From NCBI RefSeq assembly GCF_000718785.1, contig NZ_JOCA01000030.1, positions 124,001-188,000 of the forward strand: DNA of 64,000 nucleotides, in the 5' to 3' direction. Position numbers and translations under genes: made by a program. Shown here piece by piece: positions 1 to 64,000 of the stretch. Each line of letters begins with the position of its first letter. Within the stretch, counting starts at the first letter, position 1. Origin of the DNA: Streptomyces sp. NRRL WC-3626. Its GTDB lineage: Bacteria; Actinomycetota; Actinomycetes; Streptomycetales; Streptomycetaceae. The notes beneath the pieces are model-generated. The model did not search any database and was not told the DNA's origin. It was given only the letters and a program-made list of their open reading frames with translations.

Positions 1-18
1 AGCAACGAGGAGCAAGCA

Positions 19-246
19 ATGGCGGGCAGCAGCCACGGTCACACCCCGGCCGCCTGGACCGGTGTCATCATCGCCTTCATCGGTTTCTGCGTCGCGGGCG
101 CGTTCATGGTGATGGCCCAGCCCGTCGGCTTCTGGGCCGGCCTGGGCATCGTCGTCCTCGGCGGCGTCGTCGGCGCCGTCATGCGCTCGATGGGCATGGG
201 CCAGCAGCAGAGCAGCCACCCCGTCCCGGCCGGCGCCGAGAGCTGA
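19..246 (+). CDS. HGxxPAAW family small membrane protein
   Basis: A 75-residue protein of unknown function. The N-terminus carries HGHTPAAW, the motif that names this actinobacterial family. Two hydrophobic stretches follow (about residues 15-34 and 38-54), so it is probably a two-pass inner-membrane protein with a short polar tail. The sequence AGGAGCAAGCA just before the ATG serves as ribosome binding site. The family typically sits beside the trp genes in streptomycetes, and here it lies upstream of a DUF2752 gene and trpC on the same strand. No enzymatic residues are visible, so no function is proposed. Confidence 0.85.
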   Translation: MAGSSHGHTPAAWTGVIIAFIGFCVAGAFMVMAQPVGFWAGLGIVVLGGVVGAVMRSMGMGQQQSSHPVPAGAES

Positions 247-340
247 GCACACGAAGCACCACGCACTCCGCACAGGGGCGGCCCCGCACGACACCGTGCC
301 GGACCCGCCCCTGAGCCGCGTCCGGGGCACAATGCAGAGC

Positions 341-769
341 GTGAACGCCCCCAGCCCCAGCGTGTCCCGCCGCACACCGGCCGCCCGACTGGCCGTCCCC
401 GCCGGGCTGCTCGCCGCCGCCGTCGGAGCCTTCGCGTACGTCGGAGCCGTGGACCCGGGCGAGCCCGGCCACTACCCCGTCTGCCCCCTGCTGCGCCTCA
501 CGGGCCTGTACTGCCCGGGCTGCGGCGGACTGCGCAGCGCGCACGCCGTCGTCCACGGCGACCTCCTGACCGCCCTCCAGGCGAACGCGCCCGCCGTCCT
601 CGGCTACGCCGTCTGCGCCGTGCTGTGGACCGCGTGGGTGGTCCGCGCCGTACGCGGCAGACCCATGCGGTTCGAACCGCCCCCCGCGCTCGTGTGGACC
701 GCGGGAGCCCTGCTCCTGGCCTTCACGGTTGTCCGGAACCTGCCCTTCGGTGGCTGGCTGCATCCTTGA
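341..769 (+). CDS. DUF2752 membrane protein
   Basis: About 142 residues with three hydrophobic segments (around residues 13-33, 87-106 and 115-135) and the signature GLYCPGCGGLR near residue 50, which marks the DUF2752 family. The paired cysteines suggest metal or disulfide chemistry, but the biochemical role is unknown. The start is uncertain: GTG at 341 lies 7 bases after CACAAT (328-333), a possible -10 box that would give a leaderless message, while ATG at 332 and GTG at 296 are in the same frame. It sits about 120 bases before trpC, as in other streptomycetes from memory, but nothing in it points to tryptophan synthesis. Confidence 0.8.
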   Translation: MNAPSPSVSRRTPAARLAVPAGLLAAAVGAFAYVGAVDPGEPGHYPVCPLLRLTGLYCPGCGGLRSAHAVVHGDLLTALQANAPAVLGYAVCAVLWTAWVVRAVRGRPMRFEPPPALVWTAGALLLAFTVVRNLPFGGWLHP

Positions 770-824
770 TCGGCGAGCGGGGTCCACGTAATGGGACGCC
801 CGTCAACCTGGATGCGAGGCATCC
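766..824 (+). promoter_or_regulatory. Possible trpC promoter and downstream hairpin
   Basis: TTGATC (766-771) and TAATGG (789-794) are 17 bases apart, a reasonable match to a vegetative promoter. About 15 bases further on, GGATGC (810-815) and GCATCC (819-824) form a perfect 6-bp hairpin with a 3-base loop, in what would be the trpC leader. The hairpin could be an operator or a short attenuator. I see no leader peptide with tryptophan codons next to it. The call is weak. Confidence 0.3.
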
Positions 825-888
825 GCCCTGCTGCGGATACCATCGCAGTGACCAGTGAAGACCGACCGTCAGGAAGGGGGCCGCTCGC

Positions 889-1698
889 GTGAGTGTGCTC
901 GACGAGATCATCGACGGAGTCCGTGCCGACCTCGCGGAGCGGCAGGCGCGCGTCAGCATCGACGAGCTCAAGGAGCGTGCGGCGAAGGCTCCCGCGGCCA
1001 AGGACGGCGCGGCCGCCCTGCGCGGCGACGGCGTCAAGGTGATCTGCGAGGTCAAGCGCTCCAGCCCGTCCAAGGGCGCGCTGGCCGCGATCGCCGACCC
1101 GGCGGCACTCGCCGCCGACTACGAGGCGGGCGGCGCCGCCGTCATCTCCGTCCTCACCGAACAGCGCCGCTTCGGCGGCTCGCTGGCCGACCTCGAGGCC
1201 GTCCGCGCGCGCGTGGACATCCCCGTCCTGCGCAAAGACTTCATCGTCACGTCGTACCAGCTCTGGGAGGCCCGCGCGTACGGCGCCGACCTCGCGCTGC
1301 TGATCGTCGCGGCCCTCGACCAGCCGGCCCTGGAGTCGCTGATCGAGCGCGCCCACTCCATCGGCCTCACCCCGCTCGTCGAGGTGCACGACGAGGACGA
1401 GGTCGAGCGCGCGATCGACGCGGGCGCCAAGGTCATCGGCGTCAACGCGCGCAACCTGAAGACGCTGAAGGTCGACCGCGGCACGTTCGAGCGGGTCGCC
1501 CCCGAGATCCCCGACACCCTGGTCAAGGTCGCCGAGTCCGGCGTCCGCGGCCCGCACGACCTCATCGCCTACGCCAACGCCGGCGCCGACGCCGTACTCG
1601 TGGGCGAGTCCCTGGTCACCGGCAAGGACCCGAAGACGGCGGTCTCCGACCTGGTGGCGGCGGGCGAGCACCCCGCCCTCCGCCACGGCCGCGGCTGA
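889..1698 (+). CDS. trpC: Indole-3-glycerol phosphate synthase TrpC
   Basis: A 269-residue cytoplasmic enzyme that closes and decarboxylates carboxyphenylaminodeoxyribulose phosphate to indole-3-glycerol phosphate in tryptophan synthesis. It has the family's (beta/alpha)8-barrel motifs in order: [11 protein letters not shown] near residue 55, LRKDFIV with the catalytic lysine near residue 115, the stretch around IGVNARNL near 183, and the phosphate-binding AESGV near 213. Length is normal for a monofunctional TrpC. The GTG start follows a purine-rich AAGGGGG site. It is followed at once by trpM, then trpB and trpA. Streptomyces often have two TrpC-type enzymes; this is the one linked to trpBA. 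Confidence 0.97.
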
Positions 1699-1706
1699 CC
1701 CGCCAC

Positions 1707-1712
1707 TAGGCT
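1707..1712 (+). promoter_or_regulatory. Leaderless -10 box for trpM
   Basis: TAGGCT lies 6 bases before the GTG start of trpM, the spacing expected when transcription begins at or next to the start codon. The same box and spacing recur upstream of several other genes in this window. Confidence 0.55.
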
Positions 1713-1718
1713 GACCCC

Positions 1719-1862
1719 GTGCATCTCTCCCGTCTCGCCCGTGGCTGCCGTCCTCGCGGCTGTCGTGCCCCTGCCCGCAGGGTGCACGGCCGCAGGGTCC
1801 GGTACGTCATCGGCGACGAACCGGGGCAAGTGAACGGGCGGCGATGGCAGCGCGCCCCTTAG
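1719..1862 (+). CDS. trpM: TrpM, small protein linked to trpBA
   Basis: A 47-residue, very arginine-rich protein beginning with GTG. The core matches what I remember of Streptomyces TrpM: CRPRGCRAPARRVHGRR near residues 10-26, then VRYVIGDEPGQVNG near 27-40. TrpM has been reported as a small modulator of tryptophan metabolism in S. coelicolor; its biochemical action is not evident from the sequence. An in-frame TAG at 1707 fixes the upstream limit, and a TAGGCT box supports leaderless expression from this GTG. Its last codons and its stop lie inside a dispersed palindromic repeat, so the C-terminus (WQRAP) is probably set by that repeat. The gene lies between trpC and trpB. Confidence 0.75.
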   Translation: MHLSRLARGCRPRGCRAPARRVHGRRVRYVIGDEPGQVNGRRWQRAP

Positions 1863-1922
1863 GGGGCGCGGGGCTGTACTGAACACGCGACTCCGTCGCG
1901 TGAGCGCGACCAGCCACAACGG
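1846..1922 (+). repeat. Dispersed intergenic repeat, family A, copy 1
   Basis: A streptomycete-type palindromic repeat. It contains GCGCCCC, a loop, then GGGGCGCGGGGCTGT, followed by a GCGAC..GTCGC-like hairpin and GCGCGACCAGCCACAACGG. Related copies occur at 23662-23731 (same orientation) and 56023-56087 (inverted). The first hairpin could act as a terminator after trpM. It overlaps the 3' end of trpM. Confidence 0.7.
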
Positions 1923-1994
1923 CCCGGTAGCCGACCGACCACCCCGCCCCCACGGCGCTTCGTCGACACCAGACACTCACCGTGAGGTACACAC

Positions 1995-3277
<1,283 letters not shown>

Positions 3278-3281
<4 letters not shown>

Positions 3282-4093
3282 GCGGGAACGTGCGGCTGCT
3301 GAACGACACCCTGGCCGCGGCGAGGTCCGAGGGCCGTGCCGCCCTCATCGCCTACCTCCCGGCCGGGTTCCCGACCGTGGACGGCGGCATCGAGGCGGTC
3401 AAGGCCGCCCTGGACGGCGGCGCCGACGTCGTGGAGGTGGGGCTGCCGCACAGCGACCCCGTCCTCGACGGCCCGGTCATCCAGACCGCCGACGACATCG
3501 CCCTGCGCGGCGGCGTGAAGATCGCCGACGTGCTGCGCACGGTCCGCGAGGCGCACGCCGCCACCGGCCGGCCGATCCTCGTCATGACCTACTGGAACCC
3601 CATCGACCGCTACGGCGTCGAGCGGTTCACGGCCGAACTGGCCGAGGCGGGCGGCGCCGGGTGCATCCTGCCCGACCTGCCCGTCCAGGAGTCGGCACTG
3701 TGGAGGGAGCACGCCGAGAAGCACGGGCTCGCCACGGTCTTCGTGGTCGCTCCCAGCAGCAAGGACGAGCGGCTCGCCGAGATCACCGCCGTCGGCAGCG
3801 GCTTCGTCTACGCCGCCTCCCTGATGGGCGTCACCGGAACCCGCGCGTCGGTCAGCTCGCAGGCCGAGGACCTGGTGCGGCGCACCCGCGCCACCACCGA
3901 CATCCCCGTCTGCGTCGGGCTCGGCGTCTCCACCCCCGCCCAGGCGGCCGAGGTGGCCGGCTTCGCCGACGGCGTGATCGTCGGCTCCGCCTTCGTCAAG
4001 GGAATGCTGGACGCCCCCGACGACGCGGCCGGCGTCGCGGCCGTCCGGGCGCTCGCCGCCGACCTGGCCAAGGGCGTACGCGGGCAGGTCTGA
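3278..4093 (+). CDS. trpA: Tryptophan synthase alpha chain TrpA
   Basis: A 271-residue (beta/alpha)8-barrel enzyme that cleaves indole-3-glycerol phosphate to indole and glyceraldehyde-3-phosphate, passing indole to TrpB. The catalytic Glu is in [10 protein letters not shown] and the catalytic Asp in the following LDGPVIQ region (residues about 50-70). The phosphate site is near VGSAF toward the C-terminus. The GTG start overlaps the TGA of trpB by four bases (GTGA). The gene ends 69 bases before a strong hairpin that closes the operon. Confidence 0.98.
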
Positions 4094-4162
4094 CCGGCGG
4101 TTCCGCCCCACGAGGGGTGTCGGCGGGCAGTCATACGGATCCCTCGTACGGGTGGTCCTGGG

Positions 4163-4191
4163 ACCGGGGAGGCGCTGAGCGCCTCCCCGGT
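4163..4191 (+). terminator. Terminator of the trp operon
   Basis: ACCGGGGAGGCGC (4163-4175), a TGA loop and GCGCCTCCCCGGT (4179-4191) make a perfect 13-bp stem with a three-base loop. As in many streptomycete terminators, no long T run follows. It separates trpA from the DsbA-like gene that starts 15 bases later. Confidence 0.85.
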
Positions 4192-4205
4192 TCGTTCTGC
4201 GGGGT

Positions 4206-4988
4206 GTGAGCGAGAAGAACCGTGAGGGAAAGCGCACCGCCCGGGAGCGGCTGGCGGTCGAGCGTGAGAAGCAGAAGTCGGCGGAGAAGCGGCGCCGGTC
4301 CCTGATCGTGGGCGCGAGTGTGCTCTGCGTCCTGGGGCTCGCGGCGGTGATCGGTGTCGTCGCCGCCAACTCAGGTGGGGACGACACCGAGAGCGACGCG
4401 GCCGGGCCGGTGGTCGCGCCCTCGGGGGCGCTGGGCAAGGACGGTCTGGCCATCCCGGTCGGCAAGGAGAGCGCCAAGTCGACCCTCACGGTGTGGGAGG
4501 ACTTCCGCTGCCCGGCCTGCAAGGCCTTCGAGCAGACCTACAGCCCCACCATCCACGAGCTGACCGAGGCCGGTCAGCTGAAGGTGGAATACCACCTGGT
4601 CACGCTGATCGACAACGGCCTGGGTGGCACCGGCTCCCGCACCGCGGCCAACGCCGCCGCCTGCGCCCAGGACGCCGGGAAGTTCGCCGCGTACCACGAC
4701 GTGCTGTTCGAGAACCAGCCGCCGGAGCGCGACGACACCCTCGCCGACGACGGCAAGCTGATCGAACTGGCCGGCAAGGTCGACGGACTCGACACCCCCG
4801 CGTTCCGCACCTGCGTCGAGGACGGCACGCACAACAGCTGGGTCGCCAAGTCGCACGAGGCCTTCCAGAAGGGCGGCTTCAGCGGCACGCCGACCGTGCT
4901 GCTCGACGGGGAGAACATCTACCAGGACCGTTCGATGACCCCCGCGAAGCTGAAGCAGATGGTCGAGGAGGCCAACCAGGGACAGTGA
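4206..4988 (+). CDS. Membrane-anchored DsbA-like thioredoxin-fold protein
   Basis: A 260-residue protein with a highly charged cytoplasmic N-terminus, one transmembrane helix (about residues 31-54) and an extracytoplasmic thioredoxin-like domain of the DsbA/DSBA_4 type. The redox motif is FRCPACKAFE with cysteines 102 and 105, and the cis-proline loop is in SGTPTVLL near residue 225. It probably oxidises or reshuffles disulfides in exported proteins; the substrate is unknown. GTG at 4206 was chosen because the preceding bases form the trp terminator and no other good start lies nearby. The next gene, lgt, also acts on exported proteins. Confidence 0.88.
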   Translation: MSEKNREGKRTARERLAVEREKQKSAEKRRRSLIVGASVLCVLGLAAVIGVVAANSGGDDTESDAAGPVVAPSGALGKDGLAIPVGKESAKSTLTVWEDFRCPACKAFEQTYSPTIHELTEAGQLKVEYHLVTLIDNGLGGTGSRTAANAAACAQDAGKFAAYHDVLFENQPPERDDTLADDGKLIELAGKVDGLDTPAFRTCVEDGTHNSWVAKSHEAFQKGGFSGTPTVLLDGENIYQDRSMTPAKLKQMVEEANQGQ

Positions 4989-5074
4989 CGCCACCGGACC
5001 GGTGGTCCGGCGATCCCGCGGTCCTGTTATGGAGCCGTAGCCGGGCGGCTTGCCGTGTGACCGGTCCGGCACGG

Positions 5075-5080
5075 TAGCGT
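5075..5080 (+). promoter_or_regulatory. Possible lgt -10 box
   Basis: TAGCGT lies 10 bases before the lgt ATG, with TTGCCG (5050-5055) 19 bases upstream of it. This suggests a very short or absent leader. Confidence 0.4.
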
Positions 5081-5090
5081 CGACCCTGCC

Positions 5091-6107
5091 ATGGAACTTG
5101 CCTACATTCCCAGCCCGTCGAGCGGGGTGCTGTACCTCGGCCCCGTTCCGCTGCGCGGCTACGCGTTCTGCATCATCATCGGTGTCTTCGTTGCCGTCTG
5201 GCTCGGCAACAAGCGCTGGATCGCCCGGGGCGGGCGGACCGGCACGGTGGCCGACATCGCTGTCTGGGCCGTGCCGTTCGGTCTGCTCGGCGGCAGGCTC
5301 TACCACGTGATCACGGACTACCAGCTGTACTTCAGCGAGGGCCGTGACTGGGTGGACGCCTTCAAGATCTGGGAGGGCGGCCTCGGTATCTGGGGCGCGA
5401 TCGCCCTCGGTGCGCTGGGCGCCTGGATCGGCTGCCGGCGCCGTGGCATCCCGCTGCCCGCCTACGCCGACGCCATCGCGCCGGGTATCGCCCTCGCCCA
5501 GGCGATCGGCCGCTGGGGCAACTGGTTCAACCAGGAGCTGTACGGGCGGTCCACCGATGTGCCGTGGGCCGTGGAGATCACGTCGTCCGCCGACGGGCGG
5601 ATGCCGGGGACGTATCACCCGACGTTCCTGTACGAGTCGCTGTGGTGCGTCGGGGTGGCGCTGCTGGTGATCTGGGCCGACCGGCGGTTCAAGCTGGGGC
5701 ATGGGCGGGCGTTCGCGCTGTATGTCGCGGCGTACTGCGTGGGGCGGTTCTGGATCGAGTACATGCGGGTCGACGAGGCGCATCACATTCTCGGGCTGCG
5801 GCTGAACAACTGGACGGCTGTTCTGGTGTTCCTGCTGGCGGTGCTGTACATCGTGGTCTCGGCGCGGAAGCGGCCGGGGCGGGAGGATGTGGTCGAGCCG
5901 GTTACCTCCGGTGGTGAGGGGGATTCCGAGGGCTCGGGTGACGCCGGTGAGGCCGGGGTGGAGAAGGGTGAGGAGGGTTCCTCTTCCGAGAAGAAGGACA
6001 CTTCTGAGTCCTCCGAGGCTTCTGAGTCCGCCGACACCTCCGACACCTCCGAGTCCTCTGAGGACGAGGCGGCCAAGGACGGGGCCGGGTCGGCGAAGAA
6101 GAGCTGA
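5091..6107 (+). CDS. lgt: Prolipoprotein diacylglyceryl transferase Lgt
   Basis: A 338-residue inner-membrane enzyme that moves diacylglycerol from phosphatidylglycerol to the lipobox cysteine of preprolipoproteins. Several transmembrane helices are evident. The Lgt signature is present as AIGRWGNWFNQELYG at about residues 138-152, and GGRLYHVIT and EGGLGIWG occur at about 67-75 and 95-102. The last 75 or so residues form a hydrophilic tail rich in Ser, Glu and Asp that is not part of the catalytic fold; long C-terminal tails are common in actinobacterial Lgt. The tail's DNA uses T in wobble positions (TCT, TCC, GGT) more than its surroundings. It is followed by a strong hairpin. Confidence 0.96.
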   Translation: MELAYIPSPSSGVLYLGPVPLRGYAFCIIIGVFVAVWLGNKRWIARGGRTGTVADIAVWAVPFGLLGGRLYHVITDYQLYFSEGRDWVDAFKIWEGGLGIWGAIALGALGAWIGCRRRGIPLPAYADAIAPGIALAQAIGRWGNWFNQELYGRSTDVPWAVEITSSADGRMPGTYHPTFLYESLWCVGVALLVIWADRRFKLGHGRAFALYVAAYCVGRFWIEYMRVDEAHHILGLRLNNWTAVLVFLLAVLYIVVSARKRPGREDVVEPVTSGGEGDSEGSGDAGEAGVEKGEEGSSSEKKDTSESSEASESADTSDTSESSEDEAAKDGAGSAKKS

Positions 6108-6124
6108 TCGTCTGCTGTACCGCG

Positions 6125-6157
6125 CCGAGGGCGTCCGGGTTTTCCGGGCGCCCTCGG
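6125..6157 (+). terminator. Terminator after lgt
   Basis: CCGAGGGCGTCCGG (6125-6138) pairs with CCGGGCGCCCTCGG (6144-6157) over 14 bp with one G-T pair, around a GTTTT loop. A short T-rich stretch follows. It lies between lgt and the convergent minus-strand operon. Confidence 0.85.
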
Positions 6158-6180
6158 TTTGTGTGGGGCGGGCGGTGGTC

Positions 6181-6249
6181 GCGCGGCCCGGCGCTTGCGG
6201 GGTGCCGTCGCGCCCACCCGTGCCGCCCTGCGGCACGATTGCCCGCGGA
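6181..6249. repeat. Dispersed repeat, family B, copy 1
   Basis: About 69 bp nearly identical to 9251-9319. It contains GTGCCGTCGCGCCCACCC followed by the small palindrome GTGCCGC..GCGGCAC and CGATTGCCCGCGGA. This copy is intergenic, about 40 bases past the stop of the CitE-like gene. It resembles palindromic repeats found widely in streptomycete genomes. Confidence 0.75.
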
Positions 6250-6287
6250 TGGGCGGGGGCGCAGGGATGGGCGGGGGCGCGGGGATG

Positions 6288-7118
6288 TCAGGGTCTGGTG
6301 GTCAGGGAGAGGGTTCTCTGGGCTGCCAGGACTACCGCCGTGTCGATGAAGGTGCCGTTGGGGAGGGCCTGGGCGCCCGATGTCATCGCCGCCGCCTTGA
6401 GGATGGTCTCCGCTTGTTCGATCTCCTCCTCCGTGGGGAGGTAGGCGCGCTCGATGACCGGCAGCTGGCGGGGGTGGATCGCGGCGCGGCCCAGGAAGCC
6501 CAGGGCGCGGCCCCGGGCGCAGGACGCCGCCAGACCGTCCAGGTCCCGGATGTCCGGGTGCACGGACTGGGTGGGCGGGGCCAGTCCCGCCGCCCGCGCG
6601 GCGACCACCACCCGGGAGCGGGAGTAGTCGAGGCCGGCGTCGTCACGTACGCCCAGGTCGGCCCGTAGATCCGCCTCACCGATGGCGATCCCGCGCAGGG
6701 ACGGGTGCGCGGTGGCGACGGCATGGGCGCGTTCGATGCCGAGGGCCGTCTCCAGGAGGGCGTACAAGGGCAGTGCTCCGCCGTGCGCGGACACCGCCCG
6801 GCGGGCGACGCGCACGACGTCGGACGGCGACGACACCTTGGGCAGACGCAGTCCCGACAGCCCGGGGGACGGTGCCACCGCCGCGAGGTCGGCGCGGGAC
6901 CAGGGACCGGACACGGCGTTGACGCGGACATGGACCGGCACCGGCTGGGGGTCGCGCAGCAGCTCGGCCGTGGCGGAGCGGGCGTAGGCCTTGCGGTCGG
7001 GGGCGACCGCGTCCTCCAGGTCGATCACCACCACGTCGGCGCCCGAGGTGAGCGCCTTCGCCACCACCGGAGGACGGTCGCCGGGGGCGTACAGCCAGGT
7101 CAGCGGGAAGCCCGTCAC
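6288..7118 (-). CDS. HpcH/HpaI aldolase / CitE-like CoA lyase family protein
   Basis: About 276 residues. The family includes citrate lyase beta, malyl-CoA and citramalyl-CoA lyases, which cleave C-C bonds of acyl-CoA substrates with Mg2+. Visible motifs are WLYAPGDRP near the N-terminus, VVIDLEDAVAPDRK near residue 30, RVNAVSGPW near 67, LPKVSS near 93, the metal-ligand region LETALGIE near 125 and IGEADLRADLG near 150. The CoA substrate cannot be read from sequence. The GTG start overlaps the TGA of the CoA-transferase gene by four bases, so the two are coupled and probably act in sequence on one acyl-CoA. It is the last gene of the operon. Confidence 0.88.
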   Translation of the reverse strand: MTGFPLTWLYAPGDRPPVVAKALTSGADVVVIDLEDAVAPDRKAYARSATAELLRDPQPVPVHVRVNAVSGPWSRADLAAVAPSPGLSGLRLPKVSSPSDVVRVARRAVSAHGGALPLYALLETALGIERAHAVATAHPSLRGIAIGEADLRADLGVRDDAGLDYSRSRVVVAARAAGLAPPTQSVHPDIRDLDGLAASCARGRALGFLGRAAIHPRQLPVIERAYLPTEEEIEQAETILKAAAMTSGAQALPNGTFIDTAVVLAAQRTLSLTTRP

Positions 7119-8380
7119 AGGGTGCCCTCCGCGCGCAGCCCGGCGAGGTCGGCCGGGGTGAGGCCCAGCTCGGTGAGGACCTCCTCGGTGTCCGCGCCGT
7201 GCGGACGGCCCGCCCAGCGGATCGCGCCCGGGGTGGCGGAGAGCCGGAAGAGCACGTTCTGCATACGCAGCGGGCCCAGCTCGGGATCGTCGACCGTGGT
7301 GATGGTGTTCAGGGCCTGGTACTGCGGGTCCGTCATCACGTCCCGTACGTCCTGGATCGGTGCGACGGCCGCCTCCGCCTTCTCGAAGGCGGCCAGCACG
7401 TCCGCGCGGGTGTGCCGGGCGATCCAGCCGCCGACGGCCTCGTCCAGGACGTCCGCGTGCCGGGCCCGGTCCTCGCCGGTGGCGAACCAGGGCTCGTCGA
7501 TCAGATCGGGCCGGCCCACCAGCACCATCACCCGCTCGGCGATCGACTGGGCCGAGGTGGAGACGGCTACCCAGGTGCCGTCGGCGGTGAGATAGGTGCC
7601 GCGCGGGGCGTTGTTCTGGGAGCGGTTGCCGGTACGGGGCTGGACGTGGCCCAGCTGGTCGTACCAGGTCGGCTGGGGGCCCAGCACGGTCAGGATCGGC
7701 TCGATCAGCGCCATGTCGACGACCTGGCCCTCTCCCGTGCGGTCCCGGCCGGCGAGCGCGGTCATGACCGCGTACGCCGTGGTCAGGCCGGCGATGGAAT
7801 CCGCCAGGCCGAACGGCGGGAGGGTGGGCGGGGCGTCCGGTTCGCCGGTGATCGCGGCGAAGCCGCTCATCGCCTCGGCGAGGGTGCCGAAACCGGGGCG
7901 GTGCGCGTACGGGCCGAACTGGCCGAAGCCGGTGACCCGGGTGAGGATCAGCCGGGGGTTGACGCCGGACAGCTCGGGCCAGCCCAGGTCCCACTTCTCC
8001 AGGGTGCCGGGGCGGAAGTTCTCGATGATCACGTCGGCGGTCTCGGCGAGGCGCAGGAGGGTGCTCCGGCCGCCGGGTGTGGACAGGTCGAGGGTGATGG
8101 TGCGCTTGTTGCGGCCGAGCATCTTCCACCACAGGCCGACGCCGTCCTTCGACGGGCCGTGGCCGCGGGAGGGGTCCGGTTTCCTCGGATGCTCGACCTT
8201 GACGACCTCCGCGCCGAAGTCGCCGAGCAGGGTCGCGGCGAGGGGGCCGGCGAAGAGGGTGGCGAGGTCCAGGACGCGCAGGCCGGTGAGCGGGGGGTCG
8301 GCGGGGGAGCGGGGGGCGGCGGGCGATGCTGCCGGCCGTCGCTCCGTTGGAGTCGGTGTCCCAGCCGCCGGACACCGCAC
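7115..8380 (-). CDS. CaiB/BaiF family CoA-transferase, start unclear
   Basis: A class III CoA-transferase that moves CoA between carboxylic acids through an aspartyl-CoA intermediate. The domain starts at GLRVLDLATLFAGPLAATLLGDFGAEVVKVE and shows IIENFRPGTLEKWDLGW, RVTGFGQFGPYAHRPGF and, as candidate catalytic Asp, the residue in GQVVDMAL or the SPADPP-proximal region cannot be fixed without alignment. Length of the real domain is about 395 residues, normal. The only in-frame GTG (8380) lies inside sequence that encodes the end of the upstream ADP-ribosylglycohydrolase in another frame, and no ribosome binding site precedes it. The first 30 residues are therefore probably not native. See the linked finding on gene fusion or deletion at about 8320. 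Confidence 0.82.
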   Translation of the reverse strand: MRCPAAGTPTPTERRPAASPAAPRSPADPPLTGLRVLDLATLFAGPLAATLLGDFGAEVVKVEHPRKPDPSRGHGPSKDGVGLWWKMLGRNKRTITLDLSTPGGRSTLLRLAETADVIIENFRPGTLEKWDLGWPELSGVNPRLILTRVTGFGQFGPYAHRPGFGTLAEAMSGFAAITGEPDAPPTLPPFGLADSIAGLTTAYAVMTALAGRDRTGEGQVVDMALIEPILTVLGPQPTWYDQLGHVQPRTGNRSQNNAPRGTYLTADGTWVAVSTSAQSIAERVMVLVGRPDLIDEPWFATGEDRARHADVLDEAVGGWIARHTRADVLAAFEKAEAAVAPIQDVRDVMTDPQYQALNTITTVDDPELGPLRMQNVLFRLSATPGAIRWAGRPHGADTEEVLTELGLTPADLAGLRAEGTL

Positions 8381-9737
8381 GGCGGACGGAGCCGGTGAAG
8401 TCGCCGTCGGCGTGGGTGAGGGCGGCGGCGATCAGGGCGGTGTTGGGGACGGCGTGCACCCAGTGGTGGGTGGCGGCGTAGGTGGCGTGCAGGGCGTCCA
8501 CCACGGTGTCGAAGTCGGTGTGCTGGTGGGCGAGTTCGACGGCCTGGCGGACGGCGTGGGAGAGGCGGGAGCGGGGCGGGACGACGGTGAGTCCGGTGCG
8601 CAGGCAGGCGTGCACGTCGTGGTCGCCGGTGGCGGCGGTGGCGATGACGGCCGCGGTGAACATCGCCGCGTAGACACCGTTGGCGGTATGGGTGAGGGTC
8701 GCGTCGCGGTGGGCCTGTTCCGCGGCGGCGGCCGGGTCGCCGGCGTTGGTCCAGCCGTGTACGTCGGCGCGGATCAGGGCGCCGATCCACTCGCGGAAGG
8801 GGTTGTGGTGGCGGGCGGTCAGCGGGGGTTCCAGGCCGCTGAGGAGGTTGCGGTAGGCGATGCGTTCGGCGGTGAAGGTGCGGCCGGCGGGGAGTTCGTC
8901 GAGCCAGACGGTGGCTACGTCGGTGGGGGTGAAGGCGCGGGTGTGGCGTTGGAGGACGAGAAGGTTGAGGAGGGGGTAGTTGAGGTCGTCGTCCTCGGGC
9001 ATGCCGTCGATGTTCTCGGCGAGGGAGGTCGTCGCGGAGCGGCGGTTCCAGGGGTAGCGGGTGAGGAGGTCCTGGGGGACGCCGTGGGCGGTGAAGTAGG
9101 TCTTCAGGGGCCAGTTGCCGGTGGCCTTGGCGAGTTGGCGGATGCCTGTCAGGGGGAGCTTCTCCACTGGTTTGCCCAGGAGGCAGCCGACCGCTCTGCC
9201 GAGCCAGGCGGCTTCCAGGGCGGTGGGGTGTGCTGCTCGGGGGGTGTCTGCGCGGCCCGGCGCCTGCGGGGTGCCGTCGCGCCCACCCGTGCCGCCCCAG
9301 CGGCACGATTGCCCGCGGAGTGCGGGGGTGTGGGGCGGTGGTTGTTCGTGGAGTGCGGAGGTGTGCGGCGGCTGCTCGCGGAGGGGGGAGGTGTGGGGCG
9401 GTGGGTGTTCGTGGTGTGCGGGGGTGGGTGGTGTGGGGCGGTTCGCGGGGGCGGGCGGCCAGTCGGGGCACAGGGACTTGATGCGGGTCAGGTCTGTCGG
9501 TTCCTCGTCGGACAGTCTGCTGGGGAGGTCGGCCAGTTCGTCCAGGAGGTCGGTGGCCAGGAGGCGGAGGTACGGGGAGGCAGGGGTGGCCGACGCGCCC
9601 GCGTGGTGCGGGGCTTCGGGGCCGGCCGCTGCCTGCCAGCGGGCTGCGACGGCGGAGGGTTCGCGGCCGTCCTGCGTGGCCTGGCGGAGCTCGTGGCCGA
9701 TCAGGTCCTCCGGCTGGACCCAGGTCAGTCGGAGCAT
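8322..9737 (-). CDS. ADP-ribosylglycohydrolase family protein (copy 4), C-terminus lost
   Basis: Homology covers about 472 residues from ATG 9737. Residues 1-95 form a conserved N-terminal region (MLRLTWVQPEDLIGHELRQA at the start). Residues 95-171 are a Pro/His-rich linker whose DNA includes dispersed repeat B. The ADP-ribosylglycohydrolase domain runs from about 174, with the N-terminal metal motif in GMPEDDDLNY and the C-terminal one in GGWDTDSNGATAGS. After that motif the family normally continues for roughly 60 residues; here similarity stops at 8322 and the frame runs on, without a stop, through the CoA-transferase gene in the wrong frame and into the CitE-like gene in the right frame (6288). 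The start overlaps the end of copy 3 by 13 bases. It is probably inactive or unstable unless the junction is an assembly error. Confidence 0.65.
9251..9319. repeat. Dispersed repeat, family B, copy 2, inside a coding region
   Basis: About 69 bp, nearly identical to the intergenic copy at 6181-6249 apart from a CT/CC difference and a change in the small loop of the palindrome. It lies in frame inside the linker of ADP-ribosylglycohydrolase copy 4 and encodes roughly residues 140-163, including WGGTGGRDGTPQAPGRA. The neighbouring 9320-9450 is degenerate G-rich tandem sequence encoding PPPHT..LHEQ units. Confidence 0.75.
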
Positions 9738-10906
9738 CCGGGACCCCCCAGCTCCGCGAACGCCCGCTCGTGGGCGCGGCGGCGGTCCACGTCCCGCGCG
9801 AAGATCTCGCGCGTCACGGCCGTGAGCGCCGACGCCGGCTCCCACAGGTCGAGGCGGCTGGCCTCCGCCACCGTCTTCGACCAGTCCTCGGGCACCGGCG
9901 AGCCGAGCGCGCCCGCCACCGCGCCGGCCATCGTGGCGATGGAGTCGCAGTCGCGGCCGTAGTTCACCGCGCCCAGTACCGCGTGCCGGAAGTCGCCGCC
10001 GGCCACCACCAGCATGCCCAGCGCCACCGGGAGTTCCTCGATGGCGTGCAGCCGGGACGGACGGCGTGCGCCCAGAGAGGGGGAGCGGTAGTCGGGGCCG
10101 ACCGTGTCGTACGGCGTCACCGCCTCCCGCAGCGGGCCCAGCGCCGACTCGAAGTCCGTGTACCGCGCGGCGACTTCGCACACCTTCTCGATCGCCTCCC
10201 GCGTGCCGTCCTTCGCCAGGGACAGGCACACGGCGACCACCGAGTCCGCCGTCGCGCCCGGCGCGCACGCCGCCGCCACCGCCGCCGCGAGGACACCGGC
10301 CGCCTCCCTGCCGTACGACGACTGGTGCGCGCCCGCGACATCCAGCGCCTCTGCGTAGGCGGCGGCCGGGTGGGCGGCGTTGACCAGGCCGACCGGGGCC
10401 ATGTACATCGCGGCCCCGCAGTTGACGATGTTGCCGGTGCCGGCCTCGCGCGGGTCGACGTGGCCGTAGTGCAGTCGGGCCACCAGCCACTTCTCGGCGA
10501 GGAAGATCCGCTGCAGCGGCAGTGCCTCCGCCTCGAGTTCCGGGATCCAGCGCGGGTTCGTCATCAGGTCCGGGACCAGGTGGCCGGCGACGGCGTACGC
10601 GTCCAGGTGGTCGCGGACCGTCGCGTACACCCGTACCAGCGCGTGCGTCATGAGGGTGTCGTCGGTGACGTGGCCGTCGCCCTTGTGGTACGGCGCGATC
10701 GGGCGGGCGGTGCGCCAGCCGGCGCCGTTCCACGGGCCGACGACACCGTGCACCCGCCCGCCGTGGCGCTCGACGATCTGCTCGGGGGAGTACCCCTCGA
10801 CCGGCCCGCCGAGGGCGTCACCGACGGCCGCTCCCACGAGGGCGCCGGTGATCCGCTCGTCCAGGGGGAGCCCTCGGCCGGGGTTTTCTGACTGTTCGCG
10901 CTTCAT
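9725..10906 (-). CDS. ADP-ribosylglycohydrolase family protein (copy 3)
   Basis: 393 residues. Members of this all-alpha, two-Mg2+ family (DraG, ARH1, ARH3) remove ADP-ribose from proteins or hydrolyse related N- or O-glycosidic bonds. The N-terminal metal motif is VTDDTLMT near residue 80 and the C-terminal one is YGRDCDSIATMAGAVAGAL near 315, both intact, so the protein is probably catalytically competent. It lacks the long low-complexity linkers of copies 2 and 4. It starts 7 bases after the stop of copy 2 and overlaps the start of copy 4. The substrate is unknown. Confidence 0.9.
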   Translation of the reverse strand: MKREQSENPGRGLPLDERITGALVGAAVGDALGGPVEGYSPEQIVERHGGRVHGVVGPWNGAGWRTARPIAPYHKGDGHVTDDTLMTHALVRVYATVRDHLDAYAVAGHLVPDLMTNPRWIPELEAEALPLQRIFLAEKWLVARLHYGHVDPREAGTGNIVNCGAAMYMAPVGLVNAAHPAAAYAEALDVAGAHQSSYGREAAGVLAAAVAAACAPGATADSVVAVCLSLAKDGTREAIEKVCEVAARYTDFESALGPLREAVTPYDTVGPDYRSPSLGARRPSRLHAIEELPVALGMLVVAGGDFRHAVLGAVNYGRDCDSIATMAGAVAGALGSPVPEDWSKTVAEASRLDLWEPASALTAVTREIFARDVDRRRAHERAFAELGGPGCSD

Positions 10907-10913
10907 GCCCGAA

Positions 10914-12434
10914 TCATCCCTTCACGGGGGCCGGTTGTGCGGCTTCCAGGAGCCCGGCGAGTTCCACCAGATCCGTGCCGGTGAGCCGGGGGAGTACGCA
11001 GCCGGAGAGGGTGCGGCAGCTCTCCCGCCACGACTTCGGGACCGACGCGCCGCCGCCCAGCGCGCCGGTGAGGGCGCCGGCGAGCGCCGGGGCGGAGTCC
11101 GCCACCCGCGACAGACAGGCCGCCGCCGGGACCGCCTCCGCGATGCGGCCGTGGGCGGCGATGGTGAGGGCGAGGGCGACGGGGACGGTCTCGGCGGCGG
11201 CCACGCCGTAGCTGTAGACGTGGTCGACGATCTGGTGCTCCAGCGGTGGTACGAGGGCGAAGGCGCTGTCGGCGTCCGCCGCGAGTTTCAGGGCGTGCCG
11301 GGCGTTGCGGCCGATCTCCGTGTCCTCGGGCAGCTCGGCGCAGGCCGCCGCCACACACGTGTGCGGATCCGCGCCGGTCAGCGCGAGGGAGACGGCGGCG
11401 GCCATGGCGCGGGCGCCGTGCACTCCGTCGCCGTCCTGGGTGTAGCGGGCGTCGAACTCCGCGAGGCCGGCTGCCGCCCGGGGGTCGCCGGGGTGGGCCA
11501 CGGCCAGGACGCAGGCGCGTACGCAGGCGGCGTCGTCGAAGTAGTGCGGGTTGTCGTGGCCGGTGGCGGGAGGGCGCAGGCCGGTGGCGAGGTTGCCGAG
11601 GCCGGCCCGGACGGAGATGCGGGCGCGCAGCGGGAGTACGGCGGACTCCGTCTCGGGGGCGCGGTCCGCCGCGGCGGCGATCTCACCGGCGAGGGTGTTC
11701 CAGGTCAGGTCGATCGCCGCGCGGGTGCGGCGCTCCCGGCTCAGGTCGCCGAAGGCGGTGTCGTCTCCGGCGCGCAGGACCGCCTCCGCGGCGAAGGCCG
11801 CCCATTCGGCGTCGTCGGAGGGGCCCAGCCGCAGGGGTTCGGAGGGCTGGTTGAGGGCGATGGGGACGGGGAGGGTGGTCGTGGCGTTCTGCTCCGCGAA
11901 GGTGTCGAGTTCGCGGGTGAGGCGTCTTGTCCACTCCGGCATTCGCGCCGCGCGGTGGCGGGCGGCGGGCCAGCCGGCGGCGTCGCCCGCGGCGAGGCCG
12001 AGGAGCAGGCCCGTGATTCTTGCCTGCGGCTGCTTGGCGGGACCATGTGCGTGCGGCTGCCGCCGGGGCGGAAGTTCGGCCTCGGCTTCGCCTTCGGCCG
12101 GGGATTCGTTCCCACCCGCACCACCCGTGCGGCTCTCGTCGTCGGGTGCGGGTGGCCCCTGTGGGGCCGTCCCGCCGTCGGCGACCGTGGGTGGGGTGAG
12201 TGGGGTGGGTTCCGCGTCGGCGACCGTGGGTGGGGTGTGTGGGGTGGGTTCCGCGTCGGCGACCGTGGGTGGGGTGTGTGGGGTGGGTTCCGCGTCGGCG
12301 GGTGTGGGTGGGGTGAGTGGGGCGGGTTCCGCGTCGGCCGGCGCGGGTGGGTGGTTCGTGTGCTCGGGTGTGGGCCGGGGGGTGGTTTTCGCCGGGGCCG
12401 CCGCCGGGCGTTCCGTTTCCGTGGGGGTCGTCAT
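10914..12434 (-). CDS. ADP-ribosylglycohydrolase family protein (copy 2), repeat-bearing and motif-degenerate
   Basis: 506 residues. The first 130 or so are a Pro/Thr/Ala-rich, probably disordered region with four 13-residue repeats of the type ADAEPTPHTPPTV, encoded by a 39-bp tandem repeat. The ADP-ribosylglycohydrolase domain begins at about residue 145 (ITGLLLGLAAGDAAGW). Its N-terminal metal motif reads PSDDAEWA instead of T-D-D-T, and the C-terminal motif reads SRVADSAPALAGAL where copies 1 and 3 have GRDxD, so one metal-binding Asp is missing. It may be regulatory or have changed chemistry. The ATG overlaps the stop of copy 1 (ATGA), giving translational coupling. Confidence 0.88.
   Translation of the reverse strand: MTTPTETERPAAAPAKTTPRPTPEHTNHPPAPADAEPAPLTPPTPADAEPTPHTPPTVADAEPTPHTPPTVADAEPTPLTPPTVADGGTAPQGPPAPDDESRTGGAGGNESPAEGEAEAELPPRRQPHAHGPAKQPQARITGLLLGLAAGDAAGWPAARHRAARMPEWTRRLTRELDTFAEQNATTTLPVPIALNQPSEPLRLGPSDDAEWAAFAAEAVLRAGDDTAFGDLSRERRTRAAIDLTWNTLAGEIAAAADRAPETESAVLPLRARISVRAGLGNLATGLRPPATGHDNPHYFDDAACVRACVLAVAHPGDPRAAAGLAEFDARYTQDGDGVHGARAMAAAVSLALTGADPHTCVAAACAELPEDTEIGRNARHALKLAADADSAFALVPPLEHQIVDHVYSYGVAAAETVPVALALTIAAHGRIAEAVPAAACLSRVADSAPALAGALTGALGGGASVPKSWRESCRTLSGCVLPRLTGTDLVELAGLLEAAQPAPVKG
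12175..12330. repeat. 39-bp tandem repeat, four units, with G-quadruplex-type motifs
   Basis: Four near-identical 39-bp units begin at 12175, 12214, 12253 and 12292, and a partial fifth follows. On the plus strand each unit contains GGG-T-GGGG-TGNGT-GGGG-(T/C)-GGG, starting at 12189, 12228, 12267 and 12306, which fits the standard intramolecular G-quadruplex pattern. The plus strand is the template for the minus-strand gene. The repeat keeps the reading frame (13 codons per unit). Confidence 0.9.
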
Positions 12435-13435
12435 CGCCGTGTCTCCTCGGACAGCAGGTCCGCGACAGCCAGGACGTGGTGGCCCGCCATCGTCGGGAGG
12501 CAGGTGCCCCGGGCCGGGGTGATCGCCGACGACCAGGCGGGCGGGATCGCCGAGGCGCCCCGGGTCGCACCCGCCAACGCGCCCGCCACCGCCGCCGTGG
12601 TGTCGGCGTCGCGGCCCATGTTGACGGCCGTCAGTACCGCCGGTTCGAAGTCGCCGTCGGCCGCCGCGTACGCGCCGAAGGCGAGGGCGACCGCCTCGGG
12701 GGCCAGGTCGGTCCACGGGTAGCCGCCGATCACCACCGCCGCGCGCACCGCGCGTTCGCCCAGGTGGGCGGCGGTCACGGCGCGGCGCAGTGAGCGGGCG
12801 GTCCAGGAGTCCTCCGGGACCACCGCCAGCGCCGAGGCCACCACCGCGACCACCGGCGCGCCCGCCATCGCCGCCGCCACACCCGCCGCGACCGCCTGGC
12901 CGCCGTAGATGCCCTCGCCCTCGTGGCTGACCGAACCGTCGATCGCCGCGAGCCGGGCCGCCTCGTCGGGCCGGCCGGCCGCGAACACCCCGTGGGGCGC
13001 CGCCCGCATCGCCAGCCCGTCGCTCCAGGCGTGCCGGTGCTGGGCGGAGATCGGGGCCGCCAGCCCCCGGCGCAGATTCTCCAGCGTGCCCCGCTCGCTG
13101 AACCCGGCCCCCCGGAAGGGGCCCTCCGCGCGGTCGGCGATCTGCTCGTGCCAGGCCGCCTCCACATGCGCCGGGGTGAGCGCGGAGCCGTGCCGGGCCA
13201 GCAGCAGGCCCGAGAAGATCGCGTACTCGGTGTCGTCCGTGCCCGCCGGGCGCTCCGCCACGTATCCCGTGATGCGCCCCCATCGCGCGCGGATCTCGGA
13301 CGGTTTCATGTTCTCGGCCGGGGCGCCCAGCGCGTCCCCGACGGCCAGCCCGAGCAGTGCGCCGCGCGCCCGCTCGCGGAGCCCGAGGGTGTTCCCGGGG
13401 GCCGGGACAGAGGGGATGGGGACGGTCGATGCCAT
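12431..13435 (-). CDS. ADP-ribosylglycohydrolase family protein (copy 1)
   Basis: 334 residues and the first gene of the operon. Domain start ARGALLGLAVGDALGAPAE near residue 24, N-terminal metal motif GTDDTEYAIF near 65, SHEGEGIYGGQAVAAGVAAA near 170, and C-terminal metal motif MGRDADTTAAVAGALAGA near 275. All conserved Asp residues are present, so it is the copy most likely to be an active ADP-ribosyl or ADP-ribose hydrolase. Its closing ATGA overlaps copy 2. The intergenic region upstream is shared with the divergent VIT-family gene. Confidence 0.9.
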   Translation of the reverse strand: MASTVPIPSVPAPGNTLGLRERARGALLGLAVGDALGAPAENMKPSEIRARWGRITGYVAERPAGTDDTEYAIFSGLLLARHGSALTPAHVEAAWHEQIADRAEGPFRGAGFSERGTLENLRRGLAAPISAQHRHAWSDGLAMRAAPHGVFAAGRPDEAARLAAIDGSVSHEGEGIYGGQAVAAGVAAAMAGAPVVAVVASALAVVPEDSWTARSLRRAVTAAHLGERAVRAAVVIGGYPWTDLAPEAVALAFGAYAAADGDFEPAVLTAVNMGRDADTTAAVAGALAGATRGASAIPPAWSSAITPARGTCLPTMAGHHVLAVADLLSEETRR

Positions 13436-13592
13436 ACGGGGCCCTCCTCTCAGGAGCGCCCCGAAAGGCGCGGAGCCCTTTGCGGAACTGTCCCCGGTGC
13501 GGTGTCCCGCACAGCCTCGTGAGCTTCGGTGTCACCCGGTCGACATCTGCGCGGCCTTCTACACAAACGAGCGAAACCCGCAAAACCGCAGC

Positions 13593-13611
13593 TTAGCCCA
13601 GCCTTTCCTTG
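13593..13611. promoter_or_regulatory. Possible iron box (DmdR1/IdeR type)
   Basis: The 19 bases TTAGCCCAGCCTTTCCTTG match 12 of 19 positions of the DtxR-family consensus TTAGGTTAGSCTAACCTAA, including the outer TTAG and the central AGCCT. It lies about 85 bases upstream of a VIT-family metal transporter gene and between two divergent genes. The match is below that of strong sites. Confidence 0.35.
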
Positions 13612-13696
13612 CTGGCGGGCAGGAATGAGGAGGCGTACATTGAGCGTTGTCGAAGAATAGAATCTGTCCAAAGAAGAGGCTGTGGGGGACACGGGA

Positions 13697-14428
13697 ATGG
13701 CGATCATCGAGACCGAGGCGGCACTGCACGAGGCACACCGCGACAACCACACGCACCGGGACGTGAACGGCGGCTGGCTGCGCCCCGCGGTGTTCGGCGC
13801 GATGGACGGGCTGGTCTCCAACCTCGCCCTGATGACCGGTGTCGCCGGCGGCTCGGTCGGCCAGCAGACCGTCGTGATCACCGGCCTCGCCGGACTGGCC
13901 GCCGGCGCCTTCTCCATGGCGGCCGGCGAGTACACCTCCGTCGCCTCCCAGCGCGAGCTGGTCGAGGCCGAGCTCGACGTCGAACGGCGCGAGCTGCGCA
14001 AGCACCCCAAGGACGAGGAGGCCGAACTCGCCGCGCTCTACCAGACCCGCGGCGTCGAGCCCGAACTGGCCCGCGAGGTCGCCCGGCAGCTGTCGAAGGA
14101 CCCCGAGCAGGCGCTGGAGATCCACGCCCGTGAGGAGCTCGGCATCGACCCCGGCGACCTGCCCTCGCCCACCGTCGCCGCCGTGTCCAGCTTCGGCTCC
14201 TTCGCGCTGGGCGCCCTGCTCCCCGTGCTGCCGTATCTGCTCGGCGCGAGCAGCCTGTGGCCCGCCGTGCTGCTGGCGCTGCTCGGCCTCTTCCTGTGCG
14301 GTGCCGTGGTGGCCAAGGTGACGGCGCGCAGCTGGTGGTTCAGCGGTCTGCGGCAGCTCGCGCTCGGCGGCGCGGCGGCCGGTGTGACGTACGCCCTGGG
14401 CACGCTGTTCGGGACGGCCGTAGGATGA
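13697..14428 (+). CDS. VIT1/CCC1 family metal transporter
   Basis: About 243 residues. The VIT/CCC1 family moves Fe2+ or Mn2+ out of the cytosol. The family core is GGWLRPAVFGAMDGLVSNLALMTGVAG at residues 20-46 (first helix with the metal Asp), followed by a helix with GAFSMAAGEYTSVASQ and then a cytoplasmic helical stretch rich in Glu/Arg (about 80-145) that carries metal-sensing residues in this family. Three more hydrophobic segments close the protein. ATG 13697 follows GGGGGA at good distance; GTG 13682 is an alternative. It is transcribed divergently from the ADP-ribosylglycohydrolase operon and may be iron-regulated. Confidence 0.9.
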   Translation: MAIIETEAALHEAHRDNHTHRDVNGGWLRPAVFGAMDGLVSNLALMTGVAGGSVGQQTVVITGLAGLAAGAFSMAAGEYTSVASQRELVEAELDVERRELRKHPKDEEAELAALYQTRGVEPELAREVARQLSKDPEQALEIHAREELGIDPGDLPSPTVAAVSSFGSFALGALLPVLPYLLGASSLWPAVLLALLGLFLCGAVVAKVTARSWWFSGLRQLALGGAAAGVTYALGTLFGTAVG

Positions 14429-14799
14429 TGTGGCTGGCACGTATACCCGAGGCCGTATAAATAGTCATTACGTGCTGGTTTCGATGGCGTGACCGCTGGG
14501 CATGAGCCGTAAGCGCTGTGGGCAAAGAGGCCGACGGCGTGCCCCGCGGGCCGGACGCAGGAGTCCTTTCCCGCCATCGACCGGTGGACATCGATCTGTC
14601 CGATCCGGTCTCCATAGCTTCCACCGCCAGGCGCGGAACCCCTCCGCGACCCATGTGGTGTCCGCATGCTGGAACGGAATATCCCGCTTCCCGAGAATCG
14701 CTCCATCATGTAACCTGCACCAAATTTTGCACTCACGCAGAGGGCCAACGTCGTCCCTCGGCACCTTGCACATGCCACATGACGACGACGGGAGAGCCG
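14429..14799. other. 371-bp gap upstream of gltB
   Basis: No convincing gene. The frame of gltB is open through much of it, but the codons lack the usual third-position bias and no ribosome binding site precedes earlier starts. It is noticeably richer in A+T (for example 14452-14470 and 14700-14735) and holds a possible GlnR site at 14710-14736. Confidence 0.6.
14710..14736 (+). promoter_or_regulatory. Possible GlnR operator upstream of gltB
   Basis: GTAAC (14710), six bases, CAAAT (14721), six bases, CTCAC (14732). This follows the GlnR layout gTnAc-n6-GaAAc-n6-gTnAc: the first half-site is perfect, the others are partial. It lies 64 bases before the gltB start and sits in a locally A+T-rich patch. 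GlnR controls nitrogen assimilation genes in streptomycetes, so the location makes sense. Confidence 0.35.
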
Positions 14800-19390
<4,591 letters not shown>

Positions 19391-19398
<8 letters not shown>

Positions 19399-20854
19399 TC
19401 CGAAGGGCTTTCTGAACCACGGCCGCGAGGTCGCCAGGTCCCGTCCGGTCGAGGAGCGCAGGAAGGACTGGAACGAGGTCTACGTCCCGGGCTCCCTGCT
19501 GCCGATCATCAGCAAGCAGGCCAGCCGGTGCATGGACTGCGGCATCCCCTTCTGCCACAACGGCTGTCCGCTCGGGAACCTCATCCCCGAGTGGAACGAC
19601 TACGCCTACCGCGAGGACTGGGGCGCCGCCTCCGAGCGGCTGCACGCCACCAACAACTTCCCGGAGTTCACCGGCCGCCTGTGCCCCGCTCCGTGCGAGT
19701 CGGCGTGCGTGCTCGGCATCAACCAGCCGCCGGTCACCATCAAGAACGTCGAGGTCTCGATCATCGACAAGGCGTGGGAGACCGGTGACGTCGCCCCGCA
19801 GGTCCCCGAGCGCCTCTCCGGCAAGACCGTCGCCGTCGTCGGCTCGGGCCCGGCCGGCCTGGCCGCCGCCCAGCAGCTGACCCGGGCCGGCCACACGGTC
19901 GCCGTGTACGAGCGCGCCGACCGCATCGGCGGCCTGCTGCGCTACGGCATCCCCGAGTTCAAGATGGAGAAGCGGCACATCAACCGCCGTATCGAGCAGA
20001 TGCGCGCGGAGGGCACCAAGTTCCGCACCGGTGTGGAGATCGGCCGCGACATGCCGGCCACCGCGCTGCGCAAGCGGTACGACGCCGTGGTCCTCGCCGT
20101 CGGCGCCACCACCGCGCGCGACCTGCCCGTGCCGGGCCGCGAGCTCAAGGGCATCCACCAGGCCATGGAGTACCTGCCGCTGGCCAACAAGGTGCAGGAG
20201 GGCGACTACGTCGCCCCGCCGCTGTCGGCCGAGGGCAAGCACGTCGTGGTGATCGGCGGCGGTGACACCGGCGCCGACTGCGTGGGCACCGCCCACCGCC
20301 AGGGCGCGGCCTCCGTCACCCAGCTGGAGATCATGCCCCGCCCGAACGACGAGCGGAACCCGGTCGCCCAGCCCTGGCCGACCTTCCCCATGCTCTACAA
20401 GGTCACGTCCGCCCACGAGGAGGGCGGTGAGCGGGTCTACTCCGTCTCCACCACCCACTTCGAGGGCGACGAGGACGGCAACGTGCAGTGGCTGCACTTG
20501 AGCGAGGTCGAGTTCGTCGACGGCAGGCTGACGCCGAAGCCGGGCACCGAGCGCAAGATCCCCGCCCAGCTCGTCACCCTCGCCATGGGCTTCACCGGCA
20601 CCGACCGGGACAACGGGCTGGTCGACCAGTTCGGCCTGGACCTCGACGCACGGGGTAACATCGCCCGCGACGCCGACTTCCAGACCAATGTGCCCGGCGT
20701 GTTCGTCGCCGGTGACGCCGGCCGCGGCCAGTCGCTCATCGTGTGGGCGATCGCCGAGGGCCGTTCGGCCGCCCGCGGCTGCGACCGCTTCCTGACGGGA
20801 GCGAGCGAGCTGCCGGCCCCGATCCGCCCGACGGACCGCGCGCTGACGGTCTGA
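19391..20854 (+). CDS. gltD: Glutamate synthase small subunit GltD
   Basis: A 487-residue FAD/NADPH oxidoreductase subunit that delivers electrons to GltB. The N-terminal region holds the two 4Fe-4S clusters ([17 protein letters not shown] near residue 47 and a second group near [12 protein letters not shown]). The FAD site is [14 protein letters not shown] near 150 and the NADPH site [15 protein letters not shown] near 280. Length and order match bacterial beta subunits. It begins inside the end of gltB. Confidence 0.98.
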
Positions 20855-20905
20855 TCCCGAGGGATCACCAGACGTCCCGTACAAAGGCGTACGGAACACA
20901 CAGGT

Positions 20906-20949
20906 GGCGCCTGCCCGCCAGTCCCCGACCGGACGACTGGGCAGGCGCC
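20906..20949. terminator. Bidirectional terminator between gltD and chitosanase
   Basis: GGCGCCTGCCC (20906-20916) pairs with GGGCAGGCGCC (20939-20949), and inner CCAGTC pairs with GACTGG with a three-base bulge. It lies between two convergent genes. Confidence 0.75.
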
Positions 20950-20958
20950 TCCGCATGT

Positions 20959-21873
20959 TCAGGGCAGCCGGTAGTGGTCCCCGTACATCTCCCACACCAG
21001 CGGGGTGTCCAGGCCCAGGTTCCCGGCCTCCAGGAACCGGCGCTGGGCCGTGTCGACGCGGGCGGTGTCGCGGTCCGGGTACCGGGTCAGCATGGCCTCG
21101 CGGCGGATGTCCAGGAAGGCGTCCAGATACTCCTCCTCGAAACCGCCCGCCGCCGGTGTCTTCGCCTGCCTCAGCGTGTGCTCCCGCAGCGCGTAGAAAC
21201 CGTCCGCGTCCGTGTCGGGGCCGTGGAAGACCATCGCGTCGAAGTACACGAACTGGCCGAGCGTCCCCAGACCGTCCAGCTTGGCGAGCCGTACGGCCGG
21301 CTCGAAGTAGAGGCGGTCGCGCTCCGCCTCCTGCGCCGCGCGGAACGCCGGAACCTCTCCCTCCGCCTCCCAGGCGGCCGTGAAGCCGGGATCGAGCCCC
21401 TCGTGGGAGTCCGAGCCGTCGACCTCCCGCAGGGCGGGCAGATAGGACGCCAGGCCGTTGTCCGGGTGCTCCTCGGTGTAGGCCTCGACCAGCATGAGCA
21501 GATCGTGGGTGCCGGTGCAGAAGCCGATGATGCCCGCCGTGTACCCGCAGCCGTCGCCCTCGTCCTCGATGGCGCCGTACGTGGTGCGCCAGTCGGTGGT
21601 GGAGTGCTCGGCGCTCGCCACCAGCCGCTGCGCCAGCTCCTTCTTCGCGGGCGCGGCGAGACCCGCCGGCAGATCGGCGACGACCGCGTCGTCCTCCGCC
21701 CGCTCCTCCTCCCGCTTCTCCTCCGCCCGGTCCTTGGCGTCCTCCCGCGCCGACTGCGCAGCGGCCGCGGTGGGCGCCGGCGGCGCGTCGGCCGAGCCCG
21801 ACGGCAGGACCAGGTAGAACCCCGTCGCGATCACGGGAACGGCCGCGATCAGCAGCACACCGGCACGCTTCAC
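20959..21873 (-). CDS. GH46 chitosanase with N-terminal membrane anchor
   Basis: 304 residues. Glycoside hydrolase family 46 endo-chitosanases cleave beta-1,4 bonds in chitosan. The two catalytic acids seen in the Streptomyces N174 enzyme align with Glu89 (VASAEHST) and Asp107 (DEGDGCG), and GYTAGIIGFCTGT, ERDRLYFEPAV, LGQFVYFDAMVFHG and DTAQRRFLEAGNL are typical. The usual GDGRG is GDGCG here (Arg to Cys109). The N-terminus has one hydrophobic helix (about 4-24) without a clear cleavage site or twin arginines, then a charged linker (41-62). It could be a signal peptide or an anchor. The GTG start overlaps the stop of a rhomboid protease gene. Confidence 0.9.
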   Translation of the reverse strand: MKRAGVLLIAAVPVIATGFYLVLPSGSADAPPAPTAAAAQSAREDAKDRAEEKREEERAEDDAVVADLPAGLAAPAKKELAQRLVASAEHSTTDWRTTYGAIEDEGDGCGYTAGIIGFCTGTHDLLMLVEAYTEEHPDNGLASYLPALREVDGSDSHEGLDPGFTAAWEAEGEVPAFRAAQEAERDRLYFEPAVRLAKLDGLGTLGQFVYFDAMVFHGPDTDADGFYALREHTLRQAKTPAAGGFEEEYLDAFLDIRREAMLTRYPDRDTARVDTAQRRFLEAGNLGLDTPLVWEMYGDHYRLP

Positions 21874-22796
21874 CGGGGGATCCCCCCGCCCGTCAGCTCG
21901 GACACCTTGACCACGGCGGCCACCCCCAGCACCACCACCAGCAACACACACGCGCCCACCTGCACCAGCGTCCGCCGCCCGTCCCGCGGCGCGTACGCGA
22001 ACGCCAGCGCCACCGCGCCGCCCGCCAGCAGCCCGCCGAGGTGCCCCTCCCAGGACGTGACGACCGCGGAGATCACCAGCCACAGCAGCAGCCCCGCCAT
22101 GAACCGGTTGACCTGGCTCATGTCGGCCCCGACCCGCCGGGCCATCACGTAGTACGCGGCCCCCACCCCGAAGATCGCGCCGGACGCGCCGACCACCGCG
22201 TCCTCGGGCGCGATCACCAGCACCAGCACCGAGCCGCCCAGCGCCGACAGCAGATACAGGGCGAGGTAGTGCACCCGGCCCAGCATCGGCTCGACCAGCC
22301 GGCCCAGATTCCACAGCGCCAGCATGTTCATCACGATGTGGGCGATCCCGAACGTGCCCTCGGTGGGCGGCAGATGCAGGAACGCGCCGGTCAGCAGCCG
22401 GTACCACTCCCCGCCCACCAGCCCCTCCGGACTGAAGCCCCCCGGGTACGGGTCGACCCACAGATAGTGCTCGCCGCCCGGCCCGAGCAGTCCCGCGCCC
22501 ACCATCGCGAACCGGTCCACGATCTCCGGCTTCGCCACCTCCGCCAGATACACCAGCACATTGACGACGATCAGTACGTACGTCACGACCGGCACCCGCG
22601 ACACCCGGCCGCCCACCAGGGTGCGCGCCTGCCGGACGGACCGCGCGCCCTCCTTCACACAGTCCGGGCACTGGTGGCCCACGGCCGCCTCGCGCATGCA
22701 GTCCGGGCAGATGTACCGCTCGCAGCGGGTGCAGCGGACATGGCACTCCACCTTGGGATGGCGGTAGCAGGTGGTCACGGTGGACTCGGAATCCAC
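21870..22796 (-). CDS. Rhomboid family intramembrane serine protease
   Basis: 308 residues. Residues 1-55 form a cysteine/histidine-rich zinc-binding region of B-box type (CYRHP..CHVRCTRCERYICPDC..GHQCPDC). Six or seven transmembrane helices follow. The rhomboid catalytic Ser is in VGASGAIFGVG near residue 200 and the catalytic His in WEGHLGGLLAG near 255; HIVMNMLALW carries the conserved N-terminal loop residues. It should cleave transmembrane segments of other proteins. The stop overlaps the start of the chitosanase gene (GTGA), suggesting coupling and perhaps a functional link. Confidence 0.93.
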   Translation of the reverse strand: MDSESTVTTCYRHPKVECHVRCTRCERYICPDCMREAAVGHQCPDCVKEGARSVRQARTLVGGRVSRVPVVTYVLIVVNVLVYLAEVAKPEIVDRFAMVGAGLLGPGGEHYLWVDPYPGGFSPEGLVGGEWYRLLTGAFLHLPPTEGTFGIAHIVMNMLALWNLGRLVEPMLGRVHYLALYLLSALGGSVLVLVIAPEDAVVGASGAIFGVGAAYYVMARRVGADMSQVNRFMAGLLLWLVISAVVTSWEGHLGGLLAGGAVALAFAYAPRDGRRTLVQVGACVLLVVVLGVAAVVKVSELTGGGIPR

Positions 22797-22940
22797 GGGC
22801 CGGCTCCTCGGGACGGTCGGGACGGAAATGAGCCGGTGGGGACGGCGGCGAACAAAATATCGAACACGGGGGAGCCGGGCGAGTGCCGGGGTGCCGTGCC
22901 GTACCCTCGGGGCCAGTTCCGGTGACCCAGGGGGAGTCGA

Positions 22941-23660
22941 GTGGCCGCGATAAGCCTGCGCAAGATCGAGGAGACCGCGCCCGCGCTGGTCAGCCTCTAC
23001 AAGACCGCCGGAGTCTCACTCACCAAGCACGGCCTGGACGGTCTGCGCGCCGCCGTCTACCTGGTGGTCGACTACTCCGGCTCGATGAGGCCGTACTACG
23101 ACGACGGCAGCGTGCAGGCGCTCGCCGACCGCGTGCTGGGCCTGTCCGCGCATCTCGACGACGACGGCACCGTCCCGGTCGTCTTCTTCTCCACCGACGT
23201 CGACGCCGTCACCGACATCGCCCTCGCCGGCCACCGGGGCCGGATCGAACGCATCGTGTCCGGCCTCGGCCACATGGGCAGGACCAGCTACCACCTGGCG
23301 ATGGACGCGGTCATCGACCACTACCTCGACAGCGGCTCCACGGCCCCGGCCCTGGTGATCTTCCAGACCGACGGCGGCCCGGTCAGCAGACTCGCCGCGG
23401 AGAAGTACCTCTGCAAGGCGGCCCGCCTCCCCCTCTTCTGGCAGTTCGTCGGCTTCGGGGACCCGGACAGCAAGCAGTTCGACTACCTGCGCAGACTCGA
23501 CGACCTGGCGGTCCCCGCGAAGCGGGTCGTGGACAACGCGGGCTTCTTCCACGCGGGCGAGAACCCGTCCGAGGTCTCGGACGCGGATCTCTACGACCGC
23601 CTGGTGGGCGAGTTCCCCCAGTGGCTCACGGCAGCACGAGCACAAGGAATCGTGGGGTAG
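22941..23660 (+). CDS. VWA domain protein, TerF-like
   Basis: 239 residues consisting almost wholly of a von Willebrand factor A domain. The metal-ion-dependent adhesion site is intact: VVDYSGSM near residue 48, a Thr/Ser in the GRTSYH region near 115, and FQTDGG near 147. The N-terminal 35 residues (LRKIEETAPALVSLYKTAG) are typical of the cytoplasmic VWA proteins associated with tellurium-resistance (Ter) proteins. No signal peptide is seen. GTG 22941 follows GGGGGAG. A possible -10 box TACCCT lies at 22902. The partner is unknown; no ter genes are in the window. Confidence 0.87.
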   Translation: MAAISLRKIEETAPALVSLYKTAGVSLTKHGLDGLRAAVYLVVDYSGSMRPYYDDGSVQALADRVLGLSAHLDDDGTVPVVFFSTDVDAVTDIALAGHRGRIERIVSGLGHMGRTSYHLAMDAVIDHYLDSGSTAPALVIFQTDGGPVSRLAAEKYLCKAARLPLFWQFVGFGDPDSKQFDYLRRLDDLAVPAKRVVDNAGFFHAGENPSEVSDADLYDRLVGEFPQWLTAARAQGIVG

Positions 23661-23661
23661 G

Positions 23662-23731
23662 CGGCAGCGCCCCGAAGGGGCGCGGGGCCGCACCGGTCCG
23701 CGGCGCCGCCGCGTGGACGCGACCAACCCCC
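23662..23731 (+). repeat. Dispersed intergenic repeat, family A, copy 2
   Basis: GGCAGCGCCCC, GAA loop, GGGGCGCGGGGCC, then GCGGCGCCGCCGC and GTGGACGCGACCAACC. It has the same layout as 1846-1922 and lies just after the VWA gene stop. The GCGCCCC/GGGGCGC hairpin may serve as terminator for it and for the convergent gene. Confidence 0.65.
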
Positions 23732-23763
23732 ACGCACCCGCACCCGCACCGCACCCGACAACG

Positions 23764-24657
23764 CTACGTATCACACTCCAAAACGGTGCGGCACAACCCG
23801 CACCGCACCCGCACGCGCCCGCGAACCTCCACCCGGATCCGCTGATGGCACGTAGGACAGGCGAACGAAACCCGCAGGGAACCGTCTTCCGCGGAACCGA
23901 AGTCGTAGGGCCCCGCCGGCTCAGCCACCGGACGGTGATCCTGTGCATGCCGCCGGTCCCGGGCGTACCGTCGCCGCCCCACCCACCCGGCGGAAAGGAG
24001 CGGAGGCCGCTCGAGATCCCCGCGGGCCGCCGCCAGCCCCTTCGTGTACGCCGTATAGGCCTGCGCACTGGTGAACCACACCGAAGGATCCTCCCCGAAC
24101 ACCAGCGACCGCTTCGCCAGCACGTACCCGAACTCCTCCGGCGTGAGATACCCCAGCTTCTGCGACGACGCCCCGTCCTCCCGGAACGCGTCCAGCAGCA
24201 GCCACCCCGCCCCCAGATACGTCGCCGTCGTGTCCGTCAGGATCTCGTTCTCCCGCGTCCCCGGGAACGACAGGTCCAGCCGGTGCAGATACACATGCGC
24301 CACCTCGTGCGCCAGCGCCGCCCCGATGTCCCGCCGGTGTGTGCGGAACCGGTCGTTCAGCTCGACGAAGTACTCGGGCCCGGCCGTCAGTTCCACGTTC
24401 GCCGCGTGCGTCATCTCCCGGAAGCCCACGATCAGCCGCGCGTCCGGCAGCCGGTAGTGCCGCACCAGCTCACGCGCCACCCGCTGCGCCCCCAGATACA
24501 GATCGTCCGTGTCGCAGAACGCCACATCGGCCGGCGCCACACTCACCGAGAACGCGCGGACCGTGTCGTACGACAGGCGCCGGTACAGCGCGGTGACGGC
24601 CGCCCGCACCGTCTCCAGATGCGGGTAACCGTGCTCGACCGGTCCGCCGTTCGCCAC
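23764..24657 (-). CDS. Putative zinc metalloprotease-like protein with C-terminal zinc ribbon
   Basis: 297 residues. The gluzincin motif HEVAHVYLH (near residue 117) followed by ENEILTDTTATYLG (near 137, third ligand Glu or Asp) suggests a zinc-dependent peptidase fold. The C-terminal part has CPTCHQRIRVEVRG..RCGLC, a CxxC-x(n)-CxxC zinc-ribbon pattern. No signal peptide or membrane segment is seen, so it is cytoplasmic. Streptomycete homologues of this layout exist to my memory only as uncharacterised proteins. The GTG start is preceded by a GGGGGTGAG site. The substrate is unknown. Confidence 0.75.
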   Translation of the reverse strand: MANGGPVEHGYPHLETVRAAVTALYRRLSYDTVRAFSVSVAPADVAFCDTDDLYLGAQRVARELVRHYRLPDARLIVGFREMTHAANVELTAGPEYFVELNDRFRTHRRDIGAALAHEVAHVYLHRLDLSFPGTRENEILTDTTATYLGAGWLLLDAFREDGASSQKLGYLTPEEFGYVLAKRSLVFGEDPSVWFTSAQAYTAYTKGLAAARGDLERPPLLSAGWVGRRRYARDRRHAQDHRPVAEPAGPYDFGSAEDGSLRVSFACPTCHQRIRVEVRGRVRVRCGLCRTVLECDT

Positions 24658-24703
24658 GTCTCACCCCCGGACGCCCTGAACCCCGTTCCACTGTACGGGC
24701 CCG

Positions 24704-24709
24704 TAGGCT
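24704..24709 (+). promoter_or_regulatory. Leaderless -10 box for chorismate mutase
   Basis: TAGGCT lies 8 bases before the ATG at 24718, so the transcript should start at or next to the start codon. No ribosome binding site is present. Confidence 0.6.
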
Positions 24710-24717
24710 GAACCCCC

Positions 24718-25083
24718 ATGACCACCAGCAACACCACCACCGGTGACGCCGACCCCGCGGTCCGCGAGGAGCTCGCCCGGCTGCGCGACAGCATCGACAA
24801 CATCGACGCCGCCGTCGTCCACATGCTGGCCGAACGTTTCAAGTGCACCCAGCAGGTCGGCCGGCTCAAGGCCGAACACCGGCTGCCGCCCGCCGACCCG
24901 GGCCGCGAGGCCCGCCAGATCACCCGGCTGCGCGCCCTCGCCGAGAACGCCAAACTCGACCCGGCCTTCGCCGAGAAGTTCCTGGGCTTCATCATCGCCG
25001 AGGTGATCCGCCACCACGAGCGCATCGCCGACGGCGCCACGCCCTCAGCGAACCGCGGCACAACCTCCTCCCCCGGGGAGTGA
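24718..25083 (+). CDS. AroQ-type chorismate mutase
   Basis: 121 residues, all alpha-helical. It converts chorismate to prephenate, the first step toward phenylalanine and tyrosine. Active-site residues of the AroQ fold are visible: LRDSIDNIDAAVVHMLAERF (first helix, Arg), RLKAEHRLPPADPGREARQI (Lys and Arg), and a C-terminal helix with FLGFIIAEVIRHHERIA. Length fits the free-standing monofunctional form of actinobacteria. It is expressed from its own leaderless promoter, divergent from the metalloprotease-like gene. Confidence 0.93.
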   Translation: MTTSNTTTGDADPAVREELARLRDSIDNIDAAVVHMLAERFKCTQQVGRLKAEHRLPPADPGREARQITRLRALAENAKLDPAFAEKFLGFIIAEVIRHHERIADGATPSANRGTTSSPGE

Positions 25084-25194
25084 CACGGCCGCCCGCGCGG
25101 GGCATGCTGCGCTGTGCACTCCTTGTCGGCTGACAAGCACCATCCGTCAGCACCCGGACACCCTTCCGGTCCCTTGCGAGGAGGGACGTGCCGC

Positions 25195-25737
25195 ATGCCG
25201 CCGAACGCCCGCATCCTCATCGTCGACGACCACGAAGACACCCTCTACGCCCTGGAAAGCGCCCTGGCCCCGCTCGGCCACCTGCTGGGCCGGGCCACCA
25301 GCGGCGACGAAGCGCTCAAGCAGCTCCTGCGCGGAAACGTCGGCCTGCTCCTCCTCGACGTCCACCTCCCCGGCACCGGCGGACTCGACGTCGTGCGCTA
25401 CATGCGCCGCCTGGAACAGACCCAGCTCATCCCCGTCGTCCTGCTCACCGGCTTCGTCCGCGACCCCCAGCTGGGCGCCGCCGCCTACGCCCTCGGCGTA
25501 GCCGACCTCGTCACCACACCGGTCGACCCCTGGGCGCTGCGCACCAAGATCCGTCATCTCTACGACGCACACCAGCGCCATCTCGCCCTGGAGCGGGAGA
25601 TCCGCGCCCTGCGCGCCCGCCTCGACGAACGCCCCGGCACCCCCGTACCGCCCGCCCTGCCCCACCCGCACGCGCACACGTCGCCTTCGCAGCCCACAGG
25701 GGCGCACACCGGGAAGCTCGAACGAGACCGGACATAG
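25195..25737 (+). CDS. Single-domain receiver protein lacking the conserved lysine
   Basis: 180 residues. Residues 7-125 form a CheY-like receiver: acidic pair in IVDDHED, phospho-acceptor Asp in LLLLDVHLPG, Thr in VLLTGF. The usual Lys of the switch region (normally K-P) is Thr here (LVTTPVDPW), so phosphorylation-driven switching may be altered. There is no DNA-binding output domain. A coiled-coil-like stretch (LALEREIRALRARLDE) and a Pro/His-rich tail follow. No histidine kinase is adjacent. ATG 25195 was chosen for the GAGGAGGG site upstream. A possible promoter for pepN (TAGGGT, 25735-25740) overlaps its stop codon. Confidence 0.88.
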   Translation: MPPNARILIVDDHEDTLYALESALAPLGHLLGRATSGDEALKQLLRGNVGLLLLDVHLPGTGGLDVVRYMRRLEQTQLIPVVLLTGFVRDPQLGAAAYALGVADLVTTPVDPWALRTKIRHLYDAHQRHLALEREIRALRARLDERPGTPVPPALPHPHAHTSPSQPTGAHTGKLERDRT

Positions 25738-25795
25738 GGTGCGTACCCGATCCGCCCCTGTCCCCCCGGCGACCGGATCAGGCAGCATGGCCCGC

Positions 25796-28372
25796 ATGTC
25801 CGTACTGACGCGCGACGAAGCGCAGAACCGAGCACGACTCCTCGACGTCCACCGCTACACGATCGAACTCGATCTGACCACCGGCGACGAGACGTTCGAC
25901 TCCCGCACCCTGATCACGTTCAGCGCCCGTACGGACGCGGACACCTTCGTCGAGCTCAAGCCCGCCGAGCTGCGCTCCGTCACCCTCGACGGACAGCCCC
26001 TGGACACCGACTCCCTCGACGGCAACCGGCTGCCCCTGAAGAACCTCACCGCCGGCGCTCACGAACTGCGCGTCGACGCGAGCATGCGCTACTCCCGCAC
26101 CGGGGAGGGCATGCACCGCTTCACCGACCCCACCGACGGCGAGACCTACGTCTACACCCAGCTGTTCCTCGACGACGTCCAGCGGGTCTTCGCCGCCTTC
26201 GACCAGCCCGACCTCAAGGCCGTCTTCGAGCTGACCGTCACCGCCCCACGGCACTGGACCGTCCTCGCCAACGGCATCACCGAACACACCGGAGACGGCG
26301 TCTGGCGGGCCGCCGCCACCCCGCTGATCTCCACCTACCTCGTCGCCGTCGCCGCCGGACCCTGGCACTCCGTACGCACCGAGCACCGCGGACTGCCCTT
26401 CGGCATCCACTGCCGCCGCTCCCTCGCCCCCCACCTCGACACGGACACCGAAGAACTCCTCGACATCACCCGCGCCTGCTTCGACCGGTACCACGAGAAG
26501 TTCGAGGAGCCGTACCCCTTCGACTCCTACGACCAGGCCTTCGTGCCCGAGTTCAACGCGGGCGCCATGGAGAACCCCGGACTGGTCACCTTCCGTGACG
26601 AGTTCGTCTACCGCTCCGCCGTCACCGACACGGAGCGCCAGACCCGTGCCATGGTCATCGCCCACGAGATGGCCCACATGTGGTTCGGCGACCTCGTCAC
26701 CCTCCGCTGGTGGGACGACATCTGGCTCAACGAGTCCTTCGCCGAGTACATGGGCTACCAGACCCTCACCGAGGCGACACGCTTCACCGACACCTGGACC
26801 GACTTCGGTGTCACCCGCAAGCCCTGGGGCTACGACGCCGACCAGCGGCCCTCCACCCATCCCGTCGCCCCCAAGGACGTCGAGGACACCGCCTCCGCCC
26901 TGCTCAACTTCGACGGCATCTCCTACGCCAAGGGCGCCTCCGCGCTGCGCCAGCTCGTCGTCTGGCTCGGCGAGAAGGACTTCCTCGCCGGCATCAACAC
27001 CCACTTCCAGCGACACCGCTTCGGCAACGCGGGCCTCGCCGACTTCATCGACTCCCTCGCCTCCGCCACCGAACGCGACGTCCACGCCTGGGCCGACGCC
27101 TGGCTGCGCACCACCGGCGTCGACACCCTCGTCCCGGAGCCGAGGCACGGCGACAACGTCTACTGGCACCTCGACATCACGCACCACGGGGACCCCGGGA
27201 TCTGGCTGGCACCCGACCCCGACAAGAGCCTCCCCGGTATGACGCACGTCGGCACCATGGTCTCCGCCGGCAGCAAGCGGCCGCACCGCGTCGCCATCGG
27301 CGTCTACGACCACGACCTCCACGACGCCGCCCGGCTCATCCTGCGCGACCGTATCGAGGCCGACCTCCCCGCCGACCAGAACGTCTCCTTCAGCCCCGGC
27401 GGCACCCGCCCCGCCCTCGTCGTCCTCAACGACGGCGACCTCACCTACGCCAAGATCCGCTTCGACGCGGACTCCCTGGACACCCTGCGCGGCCGTCTCT
27501 CCGGCCTGCCCGACGCCCTCACCCGCGCCGTGGTGTGGAACGCCCTCAGGGACGCCGTCCGCGACGGCGACCTGCCCGCCGGCGACTTCCTCGACATCGC
27601 CCGCACCCACCTCCCGCACGAGAGGGATCTCGCCCTCGTCCAGGGCGTCCTCGCCTTCGCCTCCGTCCACATCGCCGGCCGCTACCTCACCCCCGGACAG
27701 CGGCCCGCCGCCCTCGCCACCCTCACCGCCCTGTGCCGCGACCTCATCCGCCGCACCGAGGACGGCGACAACCCCGGCCTGCGCCTCATCGCCGTACGCC
27801 AGTTCATCGAGGTCGCCGCCCACCCCGACACCATCGCCGCCTGGCTCGCCGACGGCACCGTCCCCGGCGGACCCGAACTCGACCCCGAACTGCGCTGGCG
27901 CGTCCTCGCGCGGCTCGCCGTACTCGGCGCCACCGACGAGAGCGTCATCGCCGCCGAACTCGAACGCGACCCCAGCGCCACCGGCCAGGAGGGCGCCGCC
28001 CGCTGCCGCGCCGCCCTCCCCGACGAGGACGCCAAGGCCCGCGCCTGGGAGGCCATGTTCGGCTCCGACGACCTGTCCAACTACCTGTTCACCGCCACCG
28101 CCCAGGGCTTCTGGCAGCCCGAACAGGCCGACCTCGTACGCCCCTACGTGTCCCGCTACTACAAGGCGGCCGTGGCGGTCGCCGCCCGCCGCGGCCCCGC
28201 CATCGCCGAAGCCGCCGGACGCTGGGCGTTCCCCGCCCACGCCGTCGACGCCGAGACGCTGAAGCTCGGCGAGAAGTGCCTGCGCAAGGCCGACCCCATC
28301 CCGGCCCTGCGCCGCAAACTCGCCGACCAGCTCGACGATCTGCGCCGCGCCCTGCGCGTCCAGCAGGCGTAA
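25796..28372 (+). CDS. pepN: Aminopeptidase N, M1 family
   Basis: 858 residues, close to the length I recall for the Streptomyces lividans PepN enzyme. It removes N-terminal residues from peptides with a catalytic zinc. The exopeptidase motif GAMEN is near residue 262, the zinc motif HEMAHMWFGDLV near 293, and the third ligand Glu in WLNESFAEYMG follows 20 residues later. The C-terminal half is the ERAP1-like helical domain. No signal peptide, so it is cytoplasmic or released by lysis. ATG 25796 and 25787 are both possible starts. The gene is followed by a perfect 15-bp hairpin. Confidence 0.95.
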   Translation: MSVLTRDEAQNRARLLDVHRYTIELDLTTGDETFDSRTLITFSARTDADTFVELKPAELRSVTLDGQPLDTDSLDGNRLPLKNLTAGAHELRVDASMRYSRTGEGMHRFTDPTDGETYVYTQLFLDDVQRVFAAFDQPDLKAVFELTVTAPRHWTVLANGITEHTGDGVWRAAATPLISTYLVAVAAGPWHSVRTEHRGLPFGIHCRRSLAPHLDTDTEELLDITRACFDRYHEKFEEPYPFDSYDQAFVPEFNAGAMENPGLVTFRDEFVYRSAVTDTERQTRAMVIAHEMAHMWFGDLVTLRWWDDIWLNESFAEYMGYQTLTEATRFTDTWTDFGVTRKPWGYDADQRPSTHPVAPKDVEDTASALLNFDGISYAKGASALRQLVVWLGEKDFLAGINTHFQRHRFGNAGLADFIDSLASATERDVHAWADAWLRTTGVDTLVPEPRHGDNVYWHLDITHHGDPGIWLAPDPDKSLPGMTHVGTMVSAGSKRPHRVAIGVYDHDLHDAARLILRDRIEADLPADQNVSFSPGGTRPALVVLNDGDLTYAKIRFDADSLDTLRGRLSGLPDALTRAVVWNALRDAVRDGDLPAGDFLDIARTHLPHERDLALVQGVLAFASVHIAGRYLTPGQRPAALATLTALCRDLIRRTEDGDNPGLRLIAVRQFIEVAAHPDTIAAWLADGTVPGGPELDPELRWRVLARLAVLGATDESVIAAELERDPSATGQEGAARCRAALPDEDAKARAWEAMFGSDDLSNYLFTATAQGFWQPEQADLVRPYVSRYYKAAVAVAARRGPAIAEAAGRWAFPAHAVDAETLKLGEKCLRKADPIPALRRKLADQLDDLRRALRVQQA

Positions 28373-28381
28373 CACGGCACA

Positions 28382-28417
28382 CACCGCTCGAAGGGGACGT
28401 AACCCCTTCGAGCGGTG
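28382..28417. terminator. Terminator after pepN
   Basis: CACCGCTCGAAGGGG (28382-28396) and CCCCTTCGAGCGGTG (28403-28417) form a perfect 15-bp stem with a six-base loop. It lies between pepN and the N-hydroxylase gene, which suggests separate transcription. Confidence 0.85.
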
Positions 28418-28488
28418 ATCGCCGGACTTCTCGGCCGGCGCCGGCCGCGCCCGCCAAGCTGAACCTCCCGCGCTCCGGAGGACAGCCC

Positions 28489-29871
28489 ATGAACACCCCG
28501 CCCCACGACCTCGTCGGCATCGGCATCGGCCCCTTCAACCTCTCCCTCGCCGCGCTGGCCGATTCCCTCCCCGGACTGGACACCGCCTTCTACGACCAGA
28601 ACCCCCGCTTCACCTGGCACCCCGGCCTGCTCCTCGACGACGTCACCGTCCAGGTCCCCTTCCTCGCCGACCTCGTCACCCTCGCCGACCCCACCAGCCC
28701 CTGGACCTTCCTCAACCACCTCAGAGCCCGCGAGCGCCTCTACCCCTTCTACTTCGCCGAGCGGTTCCACATCCGCCGCACCGAGTACGACGCCTACTGC
28801 CGCTGGGTCGCCGACCGCCTCCCCGCCCTGCACTTCGGCCACCGCGTCGACACCGTCCGCTGGGACCCCGAACACGCGCTGTTCCAGGTGGACTTCACCC
28901 GGCCGGGCCCGGAAGGGCGGACCCGCCGGGTGCACGCCCGGCACCTCGTCCTCGGCGTCGGCACCGAACCCTGGGTGCCCGAGCCCCTGCGGCCCCTCAC
29001 CGACACCCCCGGCGCCCCCGTGATCCACGCCGACGACTACCTCACCCACCGCGACAGGCTGCTCGCCGCAGGCCACATCACCGTCGTCGGCACCGGACAG
29101 TCGGGTGCCGAGGTCTTCCTCGACCTGCTCCGCCACCGCCCCACCGGCCGTGAACGGCTCCACTGGACCGGCCGCACCCGGGCGTTCGCCCCCATGGAGT
29201 ACTCCCGGCTCGGCCTCGAACAGTTCACCCCCGACCACACCCGCTACTTCCACGCCCTGCCCGAGACCGTCCGCGACCGCCTCGTCCCCGCCCAGTGGCA
29301 GCTCCACAAGGCGATCGACGCCGGCACCATCGACGCCATCCACGACGAGCTCTACCGGCGCACCCTCCACGGCGACTGGCCCGACACCGTCCTCACCCCC
29401 GCCGTCCGGATCCGCGCCGCCGCCCGCCTCGGTCCCGACCGCGTCGAACTCCACCTCGAACACACCCAGCAGGGCACCCGCAGCCGCCTCACCACCGACG
29501 CCGTCGTCCTCGCCACCGGCCACCGCCCGCGCCCCCTGGACCACCTCCTGGCGCCCCTCGACCCCCATCTGCGCCGCGACCGCGCCGGCCGGCCGCGCGT
29601 CGACGCCCACTTCCGCCTTGACCTCGGCCCCGCCGTCACCGGCGGTGTCTACGTCCAGAACGCCGGACTCCACACCCACGGCGTCGGCACCCCCGACCTC
29701 GGACTCGCCGCCTGGCGCAGCGCCGCGATCCTCAACCACCTCACGGGCCGGCCGGTCTACCCGGAGCCCGCCCGCACCGCCTTCACCACCTTCGGACTGC
29801 CCCCGGACACACCACAGGTCCCGCCCGCCCGGCAAGCCGCACGGCTCACCCCACTGGCGGACGGGACCTGA
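28489..29871 (+). CDS. L-lysine N6- / L-ornithine N5-monooxygenase family protein
   Basis: 460 residues. This FAD- and NADPH-dependent family (IucD, SidA, PvdA, and DesB acting on cadaverine) hydroxylates a side-chain or diamine amine, usually for siderophores. Motifs: FAD site GIGIGPFNLSLA near residue 11, PFLADLVTLADP, NADPH site VVGTGQSGAEVFLDLL near 198, and the C-terminal VLATGHRPRP. ATG 28489 follows TCCGGAGG. No siderophore synthetase or transporter gene lies nearby, so its partner genes are elsewhere or it serves another hydroxamate. It ends 9 bases from the convergent 5'-nucleotidase gene. Confidence 0.9.
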   Translation: MNTPPHDLVGIGIGPFNLSLAALADSLPGLDTAFYDQNPRFTWHPGLLLDDVTVQVPFLADLVTLADPTSPWTFLNHLRARERLYPFYFAERFHIRRTEYDAYCRWVADRLPALHFGHRVDTVRWDPEHALFQVDFTRPGPEGRTRRVHARHLVLGVGTEPWVPEPLRPLTDTPGAPVIHADDYLTHRDRLLAAGHITVVGTGQSGAEVFLDLLRHRPTGRERLHWTGRTRAFAPMEYSRLGLEQFTPDHTRYFHALPETVRDRLVPAQWQLHKAIDAGTIDAIHDELYRRTLHGDWPDTVLTPAVRIRAAARLGPDRVELHLEHTQQGTRSRLTTDAVVLATGHRPRPLDHLLAPLDPHLRRDRAGRPRVDAHFRLDLGPAVTGGVYVQNAGLHTHGVGTPDLGLAAWRSAAILNHLTGRPVYPEPARTAFTTFGLPPDTPQVPPARQAARLTPLADGT

Positions 29872-29880
29872 GTCACCCGG

Positions 29881-31695
29881 TCAGAACACCGGCGTACCGT
29901 CCCGCGTCAGCCTCCAGTCCACCGACGCGAAGTCCACCGGATCCAGCACACCCCTGGCCGTCACCCACTCCGCGATCCGCGTCCGGATCTCCGTCGACTC
30001 CGACCACAGCTCCTTCGCCGACGCCACGTGCGGGAACGCGCCGCCGCCGTTCGCGCGGTAGTTGTTCACCGCGAACACGAACTCCTGGGCGTCGTCCAGA
30101 GGAGCGCCCCCGTACGTCACGTTCCTGATCCGCGACCCGGCCGGCTGCGCGATGTCGATGTCGTACCGCACCCCCGACACATAGTCGTAGTTGTAGTCCG
30201 GACGGCCGCCCGCGTTCGTCAGCTTCTCCACGTCCACCGCCGCACCGGCCGCGGTCCGTACGAAGTACTCCGCCGAGTACTCCAGGTACGCCCGCACCTG
30301 CGCGCCCGTCATCAGCTTCGCCACCAGCGTGTTGTCGTACACGTACAGGCCCGACAGGTCCCGGATCGTCACCTCGCCCGCCGGGATCTCGGACGTCCGC
30401 GAGAAGGGCGACGCCTGCGACAGCACCGGCAGCGACGCGTACTCCGTACCGGCGAGGGCCGCCTTGACGACGTCCTCCTGCACCTTGCCGATCAGATCGA
30501 TGATCGGGGCGTCCATGTAGCGGGCGTCCACCGTCGTCAGCGTCTCGGTCGCCGACCCGACCACCTGATTGACGTACGCCACCACCTGGGCGTGCTCGTC
30601 ACGCAGCAACCGGGTGATCCTCGGGTCGTCCTCCACCGACGCCGCGTCCCGGAGCGACGCCCTGACCGACTCCACCCGCCAGCGGCCGCGCTCGAAGGAC
30701 AGCTCGAAGTCGAACAGCGTCAGCCGCTCGGCGTAGCACAGCGGCTCCGACAGCACGACCTCCCGGCCCGTCTCCTCGTTGACGACCCGCAGCTCCGCGA
30801 TCTCCTGGTGCGCGTGCCCGACCAGGATCGCGTCGATCCCCGGCACCAGCCGCGCCACGTTCGCCGCCGCGTTCTCCACGTACGGCAGCTGGTCACCGTA
30901 CGACGACGTCCCCGACGAGCCCGAGTGCGCCGACACCACCACCACGTCGGCGCCCATCGACCGCAGCTTCGGCACCCACTTCGCCGCCTGCTCCTCAAGC
31001 CCCGGGAACGTCAGCTTCCCCTGCACATACGCCTTGTCCCAGATCGCGATCCCGGGGTTCGTCAGCCCCAGCACCGCCACCTTCACCGGCGGAGCGCCCT
31101 TCACCTGGAACGTCTTGACGAAGTACGGCGGGAAGGCCGGCTTCAGCGTCTTCGCGTCCAGCGCGTTCGCGCCCAGCAGGGGGAAGTCGCACTGCTCCTC
31201 GAACTTCCGCAGGGTCTCGATGCCGTAGTTGAACTCGTGGTTGCCGAGCGCCACCGCGTCGTACCCGATGGCGTTCATCGCCTGCGCCATCGGATGCACC
31301 GGACCGCCCTCGGCGGTGATCGGGTCCACCTTCGCGAAGTAGTACGTCAGCGGGGTGCCCTGGATGGTGTCGCCCGCGTCCAGCAGCAGCGTGTTGCGCC
31401 GGCCCTTCTCCGTACGGACCCGGTCCACCAGCGTCGACACCCGGGCCAGACCCTGCGCGTTGCCGGCCGCGTCCGTGTACTCGGCGTCCTTGAAGTAGTC
31501 CCAGTTGAAGACATGACCGTGCAGATCGGTCGTGCCCATCACGGTCAGCGCGTACCGCTTCACCGGCTTCCTCCCGTGACCCGCCCCGGCGTCCGCCGCC
31601 GCCTCGGCCGTGGGGGCCGCCACCGTGCCGGTCAGCGCCACCCCCGCCCCCGTCACGGCGGACCTCTTCAGAAACTTCCGGCGGTTCAACGGCAT
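29881..31695 (-). CDS. Tat-exported 5'-nucleotidase / bifunctional metallophosphatase
   Basis: 604 residues, UshA/CpdB-like. The N-terminus has a twin-arginine signal (NRRKFLKR, then a hydrophobic stretch to about residue 32), indicating folded export. The two-metal phosphoesterase domain has TTDLHGHV, LDAGDTIQGTP, GNHEFNYG, SAHSGSS and GHAHQE. The C-terminal 5'-nucleotidase domain ends with FAVNNYRANGGGAFPH, where substrate stacking residues sit in this family. It probably hydrolyses 2',3'-cyclic nucleotides or 5'-nucleotides outside the cell to recover phosphate and nucleosides. ATG 31695 follows GAGGAG. Confidence 0.93.
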   Translation of the reverse strand: MPLNRRKFLKRSAVTGAGVALTGTVAAPTAEAAADAGAGHGRKPVKRYALTVMGTTDLHGHVFNWDYFKDAEYTDAAGNAQGLARVSTLVDRVRTEKGRRNTLLLDAGDTIQGTPLTYYFAKVDPITAEGGPVHPMAQAMNAIGYDAVALGNHEFNYGIETLRKFEEQCDFPLLGANALDAKTLKPAFPPYFVKTFQVKGAPPVKVAVLGLTNPGIAIWDKAYVQGKLTFPGLEEQAAKWVPKLRSMGADVVVVSAHSGSSGTSSYGDQLPYVENAAANVARLVPGIDAILVGHAHQEIAELRVVNEETGREVVLSEPLCYAERLTLFDFELSFERGRWRVESVRASLRDAASVEDDPRITRLLRDEHAQVVAYVNQVVGSATETLTTVDARYMDAPIIDLIGKVQEDVVKAALAGTEYASLPVLSQASPFSRTSEIPAGEVTIRDLSGLYVYDNTLVAKLMTGAQVRAYLEYSAEYFVRTAAGAAVDVEKLTNAGGRPDYNYDYVSGVRYDIDIAQPAGSRIRNVTYGGAPLDDAQEFVFAVNNYRANGGGAFPHVASAKELWSESTEIRTRIAEWVTARGVLDPVDFASVDWRLTRDGTPVF

Positions 31696-31935
31696 GTCAG
31701 GACTCTCCTCGGACAACGACGAACAACGCGCGTAGATTCGCCCGACGATTCTGACCTGAACACGCCCACACGCAACAGCCCCCACAGGTTGCGATCCGGT
31801 GACCGGCAGTCACCGTGCGCCGCGCGCATGCTCATCGGAGCACCCCGGTGCACACTTCAACACTTGTCAACAACCCTTCATGCACTGGCCGTTGAGTCGT
31901 CACGCGCCACCAAGTCGCTACCGGCCGGTAAGCCC

Positions 31936-31941
31936 TAGGGT
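31936..31941 (+). promoter_or_regulatory. Leaderless -10 box for pyk
   Basis: TAGGGT ends 6 bases before the ATG at 31948. No ribosome binding site precedes the start. Confidence 0.55.
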
Positions 31942-31947
31942 CGAACC

Positions 31948-33390
31948 ATGCGCCGAGCGAAAATCGTCTGCACACTGGGCCCTGCCACCGACTCGTACGA
32001 CCAGATCAAAGCGCTGGTCGACGCCGGAATGGACGTGGCCCGCTTCAACCTCAGTCACGGCGAGCACGCCGAGCACGAGGAGCGCTACCGACGGGTGCGG
32101 AAGGCGGCCGACGAAACCGGCCGCAGCGTCGGCCTCCTCGCCGACCTTCAAGGCCCGAAAATCCGTCTCGGCCGCTTCACCGAAGGTCCCGTACTCCTTG
32201 AACGCGGCGACACCTTCACCATCACCGTCGAGGAGGGCGCCGAAGGCGACCGCACCCGCTGCGGCACCACGTACGCCGGCCTCGCCGCCGACGTCACCAC
32301 CGGTGAGCGCATCCTCGTCGACGACGGAAAGGTCACCCTCGAGGTCACCGCCGTCGACGGCCCCCACGTCCGCACCACCGTCGTCGAAGGCGGCATGGTC
32401 TCCGACCACAAGGGCCTCAACCTCCCCGGTGTCGCCGTCTCCGTCCCCGCCCTCTCCAAGAAGGACGAGGACGATCTGCGCTGGGCACTGCGCACCGGCT
32501 TCGACGTCATCGCCCTCTCCTTCGTCCGCAGCGGACGCGACATCAAGGACGTCCACCGCATCATGGACGAGGAGGGCCGCCGCCTCCCCGTCATCGCCAA
32601 GGTGGAGAAGCCCCAGGCCGTCGAGAACATCGACGACATCGTCGCCGCCTTCGACGGCATCATGGTCGCCCGCGGCGACCTCGGCGTCGAGATGCCCCTC
32701 GAACAGGTGCCCATCGTCCAGAAGCGCGCCGTCAAGCTCGCCAAGCGCAACGCCAAGCCGGTCATCGTCGCCACCCAGATGCTCGACTCGATGATCGACA
32801 ACGCCCGGCCCACCCGTGCGGAGGCCTCCGACGTCGCCAACGCCGTCATCGACGGCACCGACGCGGTCATGCTCTCCGGTGAGACCAGCGTCGGCAAACA
32901 CGCCGTCGAGACGGTCCGCACCATGGCCCGCATCGTGGAGGCCGCCGAGGAGGACATCCTCGCCAAGGGCCTGCCGCCGCTCACCGAACGCAACAAGCCC
33001 CGCACCCAGGGCGGCGCGGTCGCCCGCGCGGCGGCCGAGATGGGCGACTTCCTCGGTGCCCGCTTCCTGGTCGCCTTCACCCAGTCCGGCGACACCGCCC
33101 GCCGTCTCTCCCGCTATCGCAGCCCCATCCCGCTGCTCGCCTTCACCCCGGACCCGGCCACCCGCTCCCAGCTCAGTCTCACCTGGGGCGTGGAGACCTT
33201 CCTCGGTCCCCATGTCGACTCGACGGACGCGATGGTCGAGCAGGTGGACGACCTGCTCCTGAAGTACGCCCGCTGCGAGAAGGGCGACACGGTCGTCATC
33301 ACGGCCGGCTCCCCACCCGGGGTCTCCGGCTCCACGAACCTGGTCCGGGTCCACCACATCGGCGAGGACGACAGCCCCGGGCAGCCCTGA
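31948..33390 (+). CDS. pyk: Pyruvate kinase
   Basis: 480 residues. It transfers phosphate from phosphoenolpyruvate to ADP at the end of glycolysis. The N-terminus MRRAKIVCTLGPAT is typical, substrate-binding ARFNLSHG is near residue 32, the signature IAKVEKPQAVEN with catalytic Lys near 213, the Mg2+ ligands in MVARGDLGVE near 237, and ATQMLDSMI near 270. The C-terminal domain has AFTQSGDTARRLSRYR. Streptomyces carry two pyk genes; which one this is cannot be told here. It is followed by a 13-bp hairpin. Confidence 0.97.
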   Translation: MRRAKIVCTLGPATDSYDQIKALVDAGMDVARFNLSHGEHAEHEERYRRVRKAADETGRSVGLLADLQGPKIRLGRFTEGPVLLERGDTFTITVEEGAEGDRTRCGTTYAGLAADVTTGERILVDDGKVTLEVTAVDGPHVRTTVVEGGMVSDHKGLNLPGVAVSVPALSKKDEDDLRWALRTGFDVIALSFVRSGRDIKDVHRIMDEEGRRLPVIAKVEKPQAVENIDDIVAAFDGIMVARGDLGVEMPLEQVPIVQKRAVKLAKRNAKPVIVATQMLDSMIDNARPTRAEASDVANAVIDGTDAVMLSGETSVGKHAVETVRTMARIVEAAEEDILAKGLPPLTERNKPRTQGGAVARAAAEMGDFLGARFLVAFTQSGDTARRLSRYRSPIPLLAFTPDPATRSQLSLTWGVETFLGPHVDSTDAMVEQVDDLLLKYARCEKGDTVVITAGSPPGVSGSTNLVRVHHIGEDDSPGQP

Positions 33391-33421
33391 CGGACAGTGC
33401 GCGCACGACGCGCGGAAAAAA

Positions 33422-33452
33422 GCGGATGTTCACCGAAAAGGTGAACATCCGC
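33422..33452. terminator. Terminator between pyk and the tRNA gene
   Basis: GCGGATGTTCACC (33422-33434) and GGTGAACATCCGC (33440-33452) form a perfect 13-bp stem with a GAAAA loop. An A run precedes it on the plus strand, which would be a T run after the hairpin for the minus-strand tRNA transcript. It can serve both convergent units. Confidence 0.88.
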
Positions 33453-33485
33453 CCGCAAATCGTGACCTTGGATATGAAGGAAAAG

Positions 33486-33558
33486 TACCCCGGGTCGGAT
33501 TCGAACCGACGCTGGATGGTGTTTGAGACCATTGCCTCTACCGCTGGGCTACCGGGGC
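33486..33558 (-). tRNA. tRNA with anticodon CAA (leucine by anticodon), class I shape
   Basis: A 73-base cloverleaf on the minus strand. Acceptor GCCCCGG pairs with CCGGGGT (one G-T end pair) and the discriminator is A. The D arm has a 3-bp GCC/GGC stem and a loop with GG. The anticodon stem ATGGT/ACCAT is perfect and the loop CTCAAAC gives anticodon CAA. The variable region is only five bases (CCAGC), and the T arm GTCGG-TTCGAAT-CCGAC is perfect. CCA is not encoded. Bacterial leucine tRNAs normally have a long variable arm (class II), so the amino acid identity is less certain than the anticodon suggests. Confidence 0.85.
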
Positions 33559-33663
33559 GCCCTGCAAAACGAAGGTAGACGGTCACCCGCCGTGCCCCCA
33601 CCTTACCGTAGCTGGGTACGCTCTTGTCAGCAGTACCGGTCTGCCCCGCATCAAGGAGCCCAC

Positions 33664-34320
33664 GTGAGCGCCCCCGAGCCGCCCCAGCCAGTAGACGTGC
33701 CCGATGACGACAAGTCGCACGTGCCTCCGATGACGACCCGTGTCGTGATCGCCGAGGACGAGGCGCTGATCCGGCTCGATCTCAAAGAGATGCTGGAGGA
33801 GGAGGGGTACTCCGTCGTCGGTGAGGCCGGTGACGGGGAGCAGGCGGTGGAGCTGGCGCGTGAGCACCGGCCGGATCTGGTCATCCTCGATGTGAAGATG
33901 CCGAAGCTGGACGGTATCTCCGCGGCGGAGAAGATCGCGGAGGAGAGCATCGCACCCGTGCTGATGCTGACGGCGTTCTCGCAGCGGGATCTGGTGGAGC
34001 GGGCGCGGGACGCCGGCGCGATGGCGTATCTGGTGAAGCCGTTCAGCAAGAGCGACGTGGTGCCGGCCATCGAGATGGCGGTGTCGCGGTTCACCGAGCT
34101 GAAGGAACTGGAGCGCGAGGTCGCGGATCTGAGCCTGCGGCTGGAGACGCGCAAGCTGGTGGACCGGGCGAAGTCGGTGCTGCAGACGCAGTACGGGCTG
34201 TCGGAGCCGGCGGCGTTCCGGTGGATCCAGAAGACGTCGATGGACCGGCGCATGTCGATGCAGCAGGTGGCGCAGGCGGTCATCGACGACGCGGAGGAGA
34301 AGAAGGCGTCGAAGGGCTGA
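33664..34320 (+). CDS. Response regulator with ANTAR RNA-binding domain
   Basis: 218 residues, similar in design to PdtaR of mycobacteria. After a 22-residue polar N-terminus comes a receiver domain: IAEDEALIR, phospho-acceptor Asp in LVILDVKMPKLDG, Thr in LMLTAFSQ and Lys in YLVKPFSK, all intact. A coiled linker (LKELEREVADLSLRLETRKLV) leads to an ANTAR domain (DRAKSVLQTQYGLSEPAAFRWIQK, then DRRMSMQQVAQAVI) that binds paired stem-loops in mRNA to prevent termination. GTG 33664 follows AAGGAG; ATG 33730 is an alternative. No kinase gene is adjacent. Confidence 0.95.
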   Translation: MSAPEPPQPVDVPDDDKSHVPPMTTRVVIAEDEALIRLDLKEMLEEEGYSVVGEAGDGEQAVELAREHRPDLVILDVKMPKLDGISAAEKIAEESIAPVLMLTAFSQRDLVERARDAGAMAYLVKPFSKSDVVPAIEMAVSRFTELKELEREVADLSLRLETRKLVDRAKSVLQTQYGLSEPAAFRWIQKTSMDRRMSMQQVAQAVIDDAEEKKASKG

Positions 34321-34329
34321 GAGCCCGCG

Positions 34330-34385
34330 GTACGGCACGAGGCCCGCACCCCCGCTCGGCAGGGGGCGCGGGCCTCGTGCCGTAC
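34330..34385. terminator. Bidirectional terminator
   Basis: GTACGGCACGAGGCCCGC (34330-34347) and GCGGGCCTCGTGCCGTAC (34368-34385) form a perfect 18-bp stem, extended by a CCCCC/GGGGG pairing across a mismatch. It separates the ANTAR regulator gene and the convergent liv operon. Confidence 0.9.
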
Positions 34386-34388
34386 GGC

Positions 34389-35101
34389 TCAGTCCTCGCC
34401 GAGGTAGGCCTTGCGCACGGACTCGTCGTGGAGCAGGTCCCGTCCGGTGCCGGAGAGGACGATGTTGCCGGTTTCCATGACGTGACCGTGGTCGGCCAGG
34501 GAGAGGGCGGCCTGGGCGTTCTGCTCGACGAGCAGGATGGTGGTGCCCTGGGACTTCAGCTCGGTGATGGTCGCCATGATCTTCTGCATCATGATCGGCG
34601 AGAGGCCCATGGAGGGTTCGTCGAGCATGAGGAGCTGCGGCTGGGACATCAGCGCCCTGCCCATGGCGAGCATCTGCTGCTCTCCGCCGGAGAGGGTTCC
34701 GGCGGCCTGCTTGCGGCGTTCCCCGAGGATGGGGAAGAGGTCGTAGGCGCGCTGGATGTCCTTCTCGATGCCCGCCTTGTCGCTGCGGAGGAAGGCGCCG
34801 AGGCGGAGGTTGTCCTCGATCGTCATGCGGGGGAAGATGTGCCGCCCCTCGGGGGAGTGGGCGAGCCCGAGGGAGACGATCTTGTGGGCGGGGATCTTCT
34901 TGAGCGACTTGCCGTTGAACTTGATCTGGCCGCCGACGGGCTTGAGGAGCCCGGAGAGCGTGCGCAGGGTGGTGGTCTTGCCGGCGCCGTTGGTGCCGAT
35001 CAGGGTGACGACCTCGCCGGCCCCGACGCTGAAGGAGATGCCCTTGACGGCCTGGATCTTGCCGTAGGCGACTTTGAGGTCCTCGACTTCGAGGAGTGCG
35101 G

Positions 35102-35105
<4 letters not shown>
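34389..35105 (-). CDS. livF: Branched-chain amino acid ABC transporter ATPase LivF
   Basis: 238 residues, one of two ATPases of the HAAT-type importer. Walker A GTNGAGKTT near residue 38, signature LSGGEQQMLAMGRAL near 138, Walker B LLMLDEPSMGLSP near 158, and the H-loop replaced by the LivF-typical LLVEQNAQAAL. It overlaps the upstream livG gene by four bases (ATGA). It is the last gene of the liv operon and is followed by a strong terminator. Confidence 0.96.
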
Positions 35106-36076
<971 letters not shown>

Positions 36077-36081
36077 GGTGG

Positions 36082-37917
36082 TCAGGCCCCTGTCTTGCTC
36101 AGGACTGTGGGCGCTTCGGCCTCTTCGTGGAACTCCAGTTGGCGGCGCCGGTTGGGGATGAGGCCCTCGGGCCGGAAGCGCATCAGCAGGACGAGTGCGA
36201 GTCCGAAGGCGAGGAGCTGGAAGTCGCCGAGGAACTGGAGCTTGTTGGGGATCAGGAAGAGCAGCGCGGCCCCGATGAGGGGTCCGGCGATGGTGCCCAT
36301 GCCGCCGAGGACGACCGCGGCGAGCAGGAAGGCGGAGTTGGGCGGGGTGGTGCCGGCGAACAGGTACTGCTCGGGCGTCACGGTGTAGGTGACGTGTGCC
36401 TGCACGGTTCCGGCGAGGCCGGCGAGGGTGGCGCCGACGGCGAAGGCGATGAGCTTGACCCGGAAGCCGTGGATGCCCATGGCCTCGGCCGCCGTCTCGT
36501 CCTCGCGGATGGCGACCCAGGCCCGGCCGATGCGGGAGTCGCCGCTGCGCCGGAAGACGAGGACGACGACCGCCGTGATGAGCAGCATCAGGAAGAAGTA
36601 GTTGGCGAACCGGCCGATGGTGAAGCCGGCGATGTCGTGCTGGACCCCGAGGTCGAAGCCGAGGATGTTCAGGTCCGGGATCGAGGCGATGCCGTTGGAG
36701 CCGTTGGTGAGGTCGGGTCCTGAGGTGCCGTCGGTGTTGTTGGCGGCGATACGGAAGATCTCACCGAAGCCGAGGGTGACGATGGCGAGGTAGTCGCCGC
36801 GCAGCCGCAGGGTCGGGGCGCCGATGAGGACACCGAAGACGAGGGAGGCGACGGCTCCGACGATGACGGCGGCCCAGAAGGGGAAGTGGACGCCGAAGGG
36901 CGAGCTCGGGGAGCCGGAGACGAGCGCGGCGGCGTAGGCGCCGACGCCGAGGAAGGCGACGTAGCCGAGGTCGAGCAGACCGGCGAGGCCGACGACGATG
37001 TTCAGACCCAGGGCGACCGTGGCGAAGATGAGGATGTAGACGCCGAGGGTGGCGTACTGGTCGTCGGTCTGGGTGAAGGGGAAGCAGGCCGCCGCGATGA
37101 AGGCGCCGCAGACGGTGATGTTGGTGTGCCGCGCGGTGATCTGGGACGCGTGGGCGACCAGTCCGGCGCGGTTGAGCGCGGCGAACGCGAAGCCGGCGGT
37201 GATGAGGAAACCGATGAAGAGTTCGTCGTACTCGGTGCCGATGCCGTAGGTGAAGACGACGAGGGCGAGTGCCAGGACGGCGACGATGATCAGGATCTCG
37301 GCGTACGACGGCAGGGCGCGCACCGGGCGCGGGCTGCCGGAGGCGAACGCGGCCCGGACGATGGCCCAGCGGTGGCCGGCCTGGTGCCTGAAGAGCTCCC
37401 AGCCGGTGTCGTCGGGGTCGATCGGGTCGGGTTCGGGCCGCTCGAAGGGGAGGGCGAGGGCGCCGAGGAGGGCGATCAGGGTGGCCGCGGCGACGACGTA
37501 GCCGCCGGGCTCCAGGTTGACGAGGCCGCCGAGCTTGAAGCTGATCGCGAGGACCGTGTACCAGGCGGTGACGAAGGTGCCGAGGACGGCGTACTTGAGG
37601 GCCGCGTCGGCGCCGGCGGGGGTGAGCCAGCCGAGTCCCTTGACGCCGTAGGAGGCGAGGGCGAACAGGGTGGCGAGGGCGCCGCCGACGAGGACGAGGA
37701 CCTGGAGTCCGCCGGGGTAGCCGTAGAAGGTGAGGTCGCCGGGGAATTCGTCGGTCCAGGTCCAGGCGAGGAACGTGGAGACGACGGCGAGGGCGCTGCC
37801 GCCGGTGGCGAGGGCCCTGCCGATGTGCGGGGGTATGCCGATGAGGCCGGTGGAGGCGTTCTCGGTGGGGGCGGCCGCGGGGGTCGCGGCGGTGGTCTGT
37901 GTGGTCATCGGTGTCAC
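36082..37917 (-). CDS. livM: Branched-chain amino acid ABC transporter permease LivM, long form
   Basis: 611 residues, nearly twice the usual length. The C-terminal 330 residues (from about NIVVGLAGLLDLGYVAFLGVGAYAAAL) are the canonical LivM permease with many transmembrane helices and the EAA-like loop in RAWVAIREDETAAEAMGI. The N-terminal 270 residues add about seven hydrophobic segments of unknown role, a form common in actinobacteria. GTG 37917 overlaps the livH stop (GTGA); ATG 37908 is also possible. It forms the channel with LivH. Confidence 0.93.
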   Translation of the reverse strand: MTPMTTQTTAATPAAAPTENASTGLIGIPPHIGRALATGGSALAVVSTFLAWTWTDEFPGDLTFYGYPGGLQVLVLVGGALATLFALASYGVKGLGWLTPAGADAALKYAVLGTFVTAWYTVLAISFKLGGLVNLEPGGYVVAAATLIALLGALALPFERPEPDPIDPDDTGWELFRHQAGHRWAIVRAAFASGSPRPVRALPSYAEILIIVAVLALALVVFTYGIGTEYDELFIGFLITAGFAFAALNRAGLVAHASQITARHTNITVCGAFIAAACFPFTQTDDQYATLGVYILIFATVALGLNIVVGLAGLLDLGYVAFLGVGAYAAALVSGSPSSPFGVHFPFWAAVIVGAVASLVFGVLIGAPTLRLRGDYLAIVTLGFGEIFRIAANNTDGTSGPDLTNGSNGIASIPDLNILGFDLGVQHDIAGFTIGRFANYFFLMLLITAVVVLVFRRSGDSRIGRAWVAIREDETAAEAMGIHGFRVKLIAFAVGATLAGLAGTVQAHVTYTVTPEQYLFAGTTPPNSAFLLAAVVLGGMGTIAGPLIGAALLFLIPNKLQFLGDFQLLAFGLALVLLMRFRPEGLIPNRRRQLEFHEEAEAPTVLSKTGA

Positions 37918-38846
37918 GCCCTGTCCGCAACGCGTTCGCCGAGCAGGCCCTGTGGCCTGAACAGCAGCACGAGGATGAGGAGGATGAAGGCCCAGACGTC
38001 GGCCCAGGACTGGCTGCCGAACTTGTCCAGGCCGGGGATGTCGGCGATGTAGGCGGTGGCCAGGGTCTCGGCCACGCCGAGGACCACGCCGCCGATCATG
38101 GCGCCGTAGATGTTGCCGATGCCGCCGAGGACCGCCGCGGTGAAGGCCTTGAGGCCGAGGATGAAGCCCATCTTGAAGTCGATCTGGCCGTACTTGAGGC
38201 CGCTCGCGACTCCTCCGATGGCGGCGAAGACGGCGCCGAGGGCGAACGCGATCACGATGATGCGGTCGGTGTTGACACCCATGAGCTTGGCGGTGTCCGG
38301 GTCCTGCGCGGTGGCCTGCATACCGCGTCCGGTGCGGGTGCGCATCACGAAGTAGGCGAGGACGGCCATGCTGATGGGGGCGGCGACGAGGAGGAAGATG
38401 TCGCCGGTCTGGATGGTGGCGCCGCCGATGGTGAAGGGGCCGCCCTCGATCTGCGGGAAGGGCAGCTTGGACTTGGCCTCGGGGTAGAAGGCCCAGACGG
38501 CCTGCTGGAGGGCGAGGGAGAGGCCGATGGCGGTGATGAGCGGGGCGAGGCGGGGAGCACCGCGCAGGGGGCGGTAGGCGAACCGTTCCGCTCCGATGGC
38601 GACGAGGACCGAGACGATCACGGCGCCGAGCAGCATCAGGGGAAGTGCCACCCAGATGGAGGTGCCGTCGGGCAAGATGTACAGATGTACGGTCAGGGCG
38701 CCGAAGGCGCCGACCATGAAGATCTCGCCGTGGGCGAAGTTGATGAGCTGGACGATGCCATAGACCATTGTGTAGCCGATGGCGACGAGGCCGTACATGG
38801 ATCCCAGTAGCAGGCCGTTGACCAGCTGCTGCGGCAGTTCGTTCAC
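37914..38846 (-). CDS. livH: Branched-chain amino acid ABC transporter permease LivH
   Basis: 310 residues with about eight transmembrane helices. The N-terminus ELPQQLVNGLLLGSMYGLVAIGYTMVYGI is typical of LivH, and GVASGLKYGQ and the EAA-like region RGMQATAQDPDTAKLMGVNTD are present. It pairs with LivM. The stop overlaps the start of livM. A 112-bp gap without a gene separates it from livK upstream. Confidence 0.95.
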   Translation of the reverse strand: MNELPQQLVNGLLLGSMYGLVAIGYTMVYGIVQLINFAHGEIFMVGAFGALTVHLYILPDGTSIWVALPLMLLGAVIVSVLVAIGAERFAYRPLRGAPRLAPLITAIGLSLALQQAVWAFYPEAKSKLPFPQIEGGPFTIGGATIQTGDIFLLVAAPISMAVLAYFVMRTRTGRGMQATAQDPDTAKLMGVNTDRIIVIAFALGAVFAAIGGVASGLKYGQIDFKMGFILGLKAFTAAVLGGIGNIYGAMIGGVVLGVAETLATAYIADIPGLDKFGSQSWADVWAFILLILVLLFRPQGLLGERVADRA

Positions 38847-38958
38847 CGCATGTCCTCCGAGCTTCGGAACGTTCGACGGATGGGGCCGGATGCGAGTCCG
38901 CGCGGGACGCCAGTGGAACAGCGCCCCGCGCGGCTCGTGGGAGTGGTGCGGACGGTGG

Positions 38959-40194
38959 TCAGCCGGTGAAGGTGCCGGACTTCACGGTGGCCCAGTCGCC
39001 GTCCTTGACGGTGTACACGGTGAGCTGCTTGTTGGTGGCGTCACCGAACTCGTCGAAGGAGACCTTGCCGGTCACTCCGTCGAAGGAGACGTTCTGCATG
39101 GCGTCGACGACCTTGGAGCGGGCGTCGTCGGGGAGCTTGCCGTCGTTGTCCTCGACGACCTTCTTGACGGCCTCGATGATGGCCCAGGCGGAGTCGTAGG
39201 AGTAGCCGCCGTAGGCCTCGAAGGCCTCCTTGTATCCGGCGTCCTTGTAGTTGGCGACGAATTCCTTGGCGGAGGGGAGCTCCTCGACGGGCGCGCCGAC
39301 GGAGGTGGCGAGGTCGCCGGTGCCGGCCGCGCCGGACAGCTTGATGAAGTCGGCGCTGTAGATGCCGTCACCGCCGACCAGCGGGATCTTGGCGCCGGCT
39401 TCCTTGATCTGCTTGCTCAGGGGGCCGGCCTGCGGGTACTCGCCGCCGTAGTAGACGACGTCGGCGCCGGACTGCTTGACCTTGGTGGCGACGGCGTTGA
39501 AGTCCTTGCTGTCGGGGTTGATGTGCTCGGTGCCGACGACCTTGCCGCCGAGCTTCTTGAACTCCTCGGTGAAGGTGGCGGCGAGACCGGCGCCGTAGGT
39601 CTTCTTGTCGTCGATGACGAAGACCTTCTTCTTCTTGGCGTCGTTGTAGACGTACTGCGCGGCGAACGGGCCCTGGATGGCGTCCGTGGTCGCGGTGCGG
39701 AAGTACGACTTGTACGGCCGGGTCTTCGAGTTCTGCCAGTCCACGCCCTGGGTGAGGGCGGGGTTGGTGTTGGCGGGGGAGACCTCGACCAGCTTGGCCG
39801 TGTCGAAGACCTTCTGCATGGACTCGCCGACGGAGGAGTTCAGCGGGCCGACGACACCGAGGACGTCCTTGTTGGCGACGAGCTTGGTGGCGTTCTGCTG
39901 GCCGACGGAGGCCTGGCCCTGGTCGTCGAGCGCCTCGATCTTGAAGGTGACGCCGTCGACGTACTTCTCCTTGTTGGCGGTCTTCGCAGCGAGGTCCACG
40001 GAGTTCTTGATGCCGAGGCCGAGCGCGGAGAGGTCGCCGGTCATCGGCGCGTCGACGCCGATGACCACGGTGGTGCCACCGTTGCCGGAGTCCGAGCTGC
40101 CGCCGCCGTCATCGTCGCGAGAACCGCAGGCGGTGAGGGTGAGTGCTCCCGCCGCCAGCGCGGCGGTGATGGCGATGAGCGAACGTTGACGCAC
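38959..40194 (-). CDS. livK: Branched-chain amino acid binding lipoprotein LivK
   Basis: 411 residues. The signal peptide ends in a lipobox (TLTAC, Cys23), so the protein is a lipid-anchored extracytoplasmic binding protein, a substrate for Lgt. A Ser/Gly/Asp linker is followed by a type 1 periplasmic binding domain (VVIGVDAPMTGDLSALGLG, GVVGPLNSSVGESM, VVYYGGEYPQAG, GDGIYS). It captures branched-chain or related amino acids for LivHMGF. GTG 40194 is the start. It is the promoter-proximal gene of the operon. Confidence 0.95.
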   Translation of the reverse strand: MRQRSLIAITAALAAGALTLTACGSRDDDGGGSSDSGNGGTTVVIGVDAPMTGDLSALGLGIKNSVDLAAKTANKEKYVDGVTFKIEALDDQGQASVGQQNATKLVANKDVLGVVGPLNSSVGESMQKVFDTAKLVEVSPANTNPALTQGVDWQNSKTRPYKSYFRTATTDAIQGPFAAQYVYNDAKKKKVFVIDDKKTYGAGLAATFTEEFKKLGGKVVGTEHINPDSKDFNAVATKVKQSGADVVYYGGEYPQAGPLSKQIKEAGAKIPLVGGDGIYSADFIKLSGAAGTGDLATSVGAPVEELPSAKEFVANYKDAGYKEAFEAYGGYSYDSAWAIIEAVKKVVEDNDGKLPDDARSKVVDAMQNVSFDGVTGKVSFDEFGDATNKQLTVYTVKDGDWATVKSGTFTG

Positions 40195-40820
40195 GATCCA
40201 GTCCTTTCCCCTGACAGCCGCTTCCCGGTGGAAACGGCCGAGTCGAGCGCTGGGCCGAAGTGGGAATCGGGCGGCGCGGTGACTGGCCGTGACTCTAAGC
40301 GCGGGTGGGGAATGTCGAGGAGGGTCTGGCCAAGGCTGTGACGCTCTTGTTATGACACGACGTATTGCAGAGCGGTACTGAGTGGGGGGAACGGCTGAAT
40401 TCTCGCCGTTTTGCCCTGTCCGGATGGTGAGAAACCGCAGGACCGGGCGGAGTGTGTTCAGGTGTATCAGGGGTTTTGGTGATTACCTGAAATCGTTGCT
40501 GAGGGCGACTTGCGGGGCTTGCGGGGCGAGGTCGCGCCCCCTGTGGGGCACGGGGCGGGGCGGGTGGCTTTATTGCGCGCGTATTACGCAGAGTTACGCC
40601 CGGGAAAGGGGGTCCGGCGTTTGTGGCGCTTTCTCTCATTCCGTCGCGGAAGGGGTGACGGGGGGCTCCGGATGGGGTATGGGGGCCGCGGGCGAATTCC
40701 GTGTAATAGCCACGTAAAGGAGGGGTTTCCAGCCGGACCGGACATGGAATGTGGCGTTCCGGATTGCCGTTCCAGGGGTGTTGGCCTGCGGTTTTCCTCA
40801 ACGGGCCGGTGGGATGGGGC
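40195..40820. other. 626-bp gap upstream of livK
   Basis: No credible gene on either strand. Open frames here lack third-position G/C bias. The sequence is less G+C-rich than its surroundings (TTATGACACG, GAATTCTCGCCG, CGTATTACGCAGAG). It should hold the livK promoter, but I could not pick a convincing -35/-10 pair. Confidence 0.6.
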
Positions 40821-41207
40821 TCATTGCCACGGTCCGCCCGTCGGTCCGCCGCCGCGATACCGGCCGGCGCATCCCGTGCGTACCTGACGGTCCAGCAACT
40901 CCCGTGCGGCCTGCATCCCTTGACGCCTCTCGACGGGGCGGGCGGCGGCCACGGCCGCGCGCAGGATGTCGTACTGACCGTTGGACAGTCCCATGGACTG
41001 GTAGTCGCCGTAGCCGTCGCCTTCCAGGGCCTCGCGGGACCAGTACCCGACGAGCCTCACGCACAGCTCCTCGTCGGACGCGGTGCGTGGTGACGGCGGG
41101 GTGGAGCCGGCCCGCCCTCCGGGAGCGGAGGCGTCGCAGCCGGTCACCATGAGGCCCGCCACGAGCACCGCCGGGAGGCACGCCCGCGCGGCCCCTGCTC
41201 GTCCCAT
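40821..41207 (-). CDS. Small lipoprotein of unknown function
   Basis: 128 residues. A signal peptide with lipobox VTGC (Cys24) predicts a lipid-anchored surface protein. The mature part has EELCVRLVGYWSREAL, a QYDILRAA helix and a pair of cysteines (in ELCVRL and RTGCAGR). No known domain is recognised. ATG 41207 was chosen because TACGGT (41214-41219 on the minus strand) lies 6 bases upstream, the leaderless arrangement. Longer in-frame starts to 41270 would bury the signal peptide. Confidence 0.78.
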   Translation of the reverse strand: MGRAGAARACLPAVLVAGLMVTGCDASAPGGRAGSTPPSPRTASDEELCVRLVGYWSREALEGDGYGDYQSMGLSNGQYDILRAAVAAARPVERRQGMQAARELLDRQVRTGCAGRYRGGGPTGGPWQ

Positions 41208-41213
41208 GCCCGC

Positions 41214-41219
41214 ACCGTA
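41214..41219 (-). promoter_or_regulatory. Leaderless -10 box for the small lipoprotein gene
   Basis: TACGGT on the minus strand, 6 bases before ATG 41207. Confidence 0.5.
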
Positions 41220-41282
41220 GGGCGGCCGCCGCCCCACGGCAACGGGGGTGCGGGCGGACGCTCCCCGCACCCCCGACGGCCG

Positions 41283-41765
41283 TCAGCCCGCGGCCTGTTC
41301 CCCGTCGCCGGGGCGGAGGTCGCGGAGCAGGCAGGTCAGACGGGCGGTGCACACCCGCTTGTCCGCCTCGTCGGTGATGACGATCTCGTATGTCGCCGTG
41401 GACCGGCCCCGGTGGACCGGGGTGGCGACGCCGGTCACCAGGCCGGAGCGGACGCCGCGGTGATGCGTGCAGTTGAGGTCGACACCGACGGCGATCTTGG
41501 AGCTGCCACCGTGCAGCATCGACCCCACCGACCCCAGCGTCTCCGCGAGCACGGCGGACGCGCCGCCGTGCAGCAGCCCGTACGGCTGGGTGTTGCCCTC
41601 CACCGGCATCGTCCCGACGACCCGGTCCGCCGACGCCTCCAGGATCTGCACGCCCATGCGCGTGCCCAGATGACCCGCCGAGAAGAGCGCCGGCAGGTCC
41701 ACCCCGAGTGCGGCGTACTCGTCGATGACCCCCTGCGGGAACTTCACCTGCTGCTGCTCGCCCAT
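41283..41765 (-). CDS. PaaI-type hotdog-fold thioesterase
   Basis: 160 residues. The hotdog signature GLLHGGASAVLAETLGSVG near residue 65 contains the His-Gly-Gly and the catalytic acidic residue of the PaaI/YdiI branch, which hydrolyse aryl- or acyl-CoA thioesters. VGVDLNCTHHRGVRSG is the second conserved strand. It is cytoplasmic. Substrate is unknown; it is not obviously co-transcribed with its neighbours. Confidence 0.9.
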   Translation of the reverse strand: MGEQQQVKFPQGVIDEYAALGVDLPALFSAGHLGTRMGVQILEASADRVVGTMPVEGNTQPYGLLHGGASAVLAETLGSVGSMLHGGSSKIAVGVDLNCTHHRGVRSGLVTGVATPVHRGRSTATYEIVITDEADKRVCTARLTCLLRDLRPGDGEQAAG

Positions 41766-41816
41766 GGGCCCGGCTCCTTCGTCGTGCGTCGGTACGGCGG
41801 TCTGCTAAGCAAACGC

Positions 41817-44096
41817 TCAGTCGGCCGCCGATTGTTCCAGACGCACCACGACCGACTTGCTGGCCGGGGTGTTGCTGGTGTCCGCGGTGGCGTCCAGCGG
41901 CACCAGGACGTTGGTCTCCGGGTAGTACGCCGCCGCACAGCCCCGCGCCGTCGGATAGTGCACGACGCGGAAACCGGGTGCCCTGCGCTCCACCCCGTCC
42001 TTCCACTCACCGACCAGATCGACGTAACTGCCGTCGGCCAGCCGCAGCTCCCTCGCGTCCTCCGGGTTCACCAGCACCACCCGACGGCCGTTCCTGATGC
42101 CCCGGTAGCGGTCGTCGAGGCCGTAGATCGTGGTGTTGTACTGGTCGTGCGAGCGCAGCGTCTGCAGCAGCAGCCGCCCCTTCGGCAGCTCCGGGTACTC
42201 CACCGGCGCCGCCGTGAAGTTGGCCTTGCCGGTGGCCGTGGGGAAGCGGCGCTCGTCGCGCGGCGCGTGGGGGAGCGCGAAGCCCTCGGGGCGTGCCACG
42301 CGCGCGTTGAAGTCCTCGAAACCGGGGATCACGCGGGCGATGCGGTCCCGGATCGTCGCGTAGTCCTTCTCGAACTCCTCCCACGGCACCGTGTCGTCCT
42401 CGCCGAGCACCCGCCGGGCCAGCCGGCACACGATGGCCGGCTCCGACAGCAGCCGCGGACCCGCCGGTTCCAGGCGTCCGCGCGAGGCGTGCACCATGCC
42501 CATCGAGTCCTCGACCGTCACGAACTGCTCCCCGCCGCCCTGCAGATCGCGCTCGGTGCGGCCCAGCGTCGGCAGGATCAGCGCACGCGCGCCCGTGACG
42601 GCGTGCGAACGGTTCAGCTTCGTCGACACGTGCACCGTCAGCCGGGCCCGGCGCATCGCGGCCTCGGTGACCTCGGTGTCGGGGGAGGCGGACACGAAGT
42701 TGCCGCCCATGGCGAAGAACACCTTCGCCATGCCGTCGCGCAGCGCCCGGATGGCCCGTACGACGTCGAAGCCGTGCTCGCGCGGGGGAGCGAAGCCGAA
42801 CTCCTTCTCCAGGGCGTCCAGGAACGCCGGAGCGGGCCGCTCGAAGATGCCCATCGTGCGGTCGCCCTGCACATTGGAGTGGCCGCGCACCGGGCAGACG
42901 CCCGCGCCCGGACGGCCGATGTTGCCGCGCAGCAGAAGGAAGTTGACGATCTCCCGGATCATCGGCACGGAGTGCTTGTGCTGGGTCAGGCCCATCGCCC
43001 AGCACACGATGGTGCGTTCGGAGGCGAGGACCATCCGCAGGCACTCCTCGATGTCCCCGCGCGTGAGACCGGTCGCCGTGAGCGTCCCGTCCCAGTCGGC
43101 GTCCCGCGCGGCCCCGGCGAACTCCTCGTAGCCGTGGGTGTGCTCGCGTACGAACTCCTCGTCCACCGCGCCGGGGGTCTCGAGGATCAGCTTGTTCAGC
43201 AGCCGGAACAGGGCCTGGTCGCCGCCGAGACGGATCTGCAGGAACAGATCGGTCAGCGCGGCGCCCGTGGTGAGCCCCTTGGGGGTCTGCGGGTTCTTGA
43301 AGCGCTCCAGGCCCGCCTCGGGCAGCGGGTTGACACTGATGATCCGCGCGCCGTTCGCCTTGGCCTTCTCCAGCGCGGACAGCATGCGCGGATGGTTGGT
43401 GCCGGGGTTCTGCCCCGCGACGATGATCAGATCGGCCTTGTACAGGTCCTCCAGCAGCACGCTGCCCTTGCCGACGCCGATCGTCTCCGACAGGGCCGAG
43501 CCGGAGGACTCGTGGCACATGTTGGAGCAGTCGGGCAGATTGTTGGTGCCCAGACGCCGGGCGAACAGCTGGTACAGGAAGGCGGCTTCGTTGCTGGTGC
43601 GCCCCGAGGTGTAGAAGACGGCCTCGTCCGGGGAGCCGAGCGCGGCGATCTCCTCGGCGACGATGTCGAAGGCCCGCTCCCACGTGACCGGCTCGTAGTG
43701 CTCGCCGCCCTCGGGCAGGTACATGGGGTGTGTCAGCCGGCCCTGCTGCCCCAGCCAGTAACCGCTGCGGCCGGCCAGGTCCGCGACGGAGTGCGCCGCG
43801 AAGAACTCCGGGGTGACCCGGCGCAGGGTGGCCTCCTCGGCCACGGCCTTCGCACCGTTCTCACAGAACTCCGCGCGATGCCGGTGCTCCGGCTCCGGCC
43901 AGGCACACCCCGGGCAGTCGAAGCCGTCCTTCTGATTCACGCTGAGCAGTGTCAGGGCGGTCCGTTTCACGCCCATCTGCCGCTGCGCCATACGCAGGGT
44001 GTGACCGACCGCCGGCAGCCCCGCGGCCACGTGCTTCGGCTCGGCAACCTGCGGCGCGTCCTGAACCGGATCACTCTTGGGCGGCTTCGCTGCCAT
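41817..44096 (-). CDS. FdhF/YdeP family molybdopterin oxidoreductase
   Basis: 759 residues. It resembles the alpha subunit of formate dehydrogenase and E. coli YdeP. The N-terminal CPGCAWPEPEHRH..FCENGAKAV supplies the likely Fe-S cysteines, and molybdopterin-binding regions include FYTSGRTSNEAAFLYQLFAR, VAGQNPGTNHPRM, RGHSNVQGDRTMGI and LRSHDQYNTTIYGLDDRYRG. The metal-ligand region is CSNMCHESSGSALSE. True substrate and electron acceptor are not known for this family. No accessory fdh subunits or fdhD are adjacent. ATG 44096 follows CAGGAG; GTG 44120 is upstream in frame. Confidence 0.92.
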   Translation of the reverse strand: MAAKPPKSDPVQDAPQVAEPKHVAAGLPAVGHTLRMAQRQMGVKRTALTLLSVNQKDGFDCPGCAWPEPEHRHRAEFCENGAKAVAEEATLRRVTPEFFAAHSVADLAGRSGYWLGQQGRLTHPMYLPEGGEHYEPVTWERAFDIVAEEIAALGSPDEAVFYTSGRTSNEAAFLYQLFARRLGTNNLPDCSNMCHESSGSALSETIGVGKGSVLLEDLYKADLIIVAGQNPGTNHPRMLSALEKAKANGARIISVNPLPEAGLERFKNPQTPKGLTTGAALTDLFLQIRLGGDQALFRLLNKLILETPGAVDEEFVREHTHGYEEFAGAARDADWDGTLTATGLTRGDIEECLRMVLASERTIVCWAMGLTQHKHSVPMIREIVNFLLLRGNIGRPGAGVCPVRGHSNVQGDRTMGIFERPAPAFLDALEKEFGFAPPREHGFDVVRAIRALRDGMAKVFFAMGGNFVSASPDTEVTEAAMRRARLTVHVSTKLNRSHAVTGARALILPTLGRTERDLQGGGEQFVTVEDSMGMVHASRGRLEPAGPRLLSEPAIVCRLARRVLGEDDTVPWEEFEKDYATIRDRIARVIPGFEDFNARVARPEGFALPHAPRDERRFPTATGKANFTAAPVEYPELPKGRLLLQTLRSHDQYNTTIYGLDDRYRGIRNGRRVVLVNPEDARELRLADGSYVDLVGEWKDGVERRAPGFRVVHYPTARGCAAAYYPETNVLVPLDATADTSNTPASKSVVVRLEQSAAD

Positions 44097-44400
44097 CACG
44101 CACTCCTGTTCCACATACACGTATGAGGGGGACCTCCGATCCTGTCATGCTCCCTCAGCCCGCCCGCAGCCTGAAGCAGGAGGCCCGCACCCTCACAGCC
44201 CGTCCGGCATTCGGGGACGGGACCTGCACTCCCAGCCGGTCCGGCGTGTGAAGGCGAGGTGCTGCGTCGGGGCCGAAGGGGGTCCGGGGGCACAGCCCCC
44301 CGGGGACGGGACGCGAAGGGGCGGAGGGGGCGAACCAACTCCACCCCCTGCCCCCACCGCCCGCCCCCGGCTGTCAGTGCCGCATGGGAGGATCGGACAC
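44097..44400. other. 304-bp divergent gap between the FdhF/YdeP-type gene and polA
   Basis: It holds the promoters for the two divergent genes, which I could not assign, and a family C dispersed repeat (44195-44337). No gene is seen. Confidence 0.6.
44195..44337 (+). repeat. Dispersed repeat, family C, copy 1
   Basis: Begins CAGCCCGTCCGGCATTCG and contains GGCCGAAGGGGGTCCGGGGG, CACAGCCCCC and GGGACGCGAAGGGGCGGAG. The GGGGGC/GCCCCC core forms a hairpin. It is related to 47131-47200, directly after polA, in the same orientation. This type of element is common between streptomycete genes. Confidence 0.7.
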
Positions 44401-47124
44401 GTGGCAGAGACAGCGAAGAAGACCGACCAGACCCCCGGCGACCCCCGCCCCCGCCTGATGCTCATGGACGGGCACTCCCTCGCGTACCGCGCATTCTTCG
44501 CGCTGCCCGCGGAGAACTTCACCACCGCGACGGGCCAGCCGACCAACGCCGTGTACGGCTTCGCGTCGATGCTGGCCAACACACTCCGTGACGAGGCCCC
44601 CACCCACTTCGCCGTCGCCTTCGACGTCTCCCGCAAGACATGGCGCTCGGAGGAGTTCACCGAGTACAAGGCGAACCGCTCCAAGACCCCGGACGAGTTC
44701 AAGGGCCAGGTCGAGCTGATCGGCGAGCTCCTCGACGCGATGCACGCCGAGCGCTTCGCCGTCGAGGGCTTCGAGGCCGACGACGTCATCGCCACCCTCG
44801 CCACCCAGGCCGAGGCCGAGGGCTTCGACGTGCTGATCGTCACCGGCGACCGCGACTCCTTCCAGCTGGTCTCCGAGCACACCACGGTGCTGTACCCGAC
44901 GAAGGGCGTCTCCGAGCTGACCCGGTTCACCCCGGAGAAGGTCGTCGAGAAGTACGGACTGACGCCGGCCCAGTACCCGGACTTCGCCGCCCTGCGCGGC
45001 GACCCGTCGGACAATCTGCCCGGCATCCCCGGCGTCGGCGAGAAGACCGCCGCGAAGTGGATCAACCAGTTCGGCTCCTTCGCCGAGCTCGTCGAGCGCG
45101 TCGAGGAGGTCAAGGGCAAGGTCGGGCAGAACCTGCGCGACCACCTGGAGTCGGTCAAGCTCAACCGCCGGCTCACCGAGCTGGAGCGCGGGGTCGAGCT
45201 GCCCCGGGGCGTCCCCGAGCTGGAGCGCGCCGCCTACGACCGCAAGGCCGTGGCGATGGTCCTGGACACCCTGGAGATCAGGAACCCGTCGCTGCGGGAG
45301 CGGCTCTTCGCCGTCGACCCGGGCGGGGAGGAGGCCGAGTCCACCCCGGTCGTCGCGGAGGGCGTGGAGCTGGACGGCGCGGTGCTGGGGACCGGCGAGC
45401 TGACCGGCTGGCTCACCGAGCACGCCGCCGGCCCCCTCGGCGTGGCCACGGTCGACACATGGGGTCTCGGCACCGGCTCCGTCGCCGAGGTCGCCCTGGC
45501 GACGTCCGCCGGACCGGCCGCCTGGTTCGACCCGTCCGAGCTGGACGAGGCCGACGAGCGGGCGTTCGCGGACTGGCTCGCCGACGCGGACCGGCCCAAG
45601 GTGTTCCACAACGCCAAGGGCGCGATGCGGGTCTTCGCCGAGCACGGCTGGACCATCGAGGGCGTCACCATGGACACCGCGCTCGCCGCCTACCTGGTGA
45701 AGCCGGGCCGCCGCTCCTTCGACCTGGACGCGCTGTCCCTGGAGTATCTGCACCGCGAGCTGGCGCCCGCCGCCGCGCCCGACGGCCAGCTGGCCTTCGG
45801 CGCGGACGACAGCGCGGAGGCCGAGGTGCTGATGGTGCAGGCCCGCGCCGTCCTCGACCTGGGCGAGGCCTTCGAGGGCCGCCTCGCGGACGTGGGCGCG
45901 GCGGACCTGCTCCGCGACATGGAGCTGCCGACGTCCGCCCTGCTCGCCCGTATGGAGCGGCACGGCATCGCGGCCGGCCGGGAGCACCTCCAGGCCATGG
46001 AGCAGATGTTCGCCGGCGCCGTGCAGCAGGCGGTGAAGGAGGCGCACGAGGCGGCGGGGCACGAGTTCAACCTGGGCTCGCCCAAGCAGCTCCAGGAGGT
46101 CCTCTTCGGCGAGCTGTCCCTGCCGAAGACGAAGAAGACGAAGACCGGCTACACCACGGACGCCGACGCCCTGGCCTGGCTCGCCACCCAGACCGACAGC
46201 GAACTGCCGGTGATCATGCTCCGTCACCGTGAACAGGCGAAGCTGCGCGTCACGGTCGAGGGCCTGATCAAGACGATCGCCGCGGACGGCCGTATCCACA
46301 CCACGTTCAACCAGACGGTCGCCGCGACCGGCCGGCTGTCCTCCACCGACCCCAACCTGCAGAACATCCCGGTCCGTACGGACGAGGGCCGCGCCATCCG
46401 CCGTGGCTTCGTGGTCGGCGAGGGCTTCGAGTCGCTCCTCACCGCCGACTACAGCCAGATCGAACTGCGGGTGATGGCCCACCTCTCCGAGGACGCCGGC
46501 CTCATCGAGGCGTTCACCTCGGGCGAGGACCTGCACACCACGGCGGCCGCACAGGTGTTCTCCGTGGAGCAGTCCGCGGTGGACGCGGAGATGCGCCGCA
46601 AGATCAAGGCGATGTCGTACGGCCTGGCGTACGGACTGTCGGCCTTCGGCCTGTCCCAGCAGCTGAACATCGAGGCGGCCGAGGCGCGTGCCCTGATGGA
46701 CGCGTACTTCGAGCGCTTCGGCGGCGTACGGGACTATCTGCGCCGGGTGGTCGACGAGGCGAGGGCGACCGGCTACACGGCGACGCTCTTCGGCCGCCGC
46801 CGCTACCTCCCGGACCTCAACAGCGACAACCGGCAGCGCCGCGAGGCGGCGGAGCGCATGGCGCTGAACGCGCCGATCCAGGGCACGGCGGCGGACATCG
46901 TCAAGATCGCCATGCTGAACGTGGACCGCGCCCTGCGCGAGGCGGACCTGCGCTCCCGCATGCTCCTCCAGGTCCACGACGAGATCGTCCTGGAACTCGC
47001 CCCCGGCGAGCGCGCCACGGTGGAGGACCTGGTCCGGCGCGAAATGGCGTCCGCGGTGGAACTCCGCGTCCCTCTGGGCGTTTCCGTGGGCGCGGGCCCG
47101 GACTGGGAGTCGGCGGCGCACTAG
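44401..47124 (+). CDS. polA: DNA polymerase I
   Basis: 907 residues. Domains in order: 5'-3' exonuclease (LMLMDGHSLAYRAFFAL, EADDVIATLA, VTGDRDSFQLV, GDPSDNLPGIPGVGEKTA), a 3'-5' exonuclease-like domain (about 320-500) and family A polymerase with motif A LTADYSQIELRVMAHLS, the motif B region KIKAMSYGLAYGLS and motif C LQVHDEIVLE. The metal-binding DxE of Exo I is not evident (TVDTWGLGT instead) and Exo II lacks its Asp, so proofreading is probably absent. GTG 44401 follows GGGAGGA. It fills gaps in replication and repair. Confidence 0.97.
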   Translation: MAETAKKTDQTPGDPRPRLMLMDGHSLAYRAFFALPAENFTTATGQPTNAVYGFASMLANTLRDEAPTHFAVAFDVSRKTWRSEEFTEYKANRSKTPDEFKGQVELIGELLDAMHAERFAVEGFEADDVIATLATQAEAEGFDVLIVTGDRDSFQLVSEHTTVLYPTKGVSELTRFTPEKVVEKYGLTPAQYPDFAALRGDPSDNLPGIPGVGEKTAAKWINQFGSFAELVERVEEVKGKVGQNLRDHLESVKLNRRLTELERGVELPRGVPELERAAYDRKAVAMVLDTLEIRNPSLRERLFAVDPGGEEAESTPVVAEGVELDGAVLGTGELTGWLTEHAAGPLGVATVDTWGLGTGSVAEVALATSAGPAAWFDPSELDEADERAFADWLADADRPKVFHNAKGAMRVFAEHGWTIEGVTMDTALAAYLVKPGRRSFDLDALSLEYLHRELAPAAAPDGQLAFGADDSAEAEVLMVQARAVLDLGEAFEGRLADVGAADLLRDMELPTSALLARMERHGIAAGREHLQAMEQMFAGAVQQAVKEAHEAAGHEFNLGSPKQLQEVLFGELSLPKTKKTKTGYTTDADALAWLATQTDSELPVIMLRHREQAKLRVTVEGLIKTIAADGRIHTTFNQTVAATGRLSSTDPNLQNIPVRTDEGRAIRRGFVVGEGFESLLTADYSQIELRVMAHLSEDAGLIEAFTSGEDLHTTAAAQVFSVEQSAVDAEMRRKIKAMSYGLAYGLSAFGLSQQLNIEAAEARALMDAYFERFGGVRDYLRRVVDEARATGYTATLFGRRRYLPDLNSDNRQRREAAERMALNAPIQGTAADIVKIAMLNVDRALREADLRSRMLLQVHDEIVLELAPGERATVEDLVRREMASAVELRVPLGVSVGAGPDWESAAH

Positions 47125-47130
47125 CGGTAT

Positions 47131-47200
47131 GCAGCCCGTCCGGCGTTCGAGGACGAGGCCCGAAGGGCCGACAGGGGGGTCCGGGGGCACAGCCCCCGGG
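47131..47200 (+). repeat. Dispersed repeat, family C, copy 2
   Basis: CAGCCCGTCCGGCGTTCGAG, then GGGGGGTCCGGGGGCACAGC and CCCCCGGGTCCGCC. It starts 7 bases after the polA stop and its GGGGGC-ACA-GCCCCC hairpin may act as terminator. It matches the element upstream of polA, so polA is flanked by direct copies. Confidence 0.75.
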
Positions 47201-47261
47201 TCCGCCACCCTTCACCCGCGTGGCCCCCACGAAAGCGCCGCCACGGCAAGGGCCGGTCACC

Positions 47262-47621
47262 ATGCAGAGCATGGCTATACGCATCGTCGAGGCCGCCGCG
47301 AGTACCGCCCGCACCCCGGGCGGCGTCGCCACCGCGTTGCGGAACGCGACGGCGGAACTCGGCCGCCGTGCCGCCGACGGCGGCCGGCGAACGGGCCGCG
47401 CCGCCAAAGGCGTCCCGGGCGGGCCGCCGCCGTGGCGGCTGTGGGCCGAGCTGGCCCGCGCCTACCTCACCCTCGCGCTCACCCTGCTGCCCCGGCCCCG
47501 CCCGGTCCGTACCGTGACCGTGTTCGTCGCGGCGAGCGACACGCTCAGCGTGCGCCCGTACGGCTCGGCCGCCGTGTACCGCCGTCCGCAGGGACCGCCG
47601 TGGCCGGACGCCACACCCTGA
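47262..47621 (+). CDS. Hypothetical protein
   Basis: 119 residues with strong third-position G/C bias. The first 60 residues are rich in Ala, Arg and Thr and helical in look, followed by a hydrophobic stretch (LWAELARAYLTLALTLL). The last 26 codons overlap the 3' end of the DUF4184 gene on the other strand, and no clear ribosome binding site precedes either ATG (47262, 47271). No family is recognised. It could be a chance open frame. Confidence 0.4.
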   Translation: MQSMAIRIVEAAASTARTPGGVATALRNATAELGRRAADGGRRTGRAAKGVPGGPPPWRLWAELARAYLTLALTLLPRPRPVRTVTVFVAASDTLSVRPYGSAAVYRRPQGPPWPDATP

Positions 47622-48399
47622 CGGCCACCGCGTACACCGGCAGCGCCAGCACGAGTCCCGCACCCGCGCCGAAACACACGGTGGGGATCAGCTCCCAGGG
47701 CTTCGCGGCCGACCCCCAGTAGGCCCACCACAGCGCGGCCCGCTGCACCGCGGCCACCGCCGCGCACCCGCCGAGCAGCGCGAGCGCCCACCACCGGTCC
47801 CCGGCGGACAGCGGGGGAACGCCCGGGGACCCGGCGCCGTCCGGTGTCCGCCGCAGCGCCCGCGCCACGAACAGCGCGATCACGACCGCGGCCACCGCCG
47901 AACCGCCGTACTGCAGATACCAGTACAGCGGGGACCCCGCCACCTCCTCGCCCAGCACGGGAAAGACCCGCATCCCCCACCGGTCGAGATGTGTGAACGC
48001 GTCCCAGACGACATGCGTCAACGCCCCCAGCACGGCGGAGACGTACCAGCGCGCCACCAGCGACGGCCGTACCCGCGCCCGCGGCGTCCCGCAGCGCAGC
48101 AGCACCGCCGTCCGCCCCTGCCAGGCCGACGGCAACAACGCCACCAGCGGTTCGCGCACCAGCAGCCACAGCCCCACCAGCGCCCAGGCGATGACCACAT
48201 CGACCGTGAACACCCCCCGGAACGCGTGGGTGACGTCGCCGAACTCCATCGCCCCCGACTGGACACTCGCCGCGTAATAGGTCATGTCGGGAGCGAAGCT
48301 GCCCGCGACCAGTACGGCGGGTACCAGAGGCCCACGACCGCTCCCGTCGGTGCGTACGGCGGGCAGCACCGCCGCCGCATGGCTGAGCGTGAACGGCAA
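47545..48399 (-). CDS. DUF4184 membrane protein
   Basis: 284 residues. The N-terminus PFTLSHAAAVLPAVR and the downstream SFAPDMTYY and GALTHVVWDAFTHLDRWG match the DUF4184 family, whose conserved His and Asp residues recall the membrane-bound metal-dependent hydrolase YdjM. About six transmembrane segments are visible. No biochemical role is known. TTG 48399 is the proposed start because AGGAGGAG lies at ideal distance and no ATG or GTG is close; the protein then starts MPFTLSH as in relatives. Confidence 0.85.
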   Translation of the reverse strand: MPFTLSHAAAVLPAVRTDGSGRGPLVPAVLVAGSFAPDMTYYAASVQSGAMEFGDVTHAFRGVFTVDVVIAWALVGLWLLVREPLVALLPSAWQGRTAVLLRCGTPRARVRPSLVARWYVSAVLGALTHVVWDAFTHLDRWGMRVFPVLGEEVAGSPLYWYLQYGGSAVAAVVIALFVARALRRTPDGAGSPGVPPLSAGDRWWALALLGGCAAVAAVQRAALWWAYWGSAAKPWELIPTVCFGAGAGLVLALPVYAVAVRVWRPATAVPADGGTRRPSRTGAR

Positions 48400-48678
48400 C
48401 TCGACTCCTCCTGAAAGTGGTTGACCGGCCCCCCCCGATCGGCGAGCCCAGTATGCGGGACGCCCCGGTGGCCTCCCCCGCCACGCGAGAACGTGGCCAA
48501 CCGGTGAATATCGGTCAGGAACAGGTGTCCGGCCAAAGGAAGTTGTCGTAGGGTCGCGAGGGCCGTCGTGCCGGATGTCCGGGGAAGGGCAACCGGCGGA
48601 GGCGGGAAGATCGTCACACCAGTGCGAACACAACACAGGCTGACGGACGCCACGACGTCCACGGGAGGGGTTCACTCT

Positions 48679-50484
48679 ATGGCGGCGCAATTCGGCAGAA
48701 GGCTGCGCAAGGGAGTGACCACCACCGCCGTGGCCGCGGCGGCGGTGGCGGCGCTGGCCGCCTCCCAGGCCCCCGGCGCGACGACCGACAGCGCCGGCGG
48801 GCAGACCACCTCGGACGCCACGTCCACGCCCGACGGGGCCACCGACGGAGACGGCGCGACCGGCGACTCGCCGTACTACACGGACCTGCCGCCGCTCAAG
48901 AGCCCCAACCCCTCCCCGTCCGCGGGCACCGGGATCGACACGTCAGGGGTGACCGAGGCCGGTATCCCCGCCACCGTCCTGGACGCCTACAAGCAGGCCG
49001 AGGCGACGCTGCGGGAGAAGAAGCCGGGCTGCAACCTGCCCTGGCAACTGCTCGCCGCCATCGGCAAGGTGGAGTCCGGCCAGGCCCGCGGCGGACGCGT
49101 CGACGCCGACGGCACCACCCTCTCGCCCATCCTCGGCCCCCAGCTCGACGGCAACGGCTTCGCCCTCATCAAGGACACCGACAACGGTGCCTACGACGGC
49201 AACAGCACCTACGACCAGGCCGTCGGCCCCATGCAGTTCATCCCCTCCACCTGGGCGTGGGCGGGCCGCGACGGCAACGGCGACGGCCGCGAGGACCCCA
49301 ACAACATCTACGACGCCGCCCTCGCCGCCGGCCACTACCTGTGCCGCAACGGCTGGGACCTGTCGGTCCAGGACGACCTCGACAGGGCGATCCTCAGCTA
49401 CAACAACTCGACGGAGTACCTCAACACCGTCATGTCGTGGCTGGAGTACTACCGCAGGGGAACGCACGAGATCCCGGACGGCACCGGCACCCTGCCCACG
49501 GACCGCAGCGACCGCGTCACGGTGCCGCCGTCCGCGAGCGCGGCACCCAAGCCACAGCCGGAGCACAGCACGACGCCGACTCCCGGCACGAAGCCGCCCG
49601 GCTCCAGCCCGAGCCCCAAGCCGCCCACCGCCCCCGGCACCCCGACCACGCCGCCCACCAAGCCGCCCACCACACCGCCCACCCCCACGGACACGGTGGA
49701 CCACCTCGAGAACGCGGGCGTCGCGCAGTTCACCGCGATGGCGGGCGACACGTTCACCGAGCGGATGAGCGCCCGCGCGGAGACGGACGCGGGCAGGACG
49801 GTGGCCAAGGTACGGATCCGTTTCACGATCGCCGGCGACACCGACACCACCTTCACCGGCGGCGAACGCGTCGCCACCGTCATGACCGACAGCTCGGGCG
49901 TGGCCGTCGCCCCGGCGCTCCAGGCGGGCGAGCAGACCGGCGCCGTCACCGTCCAGGCCACCGTGGCCGGCCGTACGGTCAAGGGCGTCTCCTACAAGGC
50001 GACGGTCACCGAGCGCGCCGCCGACTCCCTCGTCCGCACCGCCGACACGCCGCTCACCTGCACCCCGGGCGGCGCGTTCGCGGACGCGGTCGAGTTCAAG
50101 GCAACGTACCGCGGTGAAGCCGCCGACAAGGTCGCCGCCACCGCGATGATCGTCGACTCGGTCCTCGCCGGAACGCCGAGCGACAAGGGCCCCTACTTCA
50201 AGGACGCCGACGGCAACGCCGTCCGCACCTGGAGTCTGACGACGGACGCGAACGGGCTGCTGAAGCTGCCTCAGCTGTACGCGGACGAAACCGAGGGCAC
50301 GTTCCTGCTCCGCGTCACCACCGCGGGCGGGGCGACCACGACGGTCGCGCTGACCGTGAAGAAGGCGGACGAGCCGGAGACCCCGGACCCGTCCACCGAC
50401 CCGTCCGCAGACCCGTCCACCGACCCGTCCACCGACCCGTCCGCAGACCCGTCCACCGACCCGTCGGAGAGCCCCGCCGCCTGA
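48679..50484 (+). CDS. Secreted lytic transglycosylase-like protein
   Basis: 601 residues. A signal peptide (hydrophobic to about residue 30) precedes a Ser/Thr/Asp-rich spacer. An SLT/MltB-like domain at about 95-260 has candidate catalytic Glu132 (IGKVESGQ) and VGPMQFIPSTWAWAGRDGNG, typical of this fold. A long Pro/Thr-rich linker (about 285-355) leads to Ig-like or carrier repeats (to about 580), and the end has DPSTDPSADP repeats. It likely cuts peptidoglycan glycan strands at the cell surface. ATG 48679 follows GGGAGGGG. Confidence 0.9.
   Translation: MAAQFGRRLRKGVTTTAVAAAAVAALAASQAPGATTDSAGGQTTSDATSTPDGATDGDGATGDSPYYTDLPPLKSPNPSPSAGTGIDTSGVTEAGIPATVLDAYKQAEATLREKKPGCNLPWQLLAAIGKVESGQARGGRVDADGTTLSPILGPQLDGNGFALIKDTDNGAYDGNSTYDQAVGPMQFIPSTWAWAGRDGNGDGREDPNNIYDAALAAGHYLCRNGWDLSVQDDLDRAILSYNNSTEYLNTVMSWLEYYRRGTHEIPDGTGTLPTDRSDRVTVPPSASAAPKPQPEHSTTPTPGTKPPGSSPSPKPPTAPGTPTTPPTKPPTTPPTPTDTVDHLENAGVAQFTAMAGDTFTERMSARAETDAGRTVAKVRIRFTIAGDTDTTFTGGERVATVMTDSSGVAVAPALQAGEQTGAVTVQATVAGRTVKGVSYKATVTERAADSLVRTADTPLTCTPGGAFADAVEFKATYRGEAADKVAATAMIVDSVLAGTPSDKGPYFKDADGNAVRTWSLTTDANGLLKLPQLYADETEGTFLLRVTTAGGATTTVALTVKKADEPETPDPSTDPSADPSTDPSTDPSADPSTDPSESPAA
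50389..50466. repeat. 12-15-bp coding repeats at the end of the transglycosylase gene
   Basis: Units of GACCCGTCC plus ACC or GCA encode DPST/DPSA repeats. The tract probably varies in length between strains. Confidence 0.8.
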
Positions 50485-50500
50485 CCTCGGGCGGAACGGA

Positions 50501-53239
50501 TCACCGCCCGAGCCGCGCGTTGGTGTGCCGCGTCGGCTCGGCGGTGGCCGGATCCTCCGGCCACGGATGCCTGGGGTAGCGCCCGCGCAGTTCGGCCCGC
50601 ACGCCCTTGTAGCCGTCCCGCCAGAACGAGGCGAGGTCGGCGGTCACGGCGGCGGGCCGCCCGGCCGGGGACAGCAGATGCACCAGCAGCGGCACCCCGG
50701 CCACCCGGGGCGACTCCTGGAGGCCGAACATCTCCTGCAGCTTCACGGCGAGCACCGGCCGCTCCGGGTCGGAGTAGTCGATCCGGATTCCGGACCCACT
50801 GGGTACGGTGATCCGCTCGGGGGCGAGTTCGTCGAGCCGCGCGGCCTCCCCGGAGGCCCACGGAAGCAGCCGCGTGAGCGCCTGTCCGGCGTCGATCCGC
50901 GCGAGGTCGGCCCGCCGCCGGGCCCGGCCCAGCTCCGGCTCCAGCCACTCGTCCACGCGCGCGTGGAGCGCCTCGTCGGAGACATCGGGCCACGGCGCAC
51001 CGAGCCGGCCGTGCAGAAAGGCCAGCCGCTGCCGCAGGACCGCGGCCCCGGCCGGCCACCGCAGCAGCCCGAACCCGTCCCGCCGCAGCCCGTCCAGCAG
51101 CGCCCCCCGTACGAGGGCGGGGTCGGCGCCGGTGTGCGGCCGCACGGCCAGCTCCACCGCCCCGAGCCGTTCGACGCGCCGCGCGAGGACGTCACCGTCG
51201 GCCCAGCCCACCTCCTCACGCGACTCCAGCAGCGCCCCCGCCGCGAGCCGCGCGGTCTCCTCGTCGACGACGGCCGCCAGCCGCACGCGCGCGTGCCCGC
51301 GTCCCACGGGCCGATCGGCCACGGCCACGGCGACCCACTCGGCTCCCCGCAGCCCACCGCCCCCCGTCACCTCGGCCCGGGTCCCACCCACCATCAGATA
51401 CGACCCCCCGTCCGCCCGCCCCACCCGCTCCGGAAACGCCGACGCGACGACCAGCCCGGCCCGCGCATCCTCCCCGCGCACGGCTGCCCAGGAGCCCGCC
51501 GGGCTCCCACCCGGTTCCCGCGGGGCACCGGAGCCCTCCGGGGCGGGCGCCTGCGGGGTGTGCGTGGCGTCGTCCGCCGCGTGTCCACGGGGCCGTGCGG
51601 GCGCGTCCCCGGTGGCTGACGCGGGTGTGTCCGGACCGGCGGCGGTCCGGATGACGCCGTCCGCCGGTGTCCGGGCCCCCTCCGCCTGCTCGGGGGCCCG
51701 CCCGGGCGTGGGGGCGTCCGCGGGACCGCCCGGCGCCCCCGGCACCAGCCCGCGCAGGCGGCGGACCTCCGTGCGCCACCGTGTGGCGTACGCGTCGCCG
51801 CCGCGTCGCGCGGTGCGCAGGGCGGCGGTGAGGTCGTCGCCGTACTCGCGCGGGGGTTCCTCCGAGAGCAGGGCGACCACCTCGGCGGCGAGGCCGGGGC
51901 CCACCGCCGGGGCCGCGTCCAGCAGGGCGCGGCCCAGACGCGGGTGCAGGCCGAGACGGGCCAGCCGGACGCCCCGCTCCGTGGCCCGCCCGTCCGGCCC
52001 CACCGCGCCGATCGCCGTCAGAACCGCGCGGGCCGCCGTCATCGCCCCGCCCGGCGGCGGATCCAGCAGGGCCAGCCCGGAGGCGTCCGGATCGCCCCAG
52101 CAGGCCGCCTGGAGCGCGAACGCCGTCAGATCGGCCACCTTGATCTCGGGGGACGGGAACCGGGGCAGCCGCGCGTCCTCCGCCTCCGCCCAGCACCGGT
52201 ACACGGCACCCGGCGCCTCACGCCCGGCCCGCCCCGCCCGCTGGATCCCCGCCGCACGGGACGCCCGTACCGTCGTCAGCGCGCTCAGCCCCCGCGCGTG
52301 GTCCACGCGCGGCTCACGCGCCAGCCCCGAGTCCACGACCACCCGCACCCCGGGAACCGTCAGCGACGACTCCGCGACCGAGGTCGCCAGCACCACCCGG
52401 CGCCGCTGCCCGGCCGCCAGCACCGCGTCCTGCACGGCGGCGGGGGCCCGCCCGTGCACCTGCAGCACATCGACGTCCCCGAGGCCCCCCAGCTGCCCGG
52501 CCACCCGCGCGATCTCGCCGACCCCCGGCAGGAACGCCAGCACGTCCCCGTCCCGCTCCGCCAGCGCCCGCCGCACCACCGACGCCACATGCGTCAGCAG
52601 CGCCGGATCGACCCGCGTCCCGTGCGGCGGCCGTACCGCACGCGCGGGAGGCGCCCACACCACGTCCACCGGGAACGCGGCCCCGCGCGCCTCCACCACG
52701 GGCGCGTCCCCCAGCAGCCGCGCCCAGCCCTCCGCGTCCGTCGTCGCCGACGCGGCCACCAGCCGCAGCTCCGGACGCAGCGCCTCGCGCACGTCCCACA
52801 GGAACGCCGCCGCCGTGTCCGCGTCCAGATGCCGCTCGTGGCACTCGTCGAGCACCACCACGTCCACCCGGGACAGCTCCTGGTCGCGCTGCAGACGCTG
52901 CAGCAGCACACCGGTCGTGACGACCTCCACGCGTGTGCGCCGCCCCACCGCCCGCTCCCCGCGCACGGTGAAACCGACCGACTCGCCGACCCGCTCGCCC
53001 AGCAGCCACGCCATCCGCCGGGCCGCCGCGCGGGCCGCGATCCGCCGCGGCTCGGCGACCACCACCCGCCGCGCGGGTCCGTCCCCGAGCAGCCCGGCCA
53101 GCGCGAGCGGCACCAGAGTCGTCTTGCCGGTACCCGGCGGCGCCACCAGTACGGCGGTGCCGTGCGCGTCGAGCGCGCCGGTCAGCCCCGGCAGGGCCTC
53201 ACGTACGGGAAGGGCGTCCAGGGCGTCGTGACGGATCAC
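50501..53239 (-). CDS. hrpB: ATP-dependent RNA helicase HrpB
   Basis: 912 residues, DExH family. Walker A APPGTGKTTLVP near residue 35, motif II DECHERH near 130, motif III ASATTD near 160, then the helicase C-terminal region with ATSVAESSLTVPGV and QRAGRAGRE, followed by HA2 and the HrpB C-terminal domain (LASFWRDGYKGVRAELRGRYPRHPWPEDP). About 90 residues of Pro/Ala/Thr-rich insertion lie around 500-590, after PGAPGGPADAPTPG, and are absent from the E. coli protein. The RNA target is unknown. GTG 53239 starts just before the methyltransferase stop. Confidence 0.95.
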   Translation of the reverse strand: MIRHDALDALPVREALPGLTGALDAHGTAVLVAPPGTGKTTLVPLALAGLLGDGPARRVVVAEPRRIAARAAARRMAWLLGERVGESVGFTVRGERAVGRRTRVEVVTTGVLLQRLQRDQELSRVDVVVLDECHERHLDADTAAAFLWDVREALRPELRLVAASATTDAEGWARLLGDAPVVEARGAAFPVDVVWAPPARAVRPPHGTRVDPALLTHVASVVRRALAERDGDVLAFLPGVGEIARVAGQLGGLGDVDVLQVHGRAPAAVQDAVLAAGQRRRVVLATSVAESSLTVPGVRVVVDSGLAREPRVDHARGLSALTTVRASRAAGIQRAGRAGREAPGAVYRCWAEAEDARLPRFPSPEIKVADLTAFALQAACWGDPDASGLALLDPPPGGAMTAARAVLTAIGAVGPDGRATERGVRLARLGLHPRLGRALLDAAPAVGPGLAAEVVALLSEEPPREYGDDLTAALRTARRGGDAYATRWRTEVRRLRGLVPGAPGGPADAPTPGRAPEQAEGARTPADGVIRTAAGPDTPASATGDAPARPRGHAADDATHTPQAPAPEGSGAPREPGGSPAGSWAAVRGEDARAGLVVASAFPERVGRADGGSYLMVGGTRAEVTGGGGLRGAEWVAVAVADRPVGRGHARVRLAAVVDEETARLAAGALLESREEVGWADGDVLARRVERLGAVELAVRPHTGADPALVRGALLDGLRRDGFGLLRWPAGAAVLRQRLAFLHGRLGAPWPDVSDEALHARVDEWLEPELGRARRRADLARIDAGQALTRLLPWASGEAARLDELAPERITVPSGSGIRIDYSDPERPVLAVKLQEMFGLQESPRVAGVPLLVHLLSPAGRPAAVTADLASFWRDGYKGVRAELRGRYPRHPWPEDPATAEPTRHTNARLGR

Positions 53240-53243
53240 GCAC

Positions 53244-54120
53244 TCAGTCCCGTACGCACACGAAGACCGCCGTGCCCGGGATCAGGTTCCCGCGCAGCGG
53301 CGACCAGCCGCCCCACTCGGAGGTGTTCCAGGCCGGCCACTCCGGCTCCACCAGGTCCACCAGCCGGAATCCCGACGCGACGACGTCCCGGACCCGGTCC
53401 CCGAGCGTCCTGTGGTGCTCCACGTACACCGCGTGGCCCGCGTCGTCCTGCTCCACATAGGGCGTGCGGTCGAAGTACGACGCGGCCACGCTCAGTCCCT
53501 CCGGGCCGGGCTCGTCCGGGAACGCCCAGCGGATCGGGTGCGTGACCGAGAAGACCAGCCGGCCGCCGGGCCGCAGCACCCGCCGCACCTCGCGCAGCAC
53601 CAGCCGCGGATCGGCGACGAACGGCAGCGCCCCGTACGCCGAGCAGGCCAGGTCGAACGAGGCGTCGGCGAACGGCAGCGCGCCCGCGTCCGCGCAGACG
53701 AGCGGGAACGGTCCGCCGATCCGCAGCGCGTGCTGCAGCTGCCGGTGCGAGATGTCCAGGGCCACCGGCCGCGCCCCCTGCCCGGCCAGCCAGCGCGAGC
53801 ACTGCGCCGCGCCCGCCCCCAGTTCCAGGACGTCCCGCCCCTTCAGCTCCTCCGGCGGCCCGAGCAGCTCCGCCTTCACCTCGTCCAGGCCCTCGGGGCC
53901 CCACACGAAGCGGTCGTCGCCGAGGAACGTGCCGTGCTCGACCTGGTACTCGTCCGCGTTGCGGTCCCACCAGCCCCGGTTGGCGCGGGAGCTCTCCGTG
54001 ACACCGGCCTGCCGCCGGGTCGCCTCCGGTTCGGGCGCTTCGGGCTCTTGGATGATCGGCTCCCTCGTCGTACTCTTCCGTCCAGTCGGTCCCCGGTGTG
54101 TCGCCGAAAGGGGTCTTCAT
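53244..54120 (-). pseudogene. Class I SAM-dependent methyltransferase, frameshifted near the start
   Basis: The methyltransferase domain is intact: RGWWDRNADEYQ, VLELGAGAAQCSRWLAGQG (SAM motif I), CADAGALPFADASFDLA, and a C-terminal GNLIPGTAVFVCVRD. Its frame has no start codon upstream of GTG 53906, which would cut off about 65 conserved residues including part of the SAM-binding entry. The neighbouring frame begins at ATG 54120 (MKTPFGDTPGTDWTEEYDE) and joins the methyltransferase frame if one G is removed from the run at 54062-54064. Read that way the protein continues EEPIIQEPEAPEP..TESSRANRGWW, which looks native. Either a real inactivating +1 insertion or a sequencing error. Confidence 0.65.
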
Positions 54121-54427
54121 CGCCCCTGCGTGGCCTCGGGAGACCGCAGTTGTGCCGGTTATGCGGCGATCCGCCCCGGGTGGGCGGCTTCGCGCATTGA
54201 CCCTGCCCGGCTGCCCCCGTATGCTACAAGTTGCGCTGCGGGCCTGCGCACCTCAGACGTAGCAGGCTGCGCTCGCATCTGTTGTATGTCCCCTCGGTTG
54301 TCGAGGCGCATCACCGGATTTTTCCAGGTGGGGCGCTTCCTTGGCTGTCCGGCTTCTACAGAGCGAAACGGGCTCCCGGCGCAAGCAGTACCTACGACTC
54401 ACTGTCCGTACCGGAGCCCTTTCCCAC
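54121..54427. other. 307-bp gap with the rpsA promoter and leader
   Basis: Apart from the promoter at 54197-54225, it holds a leader of roughly 195 bases before rpsA. No gene is seen. A leader this long on a ribosomal protein gene may fold into a regulatory structure, but I could not identify a known motif. Confidence 0.6.
54197..54225 (+). promoter_or_regulatory. Vegetative promoter of rpsA
   Basis: TTGACC (54197-54202), 17-base spacer, TATGCT (54220-54225). This is a near-consensus promoter for the main sigma factor HrdB, with transcription expected to start at about 54232. Confidence 0.7.
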
Positions 54428-55921
54428 ATGACGAGCAGCACCGAGACCACCGCCACCACCCCGCAGGTTGCGGTCAACGACATCGGTAACGAGGAAGCCT
54501 TCCTCGCCGCGATCGACGAGACGATCAAGTACTTCAACGACGGCGACATCGTCGACGGCGTCATCGTGAAGGTCGACCGGGACGAGGTCCTGCTCGACAT
54601 CGGTTACAAGACCGAAGGTGTCATCCCGAGCCGCGAGCTCTCGATCAAGCACGACGTCGACCCCAACGAGGTCGTCGCCGTCGGTGACGAGATCGAAGCC
54701 CTTGTTCTCCAGAAGGAGGACAAGGAAGGCCGCCTGATCCTCTCGAAGAAGCGCGCCCAGTACGAGCGCGCCTGGGGCACCATCGAGAAGATCAAGGAAG
54801 AGGACGGCATCGTCACCGGTACCGTCATCGAGGTCGTCAAGGGTGGTCTCATCCTCGACATCGGCCTCCGCGGCTTCCTCCCGGCCTCCCTGGTCGAGAT
54901 GCGCCGTGTCCGCGACCTCCAGCCCTACGTGGGCAAGGAGCTCGAGGCGAAGATCATCGAGCTGGACAAGAACCGCAACAACGTGGTCCTGTCCCGCCGC
55001 GCCTGGCTGGAGCAGACCCAGTCCGAGGTGCGCCAGACGTTCCTCACCACCCTCCAGAAGGGTCAGGTCCGTTCCGGCGTCGTCTCCTCGATCGTCAACT
55101 TCGGTGCCTTCGTGGACCTGGGTGGCGTCGACGGTCTGGTCCACGTCTCCGAGCTGTCCTGGAAGCACATCGACCACCCGTCCGAGGTTGTCGAGGTCGG
55201 CCAGGAAGTCACCGTCGAGGTCCTCGACGTCGACATGGACCGCGAGCGCGTCTCCCTGTCGCTGAAGGCGACGCAGGAAGACCCGTGGCAGCAGTTCGCC
55301 CGCACCCACCAGATCGGCCAGGTCGTGCCCGGCAAGGTCACGAAGCTGGTTCCGTTCGGTGCGTTCGTCCGCGTGGACGAGGGCATCGAGGGTCTGGTCC
55401 ACATCTCCGAGCTGGCCGAGCGCCACGTGGAGATCCCGGAGCAGGTCGTCCAGGTCAACGACGAGATCTTCGTCAAGGTCATCGACATCGACCTCGAGCG
55501 CCGCCGCATCAGCCTCTCGCTGAAGCAGGCCAACGAGGCCTTCGGTGCCGACCCGTCGGCGGTCGAGTTCGACCCGACCCTGTACGGCATGGCCGCGTCC
55601 TACGACGACCAGGGCAACTACATCTACCCCGAGGGCTTCGACCCCGAGACCAACGACTGGCTCGAGGGCTACGAGACCCAGCGCGAGGCGTGGGAGACCC
55701 AGTACGCCGAGGCGCAGCAGCGGTTCGAGCAGCACCAGGCGCAGGTCATCAAGTCCCGCGAGGCGGACGAGAAGGCTGCCGCCGAGGGTGGCGAGGCCGC
55801 CGCTCCGGCCGCGTCCGGTGGCGGTTCGTACTCCTCCGAGGGTGGCGACCAGTCCGGGGCGCTCGCTTCGGACGAGGCGCTTGCCGCTCTGCGCGAGAAG
55901 CTGGCGGGTGGGCAGAGCTGA
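54428..55921 (+). CDS. rpsA: 30S ribosomal protein S1
   Basis: 497 residues with four S1 RNA-binding domains (starting near residues 36, 120, 205 and 290), each with the GxVxxIxxxGxFVDLG pattern, such as VVSSIVNFGAFVDLGG. A low-complexity Glu/Ala/Gly-rich tail follows. Actinobacterial S1 has four rather than six S1 domains. It binds mRNA at the 30S platform. Codon choice is very biased and includes GGT and CGT, as expected for a highly expressed gene. ATG 54428 is in frame with the domain. Confidence 0.97.
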   Translation: MTSSTETTATTPQVAVNDIGNEEAFLAAIDETIKYFNDGDIVDGVIVKVDRDEVLLDIGYKTEGVIPSRELSIKHDVDPNEVVAVGDEIEALVLQKEDKEGRLILSKKRAQYERAWGTIEKIKEEDGIVTGTVIEVVKGGLILDIGLRGFLPASLVEMRRVRDLQPYVGKELEAKIIELDKNRNNVVLSRRAWLEQTQSEVRQTFLTTLQKGQVRSGVVSSIVNFGAFVDLGGVDGLVHVSELSWKHIDHPSEVVEVGQEVTVEVLDVDMDRERVSLSLKATQEDPWQQFARTHQIGQVVPGKVTKLVPFGAFVRVDEGIEGLVHISELAERHVEIPEQVVQVNDEIFVKVIDIDLERRRISLSLKQANEAFGADPSAVEFDPTLYGMAASYDDQGNYIYPEGFDPETNDWLEGYETQREAWETQYAEAQQRFEQHQAQVIKSREADEKAAAEGGEAAAPAASGGGSYSSEGGDQSGALASDEALAALREKLAGGQS

Positions 55922-55941
55922 CGCTCGCTCCTAGCAGTTGA

Positions 55942-55977
55942 CTGAGGGGCCGTACCTTGTGAGGTGCGGCCCCTCAG
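55942..55977 (+). terminator. Terminator of rpsA
   Basis: CTGAGGGGCCGTACCT (55942-55957) pairs with AGGTGCGGCCCCTCAG (55962-55977) over 16 bp with one G-T pair around a TGTG loop. Confidence 0.9.
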
Positions 55978-56022
55978 TGCTGCCCCGACCGGGGTCGTGG
56001 GCCGGCTGCCGGCCGGTGGGGG

Positions 56023-56087
56023 CCTCTCGCGCCCGCGCGGCGGAGCCGCATATCGATACAACCCCGCGCCCCTTGGGGAGTTGCCCG
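56023..56087 (-). repeat. Dispersed intergenic repeat, family A, copy 3 (inverted)
   Basis: Read on the minus strand it gives GGGCAACTCCCCAAGGGGCG, CGGGGTTGTATCGATATGCG and GCTCCGCCGCGCGGGCGCGA, the same layout as 1846-1922. Confidence 0.7.
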
Positions 56088-56247
56088 CCCCCGGATCAGA
56101 AGTGCGCCCGTGCCCGTGGTGGGGAGCCGTTGTGCTTCCCGGCGGGAAGTGTCCAGCGCTCGTGTTCCCTCCGGGAGTCGGTCTCGGTGGGAATGTCAGT
56201 GGGGGGTGCCACGTTGTTGTGTACGGACACGAGGAGGAGCGGTCACT

Positions 56248-57186
56248 GTGCTTGATCCGCAGGGTTTGTACGCATGGGAGCCGAAGGGGCTCGGCGTCGT
56301 CGACATGGCGCTGGCCCAGGAGTCGGCCGGACTTGTCATGCTCTACCACTTCGACGGATACATCGACGCGGGGGAGACCGGCGACCAGATCGTCGACCAG
56401 CTGCTCGACACACTGCCCCACCAGGTCGTCGCCCGCTTCGACCACGACCGGCTCGTCGACTACCGCGCCCGGCGGCCGCTGCTGACCTTCACCCGTGACC
56501 GGTGGAGCGACTACGAGGTGCCCGCCATCGAGGTGCGTCTCGTCCAGGACGCCACCGGAGCGCCCTTCCTGCTGCTCTCCGGGCCCGAACCGGACGTGGA
56601 GTGGGAGCGCTTCGCCGCCGCCGTCCAGCAGATCGTGGAGCGGCTCGGCGTACGCCTGTCGGTGAACTTCCACGGCATCCCCATGGGCGTCCCGCACACC
56701 CGCCCCGTCGGCATCACCCCGCACGGCAACCGCGCCGATCTGGTCCCGGTGGCCGGCAGCGCCTTCGACGAGGCACAGGTGCCGGGCAGCGCCGAGGCGC
56801 TCGTCGAGTACCGGCTCATGCAGGCCGGGCACGACGTCCTGGGTGTCGCCGCCCACGTGCCGCACTACATCGCCCGCTCCCCGTACCCGGACGCGGCACT
56901 GACCGCCCTGGAGGCCATCACGGCCGCGACCGGACTGGTCCTGCCCGGCGTCGCGCACTCCCTGCGCACCGACGCCCACCGCACCCAGAACGAGATCGAC
57001 CGCCAGATCCAGCAGGGCGACGACGAGCTCACCGCCCTCATCCAGGGCCTGGAGCACCAGTACGACGCCGCGGCGGGCGCGGAGACCCGGGGCAACATGC
57101 TCGCCGAGCCGGTGGAGATTCCGTCGGCCGACGAGATCGGCCGCGAGTTCGAACGCTTCCTGGCCGAGCGGGAGGGCGACGGCTGA
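56248..57186 (+). CDS. PAC2 family protein
   Basis: 312 residues. The PAC2 domain is named after a eukaryotic proteasome assembly chaperone; actinobacterial members are of uncertain function but occur in proteasome-bearing organisms. Core motifs: [19 protein letters not shown] near residue 30, [19 protein letters not shown] near 110, [14 protein letters not shown] near 145 and [22 protein letters not shown] near 210. A C-terminal helical region ([12 protein letters not shown]) follows. GTG 56248 follows GAGGAGGAG. It lies 20 bases before coaE. Confidence 0.92.
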
Positions 57187-57193
57187 CACCCCC

Positions 57194-57199
57194 TAGGCT
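57194..57199 (+). promoter_or_regulatory. Leaderless -10 box for coaE
   Basis: TAGGCT, 7 bases before ATG 57207, located just after the PAC2 gene stop. Confidence 0.55.
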
Positions 57200-57206
57200 G
57201 TCCCCC

Positions 57207-57821
57207 ATGCTGAAAGTGGGCCTGACCGGCGGGATCGGTGCCGGCAAGAGCGAGGTGTCGCGGCTGCTTGTCGCGTGCGGGGCCGTACTGATCGACGCGG
57301 ACCGGATCGCACGCGAGGTCGTCGAACCGGGCACGCCCGGCCTCGCGGCCGTCGTGGACGCCTTCGGCACGGAGATCCTCACCGCCGACGGCCGCCTGGA
57401 CCGGCCCAGGCTGGGCTCCATCGTCTTCGCCGACCCGGAGCGACTGGCCGTCCTCAACGCGATCGTCCACCCGCTGGTCGGCGCCCGCTCCCGCGAGCTG
57501 GAGGAGGCCGCCGCCGAGGACGCCGTCGTGGTCCACGACGTCCCCCTCCTCACGGAGAACGGCCTGGCCCCCCGCTACGACCTCGTGATCGTCGTCGACG
57601 CGAGCCCCGCGACCCAGCTCGACCGGCTCGTCGGCCTGCGCGGCATGTCCGAGGGGGACGCCCGCGCGCGGATGGCCGCCCAGGCCACCCGAGAGCGGCG
57701 CCGGGAGATCGCCGACATCGTCATCGACAACGACGTCCCCCTCGCCGAGCTGGAACAACGGGTCGAGGACGTGTGGTCCGAACTCCTGCACCGGGCGTCC
57801 CGGCGGTCCTCCGCGGAATAG
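57207..57821 (+). CDS. coaE: Dephospho-CoA kinase
   Basis: 204 residues. It phosphorylates dephospho-CoA at the 3'-hydroxyl, the last step of CoA synthesis. P-loop [12 protein letters not shown] near residue 9, [10 protein letters not shown] with the conserved Asp near 31, [22 protein letters not shown] near 113, and [21 protein letters not shown] (lid region with catalytic Arg) near 155. Length is normal, without the C-terminal UPF0157 domain that mycobacteria add. It has its own leaderless promoter. Confidence 0.96.
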
Positions 57822-57871
57822 GGAGCGCCGGCCGGGGCGTTGAACCCGTTCAGCGAGGGAAGGATTCCGCC

Positions 57872-58252
57872 GTGCCCGAGACCAGCGGTTCGACCGGACG
57901 TACGCCGGAAACGCATGTCATCGACTTCCGTGCCGCCGAGCACCTGCTCGCCTCCAAGGACCCGAGGGGCGCGGTGAAGCTGCTCGACGGCGTCATAGAC
58001 GTCCACCCCGAGAACACGGCCGCGCGGCTGCTGCGGGCGCGCGCGTTCTTCGCGGCGGCCCAGCTGCGTCCCGCCGAGCTGGAGTTCTCCCTGGTCCTGG
58101 AGCGCGAGCCGGACAACGCCTTCGCCCACTTCGCGCTCGCCCGCACCTACCAGCGGCAGGGCCGCCCCCACCCGGCCAAGCGCCACTTCCGGCTCGCGGC
58201 CGCGCTGGACCCGAACCCGGAATACCTGAAGGCGGCCCGCTTCGACGCGTGA
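57872..58252 (+). CDS. Tetratricopeptide repeat protein
   Basis: 126 residues. After about 20 polar residues come three TPR-like helical pairs: AAEHLLASKDPRGAVKLLDG, NTAARLLRARAFFAAAQLRP and NAFAHFALARTYQRQGRPHP. It likely mediates protein contacts in the cytoplasm. GTG 57872 follows GGGAAGGA. Streptomycetes keep this small gene after coaE as I remember, but its partner is unknown. Confidence 0.87.
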   Translation: MPETSGSTGRTPETHVIDFRAAEHLLASKDPRGAVKLLDGVIDVHPENTAARLLRARAFFAAAQLRPAELEFSLVLEREPDNAFAHFALARTYQRQGRPHPAKRHFRLAAALDPNPEYLKAARFDA

Positions 58253-58261
58253 CGCCCGGTG

Positions 58262-58525
58262 CTACGAGCGGCTCCGCGGCGGATCGTACGGCGGAACGTC
58301 GCGGCCCGGCTGGTAGTGCGGCCCCTGGCGGATGTGGCGCAGGACGACGGCCAGGTCGACCGTGACGACCAGCCACAGCAGTCCGCAGGCGAGCGCCCAG
58401 CCCGGGTGCCCGGCGAGCGCGAACGCCACCGTGCCGGCCACCGTCCAGACCACACCCCACACGCTCAGCCAGAACCGCATCCGCAGGGCACTGCGCGCGG
58501 TCGTCGGTTCACTGCCCGTACGCAT
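58262..58525 (-). CDS. DUF6343 small membrane protein
   Basis: 87 residues. Two hydrophobic segments (about 18-38 and 41-61) and the C-terminal RQGPHYQPGRDVPPY motif match the DUF6343 family of actinobacteria. Function unknown. ATG 58525 was chosen to match family length; GTG codons at 58528 and 58534 upstream are possible. It is convergent with the TPR gene, 9 bases apart. Confidence 0.78.
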   Translation of the reverse strand: MRTGSEPTTARSALRMRFWLSVWGVVWTVAGTVAFALAGHPGWALACGLLWLVVTVDLAVVLRHIRQGPHYQPGRDVPPYDPPRSRS

Positions 58526-58667
58526 CACGATCACCACTTCCGTCCACGAGGCCTGTCCGCGCGGTTCGCTCACCTGCCGGGTTCCCAGAACCAGCCCCCG
58601 TGTCACTCGGTCGAGTGAACGTGTGCGAGAGGGGAACGGGCGTGCGGACGCGAACCGTTGGACGGGC

Positions 58668-59378
58668 ATGGAACTGAAAATGCGTGAGGGGTACGAGGGG
58701 ACGGGCCCCGGGGCGATCACCCCGGACGGCTGCGCGGTGGAGCTGTACTCGCGGCTGCCCGTCGGGGACGAGCCGGACATCATCGCCGCCGCGGTGCCGG
58801 CGGGCGCGCGGATCCTGGAGCTGGGCTGCGGCGTCGGGCGGATGACCCACGCACTGCTGGAGCGCGGCTTCGACGTCACGGCGGTGGACGAGTCCGCGGA
58901 GATGCTGGAGCGGGTGCGCGAGGCGCGCACGATACGCGGCCCGATAGAGAGGCTGGACGTCGGCGAGACGTTCGACGTGGTGCTGCTCGCCTCGTTCCTG
59001 GTGCACGCGGGCGACGTCGAGGTGCGGCGCGGCATGCTGCGCACCTGTGCGCGGCATCTGGCGGAGGGCGGGTGCGTGCTGATCCAGCGGGAGGGCGAGA
59101 ACTACCACACCGATCTGCCGCGCGAGCGGGTGGATCCCTCCGGCTTCACCGTACGGATCGTGTCGGCGGACCCGGTCGGGGACGGCGTCGACTCGGTCCA
59201 CGCGGAGTACCTGTTCCCGGACGCGACCTGGACCCAGACCTTCCGTGCCCGCCCCCTGACGAGGGAGCAGTTCGAGGAGGCCCTGGCGGAAGCGGACCTG
59301 ACGGTGGACCGGTATCTGACGGACGACAGGACGTGGGTGAGGACGGTGCGGAAATCCTCGCGGTCGGCGATGAGTTGA
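58668..59378 (+). CDS. Class I SAM-dependent methyltransferase
   Basis: 236 residues. SAM motif I ILELGCGVGRMTHALLERG near residue 48, acidic loop VTAVDESAEML near 70, motif with DVVLLASFLVHAG near 100, and HLAEGGCVLIQREGENYH near 125. It belongs to the methyltransferase 11/25 group; the substrate cannot be predicted. ATG 58668 follows GGACGGG; ATG 58680 is an alternative. No neighbouring biosynthetic genes help. Confidence 0.87.
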   Translation: MELKMREGYEGTGPGAITPDGCAVELYSRLPVGDEPDIIAAAVPAGARILELGCGVGRMTHALLERGFDVTAVDESAEMLERVREARTIRGPIERLDVGETFDVVLLASFLVHAGDVEVRRGMLRTCARHLAEGGCVLIQREGENYHTDLPRERVDPSGFTVRIVSADPVGDGVDSVHAEYLFPDATWTQTFRARPLTREQFEEALAEADLTVDRYLTDDRTWVRTVRKSSRSAMS

Positions 59379-59439
59379 CGGGCTCGGGGCGGTCTACCCC
59401 TGCGACAGCATCACGGACCGCTTTCCACAGGAGATCCCC

Positions 59440-59880
59440 ATGTCCGAGACCACCGCTCCCGCCGTGACCGCCGCGTCCGCCGCCGTCTCCTCCCGGGGCC
59501 GCCGCGCCCGGGTCGCGCTGCGCGGACTGCAGGTGCTGCTCGCCCTGTTCTTCGCGATCCCGAGCGCCGTGCCCAAGCTGATCGCCCACTCCTCGGCCGC
59601 CGAGACCTTCGACGCCATGGGCTGGGGCGGCACGGGGATGTACGCCGTCGGCGTGCTGGAACTCGCGGGGGCGATCGGCCTGCTGGTGCCGATCCTGCAG
59701 TCGGCGGCGGCGACGGGTCTGGCCGCCCTGATGGTGGGCGCGTTCATCACCCAGGTCACGGTCTTCGAGGGAGAGAACGCGGCGACCCCGCTCGTCCTCC
59801 TCGTTCCGCTCGCCCTCATCGCCTGGACCCGCCGGGGCCACAACACGGACCTTCTGCGACTCCTGCGCCGTCAGGGCTGA
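59440..59880 (+). CDS. DoxX family membrane protein
   Basis: 146 residues with four transmembrane helices starting near residues 29, 65, 90 and 118. The first helix ends in FFAIPSAVPKLIAH and the second holds GVLELAGAIGLLVP, both typical of DoxX-like proteins. Possible redox or quinone-linked role, not established. ATG 59440 follows CAGGAGATCCCC. Confidence 0.88.
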   Translation: MSETTAPAVTAASAAVSSRGRRARVALRGLQVLLALFFAIPSAVPKLIAHSSAAETFDAMGWGGTGMYAVGVLELAGAIGLLVPILQSAAATGLAALMVGAFITQVTVFEGENAATPLVLLVPLALIAWTRRGHNTDLLRLLRRQG

Positions 59881-59895
59881 AGGCTCCGCGGGCGG

Positions 59896-60483
59896 TCACG
59901 GCCGGGCCGCACCGCCGGATGCCCCGCCGCGGGAGTCACGGCCGCGCCTCGCCCCGCGGCCGCCCCGTCCGCCGGTACCACCGGCCGGGGCGTCCTGGTC
60001 GCCCGGCCCGCCGAAGCCGGCGGGCGGGCCGAAGGCGCCGGGGCCCGCCGGGCCGCGCAGCCGCTCCATCTCCCGGCGGTCACGCTTCGTCGGGCGTCCC
60101 GTGCCGCGGTCCCGGACACCGGCCGGGGCGACGGCATCGCGGGGCGGGGGCGGCGGGGAGTTGTCGATGTAGCACTGGACGGCCACCGGGGCACCGACCC
60201 GCTTGCGGATCAGCCGCTTGACCACGACGATCCGCTCCCGCGTCTCGGCCCGCAGCCGTACCTCGTCACCGACGCGCAGGGAGTGCGAGGGCTTCACCCG
60301 CTCGCCGTTCACCCGGACATGCCCGCCCTTGCAGGCGGCGGCGCCGAGCGACCGCGTCTTGACCAGCCGCACCGACCAGATCCAGCTGTCGATCCGCACG
60401 GACTCACCGCTGCTCGGCCCAGCCGCTTCGGCGGCGGCCACGGCGGCGGCGGTCCCGGGGTCCTCGGCACTCTCAGAAGCCAT
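59896..60483 (-). CDS. S4 domain RNA-binding protein, Hsp15-like
   Basis: 195 residues. An S4 domain at about 28-95 (VRIDSWIWSVRLVKTRSLGA, HVRVNGERVKPSHSLRVGDEV) resembles Hsp15/YrfH, which binds stalled 50S-peptidyl-tRNA complexes. The C-terminal part has the RPTKRDRREMERL motif seen in these proteins, then a long Gly/Arg-rich tail (about 145-195), which can add RNA affinity. ATG 60483 has TAAGGT 7 bases upstream, a leaderless start. Confidence 0.9.
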   Translation of the reverse strand: MASESAEDPGTAAAVAAAEAAGPSSGESVRIDSWIWSVRLVKTRSLGAAACKGGHVRVNGERVKPSHSLRVGDEVRLRAETRERIVVVKRLIRKRVGAPVAVQCYIDNSPPPPPRDAVAPAGVRDRGTGRPTKRDRREMERLRGPAGPGAFGPPAGFGGPGDQDAPAGGTGGRGGRGARRGRDSRGGASGGAARP

Positions 60484-60490
60484 GATTCCG

Positions 60491-60496
60491 ACCTTA
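60491..60496 (-). promoter_or_regulatory. Leaderless -10 box for the S4 protein gene
   Basis: TAAGGT on the minus strand, 7 bases before ATG 60483. Confidence 0.5.
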
Positions 60497-60587
60497 GCGC
60501 CCCGGCCCGGCCGACAGCGCCGGGTTTTCCCGCGCGTGGACACCCGCGCCCGGACACCGTGCCCCTGACCCCCGGGCCCCGGAGACC

Positions 60588-60593
60588 TACGGT
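60588..60593 (+). promoter_or_regulatory. Leaderless -10 box for the uracil-DNA glycosylase gene
   Basis: TACGGT, 6 bases before ATG 60600. Confidence 0.5.
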
Positions 60594-60599
60594 GGAAGC

Positions 60600-61316
60600 A
60601 TGGACCCCAGCGGACTCGAGCGGCTCGATCAGCGCATCGCCGGGTGCCGGGCCTGTCCCCGGCTGGTCGGCTGGCGGGAGGAGGTCGCCCGGGTCAAGCG
60701 GGCCGCGTTCGCCGACTGGACGTACTGGGGCAGGCCGGTGCCGGGGTTCGGGCCGCCGGACGCCCGGCTGCTGATCGTGGGACTGGCGCCCGCCGCCCAC
60801 GGGGGCAACCGCACCGGGCGGATGTTCACCGGTGACCGCTCCGGCGACGTGCTGTACCGGGCGCTGTACGACGTGGGCCTCGCCTCGCAGGCGACCGCCA
60901 CCCACCTCGGGGACGGTCTGGAACTGTACGGCGTGCGCGTCACCTCGCCCGTGCACTGCGCCCCGCCGGCCAACAAGCCCACTCCCGGGGAGCGGGACAC
61001 CTGCCGGCCCTGGCTGGTGCGCGAGCTGCGGCTGCTGCGGCCGACGGTGCGGGCCGCGCTCGTTCTCGGGGCCTTCGGCTGGCAGGCCGCCCTGCCCGCG
61101 TTCGCCGAGGCCGGCTGGACCGTCCCCCGGCCCCGCCCCGCCTTCGCGCACGGTGCCCGCGTCACCCTGGACGCCGCCGACGGCCCGGGCCTCCACCTCG
61201 TCGGCTGCTTCCACGTCAGCCAGCGCAACACCTTCACCGGCCGCCTCACCCCCGACATGCTCCGCGACGTCCTGCGCATGGCGGCCGAGGCGGCGGGGCT
61301 GCCCGCCCGGAAATGA
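60600..61316 (+). CDS. Uracil-DNA glycosylase, family 5 (UDGb)
   Basis: 238 residues. It removes uracil, and in this family also hypoxanthine and other deaminated bases, from DNA. Motif A reads GLAPAAHGGNRTGRMFTGD, the family 5 form without the catalytic Asp or Asn of other families; motif B is HVSQRNTFTGRLT. Cysteines at CRACP (residues 16 and 19), and near CAPPANKP and DTCRPW supply a 4Fe-4S cluster. High-G+C organisms face much cytosine deamination, which fits its presence. It is divergent from the S4 gene. Confidence 0.93.
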   Translation: MDPSGLERLDQRIAGCRACPRLVGWREEVARVKRAAFADWTYWGRPVPGFGPPDARLLIVGLAPAAHGGNRTGRMFTGDRSGDVLYRALYDVGLASQATATHLGDGLELYGVRVTSPVHCAPPANKPTPGERDTCRPWLVRELRLLRPTVRAALVLGAFGWQAALPAFAEAGWTVPRPRPAFAHGARVTLDAADGPGLHLVGCFHVSQRNTFTGRLTPDMLRDVLRMAAEAAGLPARK

Positions 61317-61341
61317 GATGAGCCGCCCCCGCCCACGGCCG

Positions 61342-61347
61342 TAGGCT
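61342..61347 (+). promoter_or_regulatory. Leaderless -10 box for prolyl aminopeptidase
   Basis: TAGGCT, 6 bases before ATG 61354. Confidence 0.55.
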
Positions 61348-61353
61348 GCCCCG

Positions 61354-62325
61354 ATGGCCAGGTATCCGGAGATCGAACCGTACGACCGCGGCATGCTCGA
61401 GGTCGGGGACGGCAACCGCGTGTACTGGGAGACCAGCGGCAACCCGCGCGGCAAACCCGCGGTGGTGCTGCACGGCGGGCCGGGCTCCAGCGCCGGGCCG
61501 AACCTCCGGCGCTACTTCGACCCCGCCGCCTACCGCATCGTGCTGCTCGACCAGCGCGGCGCCGGACGCTCGACACCGCCCGCGAGCGGCCACGCCACCG
61601 ACATGAGCGTCAACACGACCGCCCACCTCATGGCGGACCTGGAACTGCTGCGCACCCACCTCGGTGTCGATCGCTGGCTGGTGTGGGGCATCTCGTGGGG
61701 ATCGGCGCTCGGACTGCGGTACGCGCAGACCCACCCCGGGGTCGTATCCGAACTGGTGCTGACGGGTGTGGCGACCGGCTCCGGCAGTGAAGTCGACCTC
61801 CTCACCAGGGGGTTGGGCACCCTCTTCCCGGAGGCCCACGAGCTCTTCCTCGCCGGACTACCCGCCGACGAGCGCGACGGCAACCTGGCGGCCGCCTACA
61901 ACAGGCTGCTGGAGTCACCGGACCCGGCGGTCCGGGCACGCGCCGCCAAGGCCTGGACCGACTGGGAGACGGCGATCATCCCCGCGCCCCCGGACTCGGT
62001 CGCACGCTTCCAGGACCCGGAGTTCCGGCTCGGTTTCGCCCGTACCGTCACCCACTACTGGGGCAACGACCACTTCCTCGGCGACGGCGCGGACAACGGG
62101 GACGGCGTCGTCCTGCGCGACGCCCATCTCCTCGAAGGCATCCCCGGCACCCTCGTGCAGGGCAGCCTGGACTTCGGCAACCTCCTCGGCATCGTCTGGC
62201 GCCTCCATCACGCCTGGCCGGGCAGCGAGTTGACCGTCGTCGACGACGCCGGCCACGACGCGGGCGACGTCGGCGACGACGCGCTGATCGCGGCGACGGA
62301 CCGGTACGCGCGCGACGGGAGATGA
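61354..62325 (+). CDS. pip: Prolyl aminopeptidase (proline iminopeptidase)
   Basis: 323 residues, alpha/beta hydrolase family S33. Oxyanion-region HGGPGSS near residue 40, DQRGAGRS near 67, nucleophile Ser in GISWGSALGLRYA near 112, catalytic Asp probably in QGSLDFGNLL near 270 and His in DDAGHDAG near 298. It releases N-terminal proline from peptides in the cytoplasm. WGISWGS replaces the more usual GGSWGS. The start is supported by the leaderless box. Confidence 0.93.
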   Translation: MARYPEIEPYDRGMLEVGDGNRVYWETSGNPRGKPAVVLHGGPGSSAGPNLRRYFDPAAYRIVLLDQRGAGRSTPPASGHATDMSVNTTAHLMADLELLRTHLGVDRWLVWGISWGSALGLRYAQTHPGVVSELVLTGVATGSGSEVDLLTRGLGTLFPEAHELFLAGLPADERDGNLAAAYNRLLESPDPAVRARAAKAWTDWETAIIPAPPDSVARFQDPEFRLGFARTVTHYWGNDHFLGDGADNGDGVVLRDAHLLEGIPGTLVQGSLDFGNLLGIVWRLHHAWPGSELTVVDDAGHDAGDVGDDALIAATDRYARDGR

Positions 62326-62361
62326 ACGCCGTACCTCCTTGCTCCATGGGAGGGAATTCCG

Positions 62362-62375
62362 TTCCTCGACAGGAA
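62362..62375. promoter_or_regulatory. Inverted repeat upstream of glpF
   Basis: TTCCT-CGAC-AGGAA in the 122-bp gap before glpF. It could be an operator, for instance for an IclR-type glycerol regulator, but the match to any known site was not verified. Confidence 0.25.
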
Positions 62376-62447
62376 TGATCCGCACGGTCCACATACGCTT
62401 CCGGTGAGGGGAGGGACGGATCGCGCCATTTCAGCCGAGGAGGGCCG

Positions 62448-63341
62448 GTGGCACAAAGCATTACGCAAAAAAGACGCGGCTACAAAGAAGGCGTCGGCGG
62501 TGAGATGCTCGCCGAATTCCTGGGCACCTTCGTCCTGCTTCTGCTGGGTATCGGATCCGTCGCCGTGGCCGTCGTCGGACTTCCGGGTTCCGGCCGGCAG
62601 GTGGTGGAGTTCGGGCCCGCCAACTGGCTCATCATCTCGTGGGGCTGGGGCCTCGCGGTCGTGTTCGGCGTCTATGTGGCCGGCGGTGTCAGCGGCGCCC
62701 ACCTCAATCCCGCCGTGACCCTGGCCTTCGCCGTACGAGGGGACTTCCCCTGGCGGAAGATCCTGCCCTACTGGCTGGCCCAGGTCCTGGGCGCCTTCGT
62801 CGGGGCCGCGCTCGTCTACGCCTGCTACCACTGGGCCATCGACGCGTCGAACGCCAAGGCGGGCATCCCGCGCGACGAATCGCTGGGCACCTATTCCATC
62901 TTCGCCACGTTCCCCGCCGAATACTTCGGGGATTCCTGGTGGGGACCCCTGCTCGACCAGATCGTGGGCACCGGAATCCTGCTCCTGCTGATCTGCGCGA
63001 TCATCGACACCCGCAACACGTCCCCGATGGCGAATCTCCATCCGTACATCATCGGCCTGGTCGTCGTGGCCATCGGTCTGACCTTCGGCACCAACGCCGG
63101 ATACGCCATCAACCCCGCGCGAGATTTCGGCCCCCGGCTGTTCACCTTCTTCGAAGGCTGGGGATCGATCGCCCTGCCCGGGTCGTTCGGCTGGTTCAGC
63201 GGCTACTGGTGGATCCCCATCGTCGGCCCGCTGATCGGCGGTGTCCTCGGGGCCGTCGTCTACGACCTGCTCATCAGCCCGGTGCTCAAGGCCAGGATGG
63301 GAGCGAGCGAAGAAGGACCGGCCACGGAAGAGCCCTCGTAA
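62448..63341 (+). CDS. glpF: Glycerol uptake facilitator (MIP family)
   Basis: 297 residues with six transmembrane helices and the two half-helix NPA motifs: SGAHLNPAVTLAF near residue 86 and GYAINPARDFGPRL near 222. The Asp after the second NPA and the Gly/Arg-lined filter residues mark an aquaglyceroporin rather than a water channel. GTG 62448 follows GAGGAGGG. It lies 19 bases before glpK and forms an operon with it. A polar N-terminus (MAQSITQKRRGYKEGVGG) precedes the first helix. Confidence 0.95.
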   Translation: MAQSITQKRRGYKEGVGGEMLAEFLGTFVLLLLGIGSVAVAVVGLPGSGRQVVEFGPANWLIISWGWGLAVVFGVYVAGGVSGAHLNPAVTLAFAVRGDFPWRKILPYWLAQVLGAFVGAALVYACYHWAIDASNAKAGIPRDESLGTYSIFATFPAEYFGDSWWGPLLDQIVGTGILLLLICAIIDTRNTSPMANLHPYIIGLVVVAIGLTFGTNAGYAINPARDFGPRLFTFFEGWGSIALPGSFGWFSGYWWIPIVGPLIGGVLGAVVYDLLISPVLKARMGASEEGPATEEPS

Positions 63342-63360
63342 CACCAGGAGGAGGCAGCGA

Positions 63361-64000
63361 TGCCCGAATTCGTCGGCGCCGTGGACCAGGGGACCACCAG
63401 CACGCGCTTCATGATCTTCGACCACGCCGGGAACGAGGTGGCCCGGCACCAGCTCGAACACCAGCAGATCCTCCCGAGGTCGGGGTGGGTGGAGCACGAC
63501 CCGGTGGAGATCTGGGAGCGCACCAACACCGTGATCCAGAACGCCCTGAGGGACGGCGGACTCACGGCCGAGGACCTCCAGGCCATCGGTATCACCAACC
63601 AGCGCGAGACGACGGTGGTCTGGGACCCGCGCACCGGACGCCCGTACCACAACGCCATCGTCTGGCAGGACACCCGCACCGACAGCATCGCCGCCGCCCT
63701 CGAACGCGAGGGCCACGGCGACGTCATCCGCCGCAAGGCGGGCCTGCCGCCGGCCACCTACTTCTCCGGCGGCAAGATCAAGTGGCTGCTGGACAACGTG
63801 GACGGACTGCGCGAGGCCGCCGAAGCGGGGCACGCCCTGTTCGGCAACACCGACGCCTGGGTGCTGTGGAACCTCACCGGCGGCCCCAACGGCGGAGTGC
63901 ACGCCACCGACGTCACCAACGCCAGCCGCACCATGCTGATGAACCTCGAGACCCTCGACTGGGACGAGGAGCTCCTCGGCATCTTCGGCATCCCCCGCGC
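63361..64000 (+). CDS. glpK: Glycerol kinase, 5' part only
   Basis: The first 213 residues of a protein that should be about 500 long; the window ends inside the gene. The FGGY kinase start is clear: [55 protein letters not shown] and [13 protein letters not shown], with [11 protein letters not shown] near 170. It phosphorylates glycerol to sn-glycerol-3-phosphate. ATG 63361 follows CAGGAGGAGG. A glpD gene would be expected next. Confidence 0.96.

What the first reader, a model, noticed from the sequence alone, without database searches (positions are those of the whole stretch)
6288..13435. Operon of four divergent ADP-ribosylglycohydrolase paralogues with a CoA-transferase and a CoA-lyase
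Seen: four genes of one family in a row with ATGA or short overlaps (copies 1-4 at 12431-13435, 10914-12434, 9725-10906, 8322-9737), then CaiB/BaiF and CitE-like genes joined by GTGA. Their metal motifs differ: TDDT with GRDAD (copy 1), SDDA with VADS (copy 2, one Asp lost), TDDT with GRDCD (copy 3), EDDD with WDTDS (copy 4). Known: this family removes ADP-ribose from proteins, or cleaves related compounds, with two Mg2+. Inference: the paralogues have split roles, perhaps active hydrolases with a non-catalytic partner, and act with the acyl-CoA pair on one undescribed pathway or modification. I know of no defined function for this set.
Basis: partly seen in the sequence, partly recalled or inferred. 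Interest (0 to 1): 0.7.

Follow-up and report, generated by a model that had tools for sequence, protein, structure and literature searches.

The report
Ribose-compound catabolic operon with four ARHs
Four relatives of ADP-ribose-removing enzymes sit in a Streptomyces operon whose counterparts in other actinobacteria also carry a sugar importer, a LacI-type repressor and mostly a ribokinase, so the set more likely breaks down an imported ribose-containing compound than edits proteins.

Summary
In detail: four PF03747 (ARH/DraG) genes, then CaiB/BaiF and CitE-like genes, form one tightly packed array. Corrections: copy 4 has no stop at 8322 (its C-terminus and the CaiB start are missing, 142-157 bp against the nearest relatives), and copies 2 and 3 are 7 bp apart. 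The order ARH1-2-3-4-(ribokinase)-CaiB-CitE is fixed in 70 of 70 informative loci of 80, all close kin by copy 1, and recurs elsewhere on the chromosome in other genera and families. There a LacI-family repressor and a CUT1-type sugar importer precede it, with a shared operator core. One Streptomyces has repressor and importer (no ribokinase) with the array at the window's own VIT1-lgt site, so the window looks trimmed. Best reading: catabolism of an imported ribosylated compound; ARHs free ribose, ribokinase phosphorylates it, CaiB/CitE treat an acid part. Copy 2's lost metal-motif aspartate and a lost aspartate in CaiB are fixed across families. Substrate unknown; no activity shown. Inferred S. 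coelicolor equivalents SCO2028-2031 are in print as uncharacterised ARH homologues; two were inactive on uracil-ADP-ribose. I found no description of the operon in the held literature. New variant of a known kind.

The parts
12431..13435 (-). ARH1 (copy 1), PF03747, complete metal motif TDDT ... GRDADT
   Evidence: both motifs invariant in 90 of 90 orthologues; closest solved relatives are DraG structures
10914..12434 (-). ARH2 (copy 2), PF03747 with ~135-residue low-complexity N-terminus; SDDA ... VADS, first C-terminal Asp lost
   Evidence: at the lost-Asp column V 78, L 3, I 1, R 1 of 83, no D; ATGA overlap with ARH1
9725..10906 (-). ARH3 (copy 3), PF03747, complete metal motif TDDT ... GRDCDS
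   Evidence: TDDT in 85 of 86 (1 gap) and GRDxDS in 86 of 86
8322..9737 (-). ARH4 (copy 4), PF03747, EDDD ... GWDTDS; C-terminus and stop codon missing in this genome
8300..8322 (-). junction where 142 bp (L046, L048) or 157 bp (L053) of relatives' sequence, ARH4 end and CaiB start, are absent; relatives with a ribokinase gene carry it here
   Evidence: alignments; ribokinase at this place in 40 of 70 loci; in 17 relatives with both sides listed the sides lie 148-238 bp (4) or about 1.0-1.15 kb (13) apart
7115..8380 (-). CaiB/BaiF-type class III CoA-transferase homologue; Asp found in most aligned solved relatives is Gly; possible start GTG at 8380 inside the ARH4 frame
   Evidence: RPGFGTLAEAMSGF with Gly in 84 of 84 rows that have a letter; Asp in 4 of the 5 solved relatives whose alignment was shown
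6288..7118 (-). CitE-like HpcH/HpaI lyase, best NCBIfam model RipC/Ccl but far below its cut-off
   Evidence: conserved Arg, Glu, Asp columns invariant in 84 of 84
13682..14428 (+). VIT1-family transporter, divergent neighbour marking the upstream edge of the operon
   Evidence: next to ARH1 in 80 of 80 loci
5091..6107 (+). lgt, convergent neighbour marking the downstream edge
   Evidence: name from position and recall; not run against Pfam

Best explanation
The array is the surviving core of an actinobacterial catabolic operon for an imported, ribose-bearing compound. In the full form a LacI-family repressor controls a CUT1-type ABC importer, four intracellular ARH-family glycohydrolases, a ribokinase, a CaiB-type protein and a CitE-type lyase. 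Proposed path: import; ARH1, ARH3 and ARH4 cut different ribofuranosyl (or related) glycosidic bonds with their metal sites, ARH2 acting as an accessory or altered subunit; ribokinase makes ribose 5-phosphate; the acid part is handled as a CoA ester and cleaved by CitE. Shown: gene order, families, motif conservation, a conserved operator-like core. Inferred: substrate class, order of steps, what the repressor binds, roles of ARH2 and CaiB, and that the window form arose by loss. In the window lineage the repressor and linked importer are gone; a related importer persists elsewhere in the genome.
For: Order ARH1-4-CaiB-CitE in 70 of 70 informative loci of 80; ribokinase in 40 of 70, with 96% of 52 ARH4-ribokinase junctions overlapping by 1, 4 or 8 bases. 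Same order in 9 of 9 fetched loci of other genera/families as far as contigs reach, 8 of 9 with ribokinase, without VIT1 or lgt beside them. Binding protein, two permeases and LacI-family protein precede ARH1 in 7 of 7 of these with upstream DNA and in Streptomyces L194-L197; L196 is at the VIT1-lgt site. Families: SBP_bac_1, BPD_transp_1, Peripla_BP_3; best NCBIfam for the repressor is RbsR (153.8 bits, cut-off 382); ribokinase TIGR02152 295.5 bits, just under 299.65. Core AAACGTTT upstream of LacI in 9 of 10, expected 0.03. Transporter + ARH + ribokinase sets also occur in staphylococci (PMC3637587, PMC3900703, passages) and, with a sugar kinase, in E. coli (PMC10819704). No 19-residue window over 1.1 in hydropathy in the first 60 residues of the four ARHs (no signal-peptide predictor was run).
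Against: Ribokinase is absent from 30 of 70 loci, from the window, and from L172 and L195-L197; the genome's best match is 45% identical, though a general ribokinase could serve. The importer (linked or not) goes with ARH2 only weakly: 53 of 72 genomes with ARH2 against 14 of 29 without, Fisher p = 0.02, not corrected for relatedness. LacI orthologue and operator core are absent from the window. The LacI helix-turn-helix model was not matched in L168 as called and only weakly in L172 (22.4 of 27 bits). CaiB lacks the Asp seen in 4 of 5 shown solved relatives, so CoA transfer is uncertain. No direct substrate evidence; CUT1 importers also carry non-ribose sugars (recalled). ARH1 can stand without the others.
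Confidence: 0.6

Rival explanations
1. One reading: a module that reverses endogenous ADP-ribosylation of proteins or nucleic acids, with active copies 1 and 3 and a non-catalytic partner; the acyl-CoA pair belongs to the same pathway.
For: ARH1 and ARH3 keep complete metal motifs and ARH1's nearest solved relatives are DraG. Streptomyces ARH homologue SCO5809, at another locus, removes ADP-ribose from RNA phosphate ends (PMC11833690, passages read).
Against: Linkage in relatives to sugar importer, LacI-family repressor and ribokinase; SCO2028 and SCO2030 without detectable activity on U-ADP-ribose (PMC13036486), one substrate only; no ADP-ribosyltransferase domain among the neighbours that were run against Pfam (not every neighbour was run).
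Confidence: 0.15
2. Nucleoside/NAD salvage: the importer brings in nucleosides or NAD/ADP-ribose fragments and the ARHs cut ribose off them, as a nucleoside hydrolase would; CaiB and CitE are regulated with it but act on separate acids.
For: Known family chemistry acts on ADP-ribose (recalled). E. coli yegTUV couples a predicted nucleoside symporter, an ARH and a sugar kinase (PMC10819704, passages); staphylococcal sets couple an ARH, a cytosine/purine/uracil-type permease and ribokinase (PMC3637587, passages).
Against: The importer here is CUT1-like (SBP_bac_1), the class usual for oligosaccharides and glycosides (recalled); CaiB and CitE overlap in 93% of 83 loci and stay in the unit in 9 of 9 outgroup loci, hard to square with unrelated roles.
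Confidence: 0.2
3. A vertically inherited or chance tandem array without common function, kept because it lies in the conserved trp-glt region.
For: The 80 loci share the region; ARH1 sits without the others in L199 and L201.
Against: The same order recurs at other places in other families and in Streptomyces L194, L195 and L197; mostly short or overlapping junctions; near-invariant motifs.
Confidence: 0.04

Closest known systems
S. coelicolor SCO2028-SCO2031 (uncharacterised DraG/ARH homologues)
   Same: Four consecutive locus tags, listed together as ARH homologues (PMC9411070, passages; three of the four in PMC5087735, passages); taken here to be the orthologous array from tag order and nearness to the trp tags.
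   Different: The passages read treat them as ADP-ribosyl hydrolases one by one; no operon, importer, repressor, ribokinase, CaiB or CitE is mentioned there. Orthology is inference; I did not fetch that genome.
E. coli yegTUV (GgaR/YegW-controlled)
   Same: Transporter + ARH-family enzyme + sugar kinase in one operon (PMC10819704, passages).
   Different: One ARH not four; nucleoside symporter not ABC; GntR-family not LacI-family regulator; no CaiB or CitE; function also unknown.
Staphylococcal ARH - permease - ribokinase trio (S. epidermidis SERP2216-2218 and cassette islands)
   Same: An ARH gene, a transporter gene and a ribokinase gene side by side (PMC3637587 and PMC3900703, passages).
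   Different: One ARH; cytosine/purine-type permease; no LacI, CaiB or CitE in the rows seen; named as genes only, no function given in the passages.
Bacteroides ribose-utilisation (rus) loci
   Same: Ribokinase with riboside-cleaving enzymes and a dedicated importer (gene list seen in PMC10434189; the defining paper is recalled and was not held).
   Different: TonB/SusD import and a nucleoside hydrolase in the listed genes; no four-ARH set, no CaiB or CitE.
Itaconate/citramalate degradation (Ict-Ich-Ccl / RipABC; pathway recalled)
   Same: CaiB-type plus CitE-type pair; CitE's best NCBIfam model is RipC_Ccl.
   Different: Far below the equivalog cut-offs (CitE 150.9 of 375 bits; CaiB's best model 242.8 of 750), no hydratase gene in the set, CaiB Asp replaced by Gly.

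Membership tests
ARH/DraG ADP-ribosylhydrolase superfamily (PF03747) | PF03747 domain above the gathering score | tested here: met
   115-196 bits against 26.2 for copies 1-4; models of the L168 ARH2 and ARH4 match DraG/ARH3 structures (listed TM-scores by target about 0.50-0.72)
ARH/DraG ADP-ribosylhydrolase superfamily (PF03747) | Two-metal motif (T/S)DD ... DxD(T/S); assignment of metal ligands is recalled | tested here: inconclusive
   Met by ARH1 and ARH3; ARH4 has EDD/DTDS; ARH2 lacks the first C-terminal Asp in 83 of 83
DraG / Tri1 equivalogs (functional ADP-ribosylarginine hydrolases) | Score above NCBIfam equivalog cut-off | tested here: not met
   Best 76.1 of 337 bits (DraG) and 48.6 of 490 (Tri1), both for ARH1
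ADP-ribosyl hydrolase by activity | Removal of ADP-ribose from a macromolecule | not testable with these tools
   Literature: SCO2028 and SCO2030 without detectable activity on U-ADP-ribose (PMC13036486); no other substrate seen
Sugar catabolic operon of LacI-CUT1 type | LacI-family gene, SBP_bac_1 binding protein and two permeases in one unit with enzymes | tested here: met
   In relatives: 7 of 7 outgroup loci with upstream DNA and Streptomyces L194-L197
Sugar catabolic operon of LacI-CUT1 type | The same genes present in the window's own operon | tested here: not met
   Absent at this locus; importer relative unlinked at G000:C1 (58/72/75% identity); no close LacI relative (best 40%)
Ribokinase (TIGR02152) | Equivalog cut-off; GGKGANQA / GAGDTF motifs (roles recalled) | tested here: inconclusive
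   L168 copy 295.5 of 299.65 bits; motifs nearly invariant in 53 orthologues; gene absent from the window
Class III CoA-transferase (CaiB/FRC) | Catalytic Asp of the family (role and position recalled, read off the alignment) | tested here: not met
   Gly at that column in 84 of 84 rows with a letter; Asp in 4 of 5 shown solved relatives, Gly in 9fn0 chain B. Pfam domain itself met (407.7 bits)
CitE/CLYBL-type acyl-CoA lyase | Conserved Arg, Glu and Asp of the active site (roles recalled) | tested here: met
   R (VRVNA), E (LLETA) and D (GEADL) in 84 of 84; aligned to solved acyl-CoA lyases

The most novel reading that the evidence does not exclude
An undescribed actinobacterial pathway uses the ARH fold not to edit ADP-ribosylated macromolecules but as a set of four complementary ribosidases, one of them a conserved metal-site-deficient subunit, to take apart an imported compound made of ribose units joined to a hydroxy or dicarboxylic acid. 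A CaiB variant lacking the usual Asp and a CitE lyase finish the acid part. If so, many bacterial genes annotated as ADP-ribosylglycohydrolases would be small-molecule catabolic enzymes.
Probability: 0.35. Interest if true: 0.8.

Novelty: new variant of a known kind. Interest (0 to 1): 0.62.

Why it matters
Streptomyces carry unusually many ARH homologues, and the literature takes them as a sign of a lively ADP-ribosylation metabolism whose major protein transferases are still unknown (PMC5087735, passages). Four of the eight listed for S. coelicolor (PMC9411070) would be this array. If it is a catabolic unit, much of that imbalance goes away, and the ARH fold gains a metabolic role that can be tested directly through the LacI-linked operons, whose operator and inducer are accessible. 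It also gives a natural case of a conserved metal-site-deficient ARH paralogue.

Tried and rejected
Anti-phage defence: no PADLOC match for the six proteins. Tandem duplication within Streptomyces: rejected, as copies 1-3 are each one clade across families with full or near-full support and copy 4 one clade at 81/95, with long branches between copies (10 rows per copy; four other ARHs of the genome are very long branches, so relations among copies are unsure). An ARH4-CaiB fusion as a conserved trait: rejected, since the relatives looked at have a stop and a separate start and none of 17 relatives with both sides listed has them joined (the single longest match reaches query base 198 of 301, about 40 past the junction, and the list is cut off). 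A true deletion and an assembly fault cannot be told apart. Obligate partnership with the importer: only weak association. Operator core upstream of ARH1 without linked LacI: 0 of 80 loci and not in the window; among four other Streptomyces loci tested, in L180 only. L175, fetched as a partial relative, holds only a diverged ARH4-like gene among other genes, not the operon. Literature for the operon: searches of the held open-access library gave no description (one search listed 25 of 108); subscription papers and preprints are not held. Of one search's four hits I read passages of three (PMC10434189, PMC3637587, PMC3900703) and only the listing of PMC3321955. PMC5036795 was seen in one passage, where the SCO2028 mention is a primer/insert name beside SCO2038.
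Full report
WHAT IS THERE. The window lies in a Streptomyces genome (G000:C30:124001-188000; the genus is inferred from named loci with up to 95% identical copy 1). On the minus strand between VIT1 (13682-14428, +) and lgt (5091-6107, +) lie ARH1, ARH2, ARH3, ARH4, CaiB and CitE. All four ARHs pass PF03747. The genome has ten PF03747 matches, which I count as nine genes: these four and five elsewhere, one of the five matched in two pieces.

THE WINDOW COPY IS DAMAGED. The frame of copy 4 has no stop at 8322 and runs on, open, through the CaiB region into the CitE frame. Against L046 and L048 the window lacks 142 bases, against L053 157, that hold the ARH4 C-terminus and the CaiB start. In a DNA search of 41 genomes (own plus 40, many without the operon), 17 relatives have both sides of the junction in the listed rows; there the sides lie 148-238 bases apart (G002, G009, G014, G021) or about 1.0-1.15 kb apart (13 genomes). 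The longest single match in a relative covers query 1-198 of 301, some 40 bases past the junction; the list is cut off. This may be a real deletion or an assembly fault.

CONSERVATION IN STREPTOMYCES. A scan with copy 1 gave 80 loci, the nearest relatives by that protein. All 80 have VIT1 and gltB on one side. 70 are long enough to show the rest, and all 70 have ARH1-ARH2-ARH3-ARH4-CaiB-CitE in order; one more ends in ARH4, and nine end at or within 0.5 kb of the end of ARH1. This sample leans to close kin. In a draw of 101 genomes of the genus, own included, 72 have a strong ARH2 match (E below 1e-100, my cut), so the set is common but not universal. Exceptions: L201 has ARH1 beside VIT1 followed by other genes, with ARH2 elsewhere in that genome; L199 has ARH1 alone between lgt and gltB in a genome that has a full operon on another contig (L195). 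L202 ends 0.2 kb after ARH1 and so tells nothing by itself, but its genome has no strong ARH2 match.

A RIBOKINASE IN THE MIDDLE. In 40 of the 70 loci a gene of about 300 codons lies between ARH4 and CaiB. It is a PfkB-family ribokinase; the L168 orthologue scores 295.5 against the cut-off of 299.65. The window and its nearest relatives lack it, and the best match in the window's genome is 45% identical. Junctions, with starts set by a simple gene caller of my own, are mostly tight: the median gap is -4 for ARH1-ARH2, ARH2-ARH3, ARH4-ribokinase, ribokinase-CaiB and CaiB-CitE, and -13 for ARH3-ARH4; the loosest is ARH1-ARH2, with 70% of 81 within 60 bases and a 10-90% range of -4 to 248.

THE SAME OPERON ELSEWHERE, WITH AN IMPORTER AND A REPRESSOR. 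ARH3 searches found matches in 27 of 101 genomes of the family draw and 11 of 98 of the class draw; outside the genus these are nine in two other genera of the family and six in three other families. I fetched three of the nine and all six (L168-L174, L177, L178). All nine show the same order as far as their contigs reach; eight have ribokinase (not L172), in L177 in one open frame with an FGE-domain part. None has VIT1 or lgt beside it. Seven contigs reach upstream of ARH1: all seven carry a solute-binding protein, two permeases and a LacI-family protein there (in L174 the last was found by tblastn). L168's proteins are nearest to Microbispora ones (up to 94%; best 120 of 1492 and of 6922 matches listed). 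L170 and L171 have an extra ~650-codon gene between ribokinase and CaiB with an FGE-sulfatase domain (86% alike); L178 has a gene of like size and place, not compared.

THE LINK. Five Streptomyces loci, chosen because their binding-protein match lay beside the ARH match, carry the importer directly upstream; four (L194-L197) show LacI too, and L198 ends before it. L196 has LacI-permease-permease-binding protein-ARH1-4-CaiB-CitE, without ribokinase, between VIT1 and lgt, the window's own site. So the window operon looks like a trimmed form of the larger one; that is inference. The window's genome keeps an importer of the same kind on another contig (58%, 72% and 75% identity; next binding proteins 27-28%) but no close LacI relative (best 40%). 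Presence of the importer (linked or not) and of ARH2 over 101 genomes is only weakly tied: 53 both, 19 ARH2 only, 14 importer only, 15 neither; p = 0.02 without correction for kinship.

OPERATOR. The core AAACGTTT, in most loci within longer palindromes, lies upstream of LacI in 9 of 10 LacI-linked loci (not L172); 0.03 loci are expected from first-order resampled sequence; in the seven loci scanned whole it occurs only there. It is absent from the ARH1 upstream region of all 80 nearest Streptomyces loci and of the window, and from that of the unlinked importer. That LacI binds it is inferred.

ACTIVE SITES. ARH1 has TDDT and GRDADT in 90 of 90; ARH3 TDDT in 85 of 86 (one gap) and GRDxDS in 86 of 86; ARH4 DDD in 84 of 84, the E before it in 82, and DTDS in 84 of 84; ARH2 keeps DD in 83 of 83 but at the first C-terminal Asp has V 78, L 3, I 1, R 1 and no D. 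Seven to nine rows per copy come from outside the genus. AlphaFold models of the L168 ARH2 (mean pLDDT 82.8) and ARH4 (85.5) match DraG and ARH3 structures, ARH2 with large rmsd, 7-11 angstroms in the listed rows. CitE keeps its conserved residues, whereas CaiB has Gly where 4 of the 5 shown solved relatives have Asp; the fifth, chain B of benzylsuccinate CoA-transferase, also has Gly. The catalytic role of that Asp is recalled.

HOW IT MOST LIKELY WORKS. Sugar importer, LacI-family repressor nearest RbsR in NCBIfam, ribokinase and coupled hydrolases make catabolism of an imported ribosylated compound the simplest account. ARHs hold the terminal ribose through two metals (recalled), so the fold is apt for ribosidase work without an ADP part. 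Four copies suggest several linkages, as in a ribose oligomer or a decorated riboside. CaiB and CitE suggest an acid released alongside. Single ARH genes beside a transporter and a ribokinase or sugar kinase in staphylococci and E. coli point the same way, though their functions are unknown too. The CUT1 ATPase is not in the set; in Streptomyces a shared ATPase usually serves (recalled). The substrate, and whether CaiB transfers CoA, are open.

WHAT IS IN PRINT. SCO2028-SCO2031 are named as uncharacterised DraG/ARH homologues (PMC9411070; PMC5087735 names three of them; passages). SCO2028 and SCO2030 were purified and showed no detectable activity on U-ADP-ribose (PMC13036486; abstract and passages). 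SCO5809, elsewhere, removes ADP-ribose from RNA phosphate ends (PMC11833690; passages). I take SCO2028-2031 to be ARH1-4 in that order; this is inferred from tag order, not from sequence. Searches found no account of the operon in the held library.

Noticed in passing
window 8300-8322: 142-157 bases missing at the ARH4/CaiB junction relative to three close relatives; ARH4 then stays open in frame into CitE.
   Followed up: partly
L189 8196-9342 (G000:C1:38195-39341): A further ARH4-like paralogue in the same genome is matched in two pieces with a stop inside, so probably broken; similar genes without listed stops occur in other Streptomyces.
   Followed up: no
L187 9900-12852 (G000:C1:262899-265851): Stand-alone CUT1-type importer related to the operon-linked one, without a LacI gene called beside it.
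   Followed up: partly
L199 9178-10200, L201 9146-10132: ARH1 without copies 2-4 remains in the trp-glt region of some Streptomyces; G014 (L199) has in addition an importer-linked operon on another contig (L195).
   Followed up: partly
L170 4880-6859, L171 5187-7226, L178 3735-5681, L177 2648-5638: Extra ~650-codon gene between ribokinase and CaiB, FGE-sulfatase domain in its C-terminal part (L170); in L177 an FGE part is in one open frame with ribokinase. Role unknown.
   Followed up: no
window 7859-7900 (CaiB residues 161-174): CaiB has a nearly invariant RPGFGTLAEAMSGF segment in which the Asp of 4 of 5 shown solved class III CoA-transferase relatives is Gly.
   Followed up: partly
L003 1501-2409 (G000:C4): Another ARH homologue of the genome reads THHT where the family has TDDT, so probably altered metal binding.
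   Followed up: no
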